Shown in pieces: positions 1 to 64,000 of a DNA stretch of 64,000 nt. Position numbers and translations under genes: made by a program. The notes beneath the pieces were generated by a model that did not search any database, had not been told where the DNA came from, and saw nothing but the letters and a program-made list of their open reading frames with translations. The first letter of the stretch is position 1, and every line of letters begins with the position of its first letter. Origin of the DNA: Luminiphilus sp. (lineage in GTDB: Bacteria > Pseudomonadota > Gammaproteobacteria > Pseudomonadales > Halieaceae); the NCBI GenBank assembly GCA_029242325.1, contig JAQWUD010000009.1:1-64000 (forward strand), written 5' to 3'.

Positions 1-119
1 CCTACGCGTTACTCACCCGTCCGCCGCTCTACTCACACCGAAGTGCTTTCGCGCTCGACTTGCATGTGTTAGGCCTGCCGCCAGCGTTCAATCTGAGCCA
101 TGATCAAACTCTTCAGTTT
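1..119 (-). rRNA. rrs: 16S ribosomal RNA, 5' end only
   Basis: Read on the minus strand, this stretch begins with the conserved start of bacterial 16S rRNA (AACTGAAGAGTTTGATCATG, then GCTCAG) and continues into the first helices, ending with the helix that carries GGCGGACGGGTGAGTAACGC-like bases near position 1. Only about 119 of roughly 1540 nucleotides are present and the rest lies to the left of the window. The 5' end is placed by comparison with the E. coli mature end and may be off by a base or two. Confidence 0.97.
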
Positions 120-360
120 AGATCTTTTACCTCTGCCCCGAGGGACAAGAGGGGATGGTTACGCAAAGCTTGCTTTACCATCCAAAATCTCAGCTCAGAC
201 ACAATTCGAAATCATTGAATTAATGAGTCACTTGTTGTGTCTGAATAGTTTGTGAAAACTATCCCAACAAGTGCCCACACATCTGTCTTTATCTGGTTGT
301 TAATTAGCAAACGTGCCGCTTGGGCAGGTCTTTCGCCGGGAGGGTTCCCCCCCGCCAAGG
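120..360 (-). promoter_or_regulatory. rRNA operon leader with boxA-like element and processing hairpins
   Basis: This is the transcribed leader between the rRNA promoter and 16S. A boxA-like antitermination element (minus strand TGCTAATTAACAA, positions 297-309; E. coli TGCTCTTTAACAA) is followed by GTGTGGGCACTTG at about 268-280, which matches the E. coli leader. Hairpins seen: 153-159 with 177-183 (GGATGGT/ACCATCC), 229-237 with 265-273 (CACTTGTTG/CAACAAGTG) enclosing 245-251 with 256-262, and the alternative pairing 195-204 with 235-244 (TCAGACACAA/TTGTGTCTGA). The last pairing shares bases with the second and cannot form at the same time. Such leader structures normally serve RNase III processing and antitermination. 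Confidence 0.8.
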
Positions 361-366
361 TCGCGC

Positions 367-417
367 ATTATACGTACCGCTTAACCCCGTGCAAGCTTTT
401 TTTCAAAAAAAATCTCA
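367..417 (-). promoter_or_regulatory. rRNA promoter (proximal) with UP-like A/T tract
   Basis: On the minus strand a -35 TTGCAC (389-394) and a perfect -10 TATAAT (367-372) are separated by 16 bp. The discriminator just after the -10 is GC-rich (GCGCGACC), which is typical of promoters under stringent (ppGpp) control. Upstream of the -35 lies an A/T tract (about 396-416, runs of T then A) resembling an UP element. Transcription should start near 360 and run left into 16S. Confidence 0.88.
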
Positions 418-424
418 AGCTGCC

Positions 425-443
425 AAAAAAGGGCTCGCAGCCC
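425..443 (-). terminator. Small intrinsic-terminator-like hairpin between the two rRNA promoters
   Basis: On the minus strand GGGCT-GCG-AGCCC is followed directly by six T (425-430). The stem is only 5 bp but GC-rich. It lies downstream of msrQ and of the distal promoter at 472-500 and upstream of the proximal rRNA promoter. It could end msrQ read-through or trim transcripts from the distal promoter. Confidence 0.5.
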
Positions 444-471
444 CGCTGCTCAAGCGCTCCGCGGGATAGGG

Positions 472-500
472 ATTCTAGCAAAGGGGCCGCTCCGAGGCAA
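472..500 (-). promoter_or_regulatory. Second, distal sigma70-type promoter upstream of the rRNA operon
   Basis: Minus strand -35 TTGCCT (495-500), 17 bp spacer, -10 TAGAAT (472-477). The -10 matches 5 of 6 consensus bases, the -35 4 of 6, and the spacing is ideal. It points toward the rRNA operon. A hairpin with a T-run at 425-443 sits about 25 bases past its expected start, so its contribution to rRNA is unclear. Confidence 0.55.
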
Positions 501-564
501 AGCCATAACGACTGACCCCATGGCGCCACGCAGCTTCAGCGGCGAGGCCGGCACAGCTAAACGA

Positions 565-1167
565 TCAGGCTGCCAAGCGCCTTCGTCGCACCATGCGCCA
601 CCCCAGCAGCAGGCCAAAGACCAGGCCATACACCACCACCTCGCCGACATCAGATCGCGCCAGCCACAAGAGATGCAACCAAGCGAGCACCGTCGCAGGG
701 TAAATCAGCTTATGCAGGGAGCGCCAAGACTTCCCCATCGATCGCCGGGCGCGATCCGTAGAAGTCACTGCGAGAAGCAGTAGGCACAGCCAGGCAGCAA
801 AGCCCACTAACACGTAGGGCCGCTCTCGCAACTCCTCAACCAGAAGCACACTGCTCCAACCAACGTAAACCTGCGCAAACAGCAAAAGGTGTACACTCGC
901 GTAGCTGAATGTGACCACTCCCAGCATGCGCCGGTAACGAAGAATAAAGCGGTAACCCCATCGGGAAAGCGGCGCGGCGAGCAAGACAATTGTCAATCCG
1001 CGCAAACCCCACCCGCCAGTAGATTGCATGAGCATTTTCGCAGGATCTGGGCCCAACTGATCGGTCAACAGCTGCCAGGCCGACCAGCCCAGCGGTAGGC
1101 AACACAATGCCAATAGGGCAGCATCCAGGGCTGGAGCTTTCAATTTTTCGATAGCAGCACTTCGCAA
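565..1167 (-). CDS. msrQ: MsrQ, heme-binding membrane subunit of the MsrPQ methionine sulfoxide reductase
   Basis: The 200-residue product is an integral inner-membrane protein with about five to six hydrophobic segments and the ferric-reductase-like pattern of YedZ/MsrQ, including the histidine-bearing helices FSYASVHLLLF and LAWLHLLWLA. MsrQ passes electrons from the quinone pool or a flavin reductase to the periplasmic MsrP, which repairs oxidised methionines in envelope proteins. It lies 55 bp downstream of msrP in the same direction, so the pair probably forms one transcript with pssA. Length fits the family (about 200-210). Identification is firm because of the MsrP partner. Confidence 0.93.
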   Translation of the reverse strand: MRSAAIEKLKAPALDAALLALCCLPLGWSAWQLLTDQLGPDPAKMLMQSTGGWGLRGLTIVLLAAPLSRWGYRFILRYRRMLGVVTFSYASVHLLLFAQVYVGWSSVLLVEELRERPYVLVGFAAWLCLLLLAVTSTDRARRSMGKSWRSLHKLIYPATVLAWLHLLWLARSDVGEVVVYGLVFGLLLGWRMVRRRRLAA

Positions 1168-1222
1168 GTTATATTGCCCCAGCGGGTGACGACGGCGTCG
1201 GCACCCGTCTCACCTCAGAGCA

Positions 1223-2194
1223 TCAGTAGTCCTGACTCAAATCCATCCCCTCATACAATCCCGCAACCTGATCCGCGTAGCCATTAAAAGGCAATGTAGC
1301 CACCCGATTGGGATTGAATACAGACGAGGGTAGCCGGCGTTCATAGCGCTGCGACCATCGGGGGTGGTCCACTGCTGGATTCACGTTGGCAAAGAACCCG
1401 TATTCTCTGGGCTGAAGCATCTGCCAACTGGTTTTGGGCTGCCGGTCCGTGACGTTGATCTCGACAATGGATTTGATGCTCTTAAAGCCGTACTTCCAGG
1501 GCACCACCAACCTAAGTGGGGCACCATTTTGACTGGGCAGCGTTTTCCCATAGAGCCCCACAGCGACCAAGGTCAGCGGATGCATGGCCTCATCCATCCG
1601 CAGCCCTTCTCGGTAAGGCCAATCAATCACACTGCCAAAGGACCGGGTGCCACGCATTTCACTGCGTCTGTATAGGGTCTTAAACTCAACGTAGCGGCCC
1701 TCTGCCTTCGGCTGGAAACGATTGAGCAAGGCCGACAGCGGAAACCCCACCCAAGGGACGACCATCGACCACGCCTCCACGCAACGAAATCGGTAAATAC
1801 GCTCCTCTAACTCAAAACCGCCCAGCAAATCCTCGAGATACAGCTCTCCCGGTTGATTGACCAAACCCCCCACTTTGACCGTCCAGGGGTCAATCGACAT
1901 GGCGTGAGCGTGTCGAGCAGGGTCCGATTTATCCGTCCCAAATTCATAGAAATTGTTGTACGACGTAACGGCGTCATAGGGTGTCTGCTCAGCGGCCAAA
2001 ATCCTGTTCGGATCGTCCGTAAAATCGAGCATCTGTTCTTCCGCGGACACCTCAGATCCAACTGCGGGAAGCCCAAACATGGTTGCTGAGGCCGCTGTGG
2101 CGGCCCGAATCAAAGATCTCCGATTGAGAAACATGCGCTCCGGAGTGATTTCCGAAGACTGAATTGTTGGATCAGTGTAAGTCCGTTTTGTCAT
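1223..2194 (-). CDS. msrP: MsrP, periplasmic molybdopterin methionine sulfoxide reductase catalytic subunit
   Basis: The protein carries a twin-arginine export signal near its N-terminus ([20 protein letters not shown]), as expected for a cofactor-loaded Tat substrate. It has the sulfite-oxidase-fold molybdopterin domain, with the cofactor-binding cysteine in [15 protein letters not shown]. MsrP reduces protein methionine sulfoxide in the periplasm using electrons from MsrQ. I start at the ATG giving MTKRTYTDP, which has AAGGGG ten bases upstream. A GTG at 2215 is also in frame but would lengthen the overlap with pssA. The chosen start overlaps the end of pssA by 23 bp, which suggests translational coupling. 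Confidence 0.94.
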
Positions 2195-3035
2195 GGTCCA
2201 CGTGCCCCTTCCCACTAACGCTTGCTTCAGGCCGGCGAAGATGCTGCGCAGGCCCTGACAAAGCGTACAAAACGGACAAGCTCCAAATCACCAATGGAGG
2301 GTCCAGTGCAATCAGGCCCAGCAAAGTCACCACCAGTAACATTCTGACAAAAGGCACTCGTCGATCAAAGCTGATCGACTTAAAGCTGGAATAGGGAAAG
2401 CGCGCGATCATGAGAAAACCCAGCGTAGTCAGCAGCAGTGCATGCGCCCAGTCGAGGGCAGGAACCGTCCAGCCATGCGTTTGCCCCATCCAAACGGAAG
2501 CCGCCGCGGTAGCCGCTGCCGCGGGACTGGCAAGACCCGTGAAGTGTGATGCATCAGCATTTTCCATGTGCGCGTTGAAGCGCGCCAGCCGCAGCGCCGC
2601 ACAGGCGGCATACACAAAGGCTGCGACCCATCCGACCTTACCCAAACCAGTCAGCGCCCAATTGAACGTTAACAAGGCCGGTGCCAAACCAAAACTCACC
2701 ATATCCGAAAGGCTGTCATACTGGGCCCCGAAAGCGCTGCTAGTATGGGTCAGTCGTGCCACGCGCCCGTCGAGACCGTCAAAAATCATGGCTACCAGAA
2801 TCGCCACGGCGCCGGCATAAAAATCACCCTGCATGCCCGCGATAATGGAGTAAAAACCGCAAAATAAACCGCCCGAGGTCAGCAAATTGGGTAACAGGAA
2901 GATCCCTTTCGCCTGCGGCAGACTGCCCGGCTCTGCCTCCACATAATCTCCAACCAGGCTCGCCAGAGGCGCCTCTATCTGTTCTGCCGCACGCTCAAGT
3001 TCATCGCTGTCGGGGGGCTGACCGTCTGTGGTCAT
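2172..3035 (-). CDS. pssA: CDP-diacylglycerol--serine O-phosphatidyltransferase
   Basis: This 287-residue membrane enzyme makes phosphatidylserine, the precursor of phosphatidylethanolamine. The CDP-alcohol phosphatidyltransferase signature is complete: DG at residues 86-87, AR at 93-94, then G, and the two catalytic Asp residues in QYDSLSD near 106-111. About eight hydrophobic segments follow an acidic, soluble N-terminal stretch of about 40 residues. It belongs to the multi-pass, CDP-alcohol-transferase type (as in Bacillus and many gammaproteobacteria) and not the phospholipase-D-like E. coli PssA. Neighbours msrP and msrQ follow it, and ilvC diverges from it. Confidence 0.93.
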
Positions 3036-3051
3036 AATCTTTTCTCCTTAC

Positions 3052-3067
3052 GGCCGCCTCAGCGGCC
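3052..3067 (-). promoter_or_regulatory. Hairpin just upstream of the pssA ribosome binding site
   Basis: A perfect 6-bp GC inverted repeat (GGCCGC/GCGGCC) with a 4-base loop sits one base upstream of the pssA Shine-Dalgarno sequence TAAGGAGA (3043-3050, minus strand). No T-run follows it, so it is not a typical terminator. It could affect mRNA stability or translation of pssA. Confidence 0.4.
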
Positions 3068-3091
3068 AACGAACAAATTGTAACAGCGGCG

Positions 3092-3120
3092 TTTACCCCG
3101 AGCACGATGTCCGACACAAT
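3092..3120 (+). promoter_or_regulatory. Candidate ilvC promoter
   Basis: TTTACC (3092-3097), 17 bp spacer, CACAAT (3115-3120). Each box matches 4 of 6 consensus bases and the spacing is ideal. It would give a leader of about 35 bases before the ilvC GTG. This is a by-eye call. Confidence 0.35.
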
Positions 3121-3161
3121 ACGCACCCTTTTTTTGCCGGCCCCGCATCGAGGTATCGCCC

Positions 3162-4640
3162 GTGAGCAATTATTTCAACTCCCTCCCCCTTCGCACCCAA
3201 CTGCAGGAACTGGGCAAGTGCCGATTCATGGACCCGGGCGAATTTGAAGCGGGGGTCACACCACTCAAAGGCAAGAAGCTGGTCATCATCGGATGCGGCG
3301 CACAGGGTTTTAACCAGGGCTTGAACCTTCGCGACAGCGGATTGGACGTATCCTACGCACTGCGTGCCGCGGCGATACAGGAAAAAAGACCGTCTTGGGT
3401 CAAGGCCACAGAGGCCGGCTTCACGGTAGGCACATATGAAGAGATGGTGCCTGCGGCGGACATGGTGTTGAACCTCACACCCGACAAACAGCACACTAAT
3501 GTCGTCGAATCAGTGATACCGCTGATGAAGCAGGGGGCCTGTCTCTCTTATTCTCATGGCTTCAACATTGTGGAGGAAGGCATGAAGGTGCGGGATGACC
3601 TGACAGTCATCATGGTTGCACCGAAGTGCCCTGGCACCGAGGTCAGAGAGGAATACTTGCGCGGTTTTGGTGTGCCCACCCTGATCGCGGTTCACCTTGA
3701 AAATGATCCTCAGAATAAGGGCCTTGAGTGGGCGAAGGCCTACGCCGCTGGCACCGGCGGCCACCGGGCAGGCGTACTGGAGTCGTCTTTTATCGCCGAG
3801 GTCAAATCAGACCTGATGGGGGAGCAAACGATTCTCTGCGGCATGCTGCAGACCGGCTCCTTACTCTGCTACGACCGCATGGTCAGTATGGGTATCGACC
3901 CCTCCTACGCCGCAAAGCTGGTGCAGTTCGGTTGGGAAACCGTCACAGAAGGCCTGAAACAAGGCGGCATCACCAATATGATGGACAGATTGTCCAACCC
4001 CTCCAAAATTCTCGCGTTCGATCTAGCTGAGGAGATGAAGAGCACTCTCAGGCCGCTGTTCGAGAAGCATCAGGATGACATTATGTCCGGACACTTTTCC
4101 CAAACGATGATGGCAGACTGGGCGGCTGGGGACAGTAATCTTTTGAAATGGCGGGAGGAAACCAACGGAACGCCTTTCGAACTTCAGGACATCACTGATG
4201 AGCCTATCGATGAACAAACCTACTACGATCAAGGGATACTCATGATCGCAATGGTCAAAGCGGGAGTCGAGCTGGCATACGAAACCATGGTGTCCGCCGG
4301 GATAATCGAGGAGTCGGCTTACTACGAATCTCTGCACGAGACGCCGCTCATCGCCAACACCATTGCCCGCAAAAAGCTGTACGAAATGAACGTTGTTATC
4401 TCGGATACCGCTGAATATGGATGCTATCTGTTCGATCAGGCAGCGCGCCCCTTGCTGAAAGATTTCGTGAACGCATTAGACAGCACCGTCATGGGTGCAG
4501 GTATGTCTGGCGGCACCGCGGTGGATAATCGAAGGCTCATCGAAGTGAACGAGCAGATTCGATCCCATTCGGTAGAGACGGTCGGGGCCCGCCTGCGCGG
4601 GTATATGACCGGGATGAAGGCGATCTCGTCGGCTGACTGA
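3162..4640 (+). CDS. ilvC: Ketol-acid reductoisomerase, class II (long form)
   Basis: IlvC converts acetolactate or acetohydroxybutyrate to the dihydroxy acid using NADPH and Mg2+, the second common step of valine, leucine and isoleucine synthesis. At 492 residues it is the long class II type (E. coli about 491), which contains a duplicated C-terminal knotted domain. The Rossmann NADPH site is visible as [20 protein letters not shown], followed by the family motif [19 protein letters not shown]. The start is GTG, since the sequence from this codon ([20 protein letters not shown]) matches the E. coli-type N-terminus and GAGGT lies upstream. It is divergent from pssA. The two other acetolactate-pathway genes, ilvIH, lie 2.2 kb downstream on the other strand. 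Confidence 0.97.
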
Positions 4641-4694
4641 GCGGGAACGAACGACTTTGCCTGCTCAGGCGTATGAGTTCACATAACAATTCCA

Positions 4695-4723
4695 TTGATA
4701 GGGAGCCGGTCGGTGGTTAGACT
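4695..4723 (+). promoter_or_regulatory. hppA promoter
   Basis: TTGATA (4695-4700; 5 of 6), 17 bp spacer, TAGACT (4718-4723; 4 of 6), upstream of the pyrophosphatase gene. The predicted start near 4730 leaves a leader of about 35 bases with an AGGA ribosome site before the ATG. Confidence 0.6.
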
Positions 4724-4765
4724 TGCGCCCCACTAGATTTTGAACAGTACTCACCAGGAAATCCT

Positions 4766-6772
4766 ATGAGCTTTGATTTGATGATGCCGCCCATTCTCGG
4801 GGCGGTAGGACTCGTAATTGCTTTTGTCATTTATTCAGTTATGTCCCGCGCACCTGACGGTGACGAGAAAGTCCGGGGAATCGCGGAGCAAATCCATATC
4901 GGCGCGATGGTCTTTATGCACCGTGAATATAAGATGCTGTTTGCCTTCGCCGTCGTGCTCGTGGCGGGCATTCTTGTATCGCCACTGGGCACCAACACTG
5001 CCATTGCTTTCGTTGCTGGTGCAGTATCGTCGGCAACGGCTGGATATCTCGGCATGTATGCCGCCACTAAGGCTAATGTCCGCACTGCCGTCGCAGCGAA
5101 TCAAGACGGTGCTGCTTCGGCCCTGAATATTGCGTTCTACGGGGGCTCCATTATGGGCCTTTGTGTCGCCTCTCTGGGACTCATTGGCCTCGGTGGTCTT
5201 TACTATTACTTCGGTGGCGACCCCCACACTGCCCACGCGATCCATGGATTTGGCATGGGCGGCTCAGTGGTCGCACTATTCTCGCGTGTTGGTGGCGGTA
5301 TTTTCACCAAATCTGCCGATGTTGGCGCGGACTTGGTGGGTAAGATCGAAGCTGGCATTCCGGAAGACGACCCAAGGAACCCGGGCGTCATCGCTGATAA
5401 TGTCGGTGATAATGTCGGTGATATCGCGGGCATGGGGTCTGACATCTTTGAATCCTATTGCGGATCCATGATCGCCTGTATTGCCATCGCGTCTACCATG
5501 GCGATTACGAATGAATTTACCGTTGACCATCAAAGCGCCATGATGGCATTCCCGCTCGCTCTAGCCAGTATTGGTCTTATTTCGTCTGTCGTGGGCATAT
5601 TAATCGTGCGCTTGCGCTCGTCTGCGGCACCAGAAGCCGCACTGCGCAGCGGCACGCTTGGGGCACCCATTATTTTTATTGCCATGGCCTGGTTTTTGGC
5701 TGACATGATGGGAATCGATCGTAATACGTGGTGGGCTGTTGTATCCGGTGCCGCAGGCGGCATTGCGATTGGCCTGATTACCGAGTACTACACCGGCGGA
5801 AAGCCAGTGCGCACCATCGCTAAATCAGCTGAAACTGGTCCTGCCACTGTCATGATCACCGGCCTCGCTGTAGGCATGCAATCCGTTGTTGCCCCAGTGC
5901 TGTTTCTCGCCGCTATTATCTTCGTATCAACCCATCTCGCCGGCTTGTACGGCGTGGGTATTGCCGCCGTTGGCATGTTGGCCACCGTTGGAATCACCAT
6001 GGCAATCGATGCCTATGGCCCTGTCGCCGACAACGCGGGCGGTATCGCAGAAATGGCAGGCATGGGTGAAGAGACACGCAGTATCACCGATGGCCTGGAT
6101 GAAGTAGGCAACACAACGGCAGCGATTGGAAAGGGCTTCGCTATTGGCGCAGCAGCGCTCGCGGCGCTCGCTATCATCGCGGCGTTCGTTGAAACCGTCA
6201 CCGTCAATAATCCCGACTTTTCGCTGAACTTGTCAGACCCAATGGTGCTGATCGGCATGTTCATCGGCGGCGCAATTCCTTTCCTGATCGCCTCGATCAC
6301 CATGACCGCGGTAGGTGACGCTGCATTTGACATGATTAACGAGATTCGGCGCCAGTTCAGGGAGATACCGGGTCTGCTTGAGGGTAATGCCGAACCGGAT
6401 ACGGCCCGATGCGTTGATATCGCTACGACTGCCGCATTGCGGCGCATGGTCTTGCCTGGGGCAATCGCCGTATTCGCGCCCGTTATCGTAGGATTAGGGC
6501 TCGGCGCAACGGCTCTGGGAGGCTTGCTGGCGGGAGGACTGCTCGGTTGCGTGCTCATGGCACTGATGATGGCTAACGCCGGCGGCGCTTGGGATAACGC
6601 CAAGAAATATATCGAAAAGGGCAATCTCGGTGGAAAGGGTTCTGATACCCACGCTGCGGCTGTGGTCGGTGATACTGTGGGCGACCCCTTCAAAGACACA
6701 TCGGGTCCCTCAATGAACATTCTGATCAATGTGATGGCTATCGTGAGTCTGGTCATTGCACCTTTGCTGTAG
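4766..6772 (+). CDS. hppA: Membrane-bound ion-pumping pyrophosphatase, K+-dependent type
   Basis: The 668-residue protein has about 16 hydrophobic segments and all family motifs. These are DNVGDNVGD near 211-219, [16 protein letters not shown] near 415-430, and [15 protein letters not shown] near the C-terminus, all of which bind PPi and Mg2+. It hydrolyses pyrophosphate and pumps H+ or Na+ across the inner membrane. The motif [10 protein letters not shown] (448-457) has Ala452 and Gly455 where K+-independent enzymes have Lys and Thr, so it should need K+. A Glu at 229 (DIFESYCG) is at the position I recall for Na+-pumping enzymes such as that of Thermotoga, whereas K+-dependent plant H+ pumps have it four residues later. 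Na+ transport is therefore plausible but inferred. It is monocistronic with its own promoter and terminator. Confidence 0.95.
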
Positions 6773-6786
6773 CGCCGTCTCAGACA

Positions 6787-6814
6787 ATAAAAAGGGGCCT
6801 ACGGGCCCCTTTTT
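6787..6814. terminator. Bidirectional intrinsic terminator between hppA and ilvH
   Basis: AAAAAGGGGCC-TACG-GGCCCCTTTTT forms a strong 6-bp GC stem flanked by A and T runs on both sides. It can stop transcription of hppA (plus) and of ilvIH (minus), which converge here. Confidence 0.92.
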
Positions 6815-6832
6815 GTTTGTCGATTATTCGCA

Positions 6833-7324
6833 CTAGGGTGCCAGCACTTTTTCCCCACGCGCCATCCCCGCCACTCCGGAACGCACCACTTCCATCACTT
6901 CCGTCTCACCCAAAGCTTGCAGAAAAGAGTCGAGTTTGTCGGAGGGTCCGGTGAGTTGCAGAATATAGGTGACTGGCCCTACATCAATAATCTGCCCACG
7001 GAAGATTTCGGTCGTTCGCTTCACTTCGTCCCGCTGAGGCCCTTCAGCACGCACCTTAACCAGCAGGGTGTCACGCTCTACATGGGCCCCCTCGGTGAGG
7101 TCGACTACCTTCACCACATCAATGATTTTGTTGAGGTGCTTGGTAATTTGCTCAATCTTGAGATCGTCGCCGGTGGTGGTCACAGTGAGCCGAGAGAGCG
7201 TCTGATCGTCAGTGGGCGCCACATTGAGCGTTTCAATGTTGTAGCCCCTCTGGGAGAACAGTCCGACCACCCTAGACAGCGCCCCGGGCTCATTTTCCAG
7301 CAACACAGAAAGTATCCGTCTCAT
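6833..7324 (-). CDS. ilvH: Acetolactate synthase small (regulatory) subunit
   Basis: The 163-residue length equals that of E. coli IlvH. It has an N-terminal ACT domain (MRRILSVLLENEPGALSRVV...GYNIETLNV) that binds valine for feedback inhibition, and a C-terminal domain (VKRTTEIFRGQIIDVGPVTY). It activates and regulates the catalytic IlvI subunit. Its start is one base after the ilvI stop region, so the two genes are co-transcribed and probably translationally coupled. Confidence 0.97.
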   Translation of the reverse strand: MRRILSVLLENEPGALSRVVGLFSQRGYNIETLNVAPTDDQTLSRLTVTTTGDDLKIEQITKHLNKIIDVVKVVDLTEGAHVERDTLLVKVRAEGPQRDEVKRTTEIFRGQIIDVGPVTYILQLTGPSDKLDSFLQALGETEVMEVVRSGVAGMARGEKVLAP

Positions 7325-7325
7325 A

Positions 7326-9074
7326 TCAGGTCCTCTCCGTTTTACTGAGCCACATGTCTTTCATAGCGCCATTGGGAGCAACCATCATGGGGTACACATG
7401 CTCATCAGGATCTACGTGGATATCGAGGAATACCAGCTTGTCCTTTAATGCAAAAGCCTCCTCCATCGCCGGCAGGAGATCCTTATGCGCTCTTACTTCC
7501 AGCCCCACATGTCCATAGGCTTCTGCGAGCTTCACAAAATCTGGTAAGGAAGCAGCGTAATGGCTTTCCGAATATCGGCCCTCGTACTGCATGTCCTGCC
7601 ATTGCTTCACCATCCCCAGATAATCATTACGCAGGTTAATAATCTTCACCGGACACGCATACTGGCTACAGGTCGACAGCTCCTGGATATTCATTTGGAT
7701 GCTACCCTCCCCTGTCACACAGGCAACATCAGCATCGGGTAGGGCAATCTTGATGCCCATCGCTGCGGGCAAGCCAAACCCCATCGTGCCCAGTCCCCCC
7801 GAATTGATCCAGCGCCGAGGGTAATCAAACTTGTAGTATTGCGCGGCAAACATCTGATGCTGGCCAACATCTGATGTGACATAGGCTTCGCCGCGTGTGG
7901 CTTGGTACAAAGCCTGGATGGCGTCTTGGGGTTTGATAGCCTCCGATTCACCATACCGACGGCCGTGCCACAATCCATGGGCCTCTCGCCAGCTATCGAT
8001 CTGCTGCCACCATTGATTCAGGGAGCTTTCGTCTGGAAGTGCTCGCTCCGCACCCTCCATTTGCTGCATCACCTGCTTGTCGAGCTCCTCGAGAATTGTG
8101 CTCACCGGCCCAACGATCGGTATGTCCACCGGCACAATCTTTGCAATCGACGCGGGATCAATATCGATATGGATAATTTTGGCCCCGGGGCAGAACTTCG
8201 AGACGGTATTGGTTACGCGATCATCAAAGCGCGCGCCAACGGCCAGAATCACATCAGCATGATGCATCGCCATATTGGCCTCGTAGAAGCCGTGCATTCC
8301 CAGCATACCCAGAAACTGGCGGTCCGTGCCGGGGAACGCACCCAACCCCATCAAGGTATTGGTGACGGGGTAATTCAGTCGGCGTGCTAATGCGGTCAGT
8401 TGAGCGGCACCCTCACCCTGAATAACGCCTCCACCGGCATAGATCACCGGCCGTCTGGCGCCCAGAAGCATTCTCGCTGCTTTGCGAATCTGTCCAGAGT
8501 GCCCCTTGGAAGACGGCTGATAGGAGCGCAAACTCACGCTCTCGGGATACTCGTAGGGAAACTTATGCTCTGGATGAGTCAGGTCCTTGGGAATATCAAC
8601 GACCACCGGGCCGGGTCGCCCTGTAGAGGCGATAAAAAATGCCTTTTTGAGGGTCGCGGGAATGTCTTCGACTCGCTTGACCAGAAAACTGTGCTTCACG
8701 ATTGGACGGGAAATACCGACCATGTCGGTTTCCTGAAATGCATCCTCCCCGATCAAGTGGCTCTGCACCTGACCCGAAATCACCACAAGCGGAATCGAAT
8801 CCATATAGGCGGTCGCAATTCCCGTCACAGCATTTGTCGCGCCGGGACCTGAGGTCACAAGCACCACGCCGGGCTTACCGGTTGCGCGGGCATAACCATC
8901 GGCCGCATGGGTGGCAGCTTGCTCGTGGCGGACAAGAATATGGGGGACCTTTTCGCCTTTGAACAAGGCGTCGTAAATGTGGAGTGCAGCTCCACCGGGG
9001 TATCCGAAGATGTATTCAACACCTTCGTCTTCTAAGGCGCGGACGATCATATCGCCGCCGGAAAGCATTTCCAT
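7326..9074 (-). CDS. ilvI: Acetolactate synthase large (catalytic) subunit
   Basis: This is a 582-residue thiamine-diphosphate enzyme. It condenses two pyruvates to acetolactate, or pyruvate with 2-oxobutyrate, in the first common step of branched-chain amino acid synthesis. The N-terminal Pyr domain carries the catalytic Glu motif ([19 protein letters not shown]), a central FAD-binding domain follows, and the PP domain has the ThDP motif [13 protein letters not shown]. That motif has GEG in place of the usual GDG; I recall this variant in other gammaproteobacteria, so it is probably functional. An SD sequence (GGAGA) precedes the ATG. It is followed directly by ilvH. A long leader upstream may hold an attenuator. 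Confidence 0.97.
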
Positions 9075-9103
9075 GGCCAGTCTCCATCTCGTTCAACAAG
9101 AAG

Positions 9104-9131
9104 GTGGAGGATCACTTGCAAGTGACTCCAC
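9104..9131 (-). promoter_or_regulatory. Strong hairpin in the ilvIH leader, possible attenuator
   Basis: On the minus strand GTGGAG pairs with CTCCAC around the perfect palindrome TCACTTGCAAGTGA, leaving only a two-base bulge. It ends about 30 bases before the ilvI start and is followed by the pyrimidine-rich CCTTCTTGTTG, which is a weak T-run at best. An open reading frame rich in Val, Leu and Ile (9093-9278, with clusters NVIVIWL and RPVIV) runs through it. This resembles an attenuation leader, but the peptide overlaps the hairpin instead of ending before it, so the call is tentative. Confidence 0.4.
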
Positions 9132-9365
9132 TATCACCGGTCGCACGAGACACTGGCCGAGACAACCCGGGCCCAGCCAAATCACGATCACGTTATCCGT
9201 GTATCGGTGACCTGCGGGGTAACGCAGTGTCGAGCCCGAATGGAGCAAGACGGTGTCTTCTCCCAACGGCACCCGCAAACAGCCCCCAAAACTATCCCGT
9301 CCTGAAGGTAGGCCAGAGGGTAAGGGTACTCACCAATAGCCGTTGCCGCTCGCGTGACGGGATGA

Positions 9366-9395
9366 ATTGTCCGGGGCCTCTGGGTTCAAAGTCAA
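9366..9395 (-). promoter_or_regulatory. Candidate ilvIH promoter
   Basis: Minus strand TTGACT (9390-9395; 5 of 6), 18 bp spacer, GACAAT (9366-9371; 4 of 6). The start would be near 9358, giving a leader of about 280 bases before ilvI, long enough for the hairpin at 9104-9131. Confidence 0.5.
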
Positions 9396-9840
9396 GTTAT
9401 GCGGGCATATGACCATAATCGGCTAGACTGATAAGCGTTGCGCTGACGCCGCCCTTCACGCGGCTTGCGCGCCCCTCCGACTGGGGAGCACCGAGCCACC
9501 TCCGCTTGCTTATCCGCTGCAGAAACCCGAGCAACCTGCCTTCTGAAAAACCCGGCCCATCGCGCGCGGCCGAAAACGATCTATGTGCCCTGCGAGGCAG
9601 TGCTCACGCAATGCACCTGAGACAACGGGTGCCATCTCAGCCAGGTGCAGTCCCTCGCACCCAATGGCCGCAGGATTCACCACACTCTTACCCTGATCTG
9701 GCAGGTCAAGAAACCAACTCCGATGACGCTTAACGAGCGACTCTCCTTCTACCGTGCCGACAAGCCCAACATTACAAAACGCTAAAAATAGCAATATGTA
9801 ATTACTAGCGTGAAGCGACTCCTTTTTTGTCCGTTGAATA
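9396..9840. other. Intergenic stretch with a doubtful reading frame
   Basis: Between the ilvIH promoter and the minor-pilin remnant no convincing gene is seen. A minus-strand frame open over 9510-9932 gives a hydrophobic patch followed by about 75 residues with several Cys (ending GCSGFCSG). Its only ATG near the open end lies inside the pilin-like frame, and no ribosome site precedes a start after position 9840. It may be decayed DNA from the end of the pilin cluster, where pilX and pilY1 are often found. I cannot recognise any product. Confidence 0.3.
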
Positions 9841-10020
9841 CTAAAAATTGTCACGTTCAGACGGGTATGTCGTGTGATGCCCCACCGCAAGCCAATCAAC
9901 GAGTACCAGCTGATAGCCCCCGGCGAGGGCAAGCGTGCTGATCAGCAGTATGACGACCACCACGGCCACCACGAAGAATCCCTGCCCGCGGCAGGTTACG
10001 GGTCCACCTTTGTGCAACAC
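9841..10020 (-). CDS. Very short minor-pilin-like protein, possibly a PilX remnant
   Basis: A GTG at 10020, preceded by GAGG six bases upstream and overlapping the region just after the pilW-like stop, opens a 59-residue frame. The product begins MLHKGGPVTCRGQGFFVV, with a hydrophobic run (VVAVVVVILLISTLALAGG) right after the Gly-Phe. This is the layout of a class III pilin signal. There is no Glu at position 5, as in PilX- and GspK-type tip pilins. Only about 30 residues follow, far less than a PilX (about 150-200), so it is either truncated or a genuine small membrane protein. Its place after pilE-, pilV- and pilW-like genes supports a PilX origin. Confidence 0.5.
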   Translation of the reverse strand: MLHKGGPVTCRGQGFFVVAVVVVILLISTLALAGGYQLVLVDWLAVGHHTTYPSERDNF

Positions 10021-10022
10021 TG

Positions 10023-10907
10023 TTACCTCACAGCCGGTGGGCGAGGGACCAGTAATCGACTAAAGGAGTGCGTACCATGGTTGACTGCTAAGACCCGCTC
10101 GTCATGGCCCAGAGCGAAAACCACCAGAAAGGCTGCGCCCGATTCATGCGCTAGCCGATCATTTCGCAGAGGTATTACCTGCCAATCCAATAGCCCTGTC
10201 ACCAGCGTTTCAGCAGACCGCCATCGATAGAGCGCGTCATCACTCATTTGGCTCAACCGCAGAGTTGATTGAGTCACCCCGCCATGCGTAGACCGCCCCG
10301 AAGTCAGAATCAGACGCGCAAGACGACCCCATACGGTGCCGGTCTGGCATTCCACAGGCAACTCCATTGCCGCTTGCCACCGCACTCGCCAAACCTGACG
10401 ATAAGCACCTTCGACCCCTCGGCTGTCACACAGGGGGCCCGTCACTACAAAGCCCGGACCCTGGCCACAGAACTCAGGGCATGGCAGCACGCTCTCGATA
10501 TACAGCCCCACTCCCTCACCCCTCAGGCAATCAAGGCGCGTTACATCAACGATAGCGACCCCTCCCCAACGGATACGCTCCAGCCAGTTAAGTGGAGAAA
10601 TACAGGGGTCTGCTGGCGCATCCCACGCCGGATCCGAGAGATTAGTTACCCCGATACTCGCCCGCGTTCCTGGGAGCTGAGCAAAGACCGACTGATCCGC
10701 GAGGAAACGATTGATCTGTCGTGCACGCAACATCAGATCACTTCGCGCAACCATCTCGTGATTAACTGCCATCAACTCGGCCAGCGCACCGGACACTGCC
10801 GTTATCAAACCCATGGCAAGGGCCGTCGCGATCATACATTCCAACAGCGAAAAGCCCCGTAACCGGCTTAAGGAGGCTGTGGATCGACACACATTGTCAT
10901 GAAACAT
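10023..10907 (-). CDS. PilW-like minor pilin of type IV pili
   Basis: The 294-residue product has a type IV prepilin signal LRGFSLLECMIATALAMGL, with the cleavage glycine, Phe at +1 and Glu at +5, about 15 residues from the start. The long C-terminal part and position after pilE- and pilV-like genes fit PilW, a minor pilin that primes type IV pilus assembly. The C-terminal half shows little that is conserved to my eye apart from several Cys residues likely to form disulfides. PilW-type proteins are weakly conserved, so the symbol is left out. Confidence 0.7.
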   Translation of the reverse strand: MFHDNVCRSTASLSRLRGFSLLECMIATALAMGLITAVSGALAELMAVNHEMVARSDLMLRARQINRFLADQSVFAQLPGTRASIGVTNLSDPAWDAPADPCISPLNWLERIRWGGVAIVDVTRLDCLRGEGVGLYIESVLPCPEFCGQGPGFVVTGPLCDSRGVEGAYRQVWRVRWQAAMELPVECQTGTVWGRLARLILTSGRSTHGGVTQSTLRLSQMSDDALYRWRSAETLVTGLLDWQVIPLRNDRLAHESGAAFLVVFALGHDERVLAVNHGTHSFSRLLVPRPPAVR

Positions 10908-10923
10908 CGAGAGCTGCTCTCTA

Positions 10924-11334
10924 TTACTGCCGGACTATCGCTATCGGATATTTTGGCACGGCAATAGTGGCTGGTGCCTGCTGCCAGAGTTTCGCTAGGT
11001 GCATGGTTTCCCCATTCACTCCCTGCCACTCGACCCGCAAGGCTCCCCCGGATATCACCTGAAGATGGCTATCAGGCAAAGCATGCAGCCACACCTCCAA
11101 AACTGAACAATGCAGTAATAAGGGGGAGCCCTGTCCTGCGCGACACAAGCGGCTAAAGGGCGCCCCCTCCTCCCCTGCCAGAACGATGAGCGCTTCCCAT
11201 TCTTCCAGTACCCAACCCGCGACAGTGAATTGGTACGTCGCAGTTTGTAGTTGGACAATTTCACTGGCTAGCTGGAGCAAACCCAACACCCCAAGAATCG
11301 CGACGCCGGCAGCAACGATATATTCAAATAACAC
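10924..11334 (-). CDS. PilV-like minor pilin lacking a normal prepilin leader
   Basis: The 136-residue product starts with MLFEYIVAAGVAILGVLGLL, a hydrophobic pilin-type helix with Glu at position 4. The leader and the Gly-Phe cleavage site seen in PilV proteins are missing. The GTG start overlaps an AAAGG just after the upstream pilE-like stop, and no in-frame start gives a longer leader, although the frame is open a little further upstream. The gene may have lost its leader, be mis-started, or be inactive. Gene order and the AILGVLGLLQL helix resemble PilV. Confidence is moderate. Confidence 0.55.
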   Translation of the reverse strand: MLFEYIVAAGVAILGVLGLLQLASEIVQLQTATYQFTVAGWVLEEWEALIVLAGEEGAPFSRLCRAGQGSPLLLHCSVLEVWLHALPDSHLQVISGGALRVEWQGVNGETMHLAKLWQQAPATIAVPKYPIAIVRQ

Positions 11335-11336
11335 CT

Positions 11337-11726
11337 TTATGTGCCTACTATGGGCGCGGGATCCCCTGCACCAGCGTGATCAAGCGTTAACGTGGGTAGC
11401 TCCTCGCCTCGGCCAATCAATCGCAGCACGTATTCCGAGCCAGAAACCTCCACCTCAAGCCGGTAATGTTGCGACACCGCCTTGGAAAAGGCAGTCAAAT
11501 CGGGCAATTCGTTTTTAAGCGCATAGCGGGCGTACCGCTGACGAAACTGACGCTGCTGCAGGTCAATACGATTCAGCACCATCTGCGCATCGCGGATGAG
11601 CGCGTCCTTGTGTACCGCTCGCCAGTCGGGAAGTGCCGTCGCGATCAATAATGACATCACCACCAGCACGAGGAGCGCCTCGAGGAGCGTGAAGCCACGC
11701 CGCCGTGCAACACTGAACGCTGACAA
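11337..11726 (-). CDS. PilE/FimT-like type IV minor pilin
   Basis: The 129-residue product has a clear prepilin signal RRRGFTLLEALLVLVVMSLL, with cleavage after the glycine and Glu at +5. It continues with the amphipathic helix typical of pilins (IRDAQMVLNRIDLQQRQFRQ). It resembles PilE minor pilins in length and in the Arg/Gln-rich helix. The start is a TTG, chosen because GGAGG (11733-11737) lies six bases upstream and no ATG is in frame. It heads the small cluster pilE-pilV-pilW-pilX remnant, whose products would sit at the pilus tip. Confidence 0.72.
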   Translation of the reverse strand: MSAFSVARRRGFTLLEALLVLVVMSLLIATALPDWRAVHKDALIRDAQMVLNRIDLQQRQFRQRYARYALKNELPDLTAFSKAVSQHYRLEVEVSGSEYVLRLIGRGEELPTLTLDHAGAGDPAPIVGT

Positions 11727-11732
11727 TGAGAT

Positions 11733-11737
11733 CCTCC
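11733..11737 (-). promoter_or_regulatory. Ribosome binding site that fixes the TTG start of the PilE-like gene
   Basis: GGAGG on the minus strand is six bases upstream of the TTG codon at 11724-11726. It is the only good site near the N-terminus and supports the non-standard start. Confidence 0.7.
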
Positions 11738-11840
11738 ATGCCTACCAATAGGACGGTGAGCATGCGCGCCAGACAACAGGTCTCAACAGACCAGCGGATA
11801 ATTTCGGTGCACTCTGCACAGTAATGCCGTGAAAAGGCGA

Positions 11841-14432
11841 CTAGGCGGCCTGAGAAATCCCCTCCGCCTTGCCAAATACAATACGTCCGTCTTCGAGGGA
11901 GGCCTGAAGCGCGTCACCCGGCACATAATCGCCCGCCAACAGCGCCTCAGCGAGCGGATTCTCGACGAGTCGTTGAATCGTCCGCCTGAGGGGTCTGGCA
12001 CCGTACACTGGGTCAAAACCCTGCTCAGCAAGATAGGTTTTTACCTCGTCGGTGACTAAGAGGTCCAACGAACGCTCCTTCAGTCTTGCGGCCAATGCAT
12101 CAACCTGGAGTGTGGCGATGTGGAGGATGTGGTCCTGACTTAAGGCATGGAATACCACTGATTCGTCGATCCGATTGAGAAATTCGGGCCTGAAATATCC
12201 GGCCACCTCTGCCATCACAGCTGCCTCAATGTCGGTGCCGGTAGCGTGCTCGATGGCATCTCGGATGTGCTCGGATCCCAGATTTGAGGTCATCACAATG
12301 ACCGTGTTCCGAAAATCCACCGTGCGCCCCTGGCCGTCAGTCAGTCGACCATCATCAAGCACTTGCAACAGAATATTGAAGACATCAGGGTGAGCTTTTT
12401 CCACCTCATCTAGCAAAAGTAGCGAATAGGGTCGGCGGCGCACTGCCTCAGTCAGGTAACCCCCCTCCTCGTAACCCACGTACCCCGGTGGCGCTCCGAT
12501 CAACCTTGCGACCGAGTGCTTCTCCATAAACTCGGACATATCGATCCGGATCAATGCCTGCTCACTGTCAAATAGATAATCAGCCAGCGCCTTGCACAAT
12601 TCGGTCTTGCCAACACCGGTTGGTCCTAGGAACAGGAAGGAGCCGTTGGGTCGATGGGGATCAGCCAGCCCAGCGCGGGCGCGACGCACCGCATTGGCGA
12701 CCGCCGAGACTGCTTCACCCTGCCCGACTACGCGCTGATGCAAGCTATCCTCCATGCGCAGTAATTTATCTCGATCGCCTTCGAGCATTTTTGCAACCGG
12801 AATCCCGGTCCAACGCGACACCACCTCAGCAACCTCTTCGTCCGTAACCCGCGATCGCAGCAGAGTGGGCTCGGGCTTGTCACCTTCCGCGGCATCGATC
12901 AACCGGCGCTCCAGCTCAGGCAAAACACCGTGCTGTATTTCCGACATGCGCGTCAGGTCACTCGCTCTCCGAGCCACCTCAAGCTCCAGTTTCGCCTGTT
13001 CAATATTACTCTTTATGTGCGCAAGACCTTGCACTGCCGCCTTCTCTGCCAACCATATCTCTTCCAAATCGGCGTACTCACTCGCAATCTGATCGATTTG
13101 CTCATTCAGTTGAGCCAGTTCTTTACCGGTCAAAGCCGACTCATCTTTCTTCACCGCCTCACGCTCTATTTTCAGCTGAATCAATCGGCGTTCGAGCCGG
13201 TCCATAGACTCAGGCTTGGAGTCGATCTCCATACGGATGCGACTGGCGGCCTCATCGATCAGATCGATGGCCTTGTCGGGCAACTGCCGATCGGTAATGT
13301 AGCGCTGGCTCAATTTTGCTGCAGCGATAATGGCGCTATCCGCAATATCAACACTGTGGTGTACCTCGTACCGCTCCTTGAGGCCTCGCAGAATGGCGAT
13401 GGTGTCCTCTTCACTTGGCTCTTCTACCAGCACCTTCTGAAATCGCCGTTCCAGAGCCGCATCTTTTTCAACAAATTGACGATATTCATTCAGGGTCGTT
13501 GCGCCAACGCAATGGAGCTCCCCTCTTGCCAGAGCCGGTTTCAGCATATTGCCCGCATCCATCGAGCCCTCTGCCTTACCCGCACCGACCATCGTATGCA
13601 GCTCGTCAACAAAGAGAATGATCCGGCCCTCTTCTTTGTACACGGCATTCAGCACCGCTTTAAGGCGTTCCTCAAAATCACCTCTATATTTTGTTCCCGC
13701 GAGCAGTGCTCCAAGGTCTAGAGCTAGGATCTGCTTGTTTTTCAGCCCCTCTGGCACTTCACCATTGACTACGCGTTGCGCTAACCCTTCAACAATGGCG
13801 GTTTTCCCGACGCCCGGTTCACCGATCAGCACCGGATTATTTTTTGTCCGCCGCTGTAAAACCTGAATCGTGCGCCGTATCTCATCGTCACGCCCGATAA
13901 CAGGATCAAGCTTGCCAGCCGCCGCGCGCTCCGTCAGATCAACCGTATACTTCTCCAGCGCCTGACGGGTCTCTTCCGATTCGGCGCTATTAACGGCCTC
14001 TCCCCCCCGGGCCGCCTGAACCGCAGAACTCAGCGACGCTTGTGTCACTCCTGCCTCGGTCATCAAGGCGGCGACGGCACGGGTATCCAGCATCGCCATC
14101 AGCACCGAGTCGGTTGAAATGAAGCTGTCACCCGCTTGCTGTGATAGCTTATCGGCGCGGTTGAGTAGGCGCTGAGTCTCTGGGCTGATGTGGACATCTT
14201 CGCTACCAGCCACTGTAGGAAGGGTGTCCAGGGCCACGCTCAGCAGTGTCTCCAACTGATCAACGCGTGCGCCTGCCGCCCGCAACAAGGACCGCGCGGC
14301 CGACCCGGCGGGCGCAACCATGGCCTGTAAAACATGCTGCGGCTCAATAAACGGATGGTCCCGTCCGACAGCCAATGACTGGGCATCTCCGAGCGCCGCC
14401 TGTAATGAATGCGTAAGCTTGTCCGTGCGCAT
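11841..14432 (-). CDS. clpB: ClpB, protein disaggregase
   Basis: This is an 863-residue AAA+ hexamer that, with DnaK/DnaJ/GrpE, pulls apart aggregated proteins after heat stress. Domains in order are an N-terminal double Clp repeat (1-145), first ATPase with Walker [11 protein letters not shown] (about 205), a long middle coiled-coil domain (about 400-530) that binds DnaK, second ATPase with [10 protein letters not shown] (about 605), and the C-terminal small domain. The length and both Walker A motifs match ClpB, while the middle domain excludes ClpA. It has its own sigma32-type promoter. It is downstream of pgeF on the same strand but is probably independently transcribed. Confidence 0.98.
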
Positions 14433-14484
14433 TGCTCTCTCCTTAGCACCCGCGTTCCTGCGAATAACCCTTGCCTTCCTAGAG

Positions 14485-14513
14485 ATATGGGGCGCTTAAA
14501 TCCCTTTTTCAAG
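14485..14513 (-). promoter_or_regulatory. Heat-shock (sigma32) promoter of clpB
   Basis: On the minus strand CTTGAAA (14507-14513), 14 bp spacer, CCCCATAT (14485-14492) match the sigma32 consensus CTTGAAA-N13-17-CCCCATNT at every defined base. Transcription would start about 45 bases upstream of the clpB ATG. Confidence 0.93.
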
Positions 14514-14578
14514 TAAGGTAATGAGGCGGCCAGGTCGGCAGGACAATAATCTGGGAGCAAGTGGCTTCGACAGAAGAC

Positions 14579-15328
14579 TCACCGGGGTTCCCTCCACACC
14601 AAAGTCGCCATCCTGCCCGTGGAAGGGCCGTCACGTCGATGCGAGAAGAAAGTGGCTGCGTCGCGATAAGTACACCCGTCACCACCCAGAACCGCGGCAA
14701 CGCCCGCATCGACCAGCCGTTGTTTTGCAAGGAAGCTGAGGTCCGCCATCCAATGTCCTTGCGTCCGGCGTGAGGCTTGGAAGCCAGATTCACCTGTCGC
14801 CCCCATACAGTTCAAAAAGGTTCGACGCACTTCAGGCCCGACCTCGTAGGCCTCTCTTCCAATGGCTGGCCCCAGCCAGGCGATTATCTCCTCACGAGGT
14901 GCGGGAAAGCGCTTTAACAGCGATTCGAGCACACCATCCGCCAAACCGCGCCAGCCCGCGTGGGCCACGCCCACACAGCTACCATCGCGCGCGGCAAAAA
15001 CCACCGGCAGACAGTCAGCAGTCAGCACTGCCAGTACCAACGATTGCTTGCAGGTCCACTGCGCGTCGGCCGTGTGCACTTCGCAAGCATTTCCCTCACA
15101 TACGTCGATGCCATGGATTTGCTGAAGCCAACTCACTGCCCTTGAAGACAATGCACGCTCTAACCGATGTCGATTTTCCGCCACCGACGCTGGAGCATCG
15201 CCAACATGTAGCGCGAGATTCAAGGTGCTAAAAGGGCCACTACTCACCCCGCCACGACGGGTTGTTACCCGCACCGCCACCCCCGGAACGCCGAGATCAG
15301 GGGCAAGCAAATCAAGGCCTGTTGTCAT
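14579..15328 (-). CDS. pgeF: PgeF/YfiH-family multicopper-like purine nucleoside phosphorylase
   Basis: This 249-residue protein belongs to the YfiH (DUF152, laccase-domain) family. Members phosphorolyse purine nucleosides and, in E. coli, correct mis-incorporation of L-Ser in peptidoglycan precursors. The Zn-ligand residues are visible: His in SWLQQIHGIDV, Cys in TADCLPVVFAARDG and His in GVAHAGWRG. The start ATG overlaps the rluD stop (ATGA), so the two are translationally coupled. The rluD-pgeF-clpB order with divergent bamD is common in gammaproteobacteria. Confidence 0.92.
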   Translation of the reverse strand: MTTGLDLLAPDLGVPGVAVRVTTRRGGVSSGPFSTLNLALHVGDAPASVAENRHRLERALSSRAVSWLQQIHGIDVCEGNACEVHTADAQWTCKQSLVLAVLTADCLPVVFAARDGSCVGVAHAGWRGLADGVLESLLKRFPAPREEIIAWLGPAIGREAYEVGPEVRRTFLNCMGATGESGFQASRRTQGHWMADLSFLAKQRLVDAGVAAVLGGDGCTYRDAATFFSHRRDGPSTGRMATLVWREPR

Positions 15329-16293
15329 GGAGGGTCTTCTGTGTGCAGGCACTCCAGCAGCGCGGACAGATCTTCTGGCATGGGTGCCGAAAAGGACAGC
15401 TGTTCCCGGCTATCCGGATGGAAAAATATGAGTTCGCGGGCGTGCAGTGCCTGCCGGGTAAATGCTGCCAGCGTCTCGAGCAGGGCATCACTCGCACCTG
15501 CCGGTCTGGTGGCACGACCACCGTATACCGGATCGCCCACCAGAGGATGCTTACGCCAGGCCAGGTGAACGCGAATCTGGTGTGTACGTCCTGTTTCCAA
15601 CGAAACCGTTAAATGAGTAAATGCGCCGAACCGCTGCGCGATACGATAGTGCGTTACTGCAGGCTTTCCATCTGGGACTACCGCCATCTTGATACGTGAT
15701 ATTGGGTGTCTGCCCAAAGGCGCATCTATCGTACCTCCGCCAGAAAATGTGCCGCGGCAGATCGCACTATAAATGCGGGTCATTGACCGATCAGCTAACT
15801 GGGCTACCAAAGATTTGTGTGCCAGATCTGTTTTAGCCGCCAACATCACGCCCGATGTGTCCTTGTCCAGCCTGTGAACAATGCCTCCTCTGGGTATTGC
15901 AGACATCTCAGGCGCATGCGCCAGCAGTCCATTGACCAGAGTCCCAGTATGATGTCCCGCGGCGGGGTGAACCACCAGCCCCGCAGGCTTGTTCAGGACA
16001 ATGACGTGCTGATCCTCGAAAAGGATATCCAGCGGTAGGTCCTCGGCAGCCCAGTCAACTCTCGCCTCAGTCACGGGCGTGAGCTGCAAGCGATCGTCTA
16101 CTGCCACTTTGTCACGTGGTTTTCCAGGAGCGTCGTTATGCAGGAGCCGACCAGCCTTTATCCATTCAGCCAGCCTGCTCCGAGAGAAATCGGGGAATAA
16201 CGCTGCGGCCGCGGCATCCAGCCTCGTACCGTGCAAATCGCTGGAGACCATCTCCGAGCGGGTTTCACCTTCCTCTAAAACTTCCTCTTGCAA
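15325..16293 (-). CDS. rluD: 23S rRNA pseudouridine(1911/1915/1917) synthase
   Basis: RluD makes three pseudouridines in helix 69 of 23S rRNA, needed for good ribosome assembly. It has an N-terminal S4 domain (FPDFSRSRLAEWIKAGRL) and a catalytic domain with the Asp motif HRLDKDTSGVMLAAK. I placed the start at a TTG with GGGAG nine bases upstream, giving 322 residues (E. coli 326). Similarity to other RluD proteins begins before the internal ATG at 16251, so that ATG would be too late. A GTG at 16311 is also possible. A start at the upstream limit of the frame (16392) would overlap divergent bamD and is unlikely. Confidence 0.95.
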   Translation of the reverse strand: MQEEVLEEGETRSEMVSSDLHGTRLDAAAAALFPDFSRSRLAEWIKAGRLLHNDAPGKPRDKVAVDDRLQLTPVTEARVDWAAEDLPLDILFEDQHVIVLNKPAGLVVHPAAGHHTGTLVNGLLAHAPEMSAIPRGGIVHRLDKDTSGVMLAAKTDLAHKSLVAQLADRSMTRIYSAICRGTFSGGGTIDAPLGRHPISRIKMAVVPDGKPAVTHYRIAQRFGAFTHLTVSLETGRTHQIRVHLAWRKHPLVGDPVYGGRATRPAGASDALLETLAAFTRQALHARELIFFHPDSREQLSFSAPMPEDLSALLECLHTEDPP

Positions 16294-16361
16294 GCGCTGT
16301 GACTCCCACACGGTTGCGTTTACACTACCAACCCGAAATGTACCACGGTAGGTAAAGGACC

Positions 16362-17252
16362 TTGGCAAATTCAGCACGCCTGCAACGCGCACTTCTCGTA
16401 TGCCTTCTTCTACTCGGTGTGGGCTGCTCCTGGTTCGGAGGAGACGATGACGAGCTGGTGGCCGATTCCGGGGAGCAACAGATGTACCGGGAGGCTCAAC
16501 GGCACCTGAAAAACGAAAACTTCAGTCTTGCCGTTCGTAGCCTTCAGATGCTGGAGAGTCGGTATCCGTTTGGCCGCTATGCGGAGCAAGCGCAGCTCGA
16601 GCTTATCTACGCGCACTATGGCGCTTATGAATTTGCCGCAGCGACCGAAGCTGCCGACCGCTTTATCCGGCTTCATCCACGACACCCTAATGTCGATTAC
16701 GCTTTTTATATGAAGGGTCTTGCCAGCTACGACATCGAGCCCGGCTTCTTCTCCCGCTTCATTCCCTCGGACGATACCAAGCGGGACGTGAGTCATATAC
16801 AGATTGCGTTTGCCGAGTTCTCGCAGCTATTGGCGCGCTATCCAGACAGCGCCTATGCCCCCGATGCACGCCAGCGCATGGTGCACATGCGTAATATGCT
16901 CGCACGCCATGAGATACACGTCGCCAACTACTACTTCCGCCGCGGGGCCTATATGGCGGCCCTGAACAGGGGAAAGTATGTTGTAGAGCACATGCAGCAG
17001 ACCCCGAGCGTTGCCGATGGGCTGGCCATCATGGCTCAGGGTTACTTGCTGTTGGGCATCGATGATCTCGCCGAGGACTCCATTGGGGTGCTCTGCACGA
17101 ACTACCCTGACCACCCTAACCTCAAAGCGGGCTGCGCCTTCGACAGTGTCTATACTGTAGATGGGCCTCAGCGCTCCTGGATCAATGAGATGACGCTTGG
17201 GCTGTTCGACCCACCCAAGCCCCCGCAATTTAATTATCGACCCCAATCCTGA
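16362..17252 (+). CDS. bamD: BamD, outer-membrane assembly lipoprotein
   Basis: The 296-residue protein is an essential member of the BAM complex that folds beta-barrel proteins into the outer membrane. The N-terminus is a lipoprotein signal (LLVCLLLLGVGCSWF) with Cys at about residue 22. The rest is a set of about five TPR-like helical repeats (SLAVRSLQMLESRYPFGRYA, AATEAADRFIRLHPRHPNVD). The start must be TTG: an in-frame TAA lies just upstream and no later codon would keep the signal peptide. An AAAGGA sits two to three bases before it. It is divergent from rluD, and its 3' end converges with nadE. Confidence 0.94.
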   Translation: MANSARLQRALLVCLLLLGVGCSWFGGDDDELVADSGEQQMYREAQRHLKNENFSLAVRSLQMLESRYPFGRYAEQAQLELIYAHYGAYEFAAATEAADRFIRLHPRHPNVDYAFYMKGLASYDIEPGFFSRFIPSDDTKRDVSHIQIAFAEFSQLLARYPDSAYAPDARQRMVHMRNMLARHEIHVANYYFRRGAYMAALNRGKYVVEHMQQTPSVADGLAIMAQGYLLLGIDDLAEDSIGVLCTNYPDHPNLKAGCAFDSVYTVDGPQRSWINEMTLGLFDPPKPPQFNYRPQS

Positions 17253-17259
17253 ACGTCGC

Positions 17260-18870
17260 TCACTGGGGTGGACGCCACGCCCAGGTAATGGGATAGCGGC
17301 GGTCTCTCCCAAACGCGCGCCGAGAAATACGAATGCCTACCGGCGCTTGTCTGCGCTTGTATTCATTAAGATCCACCAAGCGCACGACACGATGAACGTC
17401 TTCAGCGCTGAATCCTGCGGCGATAATGTCATCCTTGGAGGCATCCATCTCAACATAGCGCTCGATAATCTGATCCAGAATGTCGTACGACGGGAGGCTG
17501 TCCTCGTCCTTTTGATCGGGCGCCAACTCGGCGGACGGCGGTCGTGTAATCACCCGTTCAGGGATACAGGGGCCCAGACTATTGCGATAGCGTGCCAGCG
17601 CATAAACCAGCATTTTCGGGCAATCTTTCAGCACATCAAAACCACCCGCCATATCGCCATATAAAGTCGAATAACCCACAGCAAGCTCACTTTTATTGCC
17701 CGTCGTGAGCACCAAAAGATTCTTCTTGTTCGAGATAGACATCAACAACACGCCCCGACAACGGGCTTGAAGGTTCTCCTCTGTGATATTGGGGGCCAAG
17801 CCCGCGAATTCCGGTGCCAACGTCTTCATAAACGCCTCGTACAGCGGCTCAATGGACAGATTGCTGAAGCGCACACCAAGCAAACGGGCTTCCTCCTCCG
17901 CATCTTCGATACTGATTGAAGCGGTATAGCGAAAAGGCATCATTACTGCTTCGACGCGCTGAGGGCCCAGCGCATCCACCGCCACCGCGAGGGTGACGGC
18001 CGAATCAATACCCCCTGACAAACCCAATACCACACCGGGGAACCCGTTCTTGTTGACGTAGTCACGCATTCCCGTGACCAGAGCCTGCCACACCGCCTCA
18101 AGGTCACTCATCGGTGAGGCCTTCTCTGCGGGCAACAAGCGACCATCAGCATCGAGCGAGACTTCGAAGTTTGATTCTTCAAACTCGACGGCCCGCGCCA
18201 GCACCTCGCCCTCGGCATTCACTGCAAACGATCCACCATCAAATATCAATTCGTCTTGCCCGCCCACCTGATTGACATACAGTATCGGCAACTCGTGTAA
18301 TCGAGCACGGCCCGATACCAATTCCGCGCGCTCTGTTGACTTGCCACGATGGAAAGGAGAGGCGTTGATGTTAATCAGCGCCTGAGCGCCAGCATCTTTC
18401 GCCGCAACCACCGGCTCTGGGTGCCAAATGTCCTCGCAAATAGTGAGCCCCAAGGTTAGCCCGTGCAGTAGGAAAACGCAGGGCTCAATGCCCCGTTCGA
18501 AGTAGCGCTTCTCATCAAAAACCTGATAGTTGGGCAAGCATTGCTTGTCATACTGCGCTATTAATTCTCCGTTGAGGATGACCCCCGCGCTGTTATAGAG
18601 ATGAGCGCCCTCGCGCCTGGGGTAACCGACAATAACCGCAACCTCAGGTGGCAAATCTCTGCACAGAGACTGGACCGCTGACGCAGTCAGCAACACCACA
18701 TCGTCGCGTAGCAGCAAATCCTCCGGGGGATAACCCGTCAAGGTGAGCTCCGGGAAGACGACTAATTCCGTGCCCGCACTCGCCTGCCCACGACAAACCT
18801 CCAGCACGCGGCGTGTATTACCATCGATGTCGCCCACCATGGTATTGATTTGTGCCATGCAGACTTTCAT
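17260..18870 (-). CDS. nadE: Glutamine-hydrolysing NAD+ synthase
   Basis: The 536-residue enzyme makes NAD+ from nicotinic acid adenine dinucleotide, ATP and ammonia taken from glutamine. The N-terminal nitrilase-type glutaminase domain carries the Glu-Lys-Cys triad (FPELTLTGYPPEDL, then LTICEDIWHP). The C-terminal synthetase domain has the ATP-pyrophosphatase P-loop GLSGGIDSAVT near residue 285. The size and both domains identify the large NadE type. AGGGAGTG precedes the ATG. It is transcribed alone, convergent with bamD with a seven-base gap. Confidence 0.96.
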   Translation of the reverse strand: MKVCMAQINTMVGDIDGNTRRVLEVCRGQASAGTELVVFPELTLTGYPPEDLLLRDDVVLLTASAVQSLCRDLPPEVAVIVGYPRREGAHLYNSAGVILNGELIAQYDKQCLPNYQVFDEKRYFERGIEPCVFLLHGLTLGLTICEDIWHPEPVVAAKDAGAQALININASPFHRGKSTERAELVSGRARLHELPILYVNQVGGQDELIFDGGSFAVNAEGEVLARAVEFEESNFEVSLDADGRLLPAEKASPMSDLEAVWQALVTGMRDYVNKNGFPGVVLGLSGGIDSAVTLAVAVDALGPQRVEAVMMPFRYTASISIEDAEEEARLLGVRFSNLSIEPLYEAFMKTLAPEFAGLAPNITEENLQARCRGVLLMSISNKKNLLVLTTGNKSELAVGYSTLYGDMAGGFDVLKDCPKMLVYALARYRNSLGPCIPERVITRPPSAELAPDQKDEDSLPSYDILDQIIERYVEMDASKDDIIAAGFSAEDVHRVVRLVDLNEYKRRQAPVGIRISRRAFGRDRRYPITWAWRPPQ

Positions 18871-19058
18871 GCATCACTCCCTTTGCAGGGGCCTTCTTGT
18901 GCTCAAACGGGGGGCGAAGGGTACCGTATTTCACGGCCCAATGGCCGGCCCCTGCCATAATTTCAACGGCATAGTAAGGTCCAGAATCCGACCACCTCAG
19001 AACTTCCGCCTGACGCACAACCCGCCGCACGGCAACACGGAACCCAACACCCAGATGA

Positions 19059-19580
19059 TCATTCCGGACACCGCCCCCATCCTTTGGCCAGTCGAGGTCG
19101 ACCCAGCCGGTTGAGGACCACCGACCAGTTATGGTCTTCCGCGCACACTGACAGCGTCAGATTGCGATTACTCAGCCCGTCCGGCTGCCACTGAATGGGG
19201 CCCGTTACCCGCTGCGTGCCGAGCCTGTTCAATACGGTCACCTCGGGCAGCGGCGACCAGACACGTAAAACTTTATCCCCCGATGAGGACGCGTGAATGG
19301 CTGAAATCGTCTGTCCAAAGTGCCCTCGGCAATCGTTCAGTGTGGTGACGGCGTGCACGCTTGGACAAAGCGAGACCTTGCTAGCGGTGGCTTGCGCCAT
19401 GCTGCGGGCGAGGTGCACCGCGCTATAGAGTTGACGCGCACCAGCCAGCGCGCGAGCCGCAGACAGCTGGTCGTGAAAGTGGGGCGCTGCCGTCGTCATT
19501 AGCCACGCAATTATTGCCAATACAAATAGGCTCTCAAGCAATGTGAAGCCCCGCTGTGCGCCACTACATCGATATTGCAT
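19059..19580 (-). CDS. FimT/GspH-like pseudopilin
   Basis: The 173-residue product begins with a prepilin signal QRGFTLLESLFVLAIIAWLM, with cleavage Gly and Glu at +5. A Cys-containing C-terminal domain of GspH/FimT type follows (SLCPS, NDCRGHFG, VCAEDHNWSVVLNRLGRPRL). FimT proteins are minor pilins involved in type IV pilus priming and, in some species, DNA uptake. It stands alone between nadE and ispH, away from the pilE-pilV-pilW-like cluster at 9.8-11.7 kb. In several gammaproteobacteria fimT heads that cluster next to ispH, so the set appears to be split here. Confidence 0.83.
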   Translation of the reverse strand: MQYRCSGAQRGFTLLESLFVLAIIAWLMTTAAPHFHDQLSAARALAGARQLYSAVHLARSMAQATASKVSLCPSVHAVTTLNDCRGHFGQTISAIHASSSGDKVLRVWSPLPEVTVLNRLGTQRVTGPIQWQPDGLSNRNLTLSVCAEDHNWSVVLNRLGRPRLAKGWGRCPE

Positions 19581-19695
19581 GAGGGGAGGATATTAGAAAC
19601 GCCGGCTAATCGGGAGATCTTCAACTACCGAGGATCTCTCGGCACGTTTTTGTGCTGGCTAGCGATGAACCTCGCGCAAGGGACTTACACAGGGG

Positions 19696-20652
19696 TTAGT
19701 CGTCCACCGTGACAGTGGGTATACGCAGCGCTCTGGGAAGCGAAAAAGTAATGTTTTCCTCGCGCCCATCCAGATCACGCACCGCCACGCCGCCATGCTG
19801 ATTCAAGGTGTTTATCACCTCCTCGACCAGCAGTTCAGGTGCTGAGGCTCCCGCCGTGACCCCAACCGAACAGGCCCTAGCCAACCAGTCAGCCTCGATC
19901 ATGCTGGCATCATCAATGAGATAAGCATCAGCTCCGCAACGCTCAGCCAGCTCCCTTAAACGATTGGAGTTGGAGCTATTGCCGGAACCCACCACCAGCA
20001 CCAGGTCAACCTCGTCTGCAAGAGCCTTTACAGCGTCCTGTCGGTTCTGAGTCGCGTAACAAATATCATCCTTACGCGGACCCTGAATCTGCGGAAATTT
20101 TCCTTTCAGCGCGTCGATCACCTTGGCAGTGTCATCGACAGAGAGTGTTGTCTGAGTCACAAAAGACAGCGTCTCTGGATCCCGCACCTCAAGCTGGACG
20201 GCTTGTAGCTCGTCTTCCACTAAATAAATAGCACCCCCCTGACTCGTATCGTAACGACCCATGGTTCCCTCGACTTCGGGATGCCTGGCATGACCAATCA
20301 ATACACACTCACGGCCCGCCGCACTGAACGAGGCGACTTCTACGTGCACCTTGGTAACAAGGGGGCAGGTGGCATCGAATACCTGCAGACCTCGCCCCTC
20401 TGCCTCTTCCTGCACCGCCCGGGATACGCCGTGCGCACTGAAGATGACAATGGCGTCATCCGGCACTTCAGACAGTTCGTCAACAAAGACCGCGCCACGA
20501 GTGCGCAAGTCATCCACGACATGGCGATTGTGGACAACCTCATGACGGACATAAACAGGCCCACCAAAGACTTCCAGTGCGCGATTCACAATATCGATGG
20601 CGCGATCGACACCCGCACAAAACCCCCTTGGATTGGCCAGAACGATATCCAT
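19696..20652 (-). CDS. ispH: 4-hydroxy-3-methylbut-2-enyl diphosphate reductase
   Basis: IspH carries out the last step of the MEP isoprenoid pathway, forming IPP and DMAPP from HMBPP. It uses a 4Fe-4S cluster bound by three cysteines, seen at C12 (NPRGFCAGV), in [12 protein letters not shown] and in [11 protein letters not shown]. The family sequence [17 protein letters not shown] and the 318-residue length agree. The ATG overlaps the fkpB stop (TAATG), so it is coupled to the ileS-lspA-fkpB transcript. Confidence 0.97.
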
Positions 20653-21101
20653 TAGTGTAGTTCTGCTGGTTCCACGCCTGCGATCCGCACCTTGAAGTGA
20701 ATAGTACGCCCGGAAAGCGGATGATTGAAATCCACCGTCACTATGTCATCAGTCACCGTGGCGACCATCCCCGGCACTTCGCCGCCCGCCGCGTCAGCAA
20801 AGGCAAATAACATACCGGGCTCCAACGGCACATCGTGATCAAAGTCGCTGCGCGGAAGCTCCTGAATGTTGTCGTCCTGCGGGTCTCCAAACCCCTCCTC
20901 GGGCGGAATCTTGAATTCAGCCTCATCGCCGGAACGCATGCCCATTAGCCGCCGCTCAAAACCGGGCAGCAAAGACCCATCCCCCATGACAAAAGTCACA
21001 GGATCCTGTCCGAAATTCGTATCCACTTCCTCACCACTTTCCAGAGACAGCGAAAAGTTTAGGGTGACTCGTGTATTGGCTTCAATTTCCAGATTCATCA
21101 T
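20652..21101 (-). CDS. fkpB: FKBP-type peptidyl-prolyl isomerase, SlpA type
   Basis: A small cytoplasmic prolyl isomerase/chaperone of the SlpA/FkpB group (about 149 residues). The FKBP domain with its insert-in-flap is recognisable in [19 protein letters not shown] and the acidic loop [18 protein letters not shown] chose the ATG giving [18 protein letters not shown], immediately after lspA. Longer frames read back into lspA and show no family similarity. It sits in the conserved ileS-lspA-fkpB-ispH operon. Confidence 0.93.
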
Positions 21102-21103
21102 CG

Positions 21104-21652
21104 TCAGACATTTACCGCGTTGTCGTCGTGGACGGTGCCACCCAAAAAGGCGGACAGCAGCCACCCTATAGCACCCAGAGTAATCGCAGAATCAGCGATG
21201 TTAAAGGCAGGCCAATACCAATCCTGATAATGGAGTGAAATAAAATCGACCACGTGACCCATTGTCACGCGGTCAACCAAATTGCCCACACCGCCGCCCA
21301 ATATGCAGCCCATGGGAGCTACCAGCACACGATCGCGCGGCGCCAACCGGAATAACCAAACCACGAGAAAAATGCTGACCGCCAGCGCAACCCCAGAGAG
21401 AAACCACCTTTGCCAGCCGCCCGCGTCGGCCAAAAAACTAAACGCTGCGCCGGTGTTATAGGTCAGCATCCAATCAAACCAGCTGGTTACTTTCTCTGGG
21501 CTGCGAAAGTCGAGTGCTGCGATAGCAAGCTGTTTCGTCCACTGGTCGATAGCGACCACCGTTACGGCAATCACCAGACCGATCCAGGGACGCCGGCCCA
21601 CCGCCGCAAGAAATCCACCCTCAGGCAAAGTGGCGCACCTCTCCGTCACCAT
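21104..21652 (-). CDS. lspA: Lipoprotein signal peptidase II
   Basis: LspA cleaves signal peptides of diacylated prolipoproteins in the inner membrane. Four transmembrane segments are evident. The aspartic protease pair lies in GNLVDRV and FNIADSAI, separated by the conserved VDFISLHYQDWYWPAFN region. The 182-residue length fits. The start overlaps the end of ileS by about 32 bp, which is common for this pair. It is needed to mature the lipoproteins encoded elsewhere in this window, including BamD. Confidence 0.96.
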   Translation of the reverse strand: MVTERCATLPEGGFLAAVGRRPWIGLVIAVTVVAIDQWTKQLAIAALDFRSPEKVTSWFDWMLTYNTGAAFSFLADAGGWQRWFLSGVALAVSIFLVVWLFRLAPRDRVLVAPMGCILGGGVGNLVDRVTMGHVVDFISLHYQDWYWPAFNIADSAITLGAIGWLLSAFLGGTVHDDNAVNV

Positions 21653-24425
21653 CAATATTGGTCACACAGCGTCCGCACAGGGAAGGGTGTGAATCATGTT
21701 GTCCCACGTCGGGCCGTCTATGCCAGCAACGCTCACATTTTTCTTCGGCGGCGGGTGCGGCGACAACGCGCAACATCATGCTGTCCGCCTCAAACGCATC
21801 AGCAGGCGCTTGCTCATAGGCCGCCACCTGAGCGTCCGAGGTGATCAGGACAAACCGCAGTTCCTCACCGAGGCTTCGCAAACGCTCTGCCAAGGCGGGT
21901 TCAGCATACAGCGTAACGGCTGCATCGAGTGATCCGCGCAATGCACCCCGCTCCCGCGCCAACTCCAGCGCCTTGTTCACCTGCTGACGGACGCTCATCA
22001 TTTCCATCCAGAAGGCATGCTCAAGTTCGCCTTCCCTCTCCTCAGATGGCAAAACCTCATACCACTGAGTTAAAAACACCGATTTGACGCGCGCGCCGGG
22101 CAGATTCTCCCAGATTTCCTCTGCCGTAAAACTGAGGATGGGGGCAATCCAGCGACACAACGCTTCGGCGAGATGAAAAAGACTGGTTTGGGCTGAGCGA
22201 CGAGGGTGCGAATCCGTACCCGTGGTGTACTGACGGTCCTTGATAATGTCGAGGTAGAAGCCACCGAGTTCGCCGCTGCAGAAATTATGTACCTTGTGAT
22301 AGACGTGGTGAAACTGGTACTCACCGTAGGCTGTCTCCACTTCACTTTGCAGCGTGTGAGCCTGACCAAGAATCCAACGATCAAGAGGCAACAGCTGTTC
22401 ATAGGGCAGGCAATCCGCGGCTGGATCAAAGCCCGCTAGATTCGAGAGGAGGAAGCGCGCTGTATTGCGGATACGCCGGTAGGCATCTGCGGTACGTTTG
22501 AAAATTTCGTCTGAAGCGGAAATTTCGTTGCGATAATCAGCGGCAGAAACGTAAAGCCTCAAGACGTCTGCGCCAAGATCCTGCATCGCCTTGGCGGCAG
22601 GGAGGATATTTCCCAGGGACTTTGACATCTTCCGGCCTTCACTATCGACCGTGAAGCCATGGGTGAGGACGCTACGGTAGGGAGCCTCCTCGTGGGTACC
22701 AATGCTGGTGAGCAAAGAAGATTGGAACCAGCCTCTGTGTTGGTCCGAACCCTCGAGGTAGAGATCTGCAGGCCAGTTCAATCCTTCACCTTCTCGTAAC
22801 ACGCACTCGTGAGTGACACCCGAATCAAACCACACATCCAGGGTGTCAGTGACCTTTTCGTAGTGTTCGGCGTCATCACCAAGCAATTCACCTGGCTCAA
22901 GATCAAACCAAGCATCAATTCCCTGACTCTCCATGCGCACCGCCACCTGCTCCATCAGAGTCTGGGTGGCAGGATGCAGATCTCCCGTCACTTTGTGGAC
23001 AAACAAAGCGATAGGAACACCCCAGGTACGCTGTCTCGAAATGCACCAGTCCGGGCGCTCTGCAAGCATACTGTCGATACGCGCACGCCCCCAATCGGGT
23101 ATCCACTGCACGGTGTCTACTGCGCACTTCGCCGCTTCCAACAGACCGTTGCCCGCCATACTGATAAACCATTGCGGCGTTGCCCGAAAAATAATCGGGC
23201 TTTTGTGGCGCCAGCAATGGGGGTAGCTGTGATGAAACGGTGCGTGACAAAGCAGCACATCACGCTCAGCCAAAGCGGTGATAATGTCGTCTTTCGCCTT
23301 AAAAATATGCTGTCCACCAAACACCGGGGTGTCTTGGTGGTAGACCCCATTGCTGCCCACGGGGTTATAGACCTCGAGGCCGTATCGACGGCCCATATCG
23401 AAATCTTCAATACCGTGCGCCGGCGCCGTATGCACGCACCCGGTGCCCGCTTCTGTTGTTACGTGCTCACCCAGGACAATTGGCACGGGCACATCGCTGA
23501 AAGGCGGAGACAGCATCAACCCCTCGAGCGCCGCGCCTCTGGCCCGACCCGCTATCTCAGCAGACTCAGCGCCAAACCGTTGGGCACATTGCTCGGCCAG
23601 CGCCTCCGCCACCAGTACCCGACGATTCCCGACGGCAAGCAGCACGTAATCGAGATCCGCCGATAACGCTACACCTCGATTCGCCGGCAGCGTCCATGGC
23701 GTGGTGGTCCAGATTGCCAACTCAAGATCAACGCCACTGTCGCAACCCAGCCGCGACGCCGCAGCGACCGAATCAACAAAAGGAAAGGCCACATCCACCG
23801 CTGAGGATTGTTTGTCACGATACTCTACTTCCGCCTCGGCCAAGGCCGATCCGCAGTCCAAACACCAATGCACCGGTTTAAATCCACGGTGCAGATGCCC
23901 CCGATCAATGATCTTTGCCAACGTACGAACGATGTTCGCCTCGAACTGAAAATCCATTGTCAGGTAGGGATGGTCCCAATCCCCAAACACCCCCATCCGC
24001 ACAAAGTCCGCTTTCTGAGCTGCCACCTGTTTACTCGCGTAAGTCCGGCAATGCTTTCTGAACTCCGCTGCTGTCACTTTATGGCCAGGCTTTCCCACTT
24101 TCTTCTCAACATTGAGCTCGATGGGGAGCCCGTGGCAATCCCAACCGGGCACGTAGGGTGCATCAAATCCGGAGAGCGTTTTCGACTTGATAATGATGTC
24201 TTTAAGAATTTTGTTGATTGCGTGCCCCACATGAAGCTCGCCATTGGCATAGGGGGGGCCGTCGTGCAATATGAAACGCGGCTTGCCCTCGCCAGCGGCG
24301 CGGATCTGGTCATATAACCCCATGTCCGCCCACGCTTTCAGCCGCTCGGGTTCACGCTGTGTCAGATTGGCTTTCATAGGGAAGGCCGTCTGGGGCAGAT
24401 TCAGTGTGGCTTTATAGTCACTCAT
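21621..24425 (-). CDS. ileS: Isoleucyl-tRNA synthetase
   Basis: The class I synthetase of 934 residues charges tRNA-Ile. The HIGH motif is NGELHVGHAIN near residue 66, the KMSKS motif is GRKMSKSLGN near 600, and the CP1 editing domain (WTTTPWTLPANRGVAL) lies between them. The C-terminus has a zinc-binding CxxC pair (CERCWHRRPDVG...CGRC). This is the bacterial type 1 enzyme, similar in size to E. coli (938). It lies three bases downstream of ribF and overlaps lspA. Confidence 0.98.
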   Translation of the reverse strand: MSDYKATLNLPQTAFPMKANLTQREPERLKAWADMGLYDQIRAAGEGKPRFILHDGPPYANGELHVGHAINKILKDIIIKSKTLSGFDAPYVPGWDCHGLPIELNVEKKVGKPGHKVTAAEFRKHCRTYASKQVAAQKADFVRMGVFGDWDHPYLTMDFQFEANIVRTLAKIIDRGHLHRGFKPVHWCLDCGSALAEAEVEYRDKQSSAVDVAFPFVDSVAAASRLGCDSGVDLELAIWTTTPWTLPANRGVALSADLDYVLLAVGNRRVLVAEALAEQCAQRFGAESAEIAGRARGAALEGLMLSPPFSDVPVPIVLGEHVTTEAGTGCVHTAPAHGIEDFDMGRRYGLEVYNPVGSNGVYHQDTPVFGGQHIFKAKDDIITALAERDVLLCHAPFHHSYPHCWRHKSPIIFRATPQWFISMAGNGLLEAAKCAVDTVQWIPDWGRARIDSMLAERPDWCISRQRTWGVPIALFVHKVTGDLHPATQTLMEQVAVRMESQGIDAWFDLEPGELLGDDAEHYEKVTDTLDVWFDSGVTHECVLREGEGLNWPADLYLEGSDQHRGWFQSSLLTSIGTHEEAPYRSVLTHGFTVDSEGRKMSKSLGNILPAAKAMQDLGADVLRLYVSAADYRNEISASDEIFKRTADAYRRIRNTARFLLSNLAGFDPAADCLPYEQLLPLDRWILGQAHTLQSEVETAYGEYQFHHVYHKVHNFCSGELGGFYLDIIKDRQYTTGTDSHPRRSAQTSLFHLAEALCRWIAPILSFTAEEIWENLPGARVKSVFLTQWYEVLPSEEREGELEHAFWMEMMSVRQQVNKALELARERGALRGSLDAAVTLYAEPALAERLRSLGEELRFVLITSDAQVAAYEQAPADAFEADSMMLRVVAAPAAEEKCERCWHRRPDVGQHDSHPSLCGRCVTNIDGDGEVRHFA

Positions 24426-24428
24426 AAT

Positions 24429-25364
24429 TTATCCGTGTTCCGCGAGCCATGTCCTGGCATGGGCTTTGTCCGCCGCAATGCCCTCCTTCAGGGCATCAAG
24501 TGACGGGAATTTCTGTTCATCGCGCAGCTTATGCCTAAACCGCACCGTCAGCCGCTCACCATACAAATCCGGCGAGCCATCCAATACATGAACCTCAAGC
24601 GTTGCCTCCAGGCTCTCACCAATGGTGGGTTTAACACCCACATTGGCCACGCCCGGTTCATTTTTGAGACCCGCTCCCGTGACATTCACCGCATAGACGC
24701 CACGCAAAGGCGGTCTAATCCGGTGCAAGGCGATGTTTGCAGTCGGCGCATCCAGCTGCCTCCCCAGCTTCTGTCCATGCAGTACACGCCCGGCCATTTC
24801 AAAAGGCCTGCCCAGCAAACTCGCCGCACGCTCAAAGTTTGCCTCTGCAAGTGCGGCCCGAATGCGCGTGCTGCTGACCCGCTCTCCCTCGGCCTCTCGG
24901 GTTGGCGTGGGGGCCACAGCATAGCCAAATTCCTCTGCCAACGTGCGAACATAATTGAGATCACCCTCACGGTGATTGCCAAAACGGAAATCATCACCGA
25001 AAGCGAGGTAACGCACCCCCAGTCCCTCTACAAACACCTGCTCCACAAACTCACGGGCACTCAGCTGCCGAAGACGCTCATTGAATGACAGGCACACCAC
25101 CTGATCCACCTCGCAGGCCTCAAGCAACGGCCATTTATCGCGCAGGGTCGTGATACGAGGTGGCGCTTCCAGCGGTCGCAAATATTCTCTCGGTGACGGC
25201 TCAAACGTCACCACAGTGGTCGCGATACCGAGCGACGCAGCCTGCCGTTTGAGGTGGGCAAGCACAGCTTGATGACCCAGATGGATGCCGTCAAACGCGC
25301 CGATCGTCACCGCGCAGCCACGGTGGCGAGGTCGCAAATTATGCCTGCCGCGGATGAGCTCCAT
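24429..25364 (-). CDS. ribF: Bifunctional riboflavin kinase / FAD synthetase
   Basis: RibF phosphorylates riboflavin to FMN and adenylates it to FAD. The N-terminal nucleotidyltransferase domain has the motif GAFDGIHLGHQAVL, and SSTRIRAALAEANFERA near residue 160. The C-terminal kinase domain begins GRVLHGQKLGRQLDAPTANI. The 311-residue length matches E. coli RibF. It is the first gene of the ribF-ileS-lspA-fkpB-ispH unit, with murJ 100 bp upstream on the same strand. Confidence 0.97.
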   Translation of the reverse strand: MELIRGRHNLRPRHRGCAVTIGAFDGIHLGHQAVLAHLKRQAASLGIATTVVTFEPSPREYLRPLEAPPRITTLRDKWPLLEACEVDQVVCLSFNERLRQLSAREFVEQVFVEGLGVRYLAFGDDFRFGNHREGDLNYVRTLAEEFGYAVAPTPTREAEGERVSSTRIRAALAEANFERAASLLGRPFEMAGRVLHGQKLGRQLDAPTANIALHRIRPPLRGVYAVNVTGAGLKNEPGVANVGVKPTIGESLEATLEVHVLDGSPDLYGERLTVRFRHKLRDEQKFPSLDALKEGIAADKAHARTWLAEHG

Positions 25365-25465
25365 CCCCGCTTTTCTTCCTATTCGATTAAAGCGGCAGTA
25401 TACCGCTCAGTAAGATTGAGATCAGCCGCCATGGCGAAGCCATCCGTCACGAGACGTTGTGCGTC

Positions 25466-27037
25466 TCAGCGGCGCAGGTCTGAAGGACGGACACCCACCA
25501 GCCACAAGCCGACCGTGAATGCCATCAGACCACCGATGCATAGCAGACCCAATTGCGCTCCACGCTGCCACCAGAGCCACTCGACCCAGAGCGCGCCCTC
25601 CGGCTGCATCCACCAGAGCGCCAGTGCCATGACGGACGCCGCACCACTCACCTGCAGCAGCCACTTGAGCGGAAAACTGCCCATCGACACCACCGTGTCT
25701 CGCCTGAGCCCCCGATACAACAGCACTGCGTTTAACCATGCAGACAGACTGGTCGCCAGCGCCAGACCCACATGTCCGAGATTCAGCCACCACATCAGTG
25801 GAAACACGAAGGCCGCGTTGAGCACCATATTAGCCACCATGGCAACAATACCGATACGAACGGGCGTACGCATATCCTCGCGCGCATAAAATCCCGGCGC
25901 GAGCACTTTCACCAACATAAAGGCACCAAGCCCCAGCGTATAGGCACGCAAACTGGCTGCAGCCATCGCTCTGTCAGCCTCTCCGAAAGCACCATATTGG
26001 AACAACGTGGTCAATAGTGGCTCAGCAAGCATCGCCAACGCCACTGTGGCTGGGATCGCAATCAATAAAATACTGCGAATGGCCCACGCCATCGTGTTTC
26101 CAAAAGCAGGATCATCTGCTCTCGCCCGATGACCTGACAACGTCGGCAGAATCACGGTCGCGATTGCAATGGCAAAGACACCCAACGGTAACTCCGTTAA
26201 GCGGTCGGAGTAATACAGCCACGATACGCTGCCAGTTGGCAGTAATGACGCCAACACCGTGTCGAGCAAGAGGTTGATCTGGCTCACTGATACACCAAAT
26301 AGTGCCGGCACCATTAGCACCAGGATACGCTTCACCCCTGCATGCTGGGGTGCCCAACGCGGCCTCGGCACCAGACCAATCCCCGCCAGCGCCGGCACCT
26401 GAAACAAAAGCTGGGCAAACCCCGCCACCAGCACTGCTAGCGCGAGGGCCGTCACAGGTTCATCAAAGCGGGGCGCCAGCCACAATGCGGCACCAATCAA
26501 ACAAAGATTCAGCAATATCGGGGTCAACGCAGGCACGGCAAAACGCTGATAGCTATTGAGAATGGCTCCCGCGAAGCCGGTCAGTGAAATCAGGAGCAGA
26601 TAGGGGAAAGTCAGCTTGATCAAACCTGCCGTCAGAGCCAATTTTGCGGGGTCTCGCAAAAAACCTGGCGCAAAGACCGTAGCTACCAAGGGCGAGGCCA
26701 TAACGGTGACCAACGTTAACCCCAGCAATGTACTACCGAGCACGCCCGCCACACGATCGATCAGCTCCCGAACGGCTGCTGTGCCGCCTTTTTCCCGGGT
26801 GTCCGCCAATACGGGGACAAACGCCTGAGAAAAAGCGCCTTCAGCAAAGAGGCGGCGTAAAAAATTAGGGATTTTAAACGCCACAAAGAAGGCGTCGGCG
26901 TTTCCATTGGCGCCGATCAGATTCGCCAACACCACATCACGCGCCAAACCCAAAACCCGCGACAGCATGGTCGCGGAGCCCACCACGGCGCTGGAGCGAA
27001 CCAGCTTAGCGTCGTCACCAGAAGCGGATGCAGACAT
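25466..27037 (-). CDS. murJ: MurJ, lipid II flippase
   Basis: An inner-membrane protein of 523 residues with about 14 transmembrane segments and MviN family features (SSAVVGSATMLSRVLGLARD, FAEGAFSQAFVPVL, SWLYYSDRLTELPLGVFAIA). It flips lipid II to the periplasmic face for peptidoglycan synthesis. It precedes ribF as in most gammaproteobacteria. No rpsT is seen upstream; nudF lies there instead. Confidence 0.96.
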   Translation of the reverse strand: MSASASGDDAKLVRSSAVVGSATMLSRVLGLARDVVLANLIGANGNADAFFVAFKIPNFLRRLFAEGAFSQAFVPVLADTREKGGTAAVRELIDRVAGVLGSTLLGLTLVTVMASPLVATVFAPGFLRDPAKLALTAGLIKLTFPYLLLISLTGFAGAILNSYQRFAVPALTPILLNLCLIGAALWLAPRFDEPVTALALAVLVAGFAQLLFQVPALAGIGLVPRPRWAPQHAGVKRILVLMVPALFGVSVSQINLLLDTVLASLLPTGSVSWLYYSDRLTELPLGVFAIAIATVILPTLSGHRARADDPAFGNTMAWAIRSILLIAIPATVALAMLAEPLLTTLFQYGAFGEADRAMAAASLRAYTLGLGAFMLVKVLAPGFYAREDMRTPVRIGIVAMVANMVLNAAFVFPLMWWLNLGHVGLALATSLSAWLNAVLLYRGLRRDTVVSMGSFPLKWLLQVSGAASVMALALWWMQPEGALWVEWLWWQRGAQLGLLCIGGLMAFTVGLWLVGVRPSDLRR

Positions 27038-27065
27038 CGTTTAGAACCGCTCCCGTCGTCTACTC

Positions 27066-27701
27066 TCAGACTTCACGCGGCACGTACCAATCCGCCCTGA
27101 GGCGATCGCTGTGACGCGCCAACCACTGCAAAGCGATCAGTGTATGTCCATTGTTAATGTCGCCGCGATCGAGCATCGCCAACGCCTCAAACCGCGGCAG
27201 TTGATGCACCAAAATATCCTCGTGCTCGCTATCAATTCCCTGCAGGGTACCCGGTTGCGATACTTTTACCTCCCCGATAAACAGCCGAATTTGTTCGGAG
27301 CAGGCACCGGCGCTGGGATAGAATGACGCGATAGACTCCAGGCGGCCCAATTGGCACCCCGCCTCCTCGTTGGCCTCGCGGTGTACTACCGCGGCGTCGG
27401 ATTCACCAGATTCGACAATGCCGGCAATCAGCTCGAGCATCCAGGGACTGTCCTGGCCGCGAATCGCGCCGACGCGAAATTGTTCAATCAGCACCAGCTC
27501 GTCGGTGACCGGATCCCAAGGCAGGACAGCAACAGCATCACCCCGCTGGAATAACTCCCGGCGGATGGGAGTCGACCACCCACCCTCGAACAGGCGGTGG
27601 CGTAAGGTCAGCGTCTCGAGCGAAAAGTAGCCGCGGAAACTTTTCTCACGCTGCTCCAGCTGAACATCGCTGGCACCGTAACGAGGCCGGAAAGCGGTCA
27701 A
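27066..27701 (-). CDS. nudF: NudF-type ADP-ribose pyrophosphatase
   Basis: The 211-residue Nudix hydrolase splits ADP-ribose into AMP and ribose 5-phosphate. The Nudix box is complete: GIVESGE, seven residues, then REANEEAG. The preceding LVLIEQFRVGAI and following FYPSAGACSEQIRLFIGEV are typical of the ADP-ribose subgroup. The start is TTG, overlapping the pyrB stop (TTGA), so the two are translationally coupled. This pairing with pyrB is unusual, since nudF more often sits next to tolC or cpdA. Confidence 0.88.
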   Translation of the reverse strand: MTAFRPRYGASDVQLEQREKSFRGYFSLETLTLRHRLFEGGWSTPIRRELFQRGDAVAVLPWDPVTDELVLIEQFRVGAIRGQDSPWMLELIAGIVESGESDAAVVHREANEEAGCQLGRLESIASFYPSAGACSEQIRLFIGEVKVSQPGTLQGIDSEHEDILVHQLPRFEALAMLDRGDINNGHTLIALQWLARHSDRLRADWYVPREV

Positions 27702-28711
27702 AATCGGCGCTCTGTGTACCAGTTCACTGGTGCTGCGTGTCCCTTAACCTGATCCACCACGTCCAGTATCAACGCGAACAACGCCATGCGCACCAGCACC
27801 CCGTTGTCACTTTGACGAAAGATTGCGAGATTGGGGTTATCGTTCAGATCAGTGTCGAGCTCGCGGGCGCCTTCCCGGGAATCTCGGGGAAGGGGGTGCA
27901 TGATGACGGTGTTGGGTTCACAGTTGGCGGTGTAAACGCTCTGATTCAACCGAAAGCGACCCCGGTAGAGATCGGCTTCCTCACGAGAGGCAAACCGCTC
28001 CTCCTGAATGCGGGTACTGTAGACGATGTCTACATCGGCAATGCCAGTCTCAAGCTCATCCGTTTGCAACACCTGATGGCCCGCTGCGCGCAGGGTCTCC
28101 ACGACCTCCTCCGGCATACTGAGTGCTTCTGGAGAGACCAAACTCACGCGCAAACCCCGAAATAAAGACAGCAGCTTGGACAGGGAATGGACCGTTCGGC
28201 CGAACCGCAAATCGCCCACCATGGCGATCCGTAACCCATCCAGATCGCGTGCCCGAGCCGCGAGTTCATAACGAATCGTGTAAAGATCCAATAGAGCCTG
28301 GCTGGGGTGCTCGTTTGCACCGTCGCCACCGTTGATGACGGGCACCCTGCTCGCTGCAGCAAATTCCGCGACCGACTCGTCCTGAGGGTGACGCATTACA
28401 ATAATGTCAGAGTAACCGCTTAATACCCGGGCGGTGTCGTAGAGTGATTCACCCTTGGCGATCGCAGAGTGTTCAAATCCGGTGGTCTCCCGCACCTCCC
28501 CTCCAAGCAAATTAAAGGCACTTCCAAAGCTAATTCGGGTGCGCGTCGAGGGTTCGAAAAACATGGAGCCGAGGATCGCGCCATCAAGCACTCGGGTGAT
28601 ACGTTCACGGTGGGCATAGGGGCGCATGGCATCCGCGACCGCGAACAGTCGTTCTACATCAGCGCGTTCAAACTGACTAATACTCAGGATATGGCTACCG
28701 GCAAATTGCAT
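27698..28711 (-). CDS. pyrB: Aspartate carbamoyltransferase catalytic chain
   Basis: PyrB joins carbamoyl phosphate and aspartate in the first committed step of pyrimidine synthesis. The carbamoyl-phosphate motif FFEPSTRTRISF, the GANEHPSQALLDLYTI motif and the aspartate loop motif HPLPRDSREG are all present. At 337 residues it is slightly longer than E. coli PyrB (311), with an extra N- or C-terminal extension ending in PVNWYTERRF. No regulatory pyrI follows; nudF does, overlapping by four bases. The enzyme may therefore be unregulated by PyrI, or pyrI may lie elsewhere. Confidence 0.94.
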   Translation of the reverse strand: MQFAGSHILSISQFERADVERLFAVADAMRPYAHRERITRVLDGAILGSMFFEPSTRTRISFGSAFNLLGGEVRETTGFEHSAIAKGESLYDTARVLSGYSDIIVMRHPQDESVAEFAAASRVPVINGGDGANEHPSQALLDLYTIRYELAARARDLDGLRIAMVGDLRFGRTVHSLSKLLSLFRGLRVSLVSPEALSMPEEVVETLRAAGHQVLQTDELETGIADVDIVYSTRIQEERFASREEADLYRGRFRLNQSVYTANCEPNTVIMHPLPRDSREGARELDTDLNDNPNLAIFRQSDNGVLVRMALFALILDVVDQVKGHAAPVNWYTERRF

Positions 28712-28868
28712 TCACTGCACTCCACTCATGAACCATCCGCCACCTTTGGCGATGTGCGGCACACTGCCGAGGCCACTCTCCGCGGCCAGACTAGGCAAAA
28801 CGCGAGACAACCGGTATGCCATTGCTCTCCGCGCGTCCCGCGCGCCTTCGTCCGCATTGTAGCGCCGT

Positions 28869-30311
28869 TTAAGTCTCCACCGACAGCGATCTGACCCACC
28901 CTTCAAGCTCGTCCAGTGCGTCCGACAGCGTTTGCGTGAGGCCGGGGCGGGCGCGCTCCTCCGCCAGCTCCGATTCAAACTGCGCCAGCGTGAACGCGCC
29001 CTCTCGCCATTGGATGGCACAATGCTCTCGCCATTGTGCTGCTTCAGCGGCCGTCAAAGTCTGAGGGTAATTGCGAGCCCGGTAACGAAATAACAGCTCA
29101 GGCAGCCGTCCGTCTTCAAAAGGGTAACTGTGGGATGCGAGCGACTCCGGCACCGTGGCCACCACTTGGTCACACAATGCGCGATCGCTGTTGCTGAGAA
29201 AACCCGAGTACAGCATCACATCCGGGTCCGAGCGTGCGGGAAAATCCTGCTGCCGCCAAATCGCCTGAAAGCGTTCTGTAAAAGCGGCGGGATTGTCCGC
29301 TCGCGCCTCTCGCAGAGCGGCGAGATGCCCTCGATAAAGGTCACCATCAAACCCCAGCCGTTCCGCAACCTGACCCGCCACCCACTGCACGGGCAACAAA
29401 ACGGGAGCGCGATTAAGACGAATGGTCTTGATCGGAAGCCGCTCAGCGCCCTCTTCCAGTTCTCTGCTCGGAGTGAACATCCTGTCACGCAATACGTCAG
29501 GGTCTAGGTCTAAAAAGTGCGGGGGGCGTCCCAAATCCACGCAAATTATTTCGCCATTGTTATGTGGATGCCAGGCGACTGGCACAATAATGGCAAGGTT
29601 GTGTCGAGCGGCACCGAACATGCCGGAAACATGGACTAATGGAGTCAGTAATTCGAGATCGAGCAAGGCGCCGAGCGCTCGCTTTGAGCGCTGACGGTAC
29701 AAGGTCGCGAAAAGCGTTTCGTCAGCGCGTTTGAGCAATTTGGCCATCTCAATCGTGGCGACGACATCTGCCATAGCGTCGTGGGCGGCGCCATGCTCAA
29801 TACCATTGGCCGCCGTCAAATCCTCCAGCTTGAAACTGGTGAGCCCGCCTGCTCGCTGCGGCCAATCGACACCATCGGGCCGAAGCGCTCGGAAGGCACG
29901 AGTCACATCCAACAAATCCCAACGGCTATTGTCGTTTTGCCACTCTCGCGCATACGCATCTCGGAAGTTTCGCCATGAAGCAAACCGGGTGATCTCGTCA
30001 TCGAAGCGAATCGAGTTATACCCGACACCACAGGTTTTGGGTCGGGCGAGTTCAGCCAAAATCATTGCAATGAACTCTGACTCGACAACACCTTTGGCTT
30101 CCGCCTCTTGCGGGGTGATGCCGGTAACGCGAATCGCAGCAGGGTGAGGCAGCCGATCTGGAGTGGGCCGCGCGTAAATCGTTAACGGCTCTCCAATAAT
30201 CTCCAGCGCGGTGTCGGTGCGCACCCCGGCGAACTGCCACGGCCGATCTTGGACCGCGTCCGCACCGGAGGTTTCGTAATCGTGCCAGTAAAACGTGTCA
30301 GATGAGCTCAA
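28869..30311 (-). CDS. sbcB: Exodeoxyribonuclease I
   Basis: SbcB is a processive 3'-5' single-strand DNA exonuclease used in mismatch repair and recombination. The DnaQ-type DEDDh fold starts with FYWHDYETSGADAV and continues with VGYNSIRFDDEITRF and the His-Asp motif AAHDAMADVVAT. The C-terminal SH3-like and helical domains follow. The 480-residue size matches E. coli (475). A TTG start within the end of the fumarase gene gives the family N-terminus, with a 14-bp overlap suggesting co-transcription. Confidence 0.93.
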   Translation of the reverse strand: MSSSDTFYWHDYETSGADAVQDRPWQFAGVRTDTALEIIGEPLTIYARPTPDRLPHPAAIRVTGITPQEAEAKGVVESEFIAMILAELARPKTCGVGYNSIRFDDEITRFASWRNFRDAYAREWQNDNSRWDLLDVTRAFRALRPDGVDWPQRAGGLTSFKLEDLTAANGIEHGAAHDAMADVVATIEMAKLLKRADETLFATLYRQRSKRALGALLDLELLTPLVHVSGMFGAARHNLAIIVPVAWHPHNNGEIICVDLGRPPHFLDLDPDVLRDRMFTPSRELEEGAERLPIKTIRLNRAPVLLPVQWVAGQVAERLGFDGDLYRGHLAALREARADNPAAFTERFQAIWRQQDFPARSDPDVMLYSGFLSNSDRALCDQVVATVPESLASHSYPFEDGRLPELLFRYRARNYPQTLTAAEAAQWREHCAIQWREGAFTLAQFESELAEERARPGLTQTLSDALDELEGWVRSLSVET

Positions 30312-31815
30312 GCGCCTGCTCTTCGATCCGTGCCTTCCAGATTTTTGGCCCGGTCACATGTACCGATTCACCCTGACTATCCACTGCCACACTGACTGGC
30401 ATATCTTTCACGGTGAAGGCGTAGATCGCCTCCATGCCGAGGTCTTCGAAGGCGACCACTTCCGCCTTGGTCACCGCTTGCGAGACCAGGTAGGCCGCAC
30501 CGCCCACCGCCATGAGATATACGGCGCCATGTTTTTTAATCGCCTTAATGGCTACCGGTCCGCGCTCCGCCTTGCCAATCATCCCGGCGAGGCCGGTTTG
30601 ATCGAGAATATAGTCGGTAAATTTGTCCATACGGGTAGCGGTTGTCGGCCCCGCAGGGCCCACCGCCTCATCCCTTACCGGATCAACTGGGCCTACGTAA
30701 TAGATGAACTTGCCACGCAAATCGACGGGCAGCGATTCTCCCTGCTCAAGCATCTGGGTCATGCGTTTGTGTGCCGCGTCACGACCGGTCAACATGGTGC
30801 CAGAGAGCAGTAGCGTCTCTCCCGGTTTCCAAGAGTGGATCTCCTCGCGGGTCACGGTATCCAGGTTAACTCTTCTCACTGCCGCTCCGGGCTCCCAGCT
30901 GATATCCGGCCACTGATCCACCGCCGGGGGCGTTTGCAAGGCAGGCCCCTCACCCGTTAGCGTGAAGTGGGCATGACGAGTCGCTGCACAGTTGGGAATC
31001 ATCGCCACAGGCAAAGACGCAGCGTGAGTCGGATAATCCATGATTTTCACGTCTAGGACCGTAGTCAGTCCACCCAGACCCTGAGCACCAATGCCAGTGC
31101 GGTTCGCCGCGTCTATGATCTCCAGGCGGAGCTCCTCTATCCGGCTTTGTGGACCCCGAGCACGCAGCTCATGAATGTCTACCGGCGCCATGAGCGACTC
31201 TTTTGCGAGCACCATGGCCTTTTCGGCCGTGCCGCCAATACCAATTCCTAAAATTCCAGGTGGGCACCAGCCCGCGCCCATGGTGGGCAGGGTCTTGGCC
31301 ACCCAGTCCACGATACTGTCCGAGGGATTCAGCATAGCCAGCTTGGATTTGTTCTCCGACCCGCCGCCTTTTGCGGCCACATGTACGCTCACCGTATTCC
31401 CGGGCACGAGACGGGTATGGATCACCGCCGGAGTGTTGTCGCGAGTGTTCTGACGTCGCCCCGCTGGATCCTCGAGAATAGACGCCCTCAGCTTGTTATC
31501 CGGGTGGTTGTAAGCGCGCCGCACTCCCTCGTTAATCATGTCATCCAGACTGCGCTTCGCCTCCCACTGCACATCCATACCGATCTCCACGAACACCGTG
31601 ACGATTCCCGTGTCCTGACAGATCGGTCGGTGTCCAATGGCACACATTCTCGAGTTGATCAAAATCTGAGCCATCGCATCTTTGGCCGCGGGGTTCTGCT
31701 CCATTTGCCACGCCCGATGAACCGCCTGCACGAAATCGAGCGGATGATAGTAAGAGATAAACTGCAGCGCATCGGCCACGCTATCGATCAGATCCTGCTC
31801 TTTGATAACGGTCAT
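30298..31815 (-). CDS. Class I (iron-sulfur) fumarate hydratase
   Basis: This 505-residue enzyme interconverts fumarate and malate in the TCA cycle with an oxygen-sensitive 4Fe-4S cluster. The N-terminal alpha domain contains GHRPICQDTGIVTVFVEIG with a cluster Cys, and MIPNCAATRHAHFTL with another. The C-terminal beta domain has VGPAGPTTATRMDKFT and AERGPVAIKAIKKHG. Both subunits are fused in one chain as in E. coli FumA/FumB. Whether it is FumA-, FumB- or single-copy FumB-like cannot be decided. It is co-transcribed with sbcB. Confidence 0.94.
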   Translation of the reverse strand: MTVIKEQDLIDSVADALQFISYYHPLDFVQAVHRAWQMEQNPAAKDAMAQILINSRMCAIGHRPICQDTGIVTVFVEIGMDVQWEAKRSLDDMINEGVRRAYNHPDNKLRASILEDPAGRRQNTRDNTPAVIHTRLVPGNTVSVHVAAKGGGSENKSKLAMLNPSDSIVDWVAKTLPTMGAGWCPPGILGIGIGGTAEKAMVLAKESLMAPVDIHELRARGPQSRIEELRLEIIDAANRTGIGAQGLGGLTTVLDVKIMDYPTHAASLPVAMIPNCAATRHAHFTLTGEGPALQTPPAVDQWPDISWEPGAAVRRVNLDTVTREEIHSWKPGETLLLSGTMLTGRDAAHKRMTQMLEQGESLPVDLRGKFIYYVGPVDPVRDEAVGPAGPTTATRMDKFTDYILDQTGLAGMIGKAERGPVAIKAIKKHGAVYLMAVGGAAYLVSQAVTKAEVVAFEDLGMEAIYAFTVKDMPVSVAVDSQGESVHVTGPKIWKARIEEQALELI

Positions 31816-31845
31816 CTGTTGTGCGGACTCCCCCGGTTATTTCTG

Positions 31846-32583
31846 TTACTGCATAGCCGGCGCGTTGAGCGCAGCGACACTGGCTTCCAGCTCGGCAATA
31901 CTGGCATTAATTTGCCGTCGGAAAGCGTTAATCGATTCAATCCACTCGGCATTACTTTCTACCTGCTTGCGCAGAGCCGACTGCTCCAGATTGGATTTGT
32001 TCAGACCATCTGCGAGGCGCTCGACATCGGTTTGGGCTCGCTGCGCGTTGGCCGTAAGCCGCTCGAGATCACCTGCCACCCGCGTCAGTGCGGCAAGCTC
32101 TTTCTGAAGCGCGTCAACACGTGTGGCTTGAGAAGCAGCTTTGCTGGTAATAGCCGTAATGTTCGTCTTCTGCGCAGCGGTCTCTTTTTCAACTTTATTG
32201 AGCGTGGCATTGCCCAGTTTTCTGGCATCCCACAGTTTCCTCACCTCGCTATCGAGCAAGCGTATTTGTGCACCCATGGCGGCTGCCGATTTATTGACGG
32301 TCGCATCCGTGTCAGAAAGCAGCGACTCCAAATCTGCTACGCGACTTTGTGTAGTCCTGAGCTGGATCTGGGATTCATCCAGTAGCTGCTGCAGCTGCCA
32401 GGCCCAACCGCAGGCAATCCCCGCCACGGCCAGTGCAAAGGTCAAGCCAAGGCGGGCAGCAGAGCTCAGCATGCCCGACGCTCGCGGTGAGCGCGCAGGA
32501 ATGGCGCCACGTGGCGCTGAGCTCACCGCTTCGTCGCGGTTGGCCGCAAAGGAGGGAATTTGATTGAGGTCGTCGCGCGACAT
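31846..32583 (-). CDS. Membrane-anchored coiled-coil protein of unknown function
   Basis: I do not recognise a named family. The product (about 245 residues) has a short polar N-terminus, one transmembrane segment (LGLTFALAVAGIACGWAW, near residues 45-62), then a long, Ala/Leu/Lys/Gln-rich helical region. That region shows heptad patterns over nearly all of its remaining length, predicting a periplasmic or cytoplasmic coiled coil. The start at 32583 (MSRDDLNQIP) is preferred over the GTG nine bases earlier. It lies 30 bp upstream of the fumarase gene and may be its operon partner. Similar coiled-coil membrane proteins next to fumarase genes are something I recall from other gammaproteobacteria, but I cannot confirm this. 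Confidence 0.75.
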   Translation of the reverse strand: MSRDDLNQIPSFAANRDEAVSSAPRGAIPARSPRASGMLSSAARLGLTFALAVAGIACGWAWQLQQLLDESQIQLRTTQSRVADLESLLSDTDATVNKSAAAMGAQIRLLDSEVRKLWDARKLGNATLNKVEKETAAQKTNITAITSKAASQATRVDALQKELAALTRVAGDLERLTANAQRAQTDVERLADGLNKSNLEQSALRKQVESNAEWIESINAFRRQINASIAELEASVAALNAPAMQ

Positions 32584-32699
32584 GAAAGCCACTCAGTGTG
32601 AGGTTTGTCTGAGTATATCCTGCCCTCACCGGCTCGCGGGAGAGGGTTGGATTATTCCCGCACTCTCGGGGCGCCCCGGTGGTGACTGCCAGCTGAGGC

Positions 32700-33917
32700 C
32701 TAGGGTTTGTTGGCTTTGAGCGCTGCGCGCAGCGCGCCACCATCACTCGGTAGGTTATCTGGAAGGGTAAGGTTCAGAAGTGCCGCTGCTACCGGATAAA
32801 CATCGAGCTGGTGCGCCTCGGCAATCACTCGGCTCGAATGGAACCCCGGCCCAATCGCGACAAAGAACGCCGCCATATCCTCCTCAGAAGCGGGGTATCC
32901 ATGCATGCCATGGAGATCAGCCCCTTTACCGCCTCCGCGCCGGAAGACGCGTGGGGGCTGTGTTTCGATGATCAGTTCAGCCACCGCTGGATGCCCCTCG
33001 TAGTGTCGGTGCGCAAGCGATTCACTGGAAACGCGCCAATATCGACCCTCACTCAACTGATTGAGCTTTTCGGCGAGCGCCTCAATGTCGGCGTCTTGAT
33101 CACGCTGGTAGTACATCACGCGCGTGCTGGCACTTACGCGTTTAAAACCCCTCGGGCGCGGCAACGTATTGGTGTCGATAAAGTGCTGCGGTTCTACCCG
33201 GGCCATCCCATGGTCAGAGACCAACACGAGATTAATGTCAGCACCCTCCCGCTCATTGATCCGCTCAATACCCTGCCACAACCTGCCAATCCAGGCGTCA
33301 ACATCAGCAATCGCCGTGTGAGTCTCTGGCGCATCCGGGCCAAAGTTATGCCCGGCCGAATCGACCGCCGAAAAATACAGCGTCACAAGGGCGGGTCGCT
33401 GATCTGCTGGGAGGGTCAACCACTCCAGCGCTTGCTCGACCCGCTCTGCATGAGGCGTGCGCGCATCAAAGTGTCGGTAATCGGTGGGCAATATGCCAGC
33501 AAACTCAGCATCTGACTCGGGCCAAAAAAAGGTTGAAGCTCTGCCGCCCTGCATTTCAACCAGCGTCCAGAGCGGGACGCCACTCAACCAATCGGGATCT
33601 TTTCGACCACTCCCCATGTTGTAACAATCGGGTCTGTCATTACGGCAAAAATAATTGTCCACGATGCCATGAGTTGCAGGCCTGAGCCCCGTGGCCAATG
33701 AGAGATGCGCCGGAAACGTCTTAGAGGGATACACAGTGCGCAACTTCGTTACTCGCGTGCCCCGAGCAGCGAGAGACCTCATGATCGACGCCTCAGGGCG
33801 GTCCAGATAGTCCCAGCGAAAGCCGTCGATCGATACCAGCACCAGGGAATTAGCCGAAACTACTCCACTCCAAATGAAAGCCGCATAACACAGCCAACCA
33901 TTTAGTAATTTACCCAA
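32700..33917 (-). CDS. Exported nucleotide pyrophosphatase/phosphodiesterase (NPP type)
   Basis: The 405-residue protein has a hydrophobic export signal at its N-terminus (GWLCYAAFIWSGVVSANS). It continues as an alkaline-phosphatase-superfamily NPP. The nucleophile Thr lies in VYPSKTFPAHLSLATG, metal ligands in LVSIDGFRWDYL and LVSDHGM, and ALVTLYFSAVDSAGHNFG carries further ligands. Such enzymes hydrolyse phosphodiester or pyrophosphate bonds of nucleotides in the periplasm, helping recover phosphate, but the substrate cannot be told here. The start is TTG, the earliest codon keeping the signal peptide. Confidence 0.88.
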   Translation of the reverse strand: MGKLLNGWLCYAAFIWSGVVSANSLVLVSIDGFRWDYLDRPEASIMRSLAARGTRVTKLRTVYPSKTFPAHLSLATGLRPATHGIVDNYFCRNDRPDCYNMGSGRKDPDWLSGVPLWTLVEMQGGRASTFFWPESDAEFAGILPTDYRHFDARTPHAERVEQALEWLTLPADQRPALVTLYFSAVDSAGHNFGPDAPETHTAIADVDAWIGRLWQGIERINEREGADINLVLVSDHGMARVEPQHFIDTNTLPRPRGFKRVSASTRVMYYQRDQDADIEALAEKLNQLSEGRYWRVSSESLAHRHYEGHPAVAELIIETQPPRVFRRGGGKGADLHGMHGYPASEEDMAAFFVAIGPGFHSSRVIAEAHQLDVYPVAAALLNLTLPDNLPSDGGALRAALKANKP

Positions 33918-34091
33918 TACTTCCGCCCTTCAACGCTTATTTTGACATTCCACTTTGAAGATTATGGTGCCGCTTAGTGTGCAAACACAGTACTGCTTCC
34001 GATAGCACCGCAACGCGCGCTCCTGAAAGAGATCAGGGCCCACACTCGCCTATTCCCCACCAATATGGGTGGCACATCCGCAAAATGCGGC

Positions 34092-34116
34092 GAAAAAAAA
34101 ACGGCCCTCAGGCCGC
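34092..34116 (-). terminator. Intrinsic terminator after the PuuD-like gene
   Basis: Minus strand GCGGCC-TGAG-GGCCGT followed by eight T. It lies about 20 bases past the stop of the gene at 34134 and ends its transcript before the NPP gene. Confidence 0.9.
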
Positions 34117-34133
34117 TTTTTTTACAGTGTAGG

Positions 34134-34769
34134 TCAGATGAACAGCAACACGCCCAACAGTCCCAGCATCAGCACCAATGAGCAATGAACTACGCCCATC
34201 ACTGACTTCATGGGACCCATGCCGCCGAAGAGCGCATTGATCTCGAGCGCAACGATAATACCTAAAGCGGTAAAGAGGCCTACATCCGAGACGCCATCAC
34301 CCACTTGAGTGGAAATCGCGGCCAGGTACTTGGACCCCAACATGCCCAGCAGCATCGGGCCAGAAAAAAGCGTATTGGTCCGGCTCGCAAGACCCGCTTT
34401 GGCGGCTGCAGCAGGGCCATCGCCCTCCTTCATACCCAGCACGATCTGCTGGTTCGGCCAAATCACCAACCACACGTTCAAGAACATGAATGTACCTGCC
34501 AGTGCGCCCATCCAGATTGCCGGCATGGCAGTGCCCAATGCACCGACCTTGTGGAATAGGTAAGCACCTGTCAGAAAGGTCAGCATGGCTCCCCAGCGAA
34601 ACCACCATAATGCGCGCGGCGCTAGCTTAGCCATGGCATCAGACTTAGCACTTGCCTCTGCCTCTTTAAAGTACTCCGTCTGCACAAAATTGAAGTAGTA
34701 CAGCATGCCGATCCATACGATACCGGCCAGCACGTGAAAATAACGAAAGAAAAACTCTATATAAGACAT
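34134..34769 (-). CDS. Urate-oxidase N-terminal-type membrane protein (PuuD-like, no cytochrome domain)
   Basis: The 211-residue product is an inner-membrane protein with about six hydrophobic segments. It shows the family features FFFRYFHVLAGIVWIGMLYY, ALWWFRWGAMLTFLTGAYL and VWLVIWPNQQIVLGM. It matches the membrane domain of PuuD urate oxidases, but the C-terminal cytochrome c domain of PuuD is absent. A stand-alone form is known in many marine proteobacteria, and its function there is unproven. Conserved His in the first helix (RYFHVLAG) could bind heme. It is a single-gene transcript. Confidence 0.78.
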   Translation of the reverse strand: MSYIEFFFRYFHVLAGIVWIGMLYYFNFVQTEYFKEAEASAKSDAMAKLAPRALWWFRWGAMLTFLTGAYLFHKVGALGTAMPAIWMGALAGTFMFLNVWLVIWPNQQIVLGMKEGDGPAAAAKAGLASRTNTLFSGPMLLGMLGSKYLAAISTQVGDGVSDVGLFTALGIIVALEINALFGGMGPMKSVMGVVHCSLVLMLGLLGVLLFI

Positions 34770-34848
34770 ACGCGCGTCTCCCGATTCTTTGAATAATGGC
34801 GCAAAGGCCTGCCCAGAAGCGATTATATAGTAAGGACGATATTCAGGG

Positions 34849-34876
34849 TAAAAAAAACCCGGCCAGTGACCGGGTT
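34849..34876 (-). terminator. Intrinsic terminator of groSL
   Basis: Minus strand AACCCGG-loop-CCGGGTT with the run of T continuing (34851-34857), about 25 bases after the groL stop. Confidence 0.93.
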
Positions 34877-34898
34877 CTGGATGGGGTCACAACGGCGA

Positions 34899-36551
<1,653 letters not shown>

Positions 36552-36570
36552 TCAAGTCAGAACGGTACGT

Positions 36571-36861
36571 TTACTCAACGACCGCGTAAATTTCGCTTTC
36601 GCTCATCAGGATCAGCTCTTCGCCGTCCACCTCAATCGTATTGCTACCGGCATACTGGCCAAAAACAATCGTGTCTCCGACCTTGACCGCCAGTGGGCGT
36701 TGCTCTCCGTTATCCAACACCTTGCCCTCGCCAACCGCCACAATCTCACCCTGGTTGGGCTTTTCCTTGGCAGAACCTGGCAGGACGATACCTCCGGCTG
36801 AGGTCTCCTCTTCTTCATTTCGACGAACGACCACACGGTCGTACAGCGGACGGATCTTCAT
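36571..36861 (-). CDS. groS: GroES, 10-kDa co-chaperonin
   Basis: The 96-residue protein is the lid of the GroEL chamber. It starts [19 protein letters not shown], carries the mobile loop ([13 protein letters not shown]) and ends [17 protein letters not shown]. It heads the groSL operon, transcribed from the heat-shock promoter at 36921-36948. TTTGGAGAG is the ribosome site ahead of the ATG. Confidence 0.99.
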
Positions 36862-36920
36862 GGGTATTACTCTCCAAATTTATCGATTTCGCTAGCTCGC
36901 CCTTTTTGGGCTTATACCTG

Positions 36921-36948
36921 TAATGGGGACGAGGAGACGCATTTCAAG
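36921..36948 (-). promoter_or_regulatory. Heat-shock (sigma32) promoter of groSL
   Basis: On the minus strand CTTGAAA (36942-36948), 13 bp spacer, CCCCATTA (36921-36928). All fixed bases of the sigma32 consensus fit except the final T. Transcription would begin near 36914, about 50 bases before groS. Confidence 0.94.
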
Positions 36949-36955
36949 GCATTTT

Positions 36956-36982
36956 TTAGCAGTCTGCAAGTGAGAGTGCTAA
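36956..36982. promoter_or_regulatory. CIRCE-like HrcA operator upstream of groSL
   Basis: TTAGCAGTC, nine bases, GAGTGCTAA on the plus strand matches the CIRCE consensus TTAGCACTC-N9-GAGTGCTAA with a single mismatch (G for C at 36962). It lies eight bases upstream of the sigma32 -35 box. A possible sigma70 promoter (minus strand TTGCAG 36964-36969, 17 bp, TGAAAT 36941-36946) would overlap it, so an HrcA repressor could block that promoter. No hrcA gene is in this window. Confidence 0.85.
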
Positions 36983-37030
36983 AAAAATGCGTTCGTTGGA
37001 CGAAAATCGCCTAGGAAGACCGGTTTCAGT

Positions 37031-37489
37031 CTATTTTGGCGGTTCGAGCGGGGTGGTATCGGCTGTTTTAGGGGTGTCCAAGCCAGCGTCTTTGACCGAA
37101 AATTCGCCCTCTATCACGCCCTCTGAGGGTGCGGACCTTGCCGACCAATCCGGTGGGCTCTGTTCCCAGCGACCCAACATGCGCACTCTTAACGGGCGTA
37201 TCAGTACCAGCAGCGCTAATACATCGGAAACGAGCCCCGGCACCGCGAATAACAAACCGGCAAAAATCAGGGCAACATCCGCCAAAGCCAATTCTTGTGC
37301 CAGAACCCCACCCGCTCTGGCCTGCGCCAGCCGCTGCAGGCTACTGCGGCCCGCCCAGCGCATCATGGCGCCACCTGCCACCAGAGCACCAAATACCCAC
37401 GCTAAAGCGAGTAGCGGGGTAGTTTCGGTGCCCAGCCAAATGAGGCTCCAAAGCTCCAACCAGGGATACAGGAAGATCAACCAGCGCAT
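37031..37489 (-). CDS. fxsA: FxsA-family membrane protein
   Basis: The product (about 152 residues) is a small inner-membrane protein of the FxsA (suppressor of F exclusion of phage T7) family. It begins RWLIFLYPWLELWSLIWLG, continues with VFGALVAGGAMMRW and LADVALIFAGLLFAVPGLVSD, and ends in a polar tail. The start is the ATG at 37489, with GGAG seven bases upstream. An ATG 63 bases further upstream lacks family similarity. It is upstream of groSL on the same strand, a placement also seen in E. coli. Confidence 0.9.
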   Translation of the reverse strand: MRWLIFLYPWLELWSLIWLGTETTPLLALAWVFGALVAGGAMMRWAGRSSLQRLAQARAGGVLAQELALADVALIFAGLLFAVPGLVSDVLALLVLIRPLRVRMLGRWEQSPPDWSARSAPSEGVIEGEFSVKDAGLDTPKTADTTPLEPPK

Positions 37490-37575
37490 CGACCTACTCC
37501 GCCACGCACTGATCAGAGCGTAGCAGCGCGCATGATGCGTATATCGGCGCAAGGTTGTTCACGTTCTGGGCTCTT

Positions 37576-38829
37576 TCAGTCATGTTCAGCACCCACTGTA
37601 CTGACTTGATGCCAAGGCGCAATCCACCGCAGCATTATCAGCCCAGGCAGTGCCAGGGTCGCACAGAGCATAAAAAAGAGGACCCAGCCTAATGCTTCCA
37701 CCATCCAACCGGTGGAAGCATTAGCGAGACTCCGCGGTAGCGCTGTCAGCGCGGTAAACAATGCAAACTGCGTCGCCGCAAACGTTTTGCTGGACTCTCT
37801 GGCAATGAAAGCGGTCAAGGCTGCGGTGCCCAATCCGACGCCCAGATATTCGAAGGCAATAACCGTTGCCAGTAACCACAATTGCGGACCCGCCATAGCC
37901 AGGATGGCAAAGCCCGGAATGCTGATCATCTGGATCGCCCCAAAAATCCACAGCGAGCGATTAATACCAAGCTTGATCATCCACAACCCGCCCAGTAGGC
38001 CGCCAAAAATCGAGGGCCACAGCGCCGCATGCTTGGCCACCCAGCCTATTTCCGTCATGCTGAAACCGAGATCGAGGTAAAAGGGCATCGCCAGCGCAGT
38101 GGCCATATTGTCCCCCAGCTTGTACACCACCATGAAGAGTAGGATCAACCCAAGATCACGCCCGCCGCCGCGGCGCGCAATGTATTCCTGAAACGGCTCC
38201 GTAATCGTCGCCTTGAAACCGAGCTGCCGGGGTGGTGCCCGCTGAGGCTCTGAAATTGACAGGGTCAGGGCTATCCCAATGGTCATAAAGCCCGCGGTAA
38301 TCCAGAACACCGACACCCATGACATCTGATCAGCCAATATGAGTGACAGCGAACCGGGCACGAGACCGGCAATGCGATAGGCCTGCACATGCACCGAATT
38401 ACCCAGCCCCAACTCGCTGTCGGGGAGCAACTCGCGCCGATACGCATCGATGGCGATATCCTGCGTGGCGCTAAAAAGCGCAATGGCACCGGCAAGGGCC
38501 ACAACCCATGCCATATCGTGACGGGGGTCGATATACCCCAGGGCCCCAATACAGGCGATCAGCAGCACTTGTGTGAGCAACATCCAGCCTCGGCGTAAGC
38601 CCAAGGGTAGCGCCCATCGATCCAGGAAAGGCGCCCACACAAACTTCCACGCGTAGGGCAACCCCACCAGGGAAAACAACCCGATGTCGACCAGTGAGAT
38701 CTCAGAAGATCGCAGCCACGCTGGGATCAGCTGAATCAGCAGATAAAGTGGCATCCCGGACGCGAAGCCGGTGAAGATGCAAATCAACACACGCCGGTTG
38801 AGGACGCTAGCTGGCGACAGCGGACTCAC
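37576..38829 (-). CDS. ampG: AmpG-like MFS muropeptide permease
   Basis: The 417-residue protein has about 12 transmembrane segments and AmpG family patterns (FASGMPLYLLIQLIPAWLRS, GLPYAWKFVWAPFLDRWALP, TQDIAIDAYRRELL). AmpG imports GlcNAc-anhydro-muropeptides for cell-wall recycling, which in some species also signals beta-lactamase induction. It is shorter than E. coli AmpG (491), lacking the two extra C-terminal segments, like many proteobacterial homologues. The start is GTG. Neighbours on both sides (fxsA and the deacetylase-sulfotransferase) do not point to a shared pathway. Confidence 0.87.
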   Translation of the reverse strand: MSPLSPASVLNRRVLICIFTGFASGMPLYLLIQLIPAWLRSSEISLVDIGLFSLVGLPYAWKFVWAPFLDRWALPLGLRRGWMLLTQVLLIACIGALGYIDPRHDMAWVVALAGAIALFSATQDIAIDAYRRELLPDSELGLGNSVHVQAYRIAGLVPGSLSLILADQMSWVSVFWITAGFMTIGIALTLSISEPQRAPPRQLGFKATITEPFQEYIARRGGGRDLGLILLFMVVYKLGDNMATALAMPFYLDLGFSMTEIGWVAKHAALWPSIFGGLLGGLWMIKLGINRSLWIFGAIQMISIPGFAILAMAGPQLWLLATVIAFEYLGVGLGTAALTAFIARESSKTFAATQFALFTALTALPRSLANASTGWMVEALGWVLFFMLCATLALPGLIMLRWIAPWHQVSTVGAEHD

Positions 38830-38873
38830 CCAGCTACCCCAACTCGGACTTCACGCAGGCAGCCGCGGCAGTG

Positions 38874-40643
38874 TCAGGCATAACCGTAGCGCGCCATGTG
38901 GCTTCCCAGCTGAGCCCGCACCGTTTCCACCTCCTCTGGGCTGAGCGCGCGCTCGAAGCGGTTCTGCTCGGAGTGAACCCGCGTGAAGTCCGCTGAGGCC
39001 GCGTCAAACGGTTCACCTAGAAATGCCAGAATCGATTTCACCGAATCCTCTGGAGAGGTTGTCAGCACCTCGTACGTGAGGGTATGGAGGCGATCAGGCC
39101 AGGCCGTCTCGAACTCACGCACAATTGATACCGCCTCCAACCAGGTATTGATCGCTGCCTGCAGGCTATGCGGCCCCATGACCTTCCCGGCCTTGAGACT
39201 GGCCACGACGTTCAACGGGTGGCGCACAATATGAACAAACTTTGCTGCTGGGTAGACAGCACTCAAGAGCAGCATGCCGTATACGTTCTGGGGCGTCTTG
39301 TCGAACCAGCGCCCCGTCTTGATACCCTTCGCTTCGAAAAATAAGGCGGCATAGCCATCCTGCAGATCTCGCCGGCTCACAGCGTTACCAAGTAATTCGA
39401 GGTAACGTTCCTCGTCTACGCCATCTATTTTACGATGCGCTATGAGCGTCTCGTTGTGTCGCTGGATGTGATTAAAATCGCCCGTCGCAAAGGGGTGAGG
39501 CCATCGGAAGAGATGGGTTTCCTCGGGGCAGTGGAGGTCGGGCTGCTGCTTGAGCAGATCGCGCAACAGTGTGGTGCCAGAGCGGACACACCCTACTAGA
39601 AAAAAAGGCGGCGTTTTGGCATCCGCGAGCCTGGTATCAGTATCGCTGTTGCGCGAAGCGGGGCTCGAGCCTGGCGCCTGATCAGCCACCGGCATAGCCG
39701 CAGACAGGCTTTGGACCTGCGCGGCCCCGGACGGCGACGACGGCGCTACATCCTCACCTGGGGACGGGCCGTTTTTACCAAAACGCTGAGAGATGTTATC
39801 GGTGGGTTTGGTGCCCTCCACGGCTCCTGCCAAAATTAACTCAAGCGCTTCGGGTGTTTTCCAATGCTCTCCGCAAACAAAGCGGGGAATCGCCCATCGA
39901 TCACTCGCTGCGCTGAAGTAGTCACCCGCCGTTGAGAAGGCCGCCCTGAAGCGCGCCGCATGCGCGGGGAAAAATGTCTCGCGCAGATAGTCGTTCACGT
40001 GCCCATACGGATAGGCAAACAGGCGGCTGCGCTGCTCACCCAACTTGCCCTCCAGATAGTCCTCCGCACGGATAATCTGATCGCGTGCTCGCTCATCAGT
40101 GTCAATGCAAAAGAAATTCCCTGCCATACCGGGCACATCGGCGACCTCGGCGAGCGCAGGATGAGTATGGTTCCAGCTGTGGTTGCCAATATCAAGATGA
40201 CATCGGTCAACGGCCTCTTGCCACCAGTGGTCATGCCATTGGTCTCGCCCGGCAATGCACTCCACATCGAGGATGGCTCTGGCTTCGGGGGAGACAATGA
40301 CAAACGCCGTCGCCGGAACGCATTGCCATTCGGGTCGTGACGCCTCCGAGGCTTCTGCCAACAGCCTCGCAAAGCTTTTGAGAAGGCCAATGTGAGGATG
40401 ATAAAAGTCGGCAAAGTCATGGAGCACGCCGTCATCAAATGTCAGAGCGCATATTCGCTCACCAGACAGTTCCTCAAGCCGGCCTTCCAAAAAATAGGTC
40501 ACCAAGGTGGGGAGTCGCTCTACCCGGAAACCCGCCGATTTAATCAGGGCCAGGTCCTGCTCCAAGGCAACATGGTCATTATCTGCGTAGGAAGACCCTC
40601 TCGTATTGAGAGAGTGATAGGTCAGAATGGGGATGTGGGGCAA
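38874..40643 (-). CDS. Fused polysaccharide deacetylase - sulfotransferase
   Basis: The 589-residue protein joins two catalytic domains. Residues 1-275 form a NodB-type (CE4) deacetylase: ILTYHS near 6-11, the TFDDG motif at 68-72, His pair in GNHSWNHTHP (155 and 159) for the metal, and FAYPYG at 209-214. A low-complexity linker rich in Ser, Pro and Ala covers 278-343. Residues 346-589 form a PAPS-dependent sulfotransferase: 5'-phosphosulfate loop FFLVGCVRSGTTLLRDLL near 347-364 and 3'-phosphate motif FVHIVRHPLNVVASL near 469-483. No signal peptide is seen, so it should act in the cytoplasm. The start is TTG. The combination resembles, by analogy only, animal heparan N-deacetylase/N-sulfotransferases. 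Confidence 0.88.
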   Translation of the reverse strand: MPHIPILTYHSLNTRGSSYADNDHVALEQDLALIKSAGFRVERLPTLVTYFLEGRLEELSGERICALTFDDGVLHDFADFYHPHIGLLKSFARLLAEASEASRPEWQCVPATAFVIVSPEARAILDVECIAGRDQWHDHWWQEAVDRCHLDIGNHSWNHTHPALAEVADVPGMAGNFFCIDTDERARDQIIRAEDYLEGKLGEQRSRLFAYPYGHVNDYLRETFFPAHAARFRAAFSTAGDYFSAASDRWAIPRFVCGEHWKTPEALELILAGAVEGTKPTDNISQRFGKNGPSPGEDVAPSSPSGAAQVQSLSAAMPVADQAPGSSPASRNSDTDTRLADAKTPPFFLVGCVRSGTTLLRDLLKQQPDLHCPEETHLFRWPHPFATGDFNHIQRHNETLIAHRKIDGVDEERYLELLGNAVSRRDLQDGYAALFFEAKGIKTGRWFDKTPQNVYGMLLLSAVYPAAKFVHIVRHPLNVVASLKAGKVMGPHSLQAAINTWLEAVSIVREFETAWPDRLHTLTYEVLTTSPEDSVKSILAFLGEPFDAASADFTRVHSEQNRFERALSPEEVETVRAQLGSHMARYGYA

Positions 40644-40730
40644 GAGGCTTCCCGCGAGTAAACAAGTATTGGACAGAGTGTATAGGCAGAGACGTGGTGT
40701 CGCTAACCCAGAATGAGCAGGTCAGTCCCC

Positions 40731-41663
40731 TTAATCCGCGTCCGCCGCCTCATGTGTCTCGTAAGCCTCCAGAAACGCATTGATCAGCTCTGGCTCGTCA
40801 ATTGCTGCTATCTCTGCTTCGATTTCGGCGCGGAAATCTCCCAGCAACTCCTCTCTCAATCGGATTTGGGTGGACGCCTTGATTTCTTTGATCAGTGCCT
40901 CTTTAACGCGCTCAAACGGGAGTGTTTGCTCGTCTCTGCGGTCGATAAGCCTTATGAAATGGGCGCCAAAGCGGGTCATGATCGGGCCGGCGGTGTCTCC
41001 CGACTCTAAGAGATTAAAGGCAGCCTCCGAGAAGCTCGGTTGCATGCGTTGACGCGAAAAAAAGCCCAGATCACCACCATTTCTGGCCTTAGAGGGATCA
41101 TCAGAGTACTGATCGATGAGATCGCCAAAGTCGGTCCCACCCGCCAGTGCTTTCTGAACCGCTTCCACTTTTGATACAAAGGTAGTAAAAGGCACCCCGT
41201 CGATTGACACGAGGATGTGCTCTGCGCGCACCTCCTCTGGTGCAATGAGATCTACCCTGCGCTGAGCATATTCGACTTTAGCGAGGCCTTCCCAGTCAAC
41301 GTTTGCCATGCGTGCAGACATTTCATCGTCGAGAAAACGCTCTAGCAACGCTCTGCGATACAAGTCTTGCCGCAGGTACTCACGGTCGCCTTCTGAGACT
41401 AAATCGCTCCCTTCTACAAGGCTCATTACGCGCTTTAGCACGTAGAGATTTTGCAGCACACGAAATGTTGCCTGAGGCTTTGACAGCGATGCCTCGTAGG
41501 CGCCTGGGTTAGTGTGCCGAAGAGAATACGCAAATGCCTCCTCGAAGGTGATTTCAACATTCCTCTCGGAAAGGATCACCGTCTCCGCATGAGCCTCTAC
41601 CATTAAGTTTGATGCGAAGCCCGCCAGCACGGCAGAGAGCTTGGGGAGTATGCTCTTTGTCAT
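40731..41663 (-). CDS. Periplasmic parvulin-type peptidyl-prolyl isomerase
   Basis: The 310-residue protein has a signal-peptide-like N-terminus (ILPKLSAVLAGFASNLMVEAHA). Then comes a helical chaperone region and a PpiC/rotamase domain near residues 145-240 (VRAEHILVSIDGVPFTTFVS, SKARNGGDLGFFSRQRM, MTRFGAHFIRLIDRRDEQ). SurA- and PpiD-like proteins of this type fold exported proteins. The position beside two secreted-protein genes and the type II secretion operon makes a specific role in folding secreted proteins plausible. The acidic tail (AYETHEAADAD) is free of known motifs. Confidence 0.9.
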   Translation of the reverse strand: MTKSILPKLSAVLAGFASNLMVEAHAETVILSERNVEITFEEAFAYSLRHTNPGAYEASLSKPQATFRVLQNLYVLKRVMSLVEGSDLVSEGDREYLRQDLYRRALLERFLDDEMSARMANVDWEGLAKVEYAQRRVDLIAPEEVRAEHILVSIDGVPFTTFVSKVEAVQKALAGGTDFGDLIDQYSDDPSKARNGGDLGFFSRQRMQPSFSEAAFNLLESGDTAGPIMTRFGAHFIRLIDRRDEQTLPFERVKEALIKEIKASTQIRLREELLGDFRAEIEAEIAAIDEPELINAFLEAYETHEAADAD

Positions 41664-41702
41664 ATTTTCAATTATCGGTTATTTGATCAGCAGACTAGAT
41701 TG

Positions 41703-41724
41703 AAAAGGGCGCCAGATGGCGCCC
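41703..41724 (-). terminator. Intrinsic terminator after the Gly-rich secreted protein gene
   Basis: Minus strand GGGCGCC-ATCT-GGCGCCC followed by TTTTCAAT. It lies about 20 bases past the stop of the gene at 41743. Confidence 0.87.
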
Positions 41725-41742
41725 CCATGAACCGTAATGGGC

Positions 41743-42591
41743 TCAATAGCCTTTGATGCGTCGCGACACATCAAATTGATACTTTGCGGCAGATTTTTGC
41801 TTATTGGTATCGCTGCAAGTGCCACCGTAAAGCGGCTCATAACAGCGGGTCTCGAAGTTCACGTACAGGGTTCGAGATGCAGTACCCAGATCACACATTT
41901 CTCTCGCTAATGACGCGTCCTGAGTCCAATAATATTGGGTTTTCGCTTGCGCCCCATACCACTCGCACTTAGTTCCCTCAAGCACTGGCCCATGCGGAGT
42001 TTCGGAGAACCACATATGAAAAATATCTTCCGTCGCAGTGTTTCTTTTCCTTTCCCCAGTGGTGAGGTGAAGGTACCCATACCGCGTGTCTAATGCTTCG
42101 CTTCGTGAGGGAAGCGTGAAAGGAAGCACCTCTGTCAGTCCACTGCGAATCCAATAAGGCTTCTCGCCAGTGCCCGCTATCCAGGGGTCAAAATTTTGCT
42201 CTGCCTGGCAGTCAGCCTGCGAAGGGTCGTAGTCTGCACAATAACCCTCGGTAGGCACATCTCCCGCCGTGCCCCCTGAGCCACCGCTGTCACCGCCTGT
42301 GCCACCGCTATCACCACCCGTGCCACCGCTATCACCAGCCGTGCTACCAGCACCATCACCCAGCGTCACCGAAAACCCCTTGAGAACAAGAAAAACGTCA
42401 CCGTCTGAGGCAGTGGTCACCCTGACGTAGTCGCCCGATTGGATTTCCAATGGCGTCTTTTCGCCATTGTCATCGGTGATCGTCAACGTGGCTGCCGAGG
42501 CGCCGAGAGCGGCGAACAGGCCCCCTACAAACAAGACAGGCAGGCACCTGCGCACCAGTGGGCGAGAGTAAAATATAGAGCTAGAAAACAT
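41743..42591 (-). CDS. Secreted two-part protein with Gly/Ser/Asp tandem-repeat linker, unknown function
   Basis: No family is recognised. The start at 42591 (MFSSSIFYSRPLVRRCLPVL) is fixed by CGGAGG six bases upstream. An ATG 27 bases earlier lacks such a site. A signal peptide with cleavage after ALGASA leads to a small N-terminal domain (TLTITDDNGEKTPLEIQSGD...), then a linker of GGDSGGT repeats (near residues 93-120). A Cys-rich C-terminal domain follows, with eight or so cysteines (CADYDPSQADCQAEQ, KCEWYGAQAK, ETRCYEPLYGGTCSD), probably disulfide-bonded. It is monocistronic with its own terminator. Location next to gspEFG...D hints at type II secretion. Confidence 0.75.
   Translation of the reverse strand: MFSSSIFYSRPLVRRCLPVLFVGGLFAALGASAATLTITDDNGEKTPLEIQSGDYVRVTTASDGDVFLVLKGFSVTLGDGAGSTAGDSGGTGGDSGGTGGDSGGSGGTAGDVPTEGYCADYDPSQADCQAEQNFDPWIAGTGEKPYWIRSGLTEVLPFTLPSRSEALDTRYGYLHLTTGERKRNTATEDIFHMWFSETPHGPVLEGTKCEWYGAQAKTQYYWTQDASLAREMCDLGTASRTLYVNFETRCYEPLYGGTCSDTNKQKSAAKYQFDVSRRIKGY
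42278..42340. repeat. Three tandem copies of a 21-bp repeat
   Basis: Units start at 42278, 42299 and 42320. On the plus strand each is close to GTGCCACCGCTATCACCAC plus two bases, coding on the minus strand for GGDSGGT. It forms the flexible linker of the secreted protein at 41743-42591. Copy number could vary by slippage. Confidence 0.9.
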
Positions 42592-42597
42592 GGATGA

Positions 42598-42603
42598 CCT
42601 CCG
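42598..42603 (-). promoter_or_regulatory. Ribosome binding site deciding the start of the Gly-rich protein
   Basis: CGGAGG on the minus strand, six bases upstream of the ATG at 42589-42591. It argues for the shorter start that has a clean signal peptide. Confidence 0.8.
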
Positions 42604-42697
42604 GAAGTCCTTTTCCAAAAAAAAGCACTACGTATGTATGTTTGACGCCGCCGAGCTCAGAAAATTCCGTTCAGGCCCGAAAAACACGATTTTACTC

Positions 42698-42726
42698 AAA
42701 AAAAGAGGGGCCCTGAGGCCCCTCCC
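42698..42726 (-). terminator. Intrinsic terminator of the large acidic secreted protein gene
   Basis: Minus strand GAGGGGCC-TCAG-GGCCCCTC followed by seven T. It is a strong stem directly downstream of the gene at 42755. Confidence 0.93.
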
Positions 42727-42754
42727 TAAACTTCTTCACTAACAAACCAAACGA

Positions 42755-44299
42755 TCAGTCAGTGGAAGATGTTGCTACGCTGGTCTTGTGCTCCCAGCTC
42801 ATCTGGTAGTTAGCCAGAGCGCCACCAAGCGAACCATTCGAATACTCAGCTACCGCGAAACCGGTAACAGGCAGACCCGTGAGTTCGCCGGGGTTATCAT
42901 CAACTGTACCGGGCAGAACGCGTTCATTATCAACGGTGTTGTTAAGCCCTTCTTCAGTCAGGTCCAGCACTGCCCAACCCGCTGCCCAGCCGTCCACAAA
43001 TATTTGCGCACTTGCGAGGTTGCTTGAGCTGTTGGTTGCACTGGCTGCGCCAAAGTGGATGATGTTGGTCTCTGCACACAGTGCCCAGTCACCGACAGAT
43101 ACCGGATCTTCAGGATCAGGCGCAACTGAAGGAGAGAACGGAGGCGCATCGCTACCAGGCGTCACCGTGGGCGGTGCGTCCTGAGTGTCTTCCTCACGAT
43201 CATACCCAGTCATAGACACCGGCTGACACAGACCGAGAGCTGTAGCGGTGCCAGTGATCGAATCGGTGAGCGTGTTAGAAAACGGAGCATCAAACTCAAC
43301 ACCATTGAAGTGGTTGCTCTTGGTCGGCATGGTAACCACCCAGTCAGTCAACGCATTCAGTCCCGAATCAATGATGTAGTCGTTGGAGATTGACTCACTC
43401 ATGAATACCGCTGAAACCGTATCAGCAGGATTCGTCACACCACGAGTGTAAACCGTCTGTACGCCATCAACGTTGACGTTGGCTGTATCAGCCACCGCGG
43501 CGTCGTCAAAGTCAGGACGCGTGTCACCCGGAGGATAGTGCAACACAGAACCGGTGGAGCCGGCTGCTACCAGATCCTCGATCGCGACTGCGTCATAACC
43601 AAAGGCAGTCCCTTCGGCGACATTGATCACTGTAGCTACACCGTACAGACCACCGCCGCTCCAGGCCGCGTTGAAGTCAGTCGTACCCACGCTCGCATCA
43701 TCCGAGCCCGTGTCAACCAGCTCTGCGCTAGCTTCGCCGTACCAGGCGCCTTCGGCTCCTTCGACAACGGACCAGTTGGTAACGAGCTGTGCACAGTCAC
43801 CTGGCGTTCCGGCTGCGTGAAGAATATCCGCTGCAGTGTCTGAGTCCTCATCGATCTGACCCATTTCGATCACTTCGACGTAACCCATCTGTTCACGCGC
43901 TTCTTCAGCGCCCACTTCGTCCGCCCAGAGCAGATCGGTGAAGGGGACGTCTCCTGAGATAGCCGGGACAGTACAACTTGTGTCACCTGTGCGCAGTAAT
44001 GCACCATCACCGTCAGCCGTAATGGCAAAAGAGAAGTGATCCTGAGGCGACATGTACAGGTTGAAGTCAAGCGTCTCAAGAGACTCTTCGCCTTCAAGCA
44101 TTCGTACCTTGACAGCCTTGTATTGCGCGGTGGTATTCACAATGTGAATGTAGGTGTCGTTGCCACCCTGAGTCGAATAAAGCGGGAACACTAGTGCCTC
44201 ACCCGTATGCTCAGTATTGATATACATCTGAGCAGTCGCGAGGCTAGTCATTCCCGCTGCACTGGCCGCAACTGCTAGCGACAGTAGGTTCTTTTTCAT
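42755..44299 (-). CDS. Large acidic secreted surface-type protein (candidate S-layer or outer coat protein)
   Basis: The 514-residue protein has a textbook signal peptide (MKKNLLSLAVAASAAGM, cleaved after ATA or AQ), and AGGAGTG precedes the ATG. The mature part is very acidic, rich in Asp, Glu, Thr, Ser and Ala, with only a few Cys. The opening (YINTEHTGEALVFPLYSTQG, KVRMLEGEESLETLDFNLYM) resembles a family of secreted proteins I recall in marine gammaproteobacteria, some of which are S-layer components. That link is from memory and unconfirmed. Strong ribosome site and terminator suggest high expression. It sits between the Gly-rich protein and the type II secretion operon, so it may be a substrate. 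Confidence 0.72.
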   Translation of the reverse strand: MKKNLLSLAVAASAAGMTSLATAQMYINTEHTGEALVFPLYSTQGGNDTYIHIVNTTAQYKAVKVRMLEGEESLETLDFNLYMSPQDHFSFAITADGDGALLRTGDTSCTVPAISGDVPFTDLLWADEVGAEEAREQMGYVEVIEMGQIDEDSDTAADILHAAGTPGDCAQLVTNWSVVEGAEGAWYGEASAELVDTGSDDASVGTTDFNAAWSGGGLYGVATVINVAEGTAFGYDAVAIEDLVAAGSTGSVLHYPPGDTRPDFDDAAVADTANVNVDGVQTVYTRGVTNPADTVSAVFMSESISNDYIIDSGLNALTDWVVTMPTKSNHFNGVEFDAPFSNTLTDSITGTATALGLCQPVSMTGYDREEDTQDAPPTVTPGSDAPPFSPSVAPDPEDPVSVGDWALCAETNIIHFGAASATNSSSNLASAQIFVDGWAAGWAVLDLTEEGLNNTVDNERVLPGTVDDNPGELTGLPVTGFAVAEYSNGSLGGALANYQMSWEHKTSVATSSTD

Positions 44300-44333
44300 G
44301 AATCACTCCTAAAAAAGTTTTTCAAACGTTTGA

Positions 44334-44477
44334 TTATGCTGCTAAGTCAAGCAACTCCGAGCAACACCCAGCAGGGTAATCGCTCAGCTCGTCGGTCTTA
44401 CGAGTCGCGTGGCCACAGCAAACGCAGGACCGAAGCTCCTCTGACTTACCAACTCGGAGCAAAGTAGCATACACCAC
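44334..44477 (-). CDS. Small cysteine-rich protein (47 aa), possible zinc-binding microprotein
   Basis: A GTG at 44477 (or 44474), with GAGGAG at 44482-44487 four (or seven) bases upstream, opens a frame of 47 residues. The middle reads LRSCVCCGHATRKTDE and the end DYPAGCCSELLDLAA. This gives five cysteines and one histidine arranged C-x-C-C-x-H near residue 18-23 and C-C near 38-39, a layout that could bind zinc or iron. Nothing else is coded here, and it lies 35 bp upstream of the large secreted protein gene on the same strand, so it may be co-transcribed. No named family is recognised. Coding status rests on the ribosome site and the Cys pattern. Confidence 0.55.
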   Translation of the reverse strand: MVYATLLRVGKSEELRSCVCCGHATRKTDELSDYPAGCCSELLDLAA

Positions 44478-44481
44478 TGGG

Positions 44482-44487
44482 CTCCTC
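44482..44487 (-). promoter_or_regulatory. Ribosome binding site of the Cys-rich small protein
   Basis: GAGGAG on the minus strand, four bases before GTG 44477 and seven before GTG 44474. The second spacing is closer to ideal. Confidence 0.55.
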
Positions 44488-44775
44488 AAGCACCGTAAAA
44501 CTGTTTTTTTTCACACCCTTGCGCAACGCACTAGGTCGCAAAATCATTCAGATTTACTGTATTTAGCGTGGGTTAGACCCGCACTCAGAATATGACGATT
44601 GGGACGGTCGTTTTATTCCCAATATTTTACTTTCCTCTCAGCCTGCCGGCGAAACCCATCGCACACTCAGCTTTGGTAAGGGGTCTGAACAGATGTATCC
44701 GCTGCGGGATCCTAACAGCGACGCTCCTTGGTTGCGCCTGAGCTACCCCTGTAGTGTTGCTAAAGCGTTGCGTGC
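44488..44775. other. Intergenic stretch with an inverted repeat and no gene
   Basis: This stretch lies between the end of the lipoprotein gene and the small Cys-rich protein. ATTGGGA (44598-44604) and TCCCAAT (44617-44623) form a short inverted repeat without a T-run. An A/T-rich patch near 44500-44520 could hold the promoter for the downstream genes, but I see no boxes good enough to call. No tRNA, small protein or other feature was found. Confidence 0.5.
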
Positions 44776-45192
44776 TCACTGCCTGGGCTGGGTATACCAC
44801 ACTCCATCAACCGCTACCCAGGTCTCCCTCAGGGTGGTTGTCATGTCCTCTTTCATATTAAATCCCCGGTAGGTGGCCAGCACATCGACCTTGCACACGC
44901 CAAAATCATCTGCCGCATCACACTGGATATCCCCCAGGGCCGCGGATATCCACATATTGCGCCCGGCATAATTCTTTGAATAGAACCGTGCAGAGTGGGC
45001 TGACCGGTAAGCTGGATCGGTGTAACTGTAGATCGCATCAACATCATACTGCATTAACGCTTCTAGCCACGCCTCAGCCCGAACCCTTACTGCTTCCTCA
45101 GGAGGTTGAGGCACACTCGCACACGCCGTCATAAAAATGGCCAAACCGCCCAAAGAGAGGGCTGGCAGGCGTCTAAGAATCATTCGCACCAC
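44776..45192 (-). CDS. NTF2-like outer-membrane lipoprotein downstream of gspD
   Basis: The 138-residue protein has a lipoprotein signal (LGGLAIFMTACASVPQPP) with the lipid Cys near residue 25. A compact domain follows (AVRVRAEAWLEALMQYDVDA, YRSAHSARFYSKNY, LRETWVAVDGVWYTQP) whose pattern is that of NTF2/SnoaL-type folds. It is the last gene of the type II secretion operon, five bases after gspD. A lipoprotein in this position could act with the secretin, as pilotins do, but it does not resemble GspS or AspS pilotins. Both a GTG start (45192) and an ATG nine bases later are possible. Confidence 0.72.
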   Translation of the reverse strand: MVRMILRRLPALSLGGLAIFMTACASVPQPPEEAVRVRAEAWLEALMQYDVDAIYSYTDPAYRSAHSARFYSKNYAGRNMWISAALGDIQCDAADDFGVCKVDVLATYRGFNMKEDMTTTLRETWVAVDGVWYTQPRQ

Positions 45193-45197
45193 TTTAC

Positions 45198-47336
45198 TTA
45201 CTCCCCGTCTTCATCACCAAACCTGACAGGCAAATCACTGAAGTCCTCAAGCCCTTTCATTCGGTCACGCATCTCCGCGTTCAGGTCACGCAGATCCTGT
45301 AAACCCTCAAGAACTCTTGGGGAGATAAAAATTAAGAGTTCCGTTCTTGAGGACACCGTATTGTTAGTACTAAAAAGAGCGCCGAGCCCAGGAATATCCA
45401 TCAGGAGCGGAATACCACTTTTACCCTGTGCTTCGTTGTCACGGATCAAGCCACCCAGCACCACCGACTCACCGGACCGAATAGCTACTCGAGAGCTGAC
45501 GTTGCGCTCAAGAAAGCTCCTTTGGCCCGTGGCCGCATCAACCGGTCCAACGTCAGTAATGGACTGATTGATATCCAATGTCACCAGCCCGCCGTCATTC
45601 ACAGACGGCGTGACCTCCAGTTTGACACCCGTATCTTTATACTGGATGGATTGCTGTACATTCCCGCCCGTTGTCACAGTCGATGCACTGCGGATAGGTT
45701 GCTGATCCCCAACATGAATGGCTGCAGTGTGGTTGTCCAGCACCATCACAGAAGGGGTTGATATGACGTTAATAAGAGATTTCTCTGCCAGCGCATTCAC
45801 TACTGCCTTCACCGCATCCGCGCTGTCAGCCACGGTGTAGGAAAAACCAGGGACGCTTGGGCCTAACCCTCCCCCCATATCAAATAGCCCGGTGCCGGTA
45901 TCCCCACCCCCCAAGTAGTTATCAAATGCCCACTCCAAGCCATATTCCAAACCGTCTGTCAGCGTCACCTCAATGATGCTGGCCTCGATGAGCACCTGCT
46001 TGGCCACCACATCCAGCTTGATCAACGTCCGCTCTATCTTCTGGTATTCGTAAGGCGTCGCGAGCACCAGCAAGGAGTTATTGTAGTCATCGGAAACCAC
46101 GCGAATACCGTCACCCAGGTCGAAACTGGCTCCCGGGCCCCCGCCATCACCCGCGTTACGCTGGGGCATCGCTGAAGAGAGCCCGCCGGTGGAGGTTTGT
46201 GTCATGCCCGGTGCCACGCCCGACCGTCGTGCACCCGACCCGGCGCTGCCGCCAGACCGACTCTCTGCATAGATGGTGCTGAGGAGCGACGCCAACTGGC
46301 CCGCGTCTCCGTTTCTCACAGGATATACGTGCAGGGTGGGTTCGGAACCTTCGTCTTCGATGCTGTCGAGGGTCCTCACCCACTCACCTACCGACTGAAT
46401 ATAGTGCGCGCGCGGAGAGACCACCATAATGCTATTCAACCGCTCGATCGGCATGACGCGCACCATTGAGATCAGCCCAGCGCCCGGCGCGTCGCCTGCA
46501 GAATCTGCAAGAATCTGCTCCAGTTCCGTAAACACCTCTTCTGCGGTCGAGTTGGTCAGGGGGAAAATCCCTACCGACACACCGGCGAGCTGATCGATAT
46601 CGAAAGTGGCGATGATATCGAGCCAGCCCTCAAGTTGGGTTTGTGTTCCGGCCAGAATCAATAGGTTTCGGCGGCTATCGATGCGAACAAACGCATCGCT
46701 GGGAGCCACCGGCTTGAGGATCTCAGCCATTTCTGCGGCGCTAACATACTGGAGGGGGATGATGACGTTACTGAACCCCCCTGTGGGCGCAGACTGAAAG
46801 CTCGGCACTGTTGTGCGCGCATTTGCAGAACCCGAAATAAAATATCGGTCATCGGGCCCGCGTATCATCAGCACATTGTTGTTTCTCAGCAGAGATTCCA
46901 GAATCGGAAGAAGCTGATCACGGGCTATCGGAGAGCGCGTTCGTAGCGTGATCTCGCCCTTAACAGGATGTTCGATCACATAGTCGAGCCCCAATGTTTC
47001 ACCCATAATAGAGTGAACCACCTCGGCCAATGGAGCCTGCTCAAAGTTCACCATGACGGCGTCACCATCGAGTGAGATGGGCGGTCTCGCTGGAGGATAA
47101 AGCACCGGATTGTCTGCACCCAAAAATATCGAGGGAACCGACTCTGGCATTGCTGCATTTCCGGCGGACTCTTCTGAGGCCGCCTCCTCAACCGCCCTGT
47201 CGCTGCTTAACGAATCTGAACCGCTCACCCCAGGATATTCAGCGGTTGCCGCACAACCAGCCAGCGTCAACACCAGCGCGCCAAGAAAACACCATTGTTT
47301 GCAAAACTTGTCCGCATTCACCGATCTATTGTCCAT
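45198..47336 (-). CDS. gspD: GspD, type II secretion outer-membrane secretin (lipoprotein form)
   Basis: The start at 47336 is chosen for GAGGATGG eight bases upstream and for the clear lipoprotein signal that results (CFLGALVLTLAGCAATAEYP). Earlier codons read back into gspC. The roughly 712-residue protein then has N0-N3 ring domains (VNFEQAPLAEVVHSIMGETL, VIIPLQYVSAAEMAEILKPV) and the secretin domain with VPGFSYTVAD and the conserved end motif IPLLMDIPGLGALF. It forms the outer-membrane channel for folded proteins. A lipidated GspD can reach the outer membrane without a separate pilotin. It is near the end of the gsp operon. Confidence 0.95.
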   Translation of the reverse strand: MDNRSVNADKFCKQWCFLGALVLTLAGCAATAEYPGVSGSDSLSSDRAVEEAASEESAGNAAMPESVPSIFLGADNPVLYPPARPPISLDGDAVMVNFEQAPLAEVVHSIMGETLGLDYVIEHPVKGEITLRTRSPIARDQLLPILESLLRNNNVLMIRGPDDRYFISGSANARTTVPSFQSAPTGGFSNVIIPLQYVSAAEMAEILKPVAPSDAFVRIDSRRNLLILAGTQTQLEGWLDIIATFDIDQLAGVSVGIFPLTNSTAEEVFTELEQILADSAGDAPGAGLISMVRVMPIERLNSIMVVSPRAHYIQSVGEWVRTLDSIEDEGSEPTLHVYPVRNGDAGQLASLLSTIYAESRSGGSAGSGARRSGVAPGMTQTSTGGLSSAMPQRNAGDGGGPGASFDLGDGIRVVSDDYNNSLLVLATPYEYQKIERTLIKLDVVAKQVLIEASIIEVTLTDGLEYGLEWAFDNYLGGGDTGTGLFDMGGGLGPSVPGFSYTVADSADAVKAVVNALAEKSLINVISTPSVMVLDNHTAAIHVGDQQPIRSASTVTTGGNVQQSIQYKDTGVKLEVTPSVNDGGLVTLDINQSITDVGPVDAATGQRSFLERNVSSRVAIRSGESVVLGGLIRDNEAQGKSGIPLLMDIPGLGALFSTNNTVSSRTELLIFISPRVLEGLQDLRDLNAEMRDRMKGLEDFSDLPVRFGDEDGE

Positions 47337-48042
47337 TATCTTTACCATCCTCTTCAGCCGAATCAGAGGCAGATTCAACCCCCTCTGGCGTGGGTTGTCC
47401 CGACCGCGCTCTGGATTGATACATGGCGTCAAAAGTGGGGACGAAGTCAGGCTTGCCCTCAGGCGCTTGACCGTCGACGTTCGAATCCCCAACTGGGGCA
47501 TGAGTCCGATCTCGGACCGAAGCCAGCGCAGGCAAATCGGACAAGAGCGCCATGTCCAATCGAGCAGTTCTGTTGCCATCGCTGAACACGGCTGATCTCG
47601 GCTCTACCTCAGCCAAGACCCAGCCTTGCAGCGTATCCCCCTCGGAAAGCCGACGCTTACCCGCCCCTTTTTCAGCCACAATGACCCCGGAGACGCCAGC
47701 GGAGGCAAAAACGCCGAGTAAAGTCACGCCGTCAATACGCGCAGAACTGACGTCCGGCGTCACGACAGCCACGGACTCACGGGCTACATCACCCTCGCTT
47801 GAGGAGGGTCTGCGATCAGGCAAAAAAAGCGGCCTGGCAACAAACGCCGCGCTAGCAATGGCCGACACTGGCGCCTCTCTCGTCTGCTCAGGCGCTAAAG
47901 CGGCACTGCCGGGCATCACCGGAACCACATTCGGCGTCCACAGGCTCACCCCCAAGACTACCAGGAATCCTGCGCCCACCGCCCACCACAGCGGTCGCAG
48001 AAGGCGCTCAAAACTCAGCGGCTGTGCATCAGACACGATCAT
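47326..48042 (-). CDS. gspC: GspC, inner-membrane linker of type II secretion
   Basis: The 238-residue protein has one N-terminal transmembrane segment (LLRPLWWAVGAGFLVVLGVS) and a homology-region domain (DGVTLLGVFASAGVSGVIVA, RRLSEGDTLQGWVLAEVEP) that contacts the secretin N0 domain. No C-terminal PDZ or coiled-coil domain is seen. The Start overlaps gspM by ATGA, and its end overlaps the gspD start. In most gsp operons gspC is first; here it follows gspM. Confidence 0.85.
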   Translation of the reverse strand: MIVSDAQPLSFERLLRPLWWAVGAGFLVVLGVSLWTPNVVPVMPGSAALAPEQTREAPVSAIASAAFVARPLFLPDRRPSSSEGDVARESVAVVTPDVSSARIDGVTLLGVFASAGVSGVIVAEKGAGKRRLSEGDTLQGWVLAEVEPRSAVFSDGNRTARLDMALLSDLPALASVRDRTHAPVGDSNVDGQAPEGKPDFVPTFDAMYQSRARSGQPTPEGVESASDSAEEDGKDNGQ

Positions 48043-48656
48043 GCCGACACCATCAATGCTGCGACCTGAATACTGAGATCGAGATTTTGCTCTTCATGCT
48101 GCTCGTTCTGGCCGCGGCGGCGCGAGGTGCGACGATCCCGCACTTTCACTGCGTTCAATTCGGTCACCTTCAGGCGAGGACTGTGCTCGTATACATCCCT
48201 GAGAAAGAGATTGAGCGCCAGGGGCATCCCTCTCATACGCAACTCCACCGTTAACTGAACGAAGCCCTCTGGCGTTTCCTCCTGCTGAACAATCGGGATC
48301 AGTTGACTGCCACGCACAGTTAACCCGGCGTCTTCCGCAAACCCCCTGAGAAGCTGCTGCAGCTGCGCCCCCGTTTGACTCTCATCTGATGCCGCCGCAA
48401 AGGCCAATTCGTCAAGCAGCACCTCTGCTGCCGAAGACGCTTCCAACATTGACGGCTGGAAAGCCTGATAGCCCTTCAGGCGCGCAATGCGCGGCTGATT
48501 TTTTGCAATATCTGACCAATTTTTAGACAGGGAAGACCCTACACTGGTTAGCAACAGCAACAACAATAAGGCGACCACCGTCAAAAACGCCAGCACTGCC
48601 CCCCGGGCTTCCCTGGGCAGCGCTAACAGCCACGTTTTTAAGTCGGACGGATTCAT
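48039..48656 (-). CDS. gspM: GspM, type II secretion inner-membrane protein
   Basis: The 205-residue protein has a short cytoplasmic N-terminus, one transmembrane segment (VLAFLTVVALLLLLLLTSVG) and a periplasmic ferredoxin-like fold domain as in GspM/PilO. The order after gspL and the ATGA overlap on both ends support GspM. Sequence similarity in this family is always low. It scaffolds the GspE-GspL-GspF platform. Confidence 0.82.
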   Translation of the reverse strand: MNPSDLKTWLLALPREARGAVLAFLTVVALLLLLLLTSVGSSLSKNWSDIAKNQPRIARLKGYQAFQPSMLEASSAAEVLLDELAFAAASDESQTGAQLQQLLRGFAEDAGLTVRGSQLIPIVQQEETPEGFVQLTVELRMRGMPLALNLFLRDVYEHSPRLKVTELNAVKVRDRRTSRRRGQNEQHEEQNLDLSIQVAALMVSA

Positions 48657-49672
48657 TTGCTATCCGCCAGGCGCATCGTCAGCGTAAATCGCTCCCTGCC
48701 CGTGCGCGAATCTCGGGTAAAGGCGGAGGGCGCACGGAGATCACTGACCAACCCGGAGCTCGCCAACGTTGTTTGGTACTCGGCGGCGTTGATCGCCATC
48801 CCAGAAATGGTCAGCCGGTCCCCTTCCAATCCGAGCCGCGTCAAGTAGACTGAGTCAGGCGTCACCTCAGCAATAGCGTTCAGCCACGCGTCATAAATGG
48901 TCCTGTCGGCAAAGAACTCACGCGCTACCAGCACCTTGTCCTCGATGGCCACCATCGACGTCCGCACGGATGCGGCGGCTCGAGCCTCAGTCTCGGTATC
49001 CACCAGGACATCCTGAAGCTGGGTGGATCGTGCGGCCAATATTGCTGCAGGAAGCGCCATCAGGATGCAAGCGGCCGCCACCAACAGCATCATCTTTCTA
49101 CCGTGACCGAGCAGGCTTTGGTAGTAGAGATCCTGACGCGTCCCTTCGCCAAATCCGTCCATTTGCACCAGACAGTCACCGCTGCTCGTCCAAACTTCAA
49201 TCCTGTCGTCAGGCGCAATACCAGACACGACGTGCTCATCAACAAATGTCTTCACCCTGTTTCGGGAAGCGATTGCGAGCGCCACCTGCAGGGAGGCCAC
49301 GTCACGAGAGATCACCCGCCAACCAGAGCAAGTGTCCTCTGCCGGAAAAGGGGAAAGACTCGATATCTCATAAAACAGCGCATCGTCAATGTCGATTTCC
49401 ACACCAACGGGGAGCTCAATCGTTTTGAAGAGCGCTAAGTCCGCGGGAAACAGCAGCGCTCGAGCCTGGGAAGCGTCTTTTTGATCAGCGCCCGGTATCA
49501 ATTTTGCATAAGGCGGTGAGGTCGGCACATCGGCATTCATCAGGCGCGCAGCGGGATAAAACTTTCCCCTGAGTCCGGCTTCATCGCCCCATAGCATCTG
49601 GTGCAGGGCGAGTTTGGCGATATCCGCCACCCGAGAGAGGTCAATACCAAACAGTGACCACTGATTATCCAC
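48653..49672 (-). CDS. gspL: GspL, type II secretion platform protein
   Basis: The N-terminal cytoplasmic actin-like domain (about 1-190) binds the GspE ATPase, one transmembrane segment (GRKMMLLVAAACILMALPAA) follows, and the C-terminus is a periplasmic ferredoxin-like domain. I prefer the GTG start at 49672 because GAGG lies nine bases upstream and it limits overlap with gspK to eight bases. ATG codons at 49693 would extend the overlap to 29. The gene overlaps gspM by ATGA. Confidence 0.83.
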   Translation of the reverse strand: MDNQWSLFGIDLSRVADIAKLALHQMLWGDEAGLRGKFYPAARLMNADVPTSPPYAKLIPGADQKDASQARALLFPADLALFKTIELPVGVEIDIDDALFYEISSLSPFPAEDTCSGWRVISRDVASLQVALAIASRNRVKTFVDEHVVSGIAPDDRIEVWTSSGDCLVQMDGFGEGTRQDLYYQSLLGHGRKMMLLVAAACILMALPAAILAARSTQLQDVLVDTETEARAAASVRTSMVAIEDKVLVAREFFADRTIYDAWLNAIAEVTPDSVYLTRLGLEGDRLTISGMAINAAEYQTTLASSGLVSDLRAPSAFTRDSRTGRERFTLTMRLADSK

Positions 49673-50627
49673 GGACGCGCCCCTCAACATCATTTTTCGT
49701 GGCGCTTCGCTCTAGGTGAACGATCGTATTGTCGCCGCCTGAAACCCATATTCTATAGTGAGCCCGACTGCCACTCTTCAGGTCGACATCAACCAAGATA
49801 GCACTGAAGTTGTTAGCCGCCAGCGCCGCCGCTTTCTGGCGGTTCAGCGATTCAAAGGTGACTAGGCCATCTGTTACCGGCGCGGCACCTCTGGAGCCTC
49901 TCCCTTGACCACTCCCAGCGGGGCGTATTCCTCTCGCGCCATCATCCGGGGCAAACTCGTTAAATACGGACCGCAACCGACTTGGCGCAGCCGATACATT
50001 GAGACCGGTGACCTCGTAAGGCTGAACATAATCCTTGATTCGATCATAGATCGACTTACGCATACCTGAGACAGCCAGCAACTCCTCACGCGCACGAAAT
50101 CCCAGAAAATCACTCATCGCGGCGGAGACAGGGTTTCGCTGCATCCGGTAATCATTCACTGCGCTCACCAAAGCACCCGACTGCGACGCTTCGGCGCCGC
50201 CAATCTCAACAAACAACCTACGGAGTTCGTTGTCTGAACCACCCGCAATGGAGACAAAGCCTGACGCAGGATGGATAGCCGCTGAAACCACGTGTCCATC
50301 GAACTCATAACGTTGACTAAACACCTTTTGACGCCGTTCATCATCTCCGCTCTCATTCGCTCGACTTTTGTTCCGCGGCCTATTGACACCCGCTACCCCC
50401 TCCGCGAGATAGGGTGCCAACGCAGCATCGCGCAGAATCAGTAACGCCGCGCCTCTCGCAACCGCCTCGCTCCTCGCCTCGCTCAAACGTTGCTCGGCGA
50501 GACCGATATCGTCTTGCGCAAAGTGTATGACGGCCGTTACCAGTAAAGACATCCCGGCAATCATCCACATTAATAACGCAATCGCGAAGCCACGATCTCG
50601 ACGGCCATGAGCCCTTGAGCGCTTCAC
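49665..50627 (-). CDS. gspK: GspK, tip minor pseudopilin
   Basis: The 320-residue protein has a pseudopilin signal RDRGFAIALLMWMIAGMSLL, with Ala in place of Glu at position 5, a hallmark of GspK. The large inserted alpha domain and Ca-site region (NDYRMQRNPVSAAMSDFLGF) follow. GspK sits at the tip of the pseudopilus with GspI and GspJ. It overlaps gspJ by ATGA. Confidence 0.93.
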   Translation of the reverse strand: MKRSRAHGRRDRGFAIALLMWMIAGMSLLVTAVIHFAQDDIGLAEQRLSEARSEAVARGAALLILRDAALAPYLAEGVAGVNRPRNKSRANESGDDERRQKVFSQRYEFDGHVVSAAIHPASGFVSIAGGSDNELRRLFVEIGGAEASQSGALVSAVNDYRMQRNPVSAAMSDFLGFRAREELLAVSGMRKSIYDRIKDYVQPYEVTGLNVSAAPSRLRSVFNEFAPDDGARGIRPAGSGQGRGSRGAAPVTDGLVTFESLNRQKAAALAANNFSAILVDVDLKSGSRAHYRIWVSGGDNTIVHLERSATKNDVEGRVRG

Positions 50628-51208
50628 AGAGCAGGCCTGTGCTGGTCAAATCGTACAATGACGGGGGGCCACGAACGGCCCTCCGCAACAATTTCGAGTG
50701 CAATTGCCCGTGGCAAGCGCGATTCCTGACCGGGGTTTTCCGCCTCTATTTGCTCTGTCCAACCCGCTCCGGCTGAGGGTTGGTAGAAAAACCGAATCTT
50801 GTCGAGATTTGTGATGAGTGGAAACGGGGCTGTCATCGTGTTCCAGGCAGGTGGACGGTCTGACTCAGCCACGGGTGCGAAAGAGAGCAACAACTGCCTG
50901 CCTTGTTGAACCAGTCGAAGATGCTGCAACCCCACAATGCCTCCCACGCGATCGATGGGCGCCACCCATTCGAGGCTAGTGTGTCCACCTTCAAAGAATG
51001 CAGGTCCGTTAAGGGCGTTTTTTAGTGTCTCACGCAGAAACCGCTCTGCCTCGCGCATTTGCATGGTCCGCGCCGTTTCCTGCTCTAGCCGCGTATAAGT
51101 GCCCGCAAATGTTCGAAATGCCGTAACGGTGGCCAACATAATCATTGAGAAAATAACCGCCGCCACGGTGACTTCGATCAACGTCATTCCAGTTTGATGG
51201 CGTGTCAT
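50624..51208 (-). CDS. gspJ: GspJ, minor pseudopilin
   Basis: The 194-residue protein has a prepilin signal HQTGMTLIEVTVAAVIFSMI, with Met in place of Phe at +1 and Glu at +5. The domain with WVAPIDRVGGIVGLQHLRLV and the closing IALEIVAEGRSWPPVIVRF agrees with GspJ. It forms the tip complex with GspI and GspK. Overlaps of four bases with gspI and gspK show a tightly coupled operon. Confidence 0.93.
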   Translation of the reverse strand: MTRHQTGMTLIEVTVAAVIFSMIMLATVTAFRTFAGTYTRLEQETARTMQMREAERFLRETLKNALNGPAFFEGGHTSLEWVAPIDRVGGIVGLQHLRLVQQGRQLLLSFAPVAESDRPPAWNTMTAPFPLITNLDKIRFFYQPSAGAGWTEQIEAENPGQESRLPRAIALEIVAEGRSWPPVIVRFDQHRPAL

Positions 51209-51624
51209 TCTGGTTGTTCCTGCAACGGCACGACCGTGGATAATACAATCTGCCTGTCAGTCGAGCCCCCCGGCCACCTGACAATCACCTTGAGGTGCTG
51301 CAATGGCGGCGCGCGCACCGGGAGTTGCTGAGACGCGTCGAGTGCACTTTGAACGGGCCAGGAATTGGCCTCCCAACTAAAAATATCAAACGTTCCCGTC
51401 AGGGATAATTGCTCCTGAGCAACATGATGCGTCGAGGCAAGCATGGATTCGGCGAGAATGACCGCTCGCGTGTACTCATCCGCAATCGCCACGTTGCGGA
51501 TAGCCGCAGTGGCGCCTTGGTACAGCGCACCGAGCGAGAAAGACAGTATGACCAGCGCCACGAGCATTTCCAGCAGCGAAAACCCCCTTTTTCGTGCTGA
51601 GGCGTGAGATAAACGCCGCGTCAC
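51205..51624 (-). CDS. gspI: GspI, minor pseudopilin
   Basis: The start is a GTG that overlaps the gspH stop (GTGA). Longer frames read into gspH. The prepilin signal is KRGFSLLEMLVALVILSFSL, with Glu at +5, and the compact C-terminal domain ends QIVLSTVVPL. At about 139 residues it fits GspI. It nucleates the pseudopilus tip with GspJ and GspK. Confidence 0.93.
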   Translation of the reverse strand: MTRRLSHASARKRGFSLLEMLVALVILSFSLGALYQGATAAIRNVAIADEYTRAVILAESMLASTHHVAQEQLSLTGTFDIFSWEANSWPVQSALDASQQLPVRAPPLQHLKVIVRWPGGSTDRQIVLSTVVPLQEQPE

Positions 51625-52088
51625 AATGGCTCCTGCTGGATATCCCCAATCAGCCAATCGACGGTGAGCCTGACACCGCCCCCCGAGGGGCGCCGAATCA
51701 GCACCTCCCCTCCAGACGCGCCGCCTTCAGGGTAATAGCGAATCGCGGCCATACCTTTCCCGGGGCTCACCTCCTCGGCAAACACGACCTCGATGTCGAG
51801 CCCCTCGGCCAACGCCGTGTAATCCTCTGCCACGACACGCGCCGCCTCCCTAGTCACCACAAATCGATTTTGACCTGCGTCAATCACCACATCGATCGCA
51901 TCACCGGTTGCCCGAGCAGTCCGTCGCGCCTGCTGGTTTGCTGAAACCAGCTGCCGGACCGTTTCCCGATACTCAAGCGTCTGCAAAAGGCTACTCATCG
52001 AAGGCCCTGATACCAGTAACAACATGCCGATAACTGCCATGACGATCGCCAGTTCCAGCAGCGTAAAGCCTTTAGCAGTGCGGGTCAC
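51621..52088 (-). CDS. gspH: GspH, minor pseudopilin
   Basis: The 155-residue protein starts with GTG and has the prepilin signal AKGFTLLELAIVMAVIGMLL. The body shows typical GspH sequence (ATGDAIDVVIDAGQNRFVVT) and ends near a Gly/Arg-rich loop (SGGEVLIRRPSGGGVRL). GspH joins the pseudopilus between the tip complex and GspG. The gap to gspG is six bases. Confidence 0.93.
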   Translation of the reverse strand: MTRTAKGFTLLELAIVMAVIGMLLLVSGPSMSSLLQTLEYRETVRQLVSANQQARRTARATGDAIDVVIDAGQNRFVVTREAARVVAEDYTALAEGLDIEVVFAEEVSPGKGMAAIRYYPEGGASGGEVLIRRPSGGGVRLTVDWLIGDIQQEPL

Positions 52089-52094
52089 GGCGAG

Positions 52095-52562
52095 TTAGCT
52101 GCTGACGTCCGCAGCCTCCCCCGTTCCGCCTTCTCGCCCATCAGCGCCGTACGAGACAATGTCGTAACCAGCTCCATTGGACGCGGGAAACCGGTACTCG
52201 TAACCGTTTCCCCACGGATCGAGGGGTACTTCGTCCTTCTTGAGATAGGGCCCATTCCACCCCCGGGCACCACCGGGAGCCTGTACCAGCGCCTCCAGAC
52301 CTTCCGAATTATTGGGAAAGCGGCCGACATCGAGTTTATAGAGCTCCAGTGCCTGCTCGAGATCGCGAATTTGTATGACTGCAGATTTCGACTTTGCACC
52401 ACCGAGTTGATTCAGCACCTGTGGCCCTACCAACGCTGCCAGCATCCCCAAGATAGCCAGAACCACCAACAGCTCTACCAGAGTGAAACCCGCTGTCGCA
52501 GGGCGTCTTGATCGCTTCATTGATCGGCAATTGCCTGTATTACTGTTTTGAACCGCTTCCAT
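52095..52562 (-). CDS. gspG: GspG, major pseudopilin
   Basis: The 155-residue major subunit of the pseudopilus has the prepilin signal ATAGFTLVELLVVLAILGML, cleaved after the glycine by the prepilin peptidase. The conserved Ca-binding and C-terminal regions of GspG are present (GRFPNNSEGLEALVQAP, NGPYLKKDEVPLDPWGNGY). The ATG at 52562 has GAGG nine bases upstream, giving a long leader of about 25 residues; a later ATG (52520) is also possible. The prepilin peptidase gene gspO/pilD is not in this window. Confidence 0.97.
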   Translation of the reverse strand: MEAVQNSNTGNCRSMKRSRRPATAGFTLVELLVVLAILGMLAALVGPQVLNQLGGAKSKSAVIQIRDLEQALELYKLDVGRFPNNSEGLEALVQAPGGARGWNGPYLKKDEVPLDPWGNGYEYRFPASNGAGYDIVSYGADGREGGTGEAADVSS

Positions 52563-52574
52563 AACTGACTGTCC

Positions 52575-53873
52575 TCACACGACGAGTGTATTCACCGATA
52601 GAATGCCCATCAGTATGCCCATGATGATAACGGCAATAACGCCCCCCATCCCCAGAATCAGGGCGGGTTCGAGCAGTGTCAGCATGCGCTTAATTTCAAT
52701 TTCCACATCACCTTCATGCACTCTGGCTAACTCCAGCAACATGGCATCCAGATTGCCCGATTCCTCACCCACACGGATCATCTGAGTCGCAACAGGCGAA
52801 AATATTCTCGTATCCAGAGCCAGCGACAATCGCCCCCCTCGCTTGATGGTGGGAGCAAGATCGCTCAGTGAACTGCGCACCAGACTGTTACCCACTGTTG
52901 CTACCGCGATGTCGACGGCTTTCAGCATGCTGACACCATTATGCAAAAGGGTGCCCAGCGTCCGGGAAAAGCGAGCGACCTCGTACTTCACGACGACCCG
53001 CCCTACCAAGGGCAGTGTCAATGCCTGGCGGTCCCGCCAGATCATCCCCGCGGACTGAGCCAACCAGCGCCGGAGAAACCAGGCCACCAGCAAAGAGAGA
53101 GTAAGCAGCGTCCAACCCCAGGCCGATACCATGTCACCTAAAGCGACAATTGCTCTCGTTAGCAGGGGCAATGACTCTCCCATATCGTCAAACAAAGCCT
53201 CAAATTCTGGCACCACAAACCCGAGCATTATAAAAACAGACAACGTGGCGACCACGAGGAGAATCAGGGGATAAGTCAGCGCCGACACTACAGACGCTCG
53301 CAGCGCCTTTTTTCGCTCCATGTATTCGCCCAGATCACTGAGGACACGCGCGAGGTTGCCGCTCGCCTCGCCGGAGCGCACCATGTTGACGTAAAACGAC
53401 CGGAAGGTATCGGGATAGGTTTCCAAACTGGCGCTGAACGACTTACCACTTTTCAGCGAACCCAGAGATCCCTCCATCATCTCGCGCCATGGCCCGGGCG
53501 TGGTGGCATCAATCTGGACACGCATGGCTTTATCGAGTGGCAAGCCCGCTGTGAGTAGCACCCCCAATTCGGTGCTCAATCTCATCACATCGTCTTCCGT
53601 AACGCTTTTCTTTCGTCTCGAAGCAGCAGCGCGACGGCCCAGTCTCTCGAGTGCCGCTTCCACTGCGCCGTCATCCAGCTCCACCCCGGGAGTCGGCTGC
53701 GCTGCAGCCGCGCGTGACGCTGGCCCGTCCACTACCGTCGACAGCTTGATGGAGAGCACCCTAAGCTGTTTTGAACGTAAAGCCTGCAGCGCCCCACGCT
53801 CATCAGACGCCGCAATCATGCCGGCACTCACGCCACCCGCATGACTGAGCGCCCTATACTGATACTGAGGCAT
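52575..53873 (-). CDS. gspF: GspF, inner-membrane platform protein of type II secretion
   Basis: The protein (about 432 residues) has two GspF repeats with three transmembrane segments in total (SALTYPLILLVVATLSVFIM, GWTLLTLSLLVAWFL, GGVIAVIIMGILMGILSV). The first cytoplasmic domain carries LGVLLTAGLPLDKAM and the second LGTLLHNGVSMLKAV. I chose the ATG with AAGGA nine bases upstream, and a GTG six bases earlier is possible. GspF couples ATPase motion to pilin addition. Confidence 0.96.
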   Translation of the reverse strand: MPQYQYRALSHAGGVSAGMIAASDERGALQALRSKQLRVLSIKLSTVVDGPASRAAAAQPTPGVELDDGAVEAALERLGRRAAASRRKKSVTEDDVMRLSTELGVLLTAGLPLDKAMRVQIDATTPGPWREMMEGSLGSLKSGKSFSASLETYPDTFRSFYVNMVRSGEASGNLARVLSDLGEYMERKKALRASVVSALTYPLILLVVATLSVFIMLGFVVPEFEALFDDMGESLPLLTRAIVALGDMVSAWGWTLLTLSLLVAWFLRRWLAQSAGMIWRDRQALTLPLVGRVVVKYEVARFSRTLGTLLHNGVSMLKAVDIAVATVGNSLVRSSLSDLAPTIKRGGRLSLALDTRIFSPVATQMIRVGEESGNLDAMLLELARVHEGDVEIEIKRMLTLLEPALILGMGGVIAVIIMGILMGILSVNTLVV

Positions 53874-53912
53874 CAGCACGTTTCCTTGTGCAAAGTGTGC
53901 CAGCTCGCCAAT

Positions 53913-55649
53913 TTACGCAACATCCGCACTCTCGCCTTGCTCCGCGGTTTGATCCTGAGTAACCCGCAGCACCTCATCTAACGAGCTCAGTCCGGCCGCG
54001 ACCTTCATCAAGCCATCCTCGTATAGCGTTCGCATACCCCGGTCTCTGGCCTCATGATGGAGTTGGCTGGCGTCCGCGCCGCCCAGCACCGTGCGCTGAG
54101 CAACTGAATCCAGCACGAACAATTCATGAATCGCCAGTCGGCCCCGATACCCTGTCCCCTTACAGTGATCGCAGCCTGCACTCTCATAAATTGCCGCTAA
54201 TTCCGCATCGCATACAGCCGCCAATCCTGTCTCCTGCAGTAAGCGAGGCGTCAATTCCACCTTAGTCTTGCAGTGGTCACACAGCCGCCGAATTAACCGT
54301 TGGGACAATACTCCGTTGATGGCAGCGGTAATCAGAAACCGTTCGACACCCATATCCTCCAGTCGCGTGATGGCACCCGCTGCGGTGTTGGTATGAAGTG
54401 TCGACAACACCAGGTGTCCGGTGAGCGCGGACTGCACGGCAATTTGTGCCGTTTCAGTATCCCGCATCTCGCCAATCATAATGACGTCAGGGTCCTGTCG
54501 CAGTATCGACCGAAGCGCGCGCGCGAAAGTCAGGCCTATTTGCGAATGCACCGGGATTTGATTGATTCCCCGCAATTGATATTCGACAGGATCCTCAACC
54601 GTGATGATTTTCAGTGTCTCCGAGTCCATGTTGGAGAGCGAAGCATAGAGCGTAGTGGTTTTGCCGGACCCAGTCGGCCCCGTCATCAGCAGGACCCCAT
54701 GTGGCTTTTTCAGTAGCGCCTTGTAATGCGTCAATGTGTCGTCGCTGAACCCCATATCTTCGAGATCCAGATTAATACTCTCGCGGTCCAGCACCCGCAT
54801 GACCACACCTTCTCCGTGAATAGTGGGCAGCGTTGAAACGCGAAGATCCAATTCATGGCCTTTCACACGCGTCATGATTCGGCCGTCTTGAGGCAGCCTT
54901 CTCTCGGCGATGTTCAGATTCGCGAGCAACTTGATTCGGGAGATAATGGCGGCAGACGCGCTCGCGTCCATGGCCTGCGTGGCCTCTTGGAGCACGCCAT
55001 CAACCCGATAGCGCAAGCGAAGACCATCCTCAAAACACTCCAAATGGATGTCGGAAGCCTCGAGCTCCAGTGCGCGTTGAATAATCTGATTCACGCGCTG
55101 TATCACAGGGGCCTCGCTCGCCAGATCCTTCAAATGCTCAATAAACTCATCGTCGTCGGCATCGAACAGGGCATAGCTATCCTCGGCGCTTTCCTCATCC
55201 TGCTGACTCCGGAGCTCAAGCGCGCTGTCGATGTCAGCCGCCAATCCCAGTCGCAGCGTAATCTGACTGCCGGTTGCCAGCGTCAGCGCCTTGGAAATGA
55301 AGGGATCCTGGGGGCAATGCGCTGCGAAGGCTATTGCACCGTTTGAGGCTAAGATGGGAACCACCCGGTGATTCAACATAAAATGCTCAGGCACCGCCGC
55401 CAATGCGATCGGTTCAGCCGGATATTCCTCTTTCGCCACCAACGACACGTCGAGCACCTCGCACAGCACAACCGCAAGGTCCGTTTCGGCGACCAGACCA
55501 AGACGTATTAGCACCTCCCCGAGCAAGCCCCCCATTTCTTTCTTCGCGAGCTGAGCACGTTCAAGGTCGCGGTTGCTCACCAGACCGCGGGCAACCAAAG
55601 CGTCACCCAGTGATGGGGTGTCAGCGGCTTCTGTGCTCTGCAGGTACAC
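53913..55649 (-). CDS. gspE: GspE, type II secretion ATPase
   Basis: This first gene of the operon encodes the hexameric ATPase. A GTG start at 55649 is favoured by AGGAGG eight bases upstream (55658-55663). It gives 578 residues, close to the usual size, while longer frames add a basic N-terminus without family similarity. Domains are an N1E region (SLGDALVARGLVSNRDLERA), N2E, and the C-terminal ATPase with Walker A GPTGSGKTTTLYASL, Asp box, Walker B (RDTETAQIAVQSALTGHLVL) and a zinc tetracysteine (CDHCKTK, CDHCKGTGYRG). It is followed by gspF with 39 bp between. Confidence 0.96.
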   Translation of the reverse strand: MYLQSTEAADTPSLGDALVARGLVSNRDLERAQLAKKEMGGLLGEVLIRLGLVAETDLAVVLCEVLDVSLVAKEEYPAEPIALAAVPEHFMLNHRVVPILASNGAIAFAAHCPQDPFISKALTLATGSQITLRLGLAADIDSALELRSQQDEESAEDSYALFDADDDEFIEHLKDLASEAPVIQRVNQIIQRALELEASDIHLECFEDGLRLRYRVDGVLQEATQAMDASASAAIISRIKLLANLNIAERRLPQDGRIMTRVKGHELDLRVSTLPTIHGEGVVMRVLDRESINLDLEDMGFSDDTLTHYKALLKKPHGVLLMTGPTGSGKTTTLYASLSNMDSETLKIITVEDPVEYQLRGINQIPVHSQIGLTFARALRSILRQDPDVIMIGEMRDTETAQIAVQSALTGHLVLSTLHTNTAAGAITRLEDMGVERFLITAAINGVLSQRLIRRLCDHCKTKVELTPRLLQETGLAAVCDAELAAIYESAGCDHCKGTGYRGRLAIHELFVLDSVAQRTVLGGADASQLHHEARDRGMRTLYEDGLMKVAAGLSSLDEVLRVTQDQTAEQGESADVA

Positions 55650-55953
55650 CTCAATGGCCTCCTTTAGTGAAGTTCGGTGTCGCAACGACAGGTCGTGGCG
55701 CGCCCAAGGGGTTCTATGCAAGGACGGCCGCCCGAAAACGCTTATTCCCCTCGAACGACAAGATCGTGACATTGTGGGGCAAAACAGCCTGTAATACCGT
55801 GGGTAGTTTTCACACCTCCCACCAACTGGTGCCACTCCTTTTCTCGTGGATTTGTCATGGCCGCATCGCTATGCTCTGCGCAGCCACCCTGTAGCGCCGA
55901 TGGTGCCAAAAGAGATGACTGCCCCGACTTGCGCGCACTTAAGCAGAGACCCA
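55650..55953. other. Divergent intergenic region between gspE and a sulfotransferase gene
   Basis: The region holds the gspE ribosome site (AGGAGG, 55658-55663). Both genes point away from it, so promoters for both should lie here, but no -35/-10 pair was good enough to call on either strand. No RNA gene or small ORF was recognised. Confidence 0.5.
55658..55663 (-). promoter_or_regulatory. Ribosome binding site that fixes the gspE GTG start
   Basis: AGGAGG on the minus strand, eight bases before GTG 55647-55649. It is the strongest Shine-Dalgarno sequence near the N-terminus and supports a start about 186 bases inside the longest frame. Confidence 0.8.
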
Positions 55954-56766
55954 ATGAATCGACGAAGCGTGCTGGTGCACTACCACATTTTCAAAAATGC
56001 CGGGACCTCCTTCGAGCGCGTTCTGGATGAAAACTTTGGCGACCGGCATATGACTTTTGACGGCCCCTTTTCGTTTTCCCAGGTCAATCAGGATCAATTG
56101 GCAACCGTCATTGATCACCACCCCTCCCAGTGCGCCTTTTCATCACACCAGATACACCTGCCCGTGCCCTCATCGCTGAACTTTCGGGCGATCCCGATTG
56201 TGTTCGTGAGGCACCCCTTGCTCCGCATTCGCTCGGTCTATCTTTTTGGGCAACGAGATCAACAGGCTGCCGATCCCAGCGCAACATCAGCGCCGCTGGC
56301 AGGATTTGAGGATTGGGTGGCATCTATGCTCGCAGGAGACAAGAACCGGCTACACCTCTCCAACCTGCAAACCGGCGCGCTGAGTCGGGCCTATAACCTG
56401 CCGCCAAAAAGAAGCGGCGAAAATGGCCGAGTCTGCTTTGACCTCCAGGCCGCCATCAATAACCTTTTATTGGTGCCGTGTCTCGGGCGCACAGACCATT
56501 TCGATACCGACGTGATGAGCTTTGCCGACTCACTAGCGCGATTTGATATCGACTTTTCATACCAGCCAGGAAGGGCGGAAAACGTCAGTTCGCCTGATTA
56601 CAACGCGCCTATTGAGGATCAACTCCGGTCACTGGAGCACAGCGTGACCGCAGAGACGTGGGAAAAACTACACTGGCTGAATCATCAGGATCTGGCACTG
56701 TTCGATATTGTGCAGGAGATGGTTGAGCAACGACTAAGCAGCGGTATCCCTATCCACCTCGCTTAA
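55954..56766 (+). CDS. Carbohydrate sulfotransferase family protein
   Basis: The 270-residue product has the two sulfate-donor (PAPS) motifs of carbohydrate sulfotransferases: LVHYHIFKNAGTSFERVL near the N-terminus and IPIVFVRHPLLRIRSVY near residue 90. No signal peptide or membrane segment is evident, so it acts in the cytoplasm. The ATG giving MNRRSVLVHYHIFK starts right before the first motif; longer upstream frames add unlikely residues. Its end overlaps that of the giant glycosyltransferase gene by 17 bp in opposite orientation. The acceptor is unknown, but the neighbour suggests a glycan. Confidence 0.8.
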   Translation: MNRRSVLVHYHIFKNAGTSFERVLDENFGDRHMTFDGPFSFSQVNQDQLATVIDHHPSQCAFSSHQIHLPVPSSLNFRAIPIVFVRHPLLRIRSVYLFGQRDQQAADPSATSAPLAGFEDWVASMLAGDKNRLHLSNLQTGALSRAYNLPPKRSGENGRVCFDLQAAINNLLLVPCLGRTDHFDTDVMSFADSLARFDIDFSYQPGRAENVSSPDYNAPIEDQLRSLEHSVTAETWEKLHWLNHQDLALFDIVQEMVEQRLSSGIPIHLA

Positions 56767-59700
56767 AGAGCGGGCCCAAAGCCTCAAGCAAGGCGCGTTT
56801 TGCGACATCGGGGGTGAAGCGTCCCTGCAATGACTCGCGACCATTGGCAGATAATGTGTTCCATAGCCCCTGATCACCATAAACCTCAGCCATGGCCTGC
56901 GCGAAGGCTTCGGGGGTGGACGCAAACATGGCGTCCCTCCTGTTCTCAAGACCCATGCCCTCCAGCGCCATCGGTGAGCCCACAACGGGCACGCCATAGC
57001 TCAGCGCCTGATTCACTTTGCCTTTCACACCCGCGCCATACCGTAAGGGGGCGATGACTAATTTGCAGCGCTGATAGTAGGGGGTGAGATCCTCAACGAA
57101 GCCCAGCATTGTTAGACCCTGTGCCTCACCCCACCGTTTTAAGCTATCCGGCATGCGGCTGCCAATGACCAAAACCTCGGCCTCGGGGCAGGTCGCTCTG
57201 AAAAGCGGCCAGATCTCCTCGCCAAAGTATTCCACTGCATCACTATTCGGAGGGTGCTGAAACCCACCCACAAACAACACATCGCGTCGCCCCTCAGAGG
57301 CAACCGGGCTCGCATCAATCTCATGAATATTGCTGATCAAGGCGACTGGCGCCGCAGGCGCTTCGGCCGCCAAAGCACTCACCTCTGCCTCGCTCACAAC
57401 AATCGTCAGATCCGACTGTGCAATCACCGCCAGTTCTTCTTGATGAGCAAGCTCTGCCATCTTGAGGGTTGCGGCAGCGCCGTCAAGTTGGTGCTGCCGC
57501 TGCAATCTCAGATAGTGCAGGTCGATGGTATCGAACCAAATCTGGGTGTTGGTTTGGGCGTCCCTTATCAGCTCGACATACTGAATCGCGATGTAATGTC
57601 GGCACAAAGTCACCACGTCATACGCCCCCCCATGCGCCTGCAGGTAGTCGCGCATGGACTTTACGTGGGGCACGTGAAGCACCTCGATGCCCTCATCTCG
57701 AAGCCGCTGGGCATAAGGCTCATCCGCCAGGAGATTATCAGCTGCAAACGTTACCTTGCACCCAAGGTCGCGCAATATTCTCAATAACCTGACGGTTCTC
57801 AATGAACCCGAATCCTGATCAGGTGTCAGCATGCAGGCCTCTACCCAGAGGATGCGCGCCTGTGCCCCCCGATCGCATTCTCTTTGCGGCGCCTCGCCAT
57901 TGGATGCGTGTTTTGAAAGCTGCTGCGACCACTTTGCAGCGAACAACGCCTGATTTCTGACCTGATATGCTTTTTGGCCCTCGTTGACGTCTGTGCCGTG
58001 AGACACTCCCTCGAAATGCACCACAGTGGCAGCGGGCTGATAAAGCGTGCGCCAACCGGCCTCGCGCAGGGCGAAACACAGGTCGGTGTCCTCGTAGTAG
58101 CAGGGCGCAAACTGTTCGTCGAACCCACCGACCGACGACCATGCTGCCCTGTCCACCATCAGCGCGGCAGCAGAGCAGTAATCTGCCTCCCGAACGTAAT
58201 TAAACCGGGGCAAGCTGGCGTCCTCGTCACGCCCCCAGTTCCAGCCTGAGCCGTCGCGCCAAATAATGCCTCCAGCCTCCTGCAATGCACCATCTGGATA
58301 GCACAACTTCGCACCCACTGCGCCAACACCCGAGAACTGCTGAAAGGTGTGCCATAGGGCATCGATGGCGTCTGCAACGAGCTGGGTATCGTTGTTAAGC
58401 AGCAGCACCCGATCACCCCTCGCCTGAGATACAGCGTGATTACAGTTCCGCAGAAACCCAAGGTTGTGCGGCTGCCTGATCAGTCGCACACCGCTAATGT
58501 CGAACTCGGTCGGGTCAAACGGGTCCGGGTAGGCGTCGTCGGCCACGATCACCTCAAAGGAGACAGACGGCGGGCAGGCACTGATCGATCGCAAGCAGTG
58601 CGCCGTCACCGCGTGCTCACCGAAACTGGGGATCACAATAGAAAGCTGAGGCGCAGTTGCGTCATTGAAAGCAACCGGGGAACCGGGCAATACCGCTAGC
58701 CAGTCGGAGCCTCCATCGGCTGTCGGCGACATCGCTGTCTCCCGCCGCCGCCATCGATGCCATCTGCGCCCAGCCGCACTCCTGAGACCCCTCCAGCCGC
58801 CCGTGGAATAATGGTAACGCGAGAACACGTAGACCTTCCGGCTAAACACGGCCAAGGGGCGCATTCGCTCGATACCCAGCTTGACGCCGTGTAGCGTCCA
58901 CCGGAGGGGTGTCATAAGACGCCAGAGCGTGCTGGTCTCCAACTCCAGTACCCGCTCAGCAAATACATTCCTTTCTGCGAGAATTTGATCGCGCTCTATA
59001 AAAGATCTGTCGAGCGCTTTACTGATCTCGCCCTGTTCAGCCTGCAAAGCGTCCACGATTTCCTTGAGATGCAAGACATCTGCGGCATTCGCTTCCTGCA
59101 GGCTGGCTATCTCACTCTTAAGGTGGTGCTCCTCGCGCGCGTGGGCCTCGTGCAAGCCATGGATCGTCTGCGTGAGATGCTCAACCTCCTCTGCCCTCAC
59201 ATGCAAATGCGCCTCGCGCTCCTGCAGAATGGCATGCGTATCCAACGTATGGTGGCGCAGCGCCGCCTGTGCTTCGGCATGACGCTGCTCTAGGGCCGCG
59301 TTCAATAGCTCTTCGATAGGCGGAAGGGGCGCGGCGAGCGGCTTTTCGACCTCAGCCAACCGCGTCAACACCTCAAGCAAACGCTCAAATACCAACGGTT
59401 CAGATGGGTCCAACGGCGCCAGATAGCGCTCGGCATATTCCGCAGGCGATACGAACCCGATCCTACTCTCAGCAGTTTCGATCTGCTGTATGACATGCGT
59501 AGGACGCTGCGCCAAGAGCACCTCAAGCAGCGCGCCTGTATCACTTGAAGCGGGCAACAGACTCGCCTGCGGGACTTCACGCAGCCGCTCCTCCATCGCG
59601 CCTGAGGCGACAGCGATAATCGGGAGTCCGGTCGCTAGGCACGCGGAAAGTGCGTAGTTAAAGGTTTCGGGTATTTGCGAAGCGAACAGAAAGCAATCGG

Positions 59701-61390
59701 GGCGTTCACGTAGCAGAATATCGGGCAGGTCTTCTCGGCGATAGGGGCCGGTCACCAATGCCCTCGGGTGGTTGTTTAGGGGCCTGATGGTCGGGCCTAT
59801 GATGGCAAAATCGAGGGGGAGGTCAGCCTCCTCAGCGCGCCTGACGATGCTTGCGACCACGTCAAAGCCTTTGATCAGTGACAAGGCACCCACTACCGCA
59901 ACTTTAATCCGAGATTGGCTACGGGCCTGATGCTGGGAAAAACGCGCTGTCTGGGTATCGGCGTGGGGCCAAACGCTGCAGGTCACATCCGGATAATAAT
60001 CGCGAATGGCCTCGGCCGTGGATATTGAGGGACAAATCACTCGTTCAGCCCGCATCAAATGACCCGAGAATGCCTCCCGCCACTCCACAATTTCAAGATC
60101 CCAATGATTGGGCCGCTCAGCGATACAGGCGTTACAACCTGCGTCATTGGGTCGGCCACAGAATCGCCCATCCTGATCCTGAAAATGGAACTGAGGACAG
60201 GCCGCGACGAAGTCATGAATCGTAATATCGAAAGGCAAATCGACTTTTGAGGGCAGGTCCAACACCCATCTCGGCTGCCCCGCGTAGTGGTGGTAGTGAA
60301 TGCGCTGAACGCCAAATGCAAGCAGGAACTCGGGAATCAGTCGCTCTGCCTCAGCTTCGGGCAACCTGATAGAGAATGCTCCCTCACCACCAACAGTCTC
60401 TACGCAAATCGCGCTTTCACCCCAAGGGCTCATTACCAAACTCAGGCACCCGCTGACCTCCCGACAGGCCCGCGATAAATCTTCTACATATTGCGAGACA
60501 CCCCCACCCAGTCTGTGGGACACATGAAGGATTCTTGGACCGTCACTGGGCTGCAACCGTTCAAGATCACACCGCAATCGGGCAGGAAGCGCTGGATCAC
60601 GCTTGATCCAGTCCTGAACGTGAGCCGAAAAATCAGGGTATCGCTGGTCCACCACTGTTTGCGCCGCGATCTTCAGCTGTTCCGACTCGTAGCCAAAAGA
60701 CACATTGCCTGCGTGGTAAACGAACACGTCGCAAGCCAAAAGGTGGTCCCACCCGGCGGCGGCGGTCGATAGACAAAACTCCACCTCCTCGCCATAGCCA
60801 CGGCCATAGCGCTCGTCGAACCCGTTGCTCGCCTGCCACGCTTCCCTCGCCACAAACATGCAAAAACCAATTGCCGTGGGTAAAGACACCGATTCTCCGC
60901 CATTGGCGCCGGCCATCGCACGATCGAGCACGGCCACATCAATCAGCGTATCTGCACTGCGTGCATTGCCGCCCCAGGGATAACTGGCGATGGTCGCATT
61001 ATTGGAGAAGGGCGTGACGGTAGCCACTTGGGGATGGCCTCTGGCGTGAGCGGCCATGCGGTCCAGCCAGTCACCATGGACTTCTGTATCCGCATTCAGC
61101 AAGACAAAATCGTGATCAAGCCGCAGTGCTGCACCCTGATTACAACTGCGGACGAAACCTTGGTTTTCCTCATTAACCAGGAGCGTAATCAAGGCAGCAT
61201 CGGCCAACCGTTGGAGGTAGTCGCCAATCTCGGGTTCCGGCGAGCAATCGTTCACCACGATCACGTTACCCAGCACTTCATTGGTGCTGGCTAACACGGA
61301 CTCGAGGCACGCCCTCACCTCCGCCACGCCACCGTAAACCGGGATGATGACGTCTACGGCAGCTCTTGAATCACTCACGGATCGCATCAT
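56750..61390 (-). CDS. Giant four-domain glycosyltransferase with central coiled coil
   Basis: The 1546-residue protein holds, in order, a GT2 domain (about 10-260; VDVIIPVYGG, LLNADTEVHG), a GT4 domain (about 285-665; ILHVSHRLGGGVSQYV, GALSLIKGFDVV), and a charged helical coiled coil (about 690-820, rich in Glu, His, Leu). A second GT2 follows (about 914-1150; LSIVIPSFGE, LLLNNDTQLVAD) and a second GT4 (about 1180-1546; DVLFVGGFQHPPNSDAVEYF, VIAPLRYGAGVKGKVNQA). Such multi-domain enzymes can add alternating sugars to a surface polysaccharide or modify surface proteins. No membrane segment is seen. It converges with a sulfotransferase gene at its 3' end. Confidence 0.88.
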   Translation of the reverse strand: MMRSVSDSRAAVDVIIPVYGGVAEVRACLESVLASTNEVLGNVIVVNDCSPEPEIGDYLQRLADAALITLLVNEENQGFVRSCNQGAALRLDHDFVLLNADTEVHGDWLDRMAAHARGHPQVATVTPFSNNATIASYPWGGNARSADTLIDVAVLDRAMAGANGGESVSLPTAIGFCMFVAREAWQASNGFDERYGRGYGEEVEFCLSTAAAGWDHLLACDVFVYHAGNVSFGYESEQLKIAAQTVVDQRYPDFSAHVQDWIKRDPALPARLRCDLERLQPSDGPRILHVSHRLGGGVSQYVEDLSRACREVSGCLSLVMSPWGESAICVETVGGEGAFSIRLPEAEAERLIPEFLLAFGVQRIHYHHYAGQPRWVLDLPSKVDLPFDITIHDFVAACPQFHFQDQDGRFCGRPNDAGCNACIAERPNHWDLEIVEWREAFSGHLMRAERVICPSISTAEAIRDYYPDVTCSVWPHADTQTARFSQHQARSQSRIKVAVVGALSLIKGFDVVASIVRRAEEADLPLDFAIIGPTIRPLNNHPRALVTGPYRREDLPDILLRERPDCFLFASQIPETFNYALSACLATGLPIIAVASGAMEERLREVPQASLLPASSDTGALLEVLLAQRPTHVIQQIETAESRIGFVSPAEYAERYLAPLDPSEPLVFERLLEVLTRLAEVEKPLAAPLPPIEELLNAALEQRHAEAQAALRHHTLDTHAILQEREAHLHVRAEEVEHLTQTIHGLHEAHAREEHHLKSEIASLQEANAADVLHLKEIVDALQAEQGEISKALDRSFIERDQILAERNVFAERVLELETSTLWRLMTPLRWTLHGVKLGIERMRPLAVFSRKVYVFSRYHYSTGGWRGLRSAAGRRWHRWRRRETAMSPTADGGSDWLAVLPGSPVAFNDATAPQLSIVIPSFGEHAVTAHCLRSISACPPSVSFEVIVADDAYPDPFDPTEFDISGVRLIRQPHNLGFLRNCNHAVSQARGDRVLLLNNDTQLVADAIDALWHTFQQFSGVGAVGAKLCYPDGALQEAGGIIWRDGSGWNWGRDEDASLPRFNYVREADYCSAAALMVDRAAWSSVGGFDEQFAPCYYEDTDLCFALREAGWRTLYQPAATVVHFEGVSHGTDVNEGQKAYQVRNQALFAAKWSQQLSKHASNGEAPQRECDRGAQARILWVEACMLTPDQDSGSLRTVRLLRILRDLGCKVTFAADNLLADEPYAQRLRDEGIEVLHVPHVKSMRDYLQAHGGAYDVVTLCRHYIAIQYVELIRDAQTNTQIWFDTIDLHYLRLQRQHQLDGAAATLKMAELAHQEELAVIAQSDLTIVVSEAEVSALAAEAPAAPVALISNIHEIDASPVASEGRRDVLFVGGFQHPPNSDAVEYFGEEIWPLFRATCPEAEVLVIGSRMPDSLKRWGEAQGLTMLGFVEDLTPYYQRCKLVIAPLRYGAGVKGKVNQALSYGVPVVGSPMALEGMGLENRRDAMFASTPEAFAQAMAEVYGDQGLWNTLSANGRESLQGRFTPDVAKRALLEALGPLFKRGG

Positions 61391-61471
61391 GCTACCCGGT
61401 GGATGGCCATTGCAGACTCAAGACAATTCACGCAGCCCCTCTGCTGTGGCCCGCACTTCGAGTGCATCCGT

Positions 61472-63097
61472 TCATGAAGGAAAAGCGTAGTCCGCAAAGC
61501 TCTCGCGCAGTGCGGTTTTTTGGATCTTGCCGGTCGCAGTGTGTGGCATGGCTTCGATGAACTGCACGTCATCCGGGATCCACCACTTGGCAATCTTGCC
61601 ATCGAGATAGGCTTTTAGCTCCTCCGGAGAGGGTGATTCACCCGACGCCTTCACCACAATCAGTAGCGGTCGCTCGCCCCACTTATCATGCAGACGGCCA
61701 ATGACTGCCGCCTCCGCGACCTTAGGATGCCCCGTCGCCACATTCTCGATTTCGATAGAGGAAATCCACTCGCCGCCAGACTTGATCACATCCTTGGTAC
61801 GGTCAGTGATGGATACAAAACCCTCGGGGCTCACAGTGGCCACATCTCCGGTCTCAAACCAGCCGGCCTCCGCGTGAGCTTCGGATCCCTCCAACTTGAA
61901 ATAACTTGAGCAGATCCAGGGACCCCGCACCTTGAGCGCGCCAAATGCTTGCCCATCCCAGGGAAGCTCATTGTTATCATCATCCATGATCTTGATTTCG
62001 ACACCCCAAATCGGCGTGCCAACATTGGTGCGCACGTCAGCAAACTCCTTTGGAGAGTAAAGAACTCTATGGCCACCGGCATGGTTTGTCGTACCCAGCG
62101 GGCTCATCTCCGTCATTCCCCAGGCGTGACGGGTGTCAACACCGTAGCTATCAAACTCTTCCATGACGGAGCGTGGGCAGGCTGACCCGCCCACCACCAC
62201 GCGATTCAGGGTATCGACGCGCTGAGCTGACTCCCGCAGGTGTGCGAGGAGATTGAGCCACACGGTCGGAACCCCCGCCGACATTGTGACTCCCTCCTCG
62301 TTGATCAGCGCGGCCAGTGTCGGGCCATCGCCCATCTTATTGCCGGGCATGACCATTTTCGCGCCGGCGACGGGGCAGGCATAAGGAGTGCCCCACGCGT
62401 TGACATGAAACATGGGCACGATCGGCAAAATCACATCACCGCTGGAGATGTTCATGGCATCCGGGATCAACGTCGCATAGGTGTGCAGCACCGTAGAGCG
62501 ATGACTGTACAAAACGCCTTTGGGGTTCCCCGTGGTGCCCGAGGTGTAGCACAGAGAGCAGGCTTCTTGCTCATCTAGATCGGGCCATTGAAAACCGTTG
62601 CTGTGGCCCGCCAGTAAGTCTTCATAACACAACACATCGGTGCGAGACGTATCGGGCATGTGCTCCCGCGTCGTCATAATGACCCAACCCTCGACACCAG
62701 CACACTCGCTGGCAATCCCTTCAATCAGCGGCCAGAAGTCCGGATCCAGAAACACATAACGGTCTTCCGCATGGTTGATGATGTAGACGATCTGCTCGGG
62801 AAATAAACGCGGGTTAATGGTATGACACACATAACCCGAACACGCGGAGCCATAATAAGTCTCCATGTGCCGATAATCATTCCACGCCAGTGTTGCGATC
62901 CGATCTCCGGCGCTGAGTTGCCAACCCTGCATTGCGTTGGCTAACTGACGCGCACGGGCAAAACACTCCCGGTAGGTATAGCGATGACGGGGGTTGTCGC
63001 GCGTAATCGAGACAATCTCTTTATGTCCGTGCACCTGTTCAGCATGCCGCACGATCGAAGTGATCGTGAGCGGAACGTCCATCATCAAACCATTCAT
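61472..63097 (-). CDS. Acyl-CoA ligase of the DmdB-like / medium-long-chain type
   Basis: This AMP-forming ligase (about 541 residues) activates a carboxylic acid to its CoA thioester. The AMP-binding loop is [17 protein letters not shown], followed by [29 protein letters not shown] and [17 protein letters not shown], and the C-terminal Lys motif [11 protein letters not shown]. The N-terminal part ([40 protein letters not shown]) resembles DmdB, the 3-methylmercaptopropionate-CoA ligase of DMSP demethylation, as I recall it. The family also acts on fatty acids, so the substrate is open. The start ATG has GGAGAGG eight bases upstream. Confidence 0.87.
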
Positions 63098-63179
63098 GGC
63101 TATCGCCTCTCCCACTCAACTGATTGCAGCATCTACCGCTACGCCGTTTCGTTCAGCAAATGCAGCAGCAAAAAAATCA

Positions 63180-64000
63180 TCAGGCTCGGGCCCGCCAATG
63201 ATCAACCCCATCGATTGCCGATCGGGTTGCCCGGTCCTCATCCTCAAGCTTGATAAGGTGCGCCAGCAACGACAGCTTGGCCCACTCATGCATCATGGGA
63301 TCCACGTCATCGTAAACCCGCACCACCAAATGATCGAGTGAACTGGACGACTCATCCAGCGCGGCAGCCACCTTAACCTCGCGCATCAAACGATGCCGGA
63401 TCAATTTCTCCACCTCGCGAGGGCAATCTGGAATTAGCTCACCGTGACCCGGCGCAACACACTTTACCGGGTAGTCGAGGAGCCGCCGCAAAGAGGCAAT
63501 ATAGTGGGCCATGTTGCCACCAGGAGGCACAATCACGACAGTGGAGCCGTCCATGATGTGATCACCTGCAAACACCATGCCCTCCTCCTCGAGCAGATAA
63601 CATACATGGTTATCGACATGGCCCGGGGTGCGAATCGCTCGTAGGGTCCAGCCTTCCCCCGACACTGTGTCGTCATCCTCAATCTGGGCGGTGGGCTGAA
63701 AGGTCAAATCCTGGTGCCGATCGTCCTCTGTGACGCGACCCACCAATGAAGCTCCCGTTGCCTCAGCGAGCAGTGCCGCGCCGGGCGAGTGATCCGGGTG
63801 GGTGTGTGTACAGGCAATACAGCGCAACTGATCGCCCACACAATCGAGGATTGCCTTGATATGAGTGTCTACTGCAGGCCCCGGATCAATCACAACGAGA
63901 TCAGTTTGTCCCACCACGTAGGTGTTAGTGCCCGGCCCTGTCATGGGACCGGGGTTAGGGGCCACAATCCGCCGCACCCGCTCAGACAGCGCTTTTACCT
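63180..64000 (-). CDS. Metallo-beta-lactamase-fold hydrolase, LACTB2-like, cut by the window edge
   Basis: The frame stays open past a GTG at 63977 to the right edge, so the true start lies outside the window. The visible part has NPGPMTGPGTNTYVVG near its N-terminus, the metal motif HTHPDHSPGAALLAEATG (HxHxDH), a second His in TPGHVDNHVCYLL, and Asp in MVFAGDHIMDGSTVV, followed by a winged-helix-like C-terminal tail (VEKLIRHRLMREVKVAAALD). LACTB2-type proteins are endoribonucleases or thioester hydrolases. Its pairing with the acyl-CoA ligase hints at a thioesterase, which is inferred. Confidence 0.82.
   Translation of the reverse strand, partial: VKALSERVRRIVAPNPGPMTGPGTNTYVVGQTDLVVIDPGPAVDTHIKAILDCVGDQLRCIACTHTHPDHSPGAALLAEATGASLVGRVTEDDRHQDLTFQPTAQIEDDDTVSGEGWTLRAIRTPGHVDNHVCYLLEEEGMVFAGDHIMDGSTVVIVPPGGNMAHYIASLRRLLDYPVKCVAPGHGELIPDCPREVEKLIRHRLMREVKVAAALDESSSSLDHLVVRVYDDVDPMMHEWAKLSLLAHLIKLEDEDRATRSAIDGVDHWRARA

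Follow-up and report, generated by a model that had tools for sequence, protein, structure and literature searches.

Synthesis of heparan and heparin has the N-sulfation of amino sugars as its committing step. In the tailoring of Nod factors, NodB and NodH act on one molecule by deacetylation and O-sulfation, and the sulfate sits on oxygen. Bacterial deacetylases of the PgaB/IcaB type work outside the cytoplasm. Among sulfotransferases, the domains of CurM and the olefin synthases act on polyketide hydroxyls, and the tyrosylprotein sulfotransferases (TPST) act on protein tyrosines.

In the animal N-deacetylase/N-sulfotransferase NDST1 the chain has an N-terminal domain (PMC10864358), and two reports group the NDST deacetylase with CE18/Agd3 and not with CE4 (PMC13353177, PMC10864358), the type of the deacetylase described here. 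Expression of active NDST in bacteria is described as a key bottleneck of the heparin field (PMC13353177). The difficulty of producing active NDST in bacteria led, in 2026, to the construction of an artificial deacetylase–sulfotransferase for N-sulfated heparosan, for which CE4 deacetylases were tried as the deacetylase part (PMC13353177). That fusion is man-made, and a natural bacterial one is not mentioned in the available text of the report. Our search of the open-access literature, with subscription journals and preprints outside its scope, found, in the titles and opening abstract lines of the papers listed, no description of a natural bacterial CE4–sulfotransferase fusion.

The window analysed here, a stretch of 64,000 nucleotides from Luminiphilus sp., encodes a CE4-type deacetylase fused to a PAPS sulfotransferase. 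Both domains are already known; the fusion is recorded once, from this genome only, and the pairing several times.

Architecture of the fused protein

The fused open reading frame (38874..40643, minus strand) runs uninterrupted for 589 codons from a TTG start. Its first start codon and the ATG that opens the CE4 gene in the closest relative (locus L035, a Halothiobacillus metagenome-assembled genome) are at most one residue apart, and the chain opens at the first strand of the CE4 barrel, with no secretory N-terminus or export signal visible by eye. PF13469, PF01522 and PF00685 are its only Pfam matches at E ≤ 0.1. A preliminary description of this DNA had proposed a single protein made of a deacetylase and a sulfotransferase joined by a Ser/Pro/Ala linker, and this architecture is borne out: both Pfam domains score above their curated cut-offs within one reading frame, and residues 276–343 (39615..39818, minus strand) form a Ser/Pro/Ala/Gly-rich linker of about 68 residues.

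The linker region has GC contents of 0.63, 0.62 and 0.66 at the first, second and third codon positions, and its third-base signal is not clear. The linker frame is the sole stop-free one among the three forward frames; when the base composition is shuffled, about 15% of shuffles stay open by chance. An in-frame ATG (residue 317) and GTG (residue 319) are present, with no clear Shine–Dalgarno sequence in the 20 preceding bases.

The deacetylase domain

The CE4-type domain (residues 1–275; 39819..40643, minus strand) matches PF01522 (Polysacc_deac_1) over residues 110–222 (E = 4.5e-10, 40 bits against a cut-off of 23.1). CE4 enzymes use an Asp as base and an Asp-His-His set of metal ligands, and motif 5 supplies a His as catalytic acid. 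All three NodB-type motifs named in the preliminary description are present, TFDDG at residues 68–72, HSWNH at 155–159 and PYG at 212–214. That description had regarded the domain as only partly conserved, which is contradicted by D70, D71, H155 and H159, invariant in 16 of 16 aligned members of the CE4 clade; H260 of GEHW, the candidate for the motif 5 His, is not invariant among the same 16.

By profile, the closest PDB sequences are 6dq3, PgaB (3vus/4f9d) and other poly-GlcNAc deacetylases such as 4u10, and the match to IcaB is weak and under the cut-off. The domain has this profile match and a FAYPYG motif in common with PgaB/IcaB-like enzymes, from which it differs in having no visible export signal and a PAPS enzyme on the same chain. 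The AlphaFold2 model, built with just three different CE4 sequences as input, has a pLDDT of about 40 over the CE4 part, and fold comparison is informative for the sulfotransferase part only.

The sulfotransferase domain

The PAPS sulfotransferase domain (residues 344–589; 38874..39614, minus strand) matches PF13469 (Sulfotransfer_3) over residues 346–547 (E = 2.4e-32, 113.4 bits against a cut-off of 27), and the sulfotransferase fold is matched in the predicted model. Both PAPS-binding motifs were correctly assigned to the C-terminal half. In the 5′-phosphosulfate-binding loop GCVRSGTT (residues 351–358; 39570..39593, minus strand), the residues R, S, G, T and T are invariant in a 12-row alignment (A2) and conserved at 90% or more in a further alignment (A6). 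The 3′-phosphate-binding motif comprises R474 and S482 (39198..39224, minus strand), both invariant in A2. The possibility that one domain is dead is thus unsupported, as the metal ligands and both PAPS motifs are conserved in the alignments, and both domains look catalytically competent.

A profile search of the PDB places the domain nearest to CurM and the tyrosylprotein sulfotransferases; unlike these, many of its relatives lie among glycan genes. The resemblance to NoeE reaches 3e-12, yet scores 45.9 bits against a cut-off of 500. The 2.76-Mb genome holds five sulfotransferase-type matches, this one included, and encodes an APS kinase elsewhere, so PAPS can be made.

Homology to animal NDST was considered and rejected. 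PF12062, the profile proposed earlier as a check, has no match in the fused chain; the chain lacks the NDST-type N-terminal domain (about 230 residues); and sequence searches with the sulfotransferase gave no NDST chain among 13 matches at E ≤ 1 or, by profile, among 33 at E ≤ 0.01. Nothing points to heparan as the backbone.

Genomic neighbourhood

The fused gene is flanked directly by no glycan-assembly gene. Its immediate neighbours are a PPIC-type prolyl isomerase of putative role upstream (40731..41663, minus strand; PF13616, 6e-18) and an AmpG-type permease. These are the neighbours that had been called export-related; a type II secretion cluster begins about 4.5 kb away. At a distance of 15 kb lies a second sulfotransferase of another family (55846..56766, plus strand; PF03567 Sulfotransfer_2, 7.3e-6, 26.7 bits against 22), which matches nothing in NCBIfam at 0.01 or in the PDB at 0.1. 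It is convergent with a gene for a 1546-residue glycosyltransferase (56750..61390, minus strand) in which domain matches indicate the order GT2-GT4-GT2-GT4, and the two genes make up a second sulfation-related locus in the window. Since the type II secretion genes lie between this locus and the fused gene, the arrangement is a neighbourhood and not an operon.

The isomerase gene lies downstream of a gene for a Gly/Ser-rich protein of secreted type, both in the window (40731-42618, minus strand) and in locus L106 (12942-14877, minus strand). A conserved island of Gly/Ser-rich protein, isomerase, CE4 and sulfotransferase was considered for these two loci and rejected: the isomerases are related (E about 1e-18), but the Gly/Ser-rich proteins have no detectable homology. 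Among 40 other genomes of the genus, isomerase relatives are distant only (6 of 40, the best at 37% identity).

Many members of the wider sulfotransferase clade lie in a glycan-synthesis setting. The first 640 residues (GT2-GT4) of the large glycosyltransferase have a match above 100 bits in 33 of 61 sulfotransferase loci, a figure to be read knowing that proteins of this make-up may occur frequently in any surface-glycan cluster, and a Wzt-like ATPase (above 50 bits) occurs in 17 of the 61; neither was found in L035. The window-type sulfotransferase gene often directly adjoins that of a Wzt-like ATPase (L042, L052, L060, L068 and others). The scan of direct neighbours covered 82 proteins, drawn from 100 candidates inside contigs by dropping 8 over 900 residues, 2 interrupted by a stop or an unknown base, and 8 that were short; 9 of 62 loci contributed none, no sulfotransferase gene having been called there. 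Among the best 25 of 52 families, glycosyltransferases, ABC transporters and further sulfotransferases come first, and PF01522 appears in one of the 82 neighbours, the CE4 protein of L035. Seven copper-ATPase-like neighbours, probably from a Roseicyclus group, represent a non-glycan context.

Relatives that pair CE4 with a sulfotransferase

A search of genome contigs with the window protein returned 62 loci, and L035 alone gave a near full-length match. There, CE4 and sulfotransferase are adjacent separate genes, 62% and 61% identical to the window domains. The two genes share a frame, have three stops between them, and the second has its own ATG after a purine-rich stretch. Separation of the domains in close relatives, which the preliminary description had held would count against its proposal, is therefore a fact in L035; the adjacency, the stops and the separate ATG weaken the case for one protein and support that for one pathway.

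The domain pair itself recurs in other lineages. In L106 (genome G207), CE4 and a window-type sulfotransferase lie 1.2 kb apart in a cluster that also holds a methyltransferase gene and Wzt/Wzm. In L079 the window-type sulfotransferase is absent, and the CE4 gene, just after Wzm and Wzt genes, is directly followed by a sulfotransferase of family PF00685, whose phmmer matches include the bacterial 3rnl (8.7e-12), heparan sulfate 3-O-sulfotransferase 3A1 (6.7e-11) and NDST1 (2e-6). The CE4 clade is thus paired with a sulfotransferase in four genomes, those of the window, L035, L106 and L079. By a rough estimate, a random gene would lie within 2 kb of a sulfotransferase about 1% of the time, which makes recurrent pairing in separate lineages unlikely by chance.

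From the sulfotransferase side the association is rare: 60 of 61 retrieved loci have no CE4 of this clade in the retrieved DNA, and as flanks longer than 4.5 kb on each side are present at 39 of the 61, a CE4 gene could hide past the contig ends in the rest. In profile searches the CE4 clade turned up in 5 of 369 genomes sampled from the class, in 3 of 398 from the phylum and in 3 of 120 from the family, in overlapping samples that each include the window's own genome. It is found in 39 of 147 genomes of family f225 and in 2 of 116 of family f38, and the window's CE4 was not found in the 20 other genomes of the genus listed. The orders of G207, G338 and G198 comprise one genome each, so further sulfotransferase-paired CE4s could not be found there. 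Carriage by phage or plasmid was considered and set aside, no CE4 relative occurring in the viral contigs or plasmids searched.

A GNAT-like domain as the alternative partner

In loci of 41 distinct genomes, HMMs were used to look for the sulfotransferase and for a domain that recurs beside CE4, here termed G; eight further CE4 matches of family f225 for which there was no locus fell outside this survey. The partner of CE4 is G in 34 genomes, a window-type sulfotransferase in 3 (the window, L035 and G207), another sulfotransferase in 1 (L079) and neither in 3. These last are G1155, with 16 kb covered, and G198 and G1061, where the locus lies at or near contig ends. G and a sulfotransferase together accompany CE4 in none of the 41.

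The G domain comprises about 165 residues, usually ending in GPF (L015:2374-2913, L009:2380-2985 and the loci of 32 further genomes). It lies within 2.2 kb of CE4 in all 34 genomes and is joined to the CE4 C-terminus in one (G177; locus L015). Family f225 supplies 29 of the 34 and three other families the remaining five, so the independent cases are far fewer; within f225 the orientation of the G gene varies and its distance reaches 2.1 kb. Five members tested have no Pfam match at E ≤ 10, NodA included. GNAT enzymes carry an Asn/Asp...Gly-Phe motif, and the best PDB match of G, the probable acetyltransferase 1nsl (E = 0.09), extends over the stretch that matches this part. From motifs judged by eye, G is GNAT-like and a putative acyltransferase.

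These partners may be read as alternatives at one step, in which CE4 would expose an amine and the partner would then cap it by acylation or sulfation. The Nod factor system NodB-NodA-NodH/NoeE follows a comparable plan, in which N-deacetylation precedes N-acylation and there is also a sulfation step; it differs in its acyltransferase, the G domain lacking a NodA Pfam match in the five members.

A gene for a matrixin-like protease and one for a small secreted-type protein lie near CE4 in two distant genomes (L106:2467-4355 and L149:8164-9920, with PF00413 in L149), of which L106 has a sulfotransferase partner and L149 a GNAT-like one.

Phylogeny of the two domains

Among the 46 rows of the CE4 tree, six genomes are represented twice, by wide and narrow loci, and ten rows are unlabelled, most of which were later seen to carry G at a greater distance. 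In the alignment (A7), two CE4 rows stray at their C-terminal ends. The window and L035 form a pair (100/98). L079 is sister to L015 at 98/73, on a branch that is not starred, within a 100/100 group that includes L009, which has G. Such a placing of a sulfotransferase-bearing locus beside the fused G is predicted by a shared amine-capping slot. The sulfotransferase label requires three changes, two of them forced by starred branches, and is weakly clustered, a count as low being reached in 55 of 500 shuffles.

The sulfotransferase tree, with 66 rows once 7 duplicates were removed, again pairs the window with L035 (100/99); CE4 is absent from the sister group of this pair, and L106 is placed elsewhere. 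The CE4 label requires two changes, both forced, with 16 of 500 shuffles as low. Long branches make the placing of L106 in both trees, and of the window row in the CE4 tree, unsure. On the simplest reading, CE4 and sulfotransferase were joined more than once, or an old pairing was often lost; whichever history holds, a functional link between them is likely.

Proposed mechanism and alternatives

We propose, with a probability of roughly 0.4, that the fused protein is one cytosolic bifunctional glycan-tailoring enzyme that N-sulfates the amine exposed by its CE4 domain. D71, H155 and H159 would hold the metal and D70 would act as base, the CE4 domain would deacetylate an N-acetylated amino sugar in the precursor of a surface glycan, and the sulfotransferase domain would pass sulfate from PAPS to the freed amine, so that the amino sugar would already be N-sulfated when exported. 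The cytosolic location, deacetylase activity, sugar substrate, amine acceptor and order of steps are all inferred. The choice of an amine as acceptor follows from the partner rule (GNAT-like or sulfotransferase but not both, each once fused C-terminally) and not from any residue of the sulfotransferase site. The enzyme would work as NDST does, although its parts, a PgaB/IcaB-like CE4 and a CurM/TPST-like sulfotransferase, would have been combined independently.

The sulfate may instead go to a hydroxyl of the same glycan, with the amine exposed by CE4 staying free or serving another purpose, a division of labour like that between NodB and NodH on a single Nod factor; we consider this a real possibility, if a less probable one than N-sulfation. 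With 60 of 61 sulfotransferase loci lacking this CE4 in the retrieved DNA, the sulfotransferase ordinarily acts in its absence and could well be an enzyme that sulfates oxygen. The frequent GT2-GT4 proteins and Wzt-like ATPases of its clade, the resemblance to NoeE and the hydroxyl acceptors of CurM and TPST, the nearest solved relatives, point the same way, and at least one bacterial sulfated capsule of known structure has an O-sulfate, according to one report (PMC11641403). O-sulfation alone gives no account of the either/or partnering of CE4 or of the fusions at the same end, which N-sulfation would explain as capping of one amine. That the two domains have different or non-sugar substrates, such as an N-acyl lipid or a peptide, and co-occur through shared mobile pools of surface genes appears unlikely. 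Consistent with it, CE4s of f225 lie beside acyl-CoA dehydrogenase-like genes (named by eye) and not in visible glycan clusters, and the absence of CE4 from the other listed genomes of the genus suggests transfer; the CE4s of L106 and L079, however, lie within Wzm/Wzt clusters, and the pairing recurs on the trees.

More improbable still is an origin of the fusion in a sequencing or assembly error, or translation of the frame into two proteins by internal initiation, the true state being that of L035. The two genes there, with their stops and separate ATG, argue for it, as do the unclear third-base signal of the linker and its chance of staying open on shuffling. Because the L035 genes share a frame interrupted by three stops, however, a single indel is not a simple route to the window sequence; the make-up of the linker is ordinary for a linker, and neither internal start codon has a clear Shine–Dalgarno sequence before it.

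Under the preferred reading, N-sulfation of the exposed amine, the protein would tentatively be a natural, independently evolved bacterial analogue of NDST, in which a sulfotransferase replaces an acyltransferase-like partner and an N-acetylated sugar becomes an N-sulfated one. If so, bacterial surface glycans with sulfamate groups would exist. The fused protein and its two-gene relatives would allow a direct test of bacterial glycan N-sulfation and might be developed into a tool. Should the sulfate sit on oxygen, the either/or partnering still singles out a deacetylase family, so far without a name, that follows a rule open to testing.
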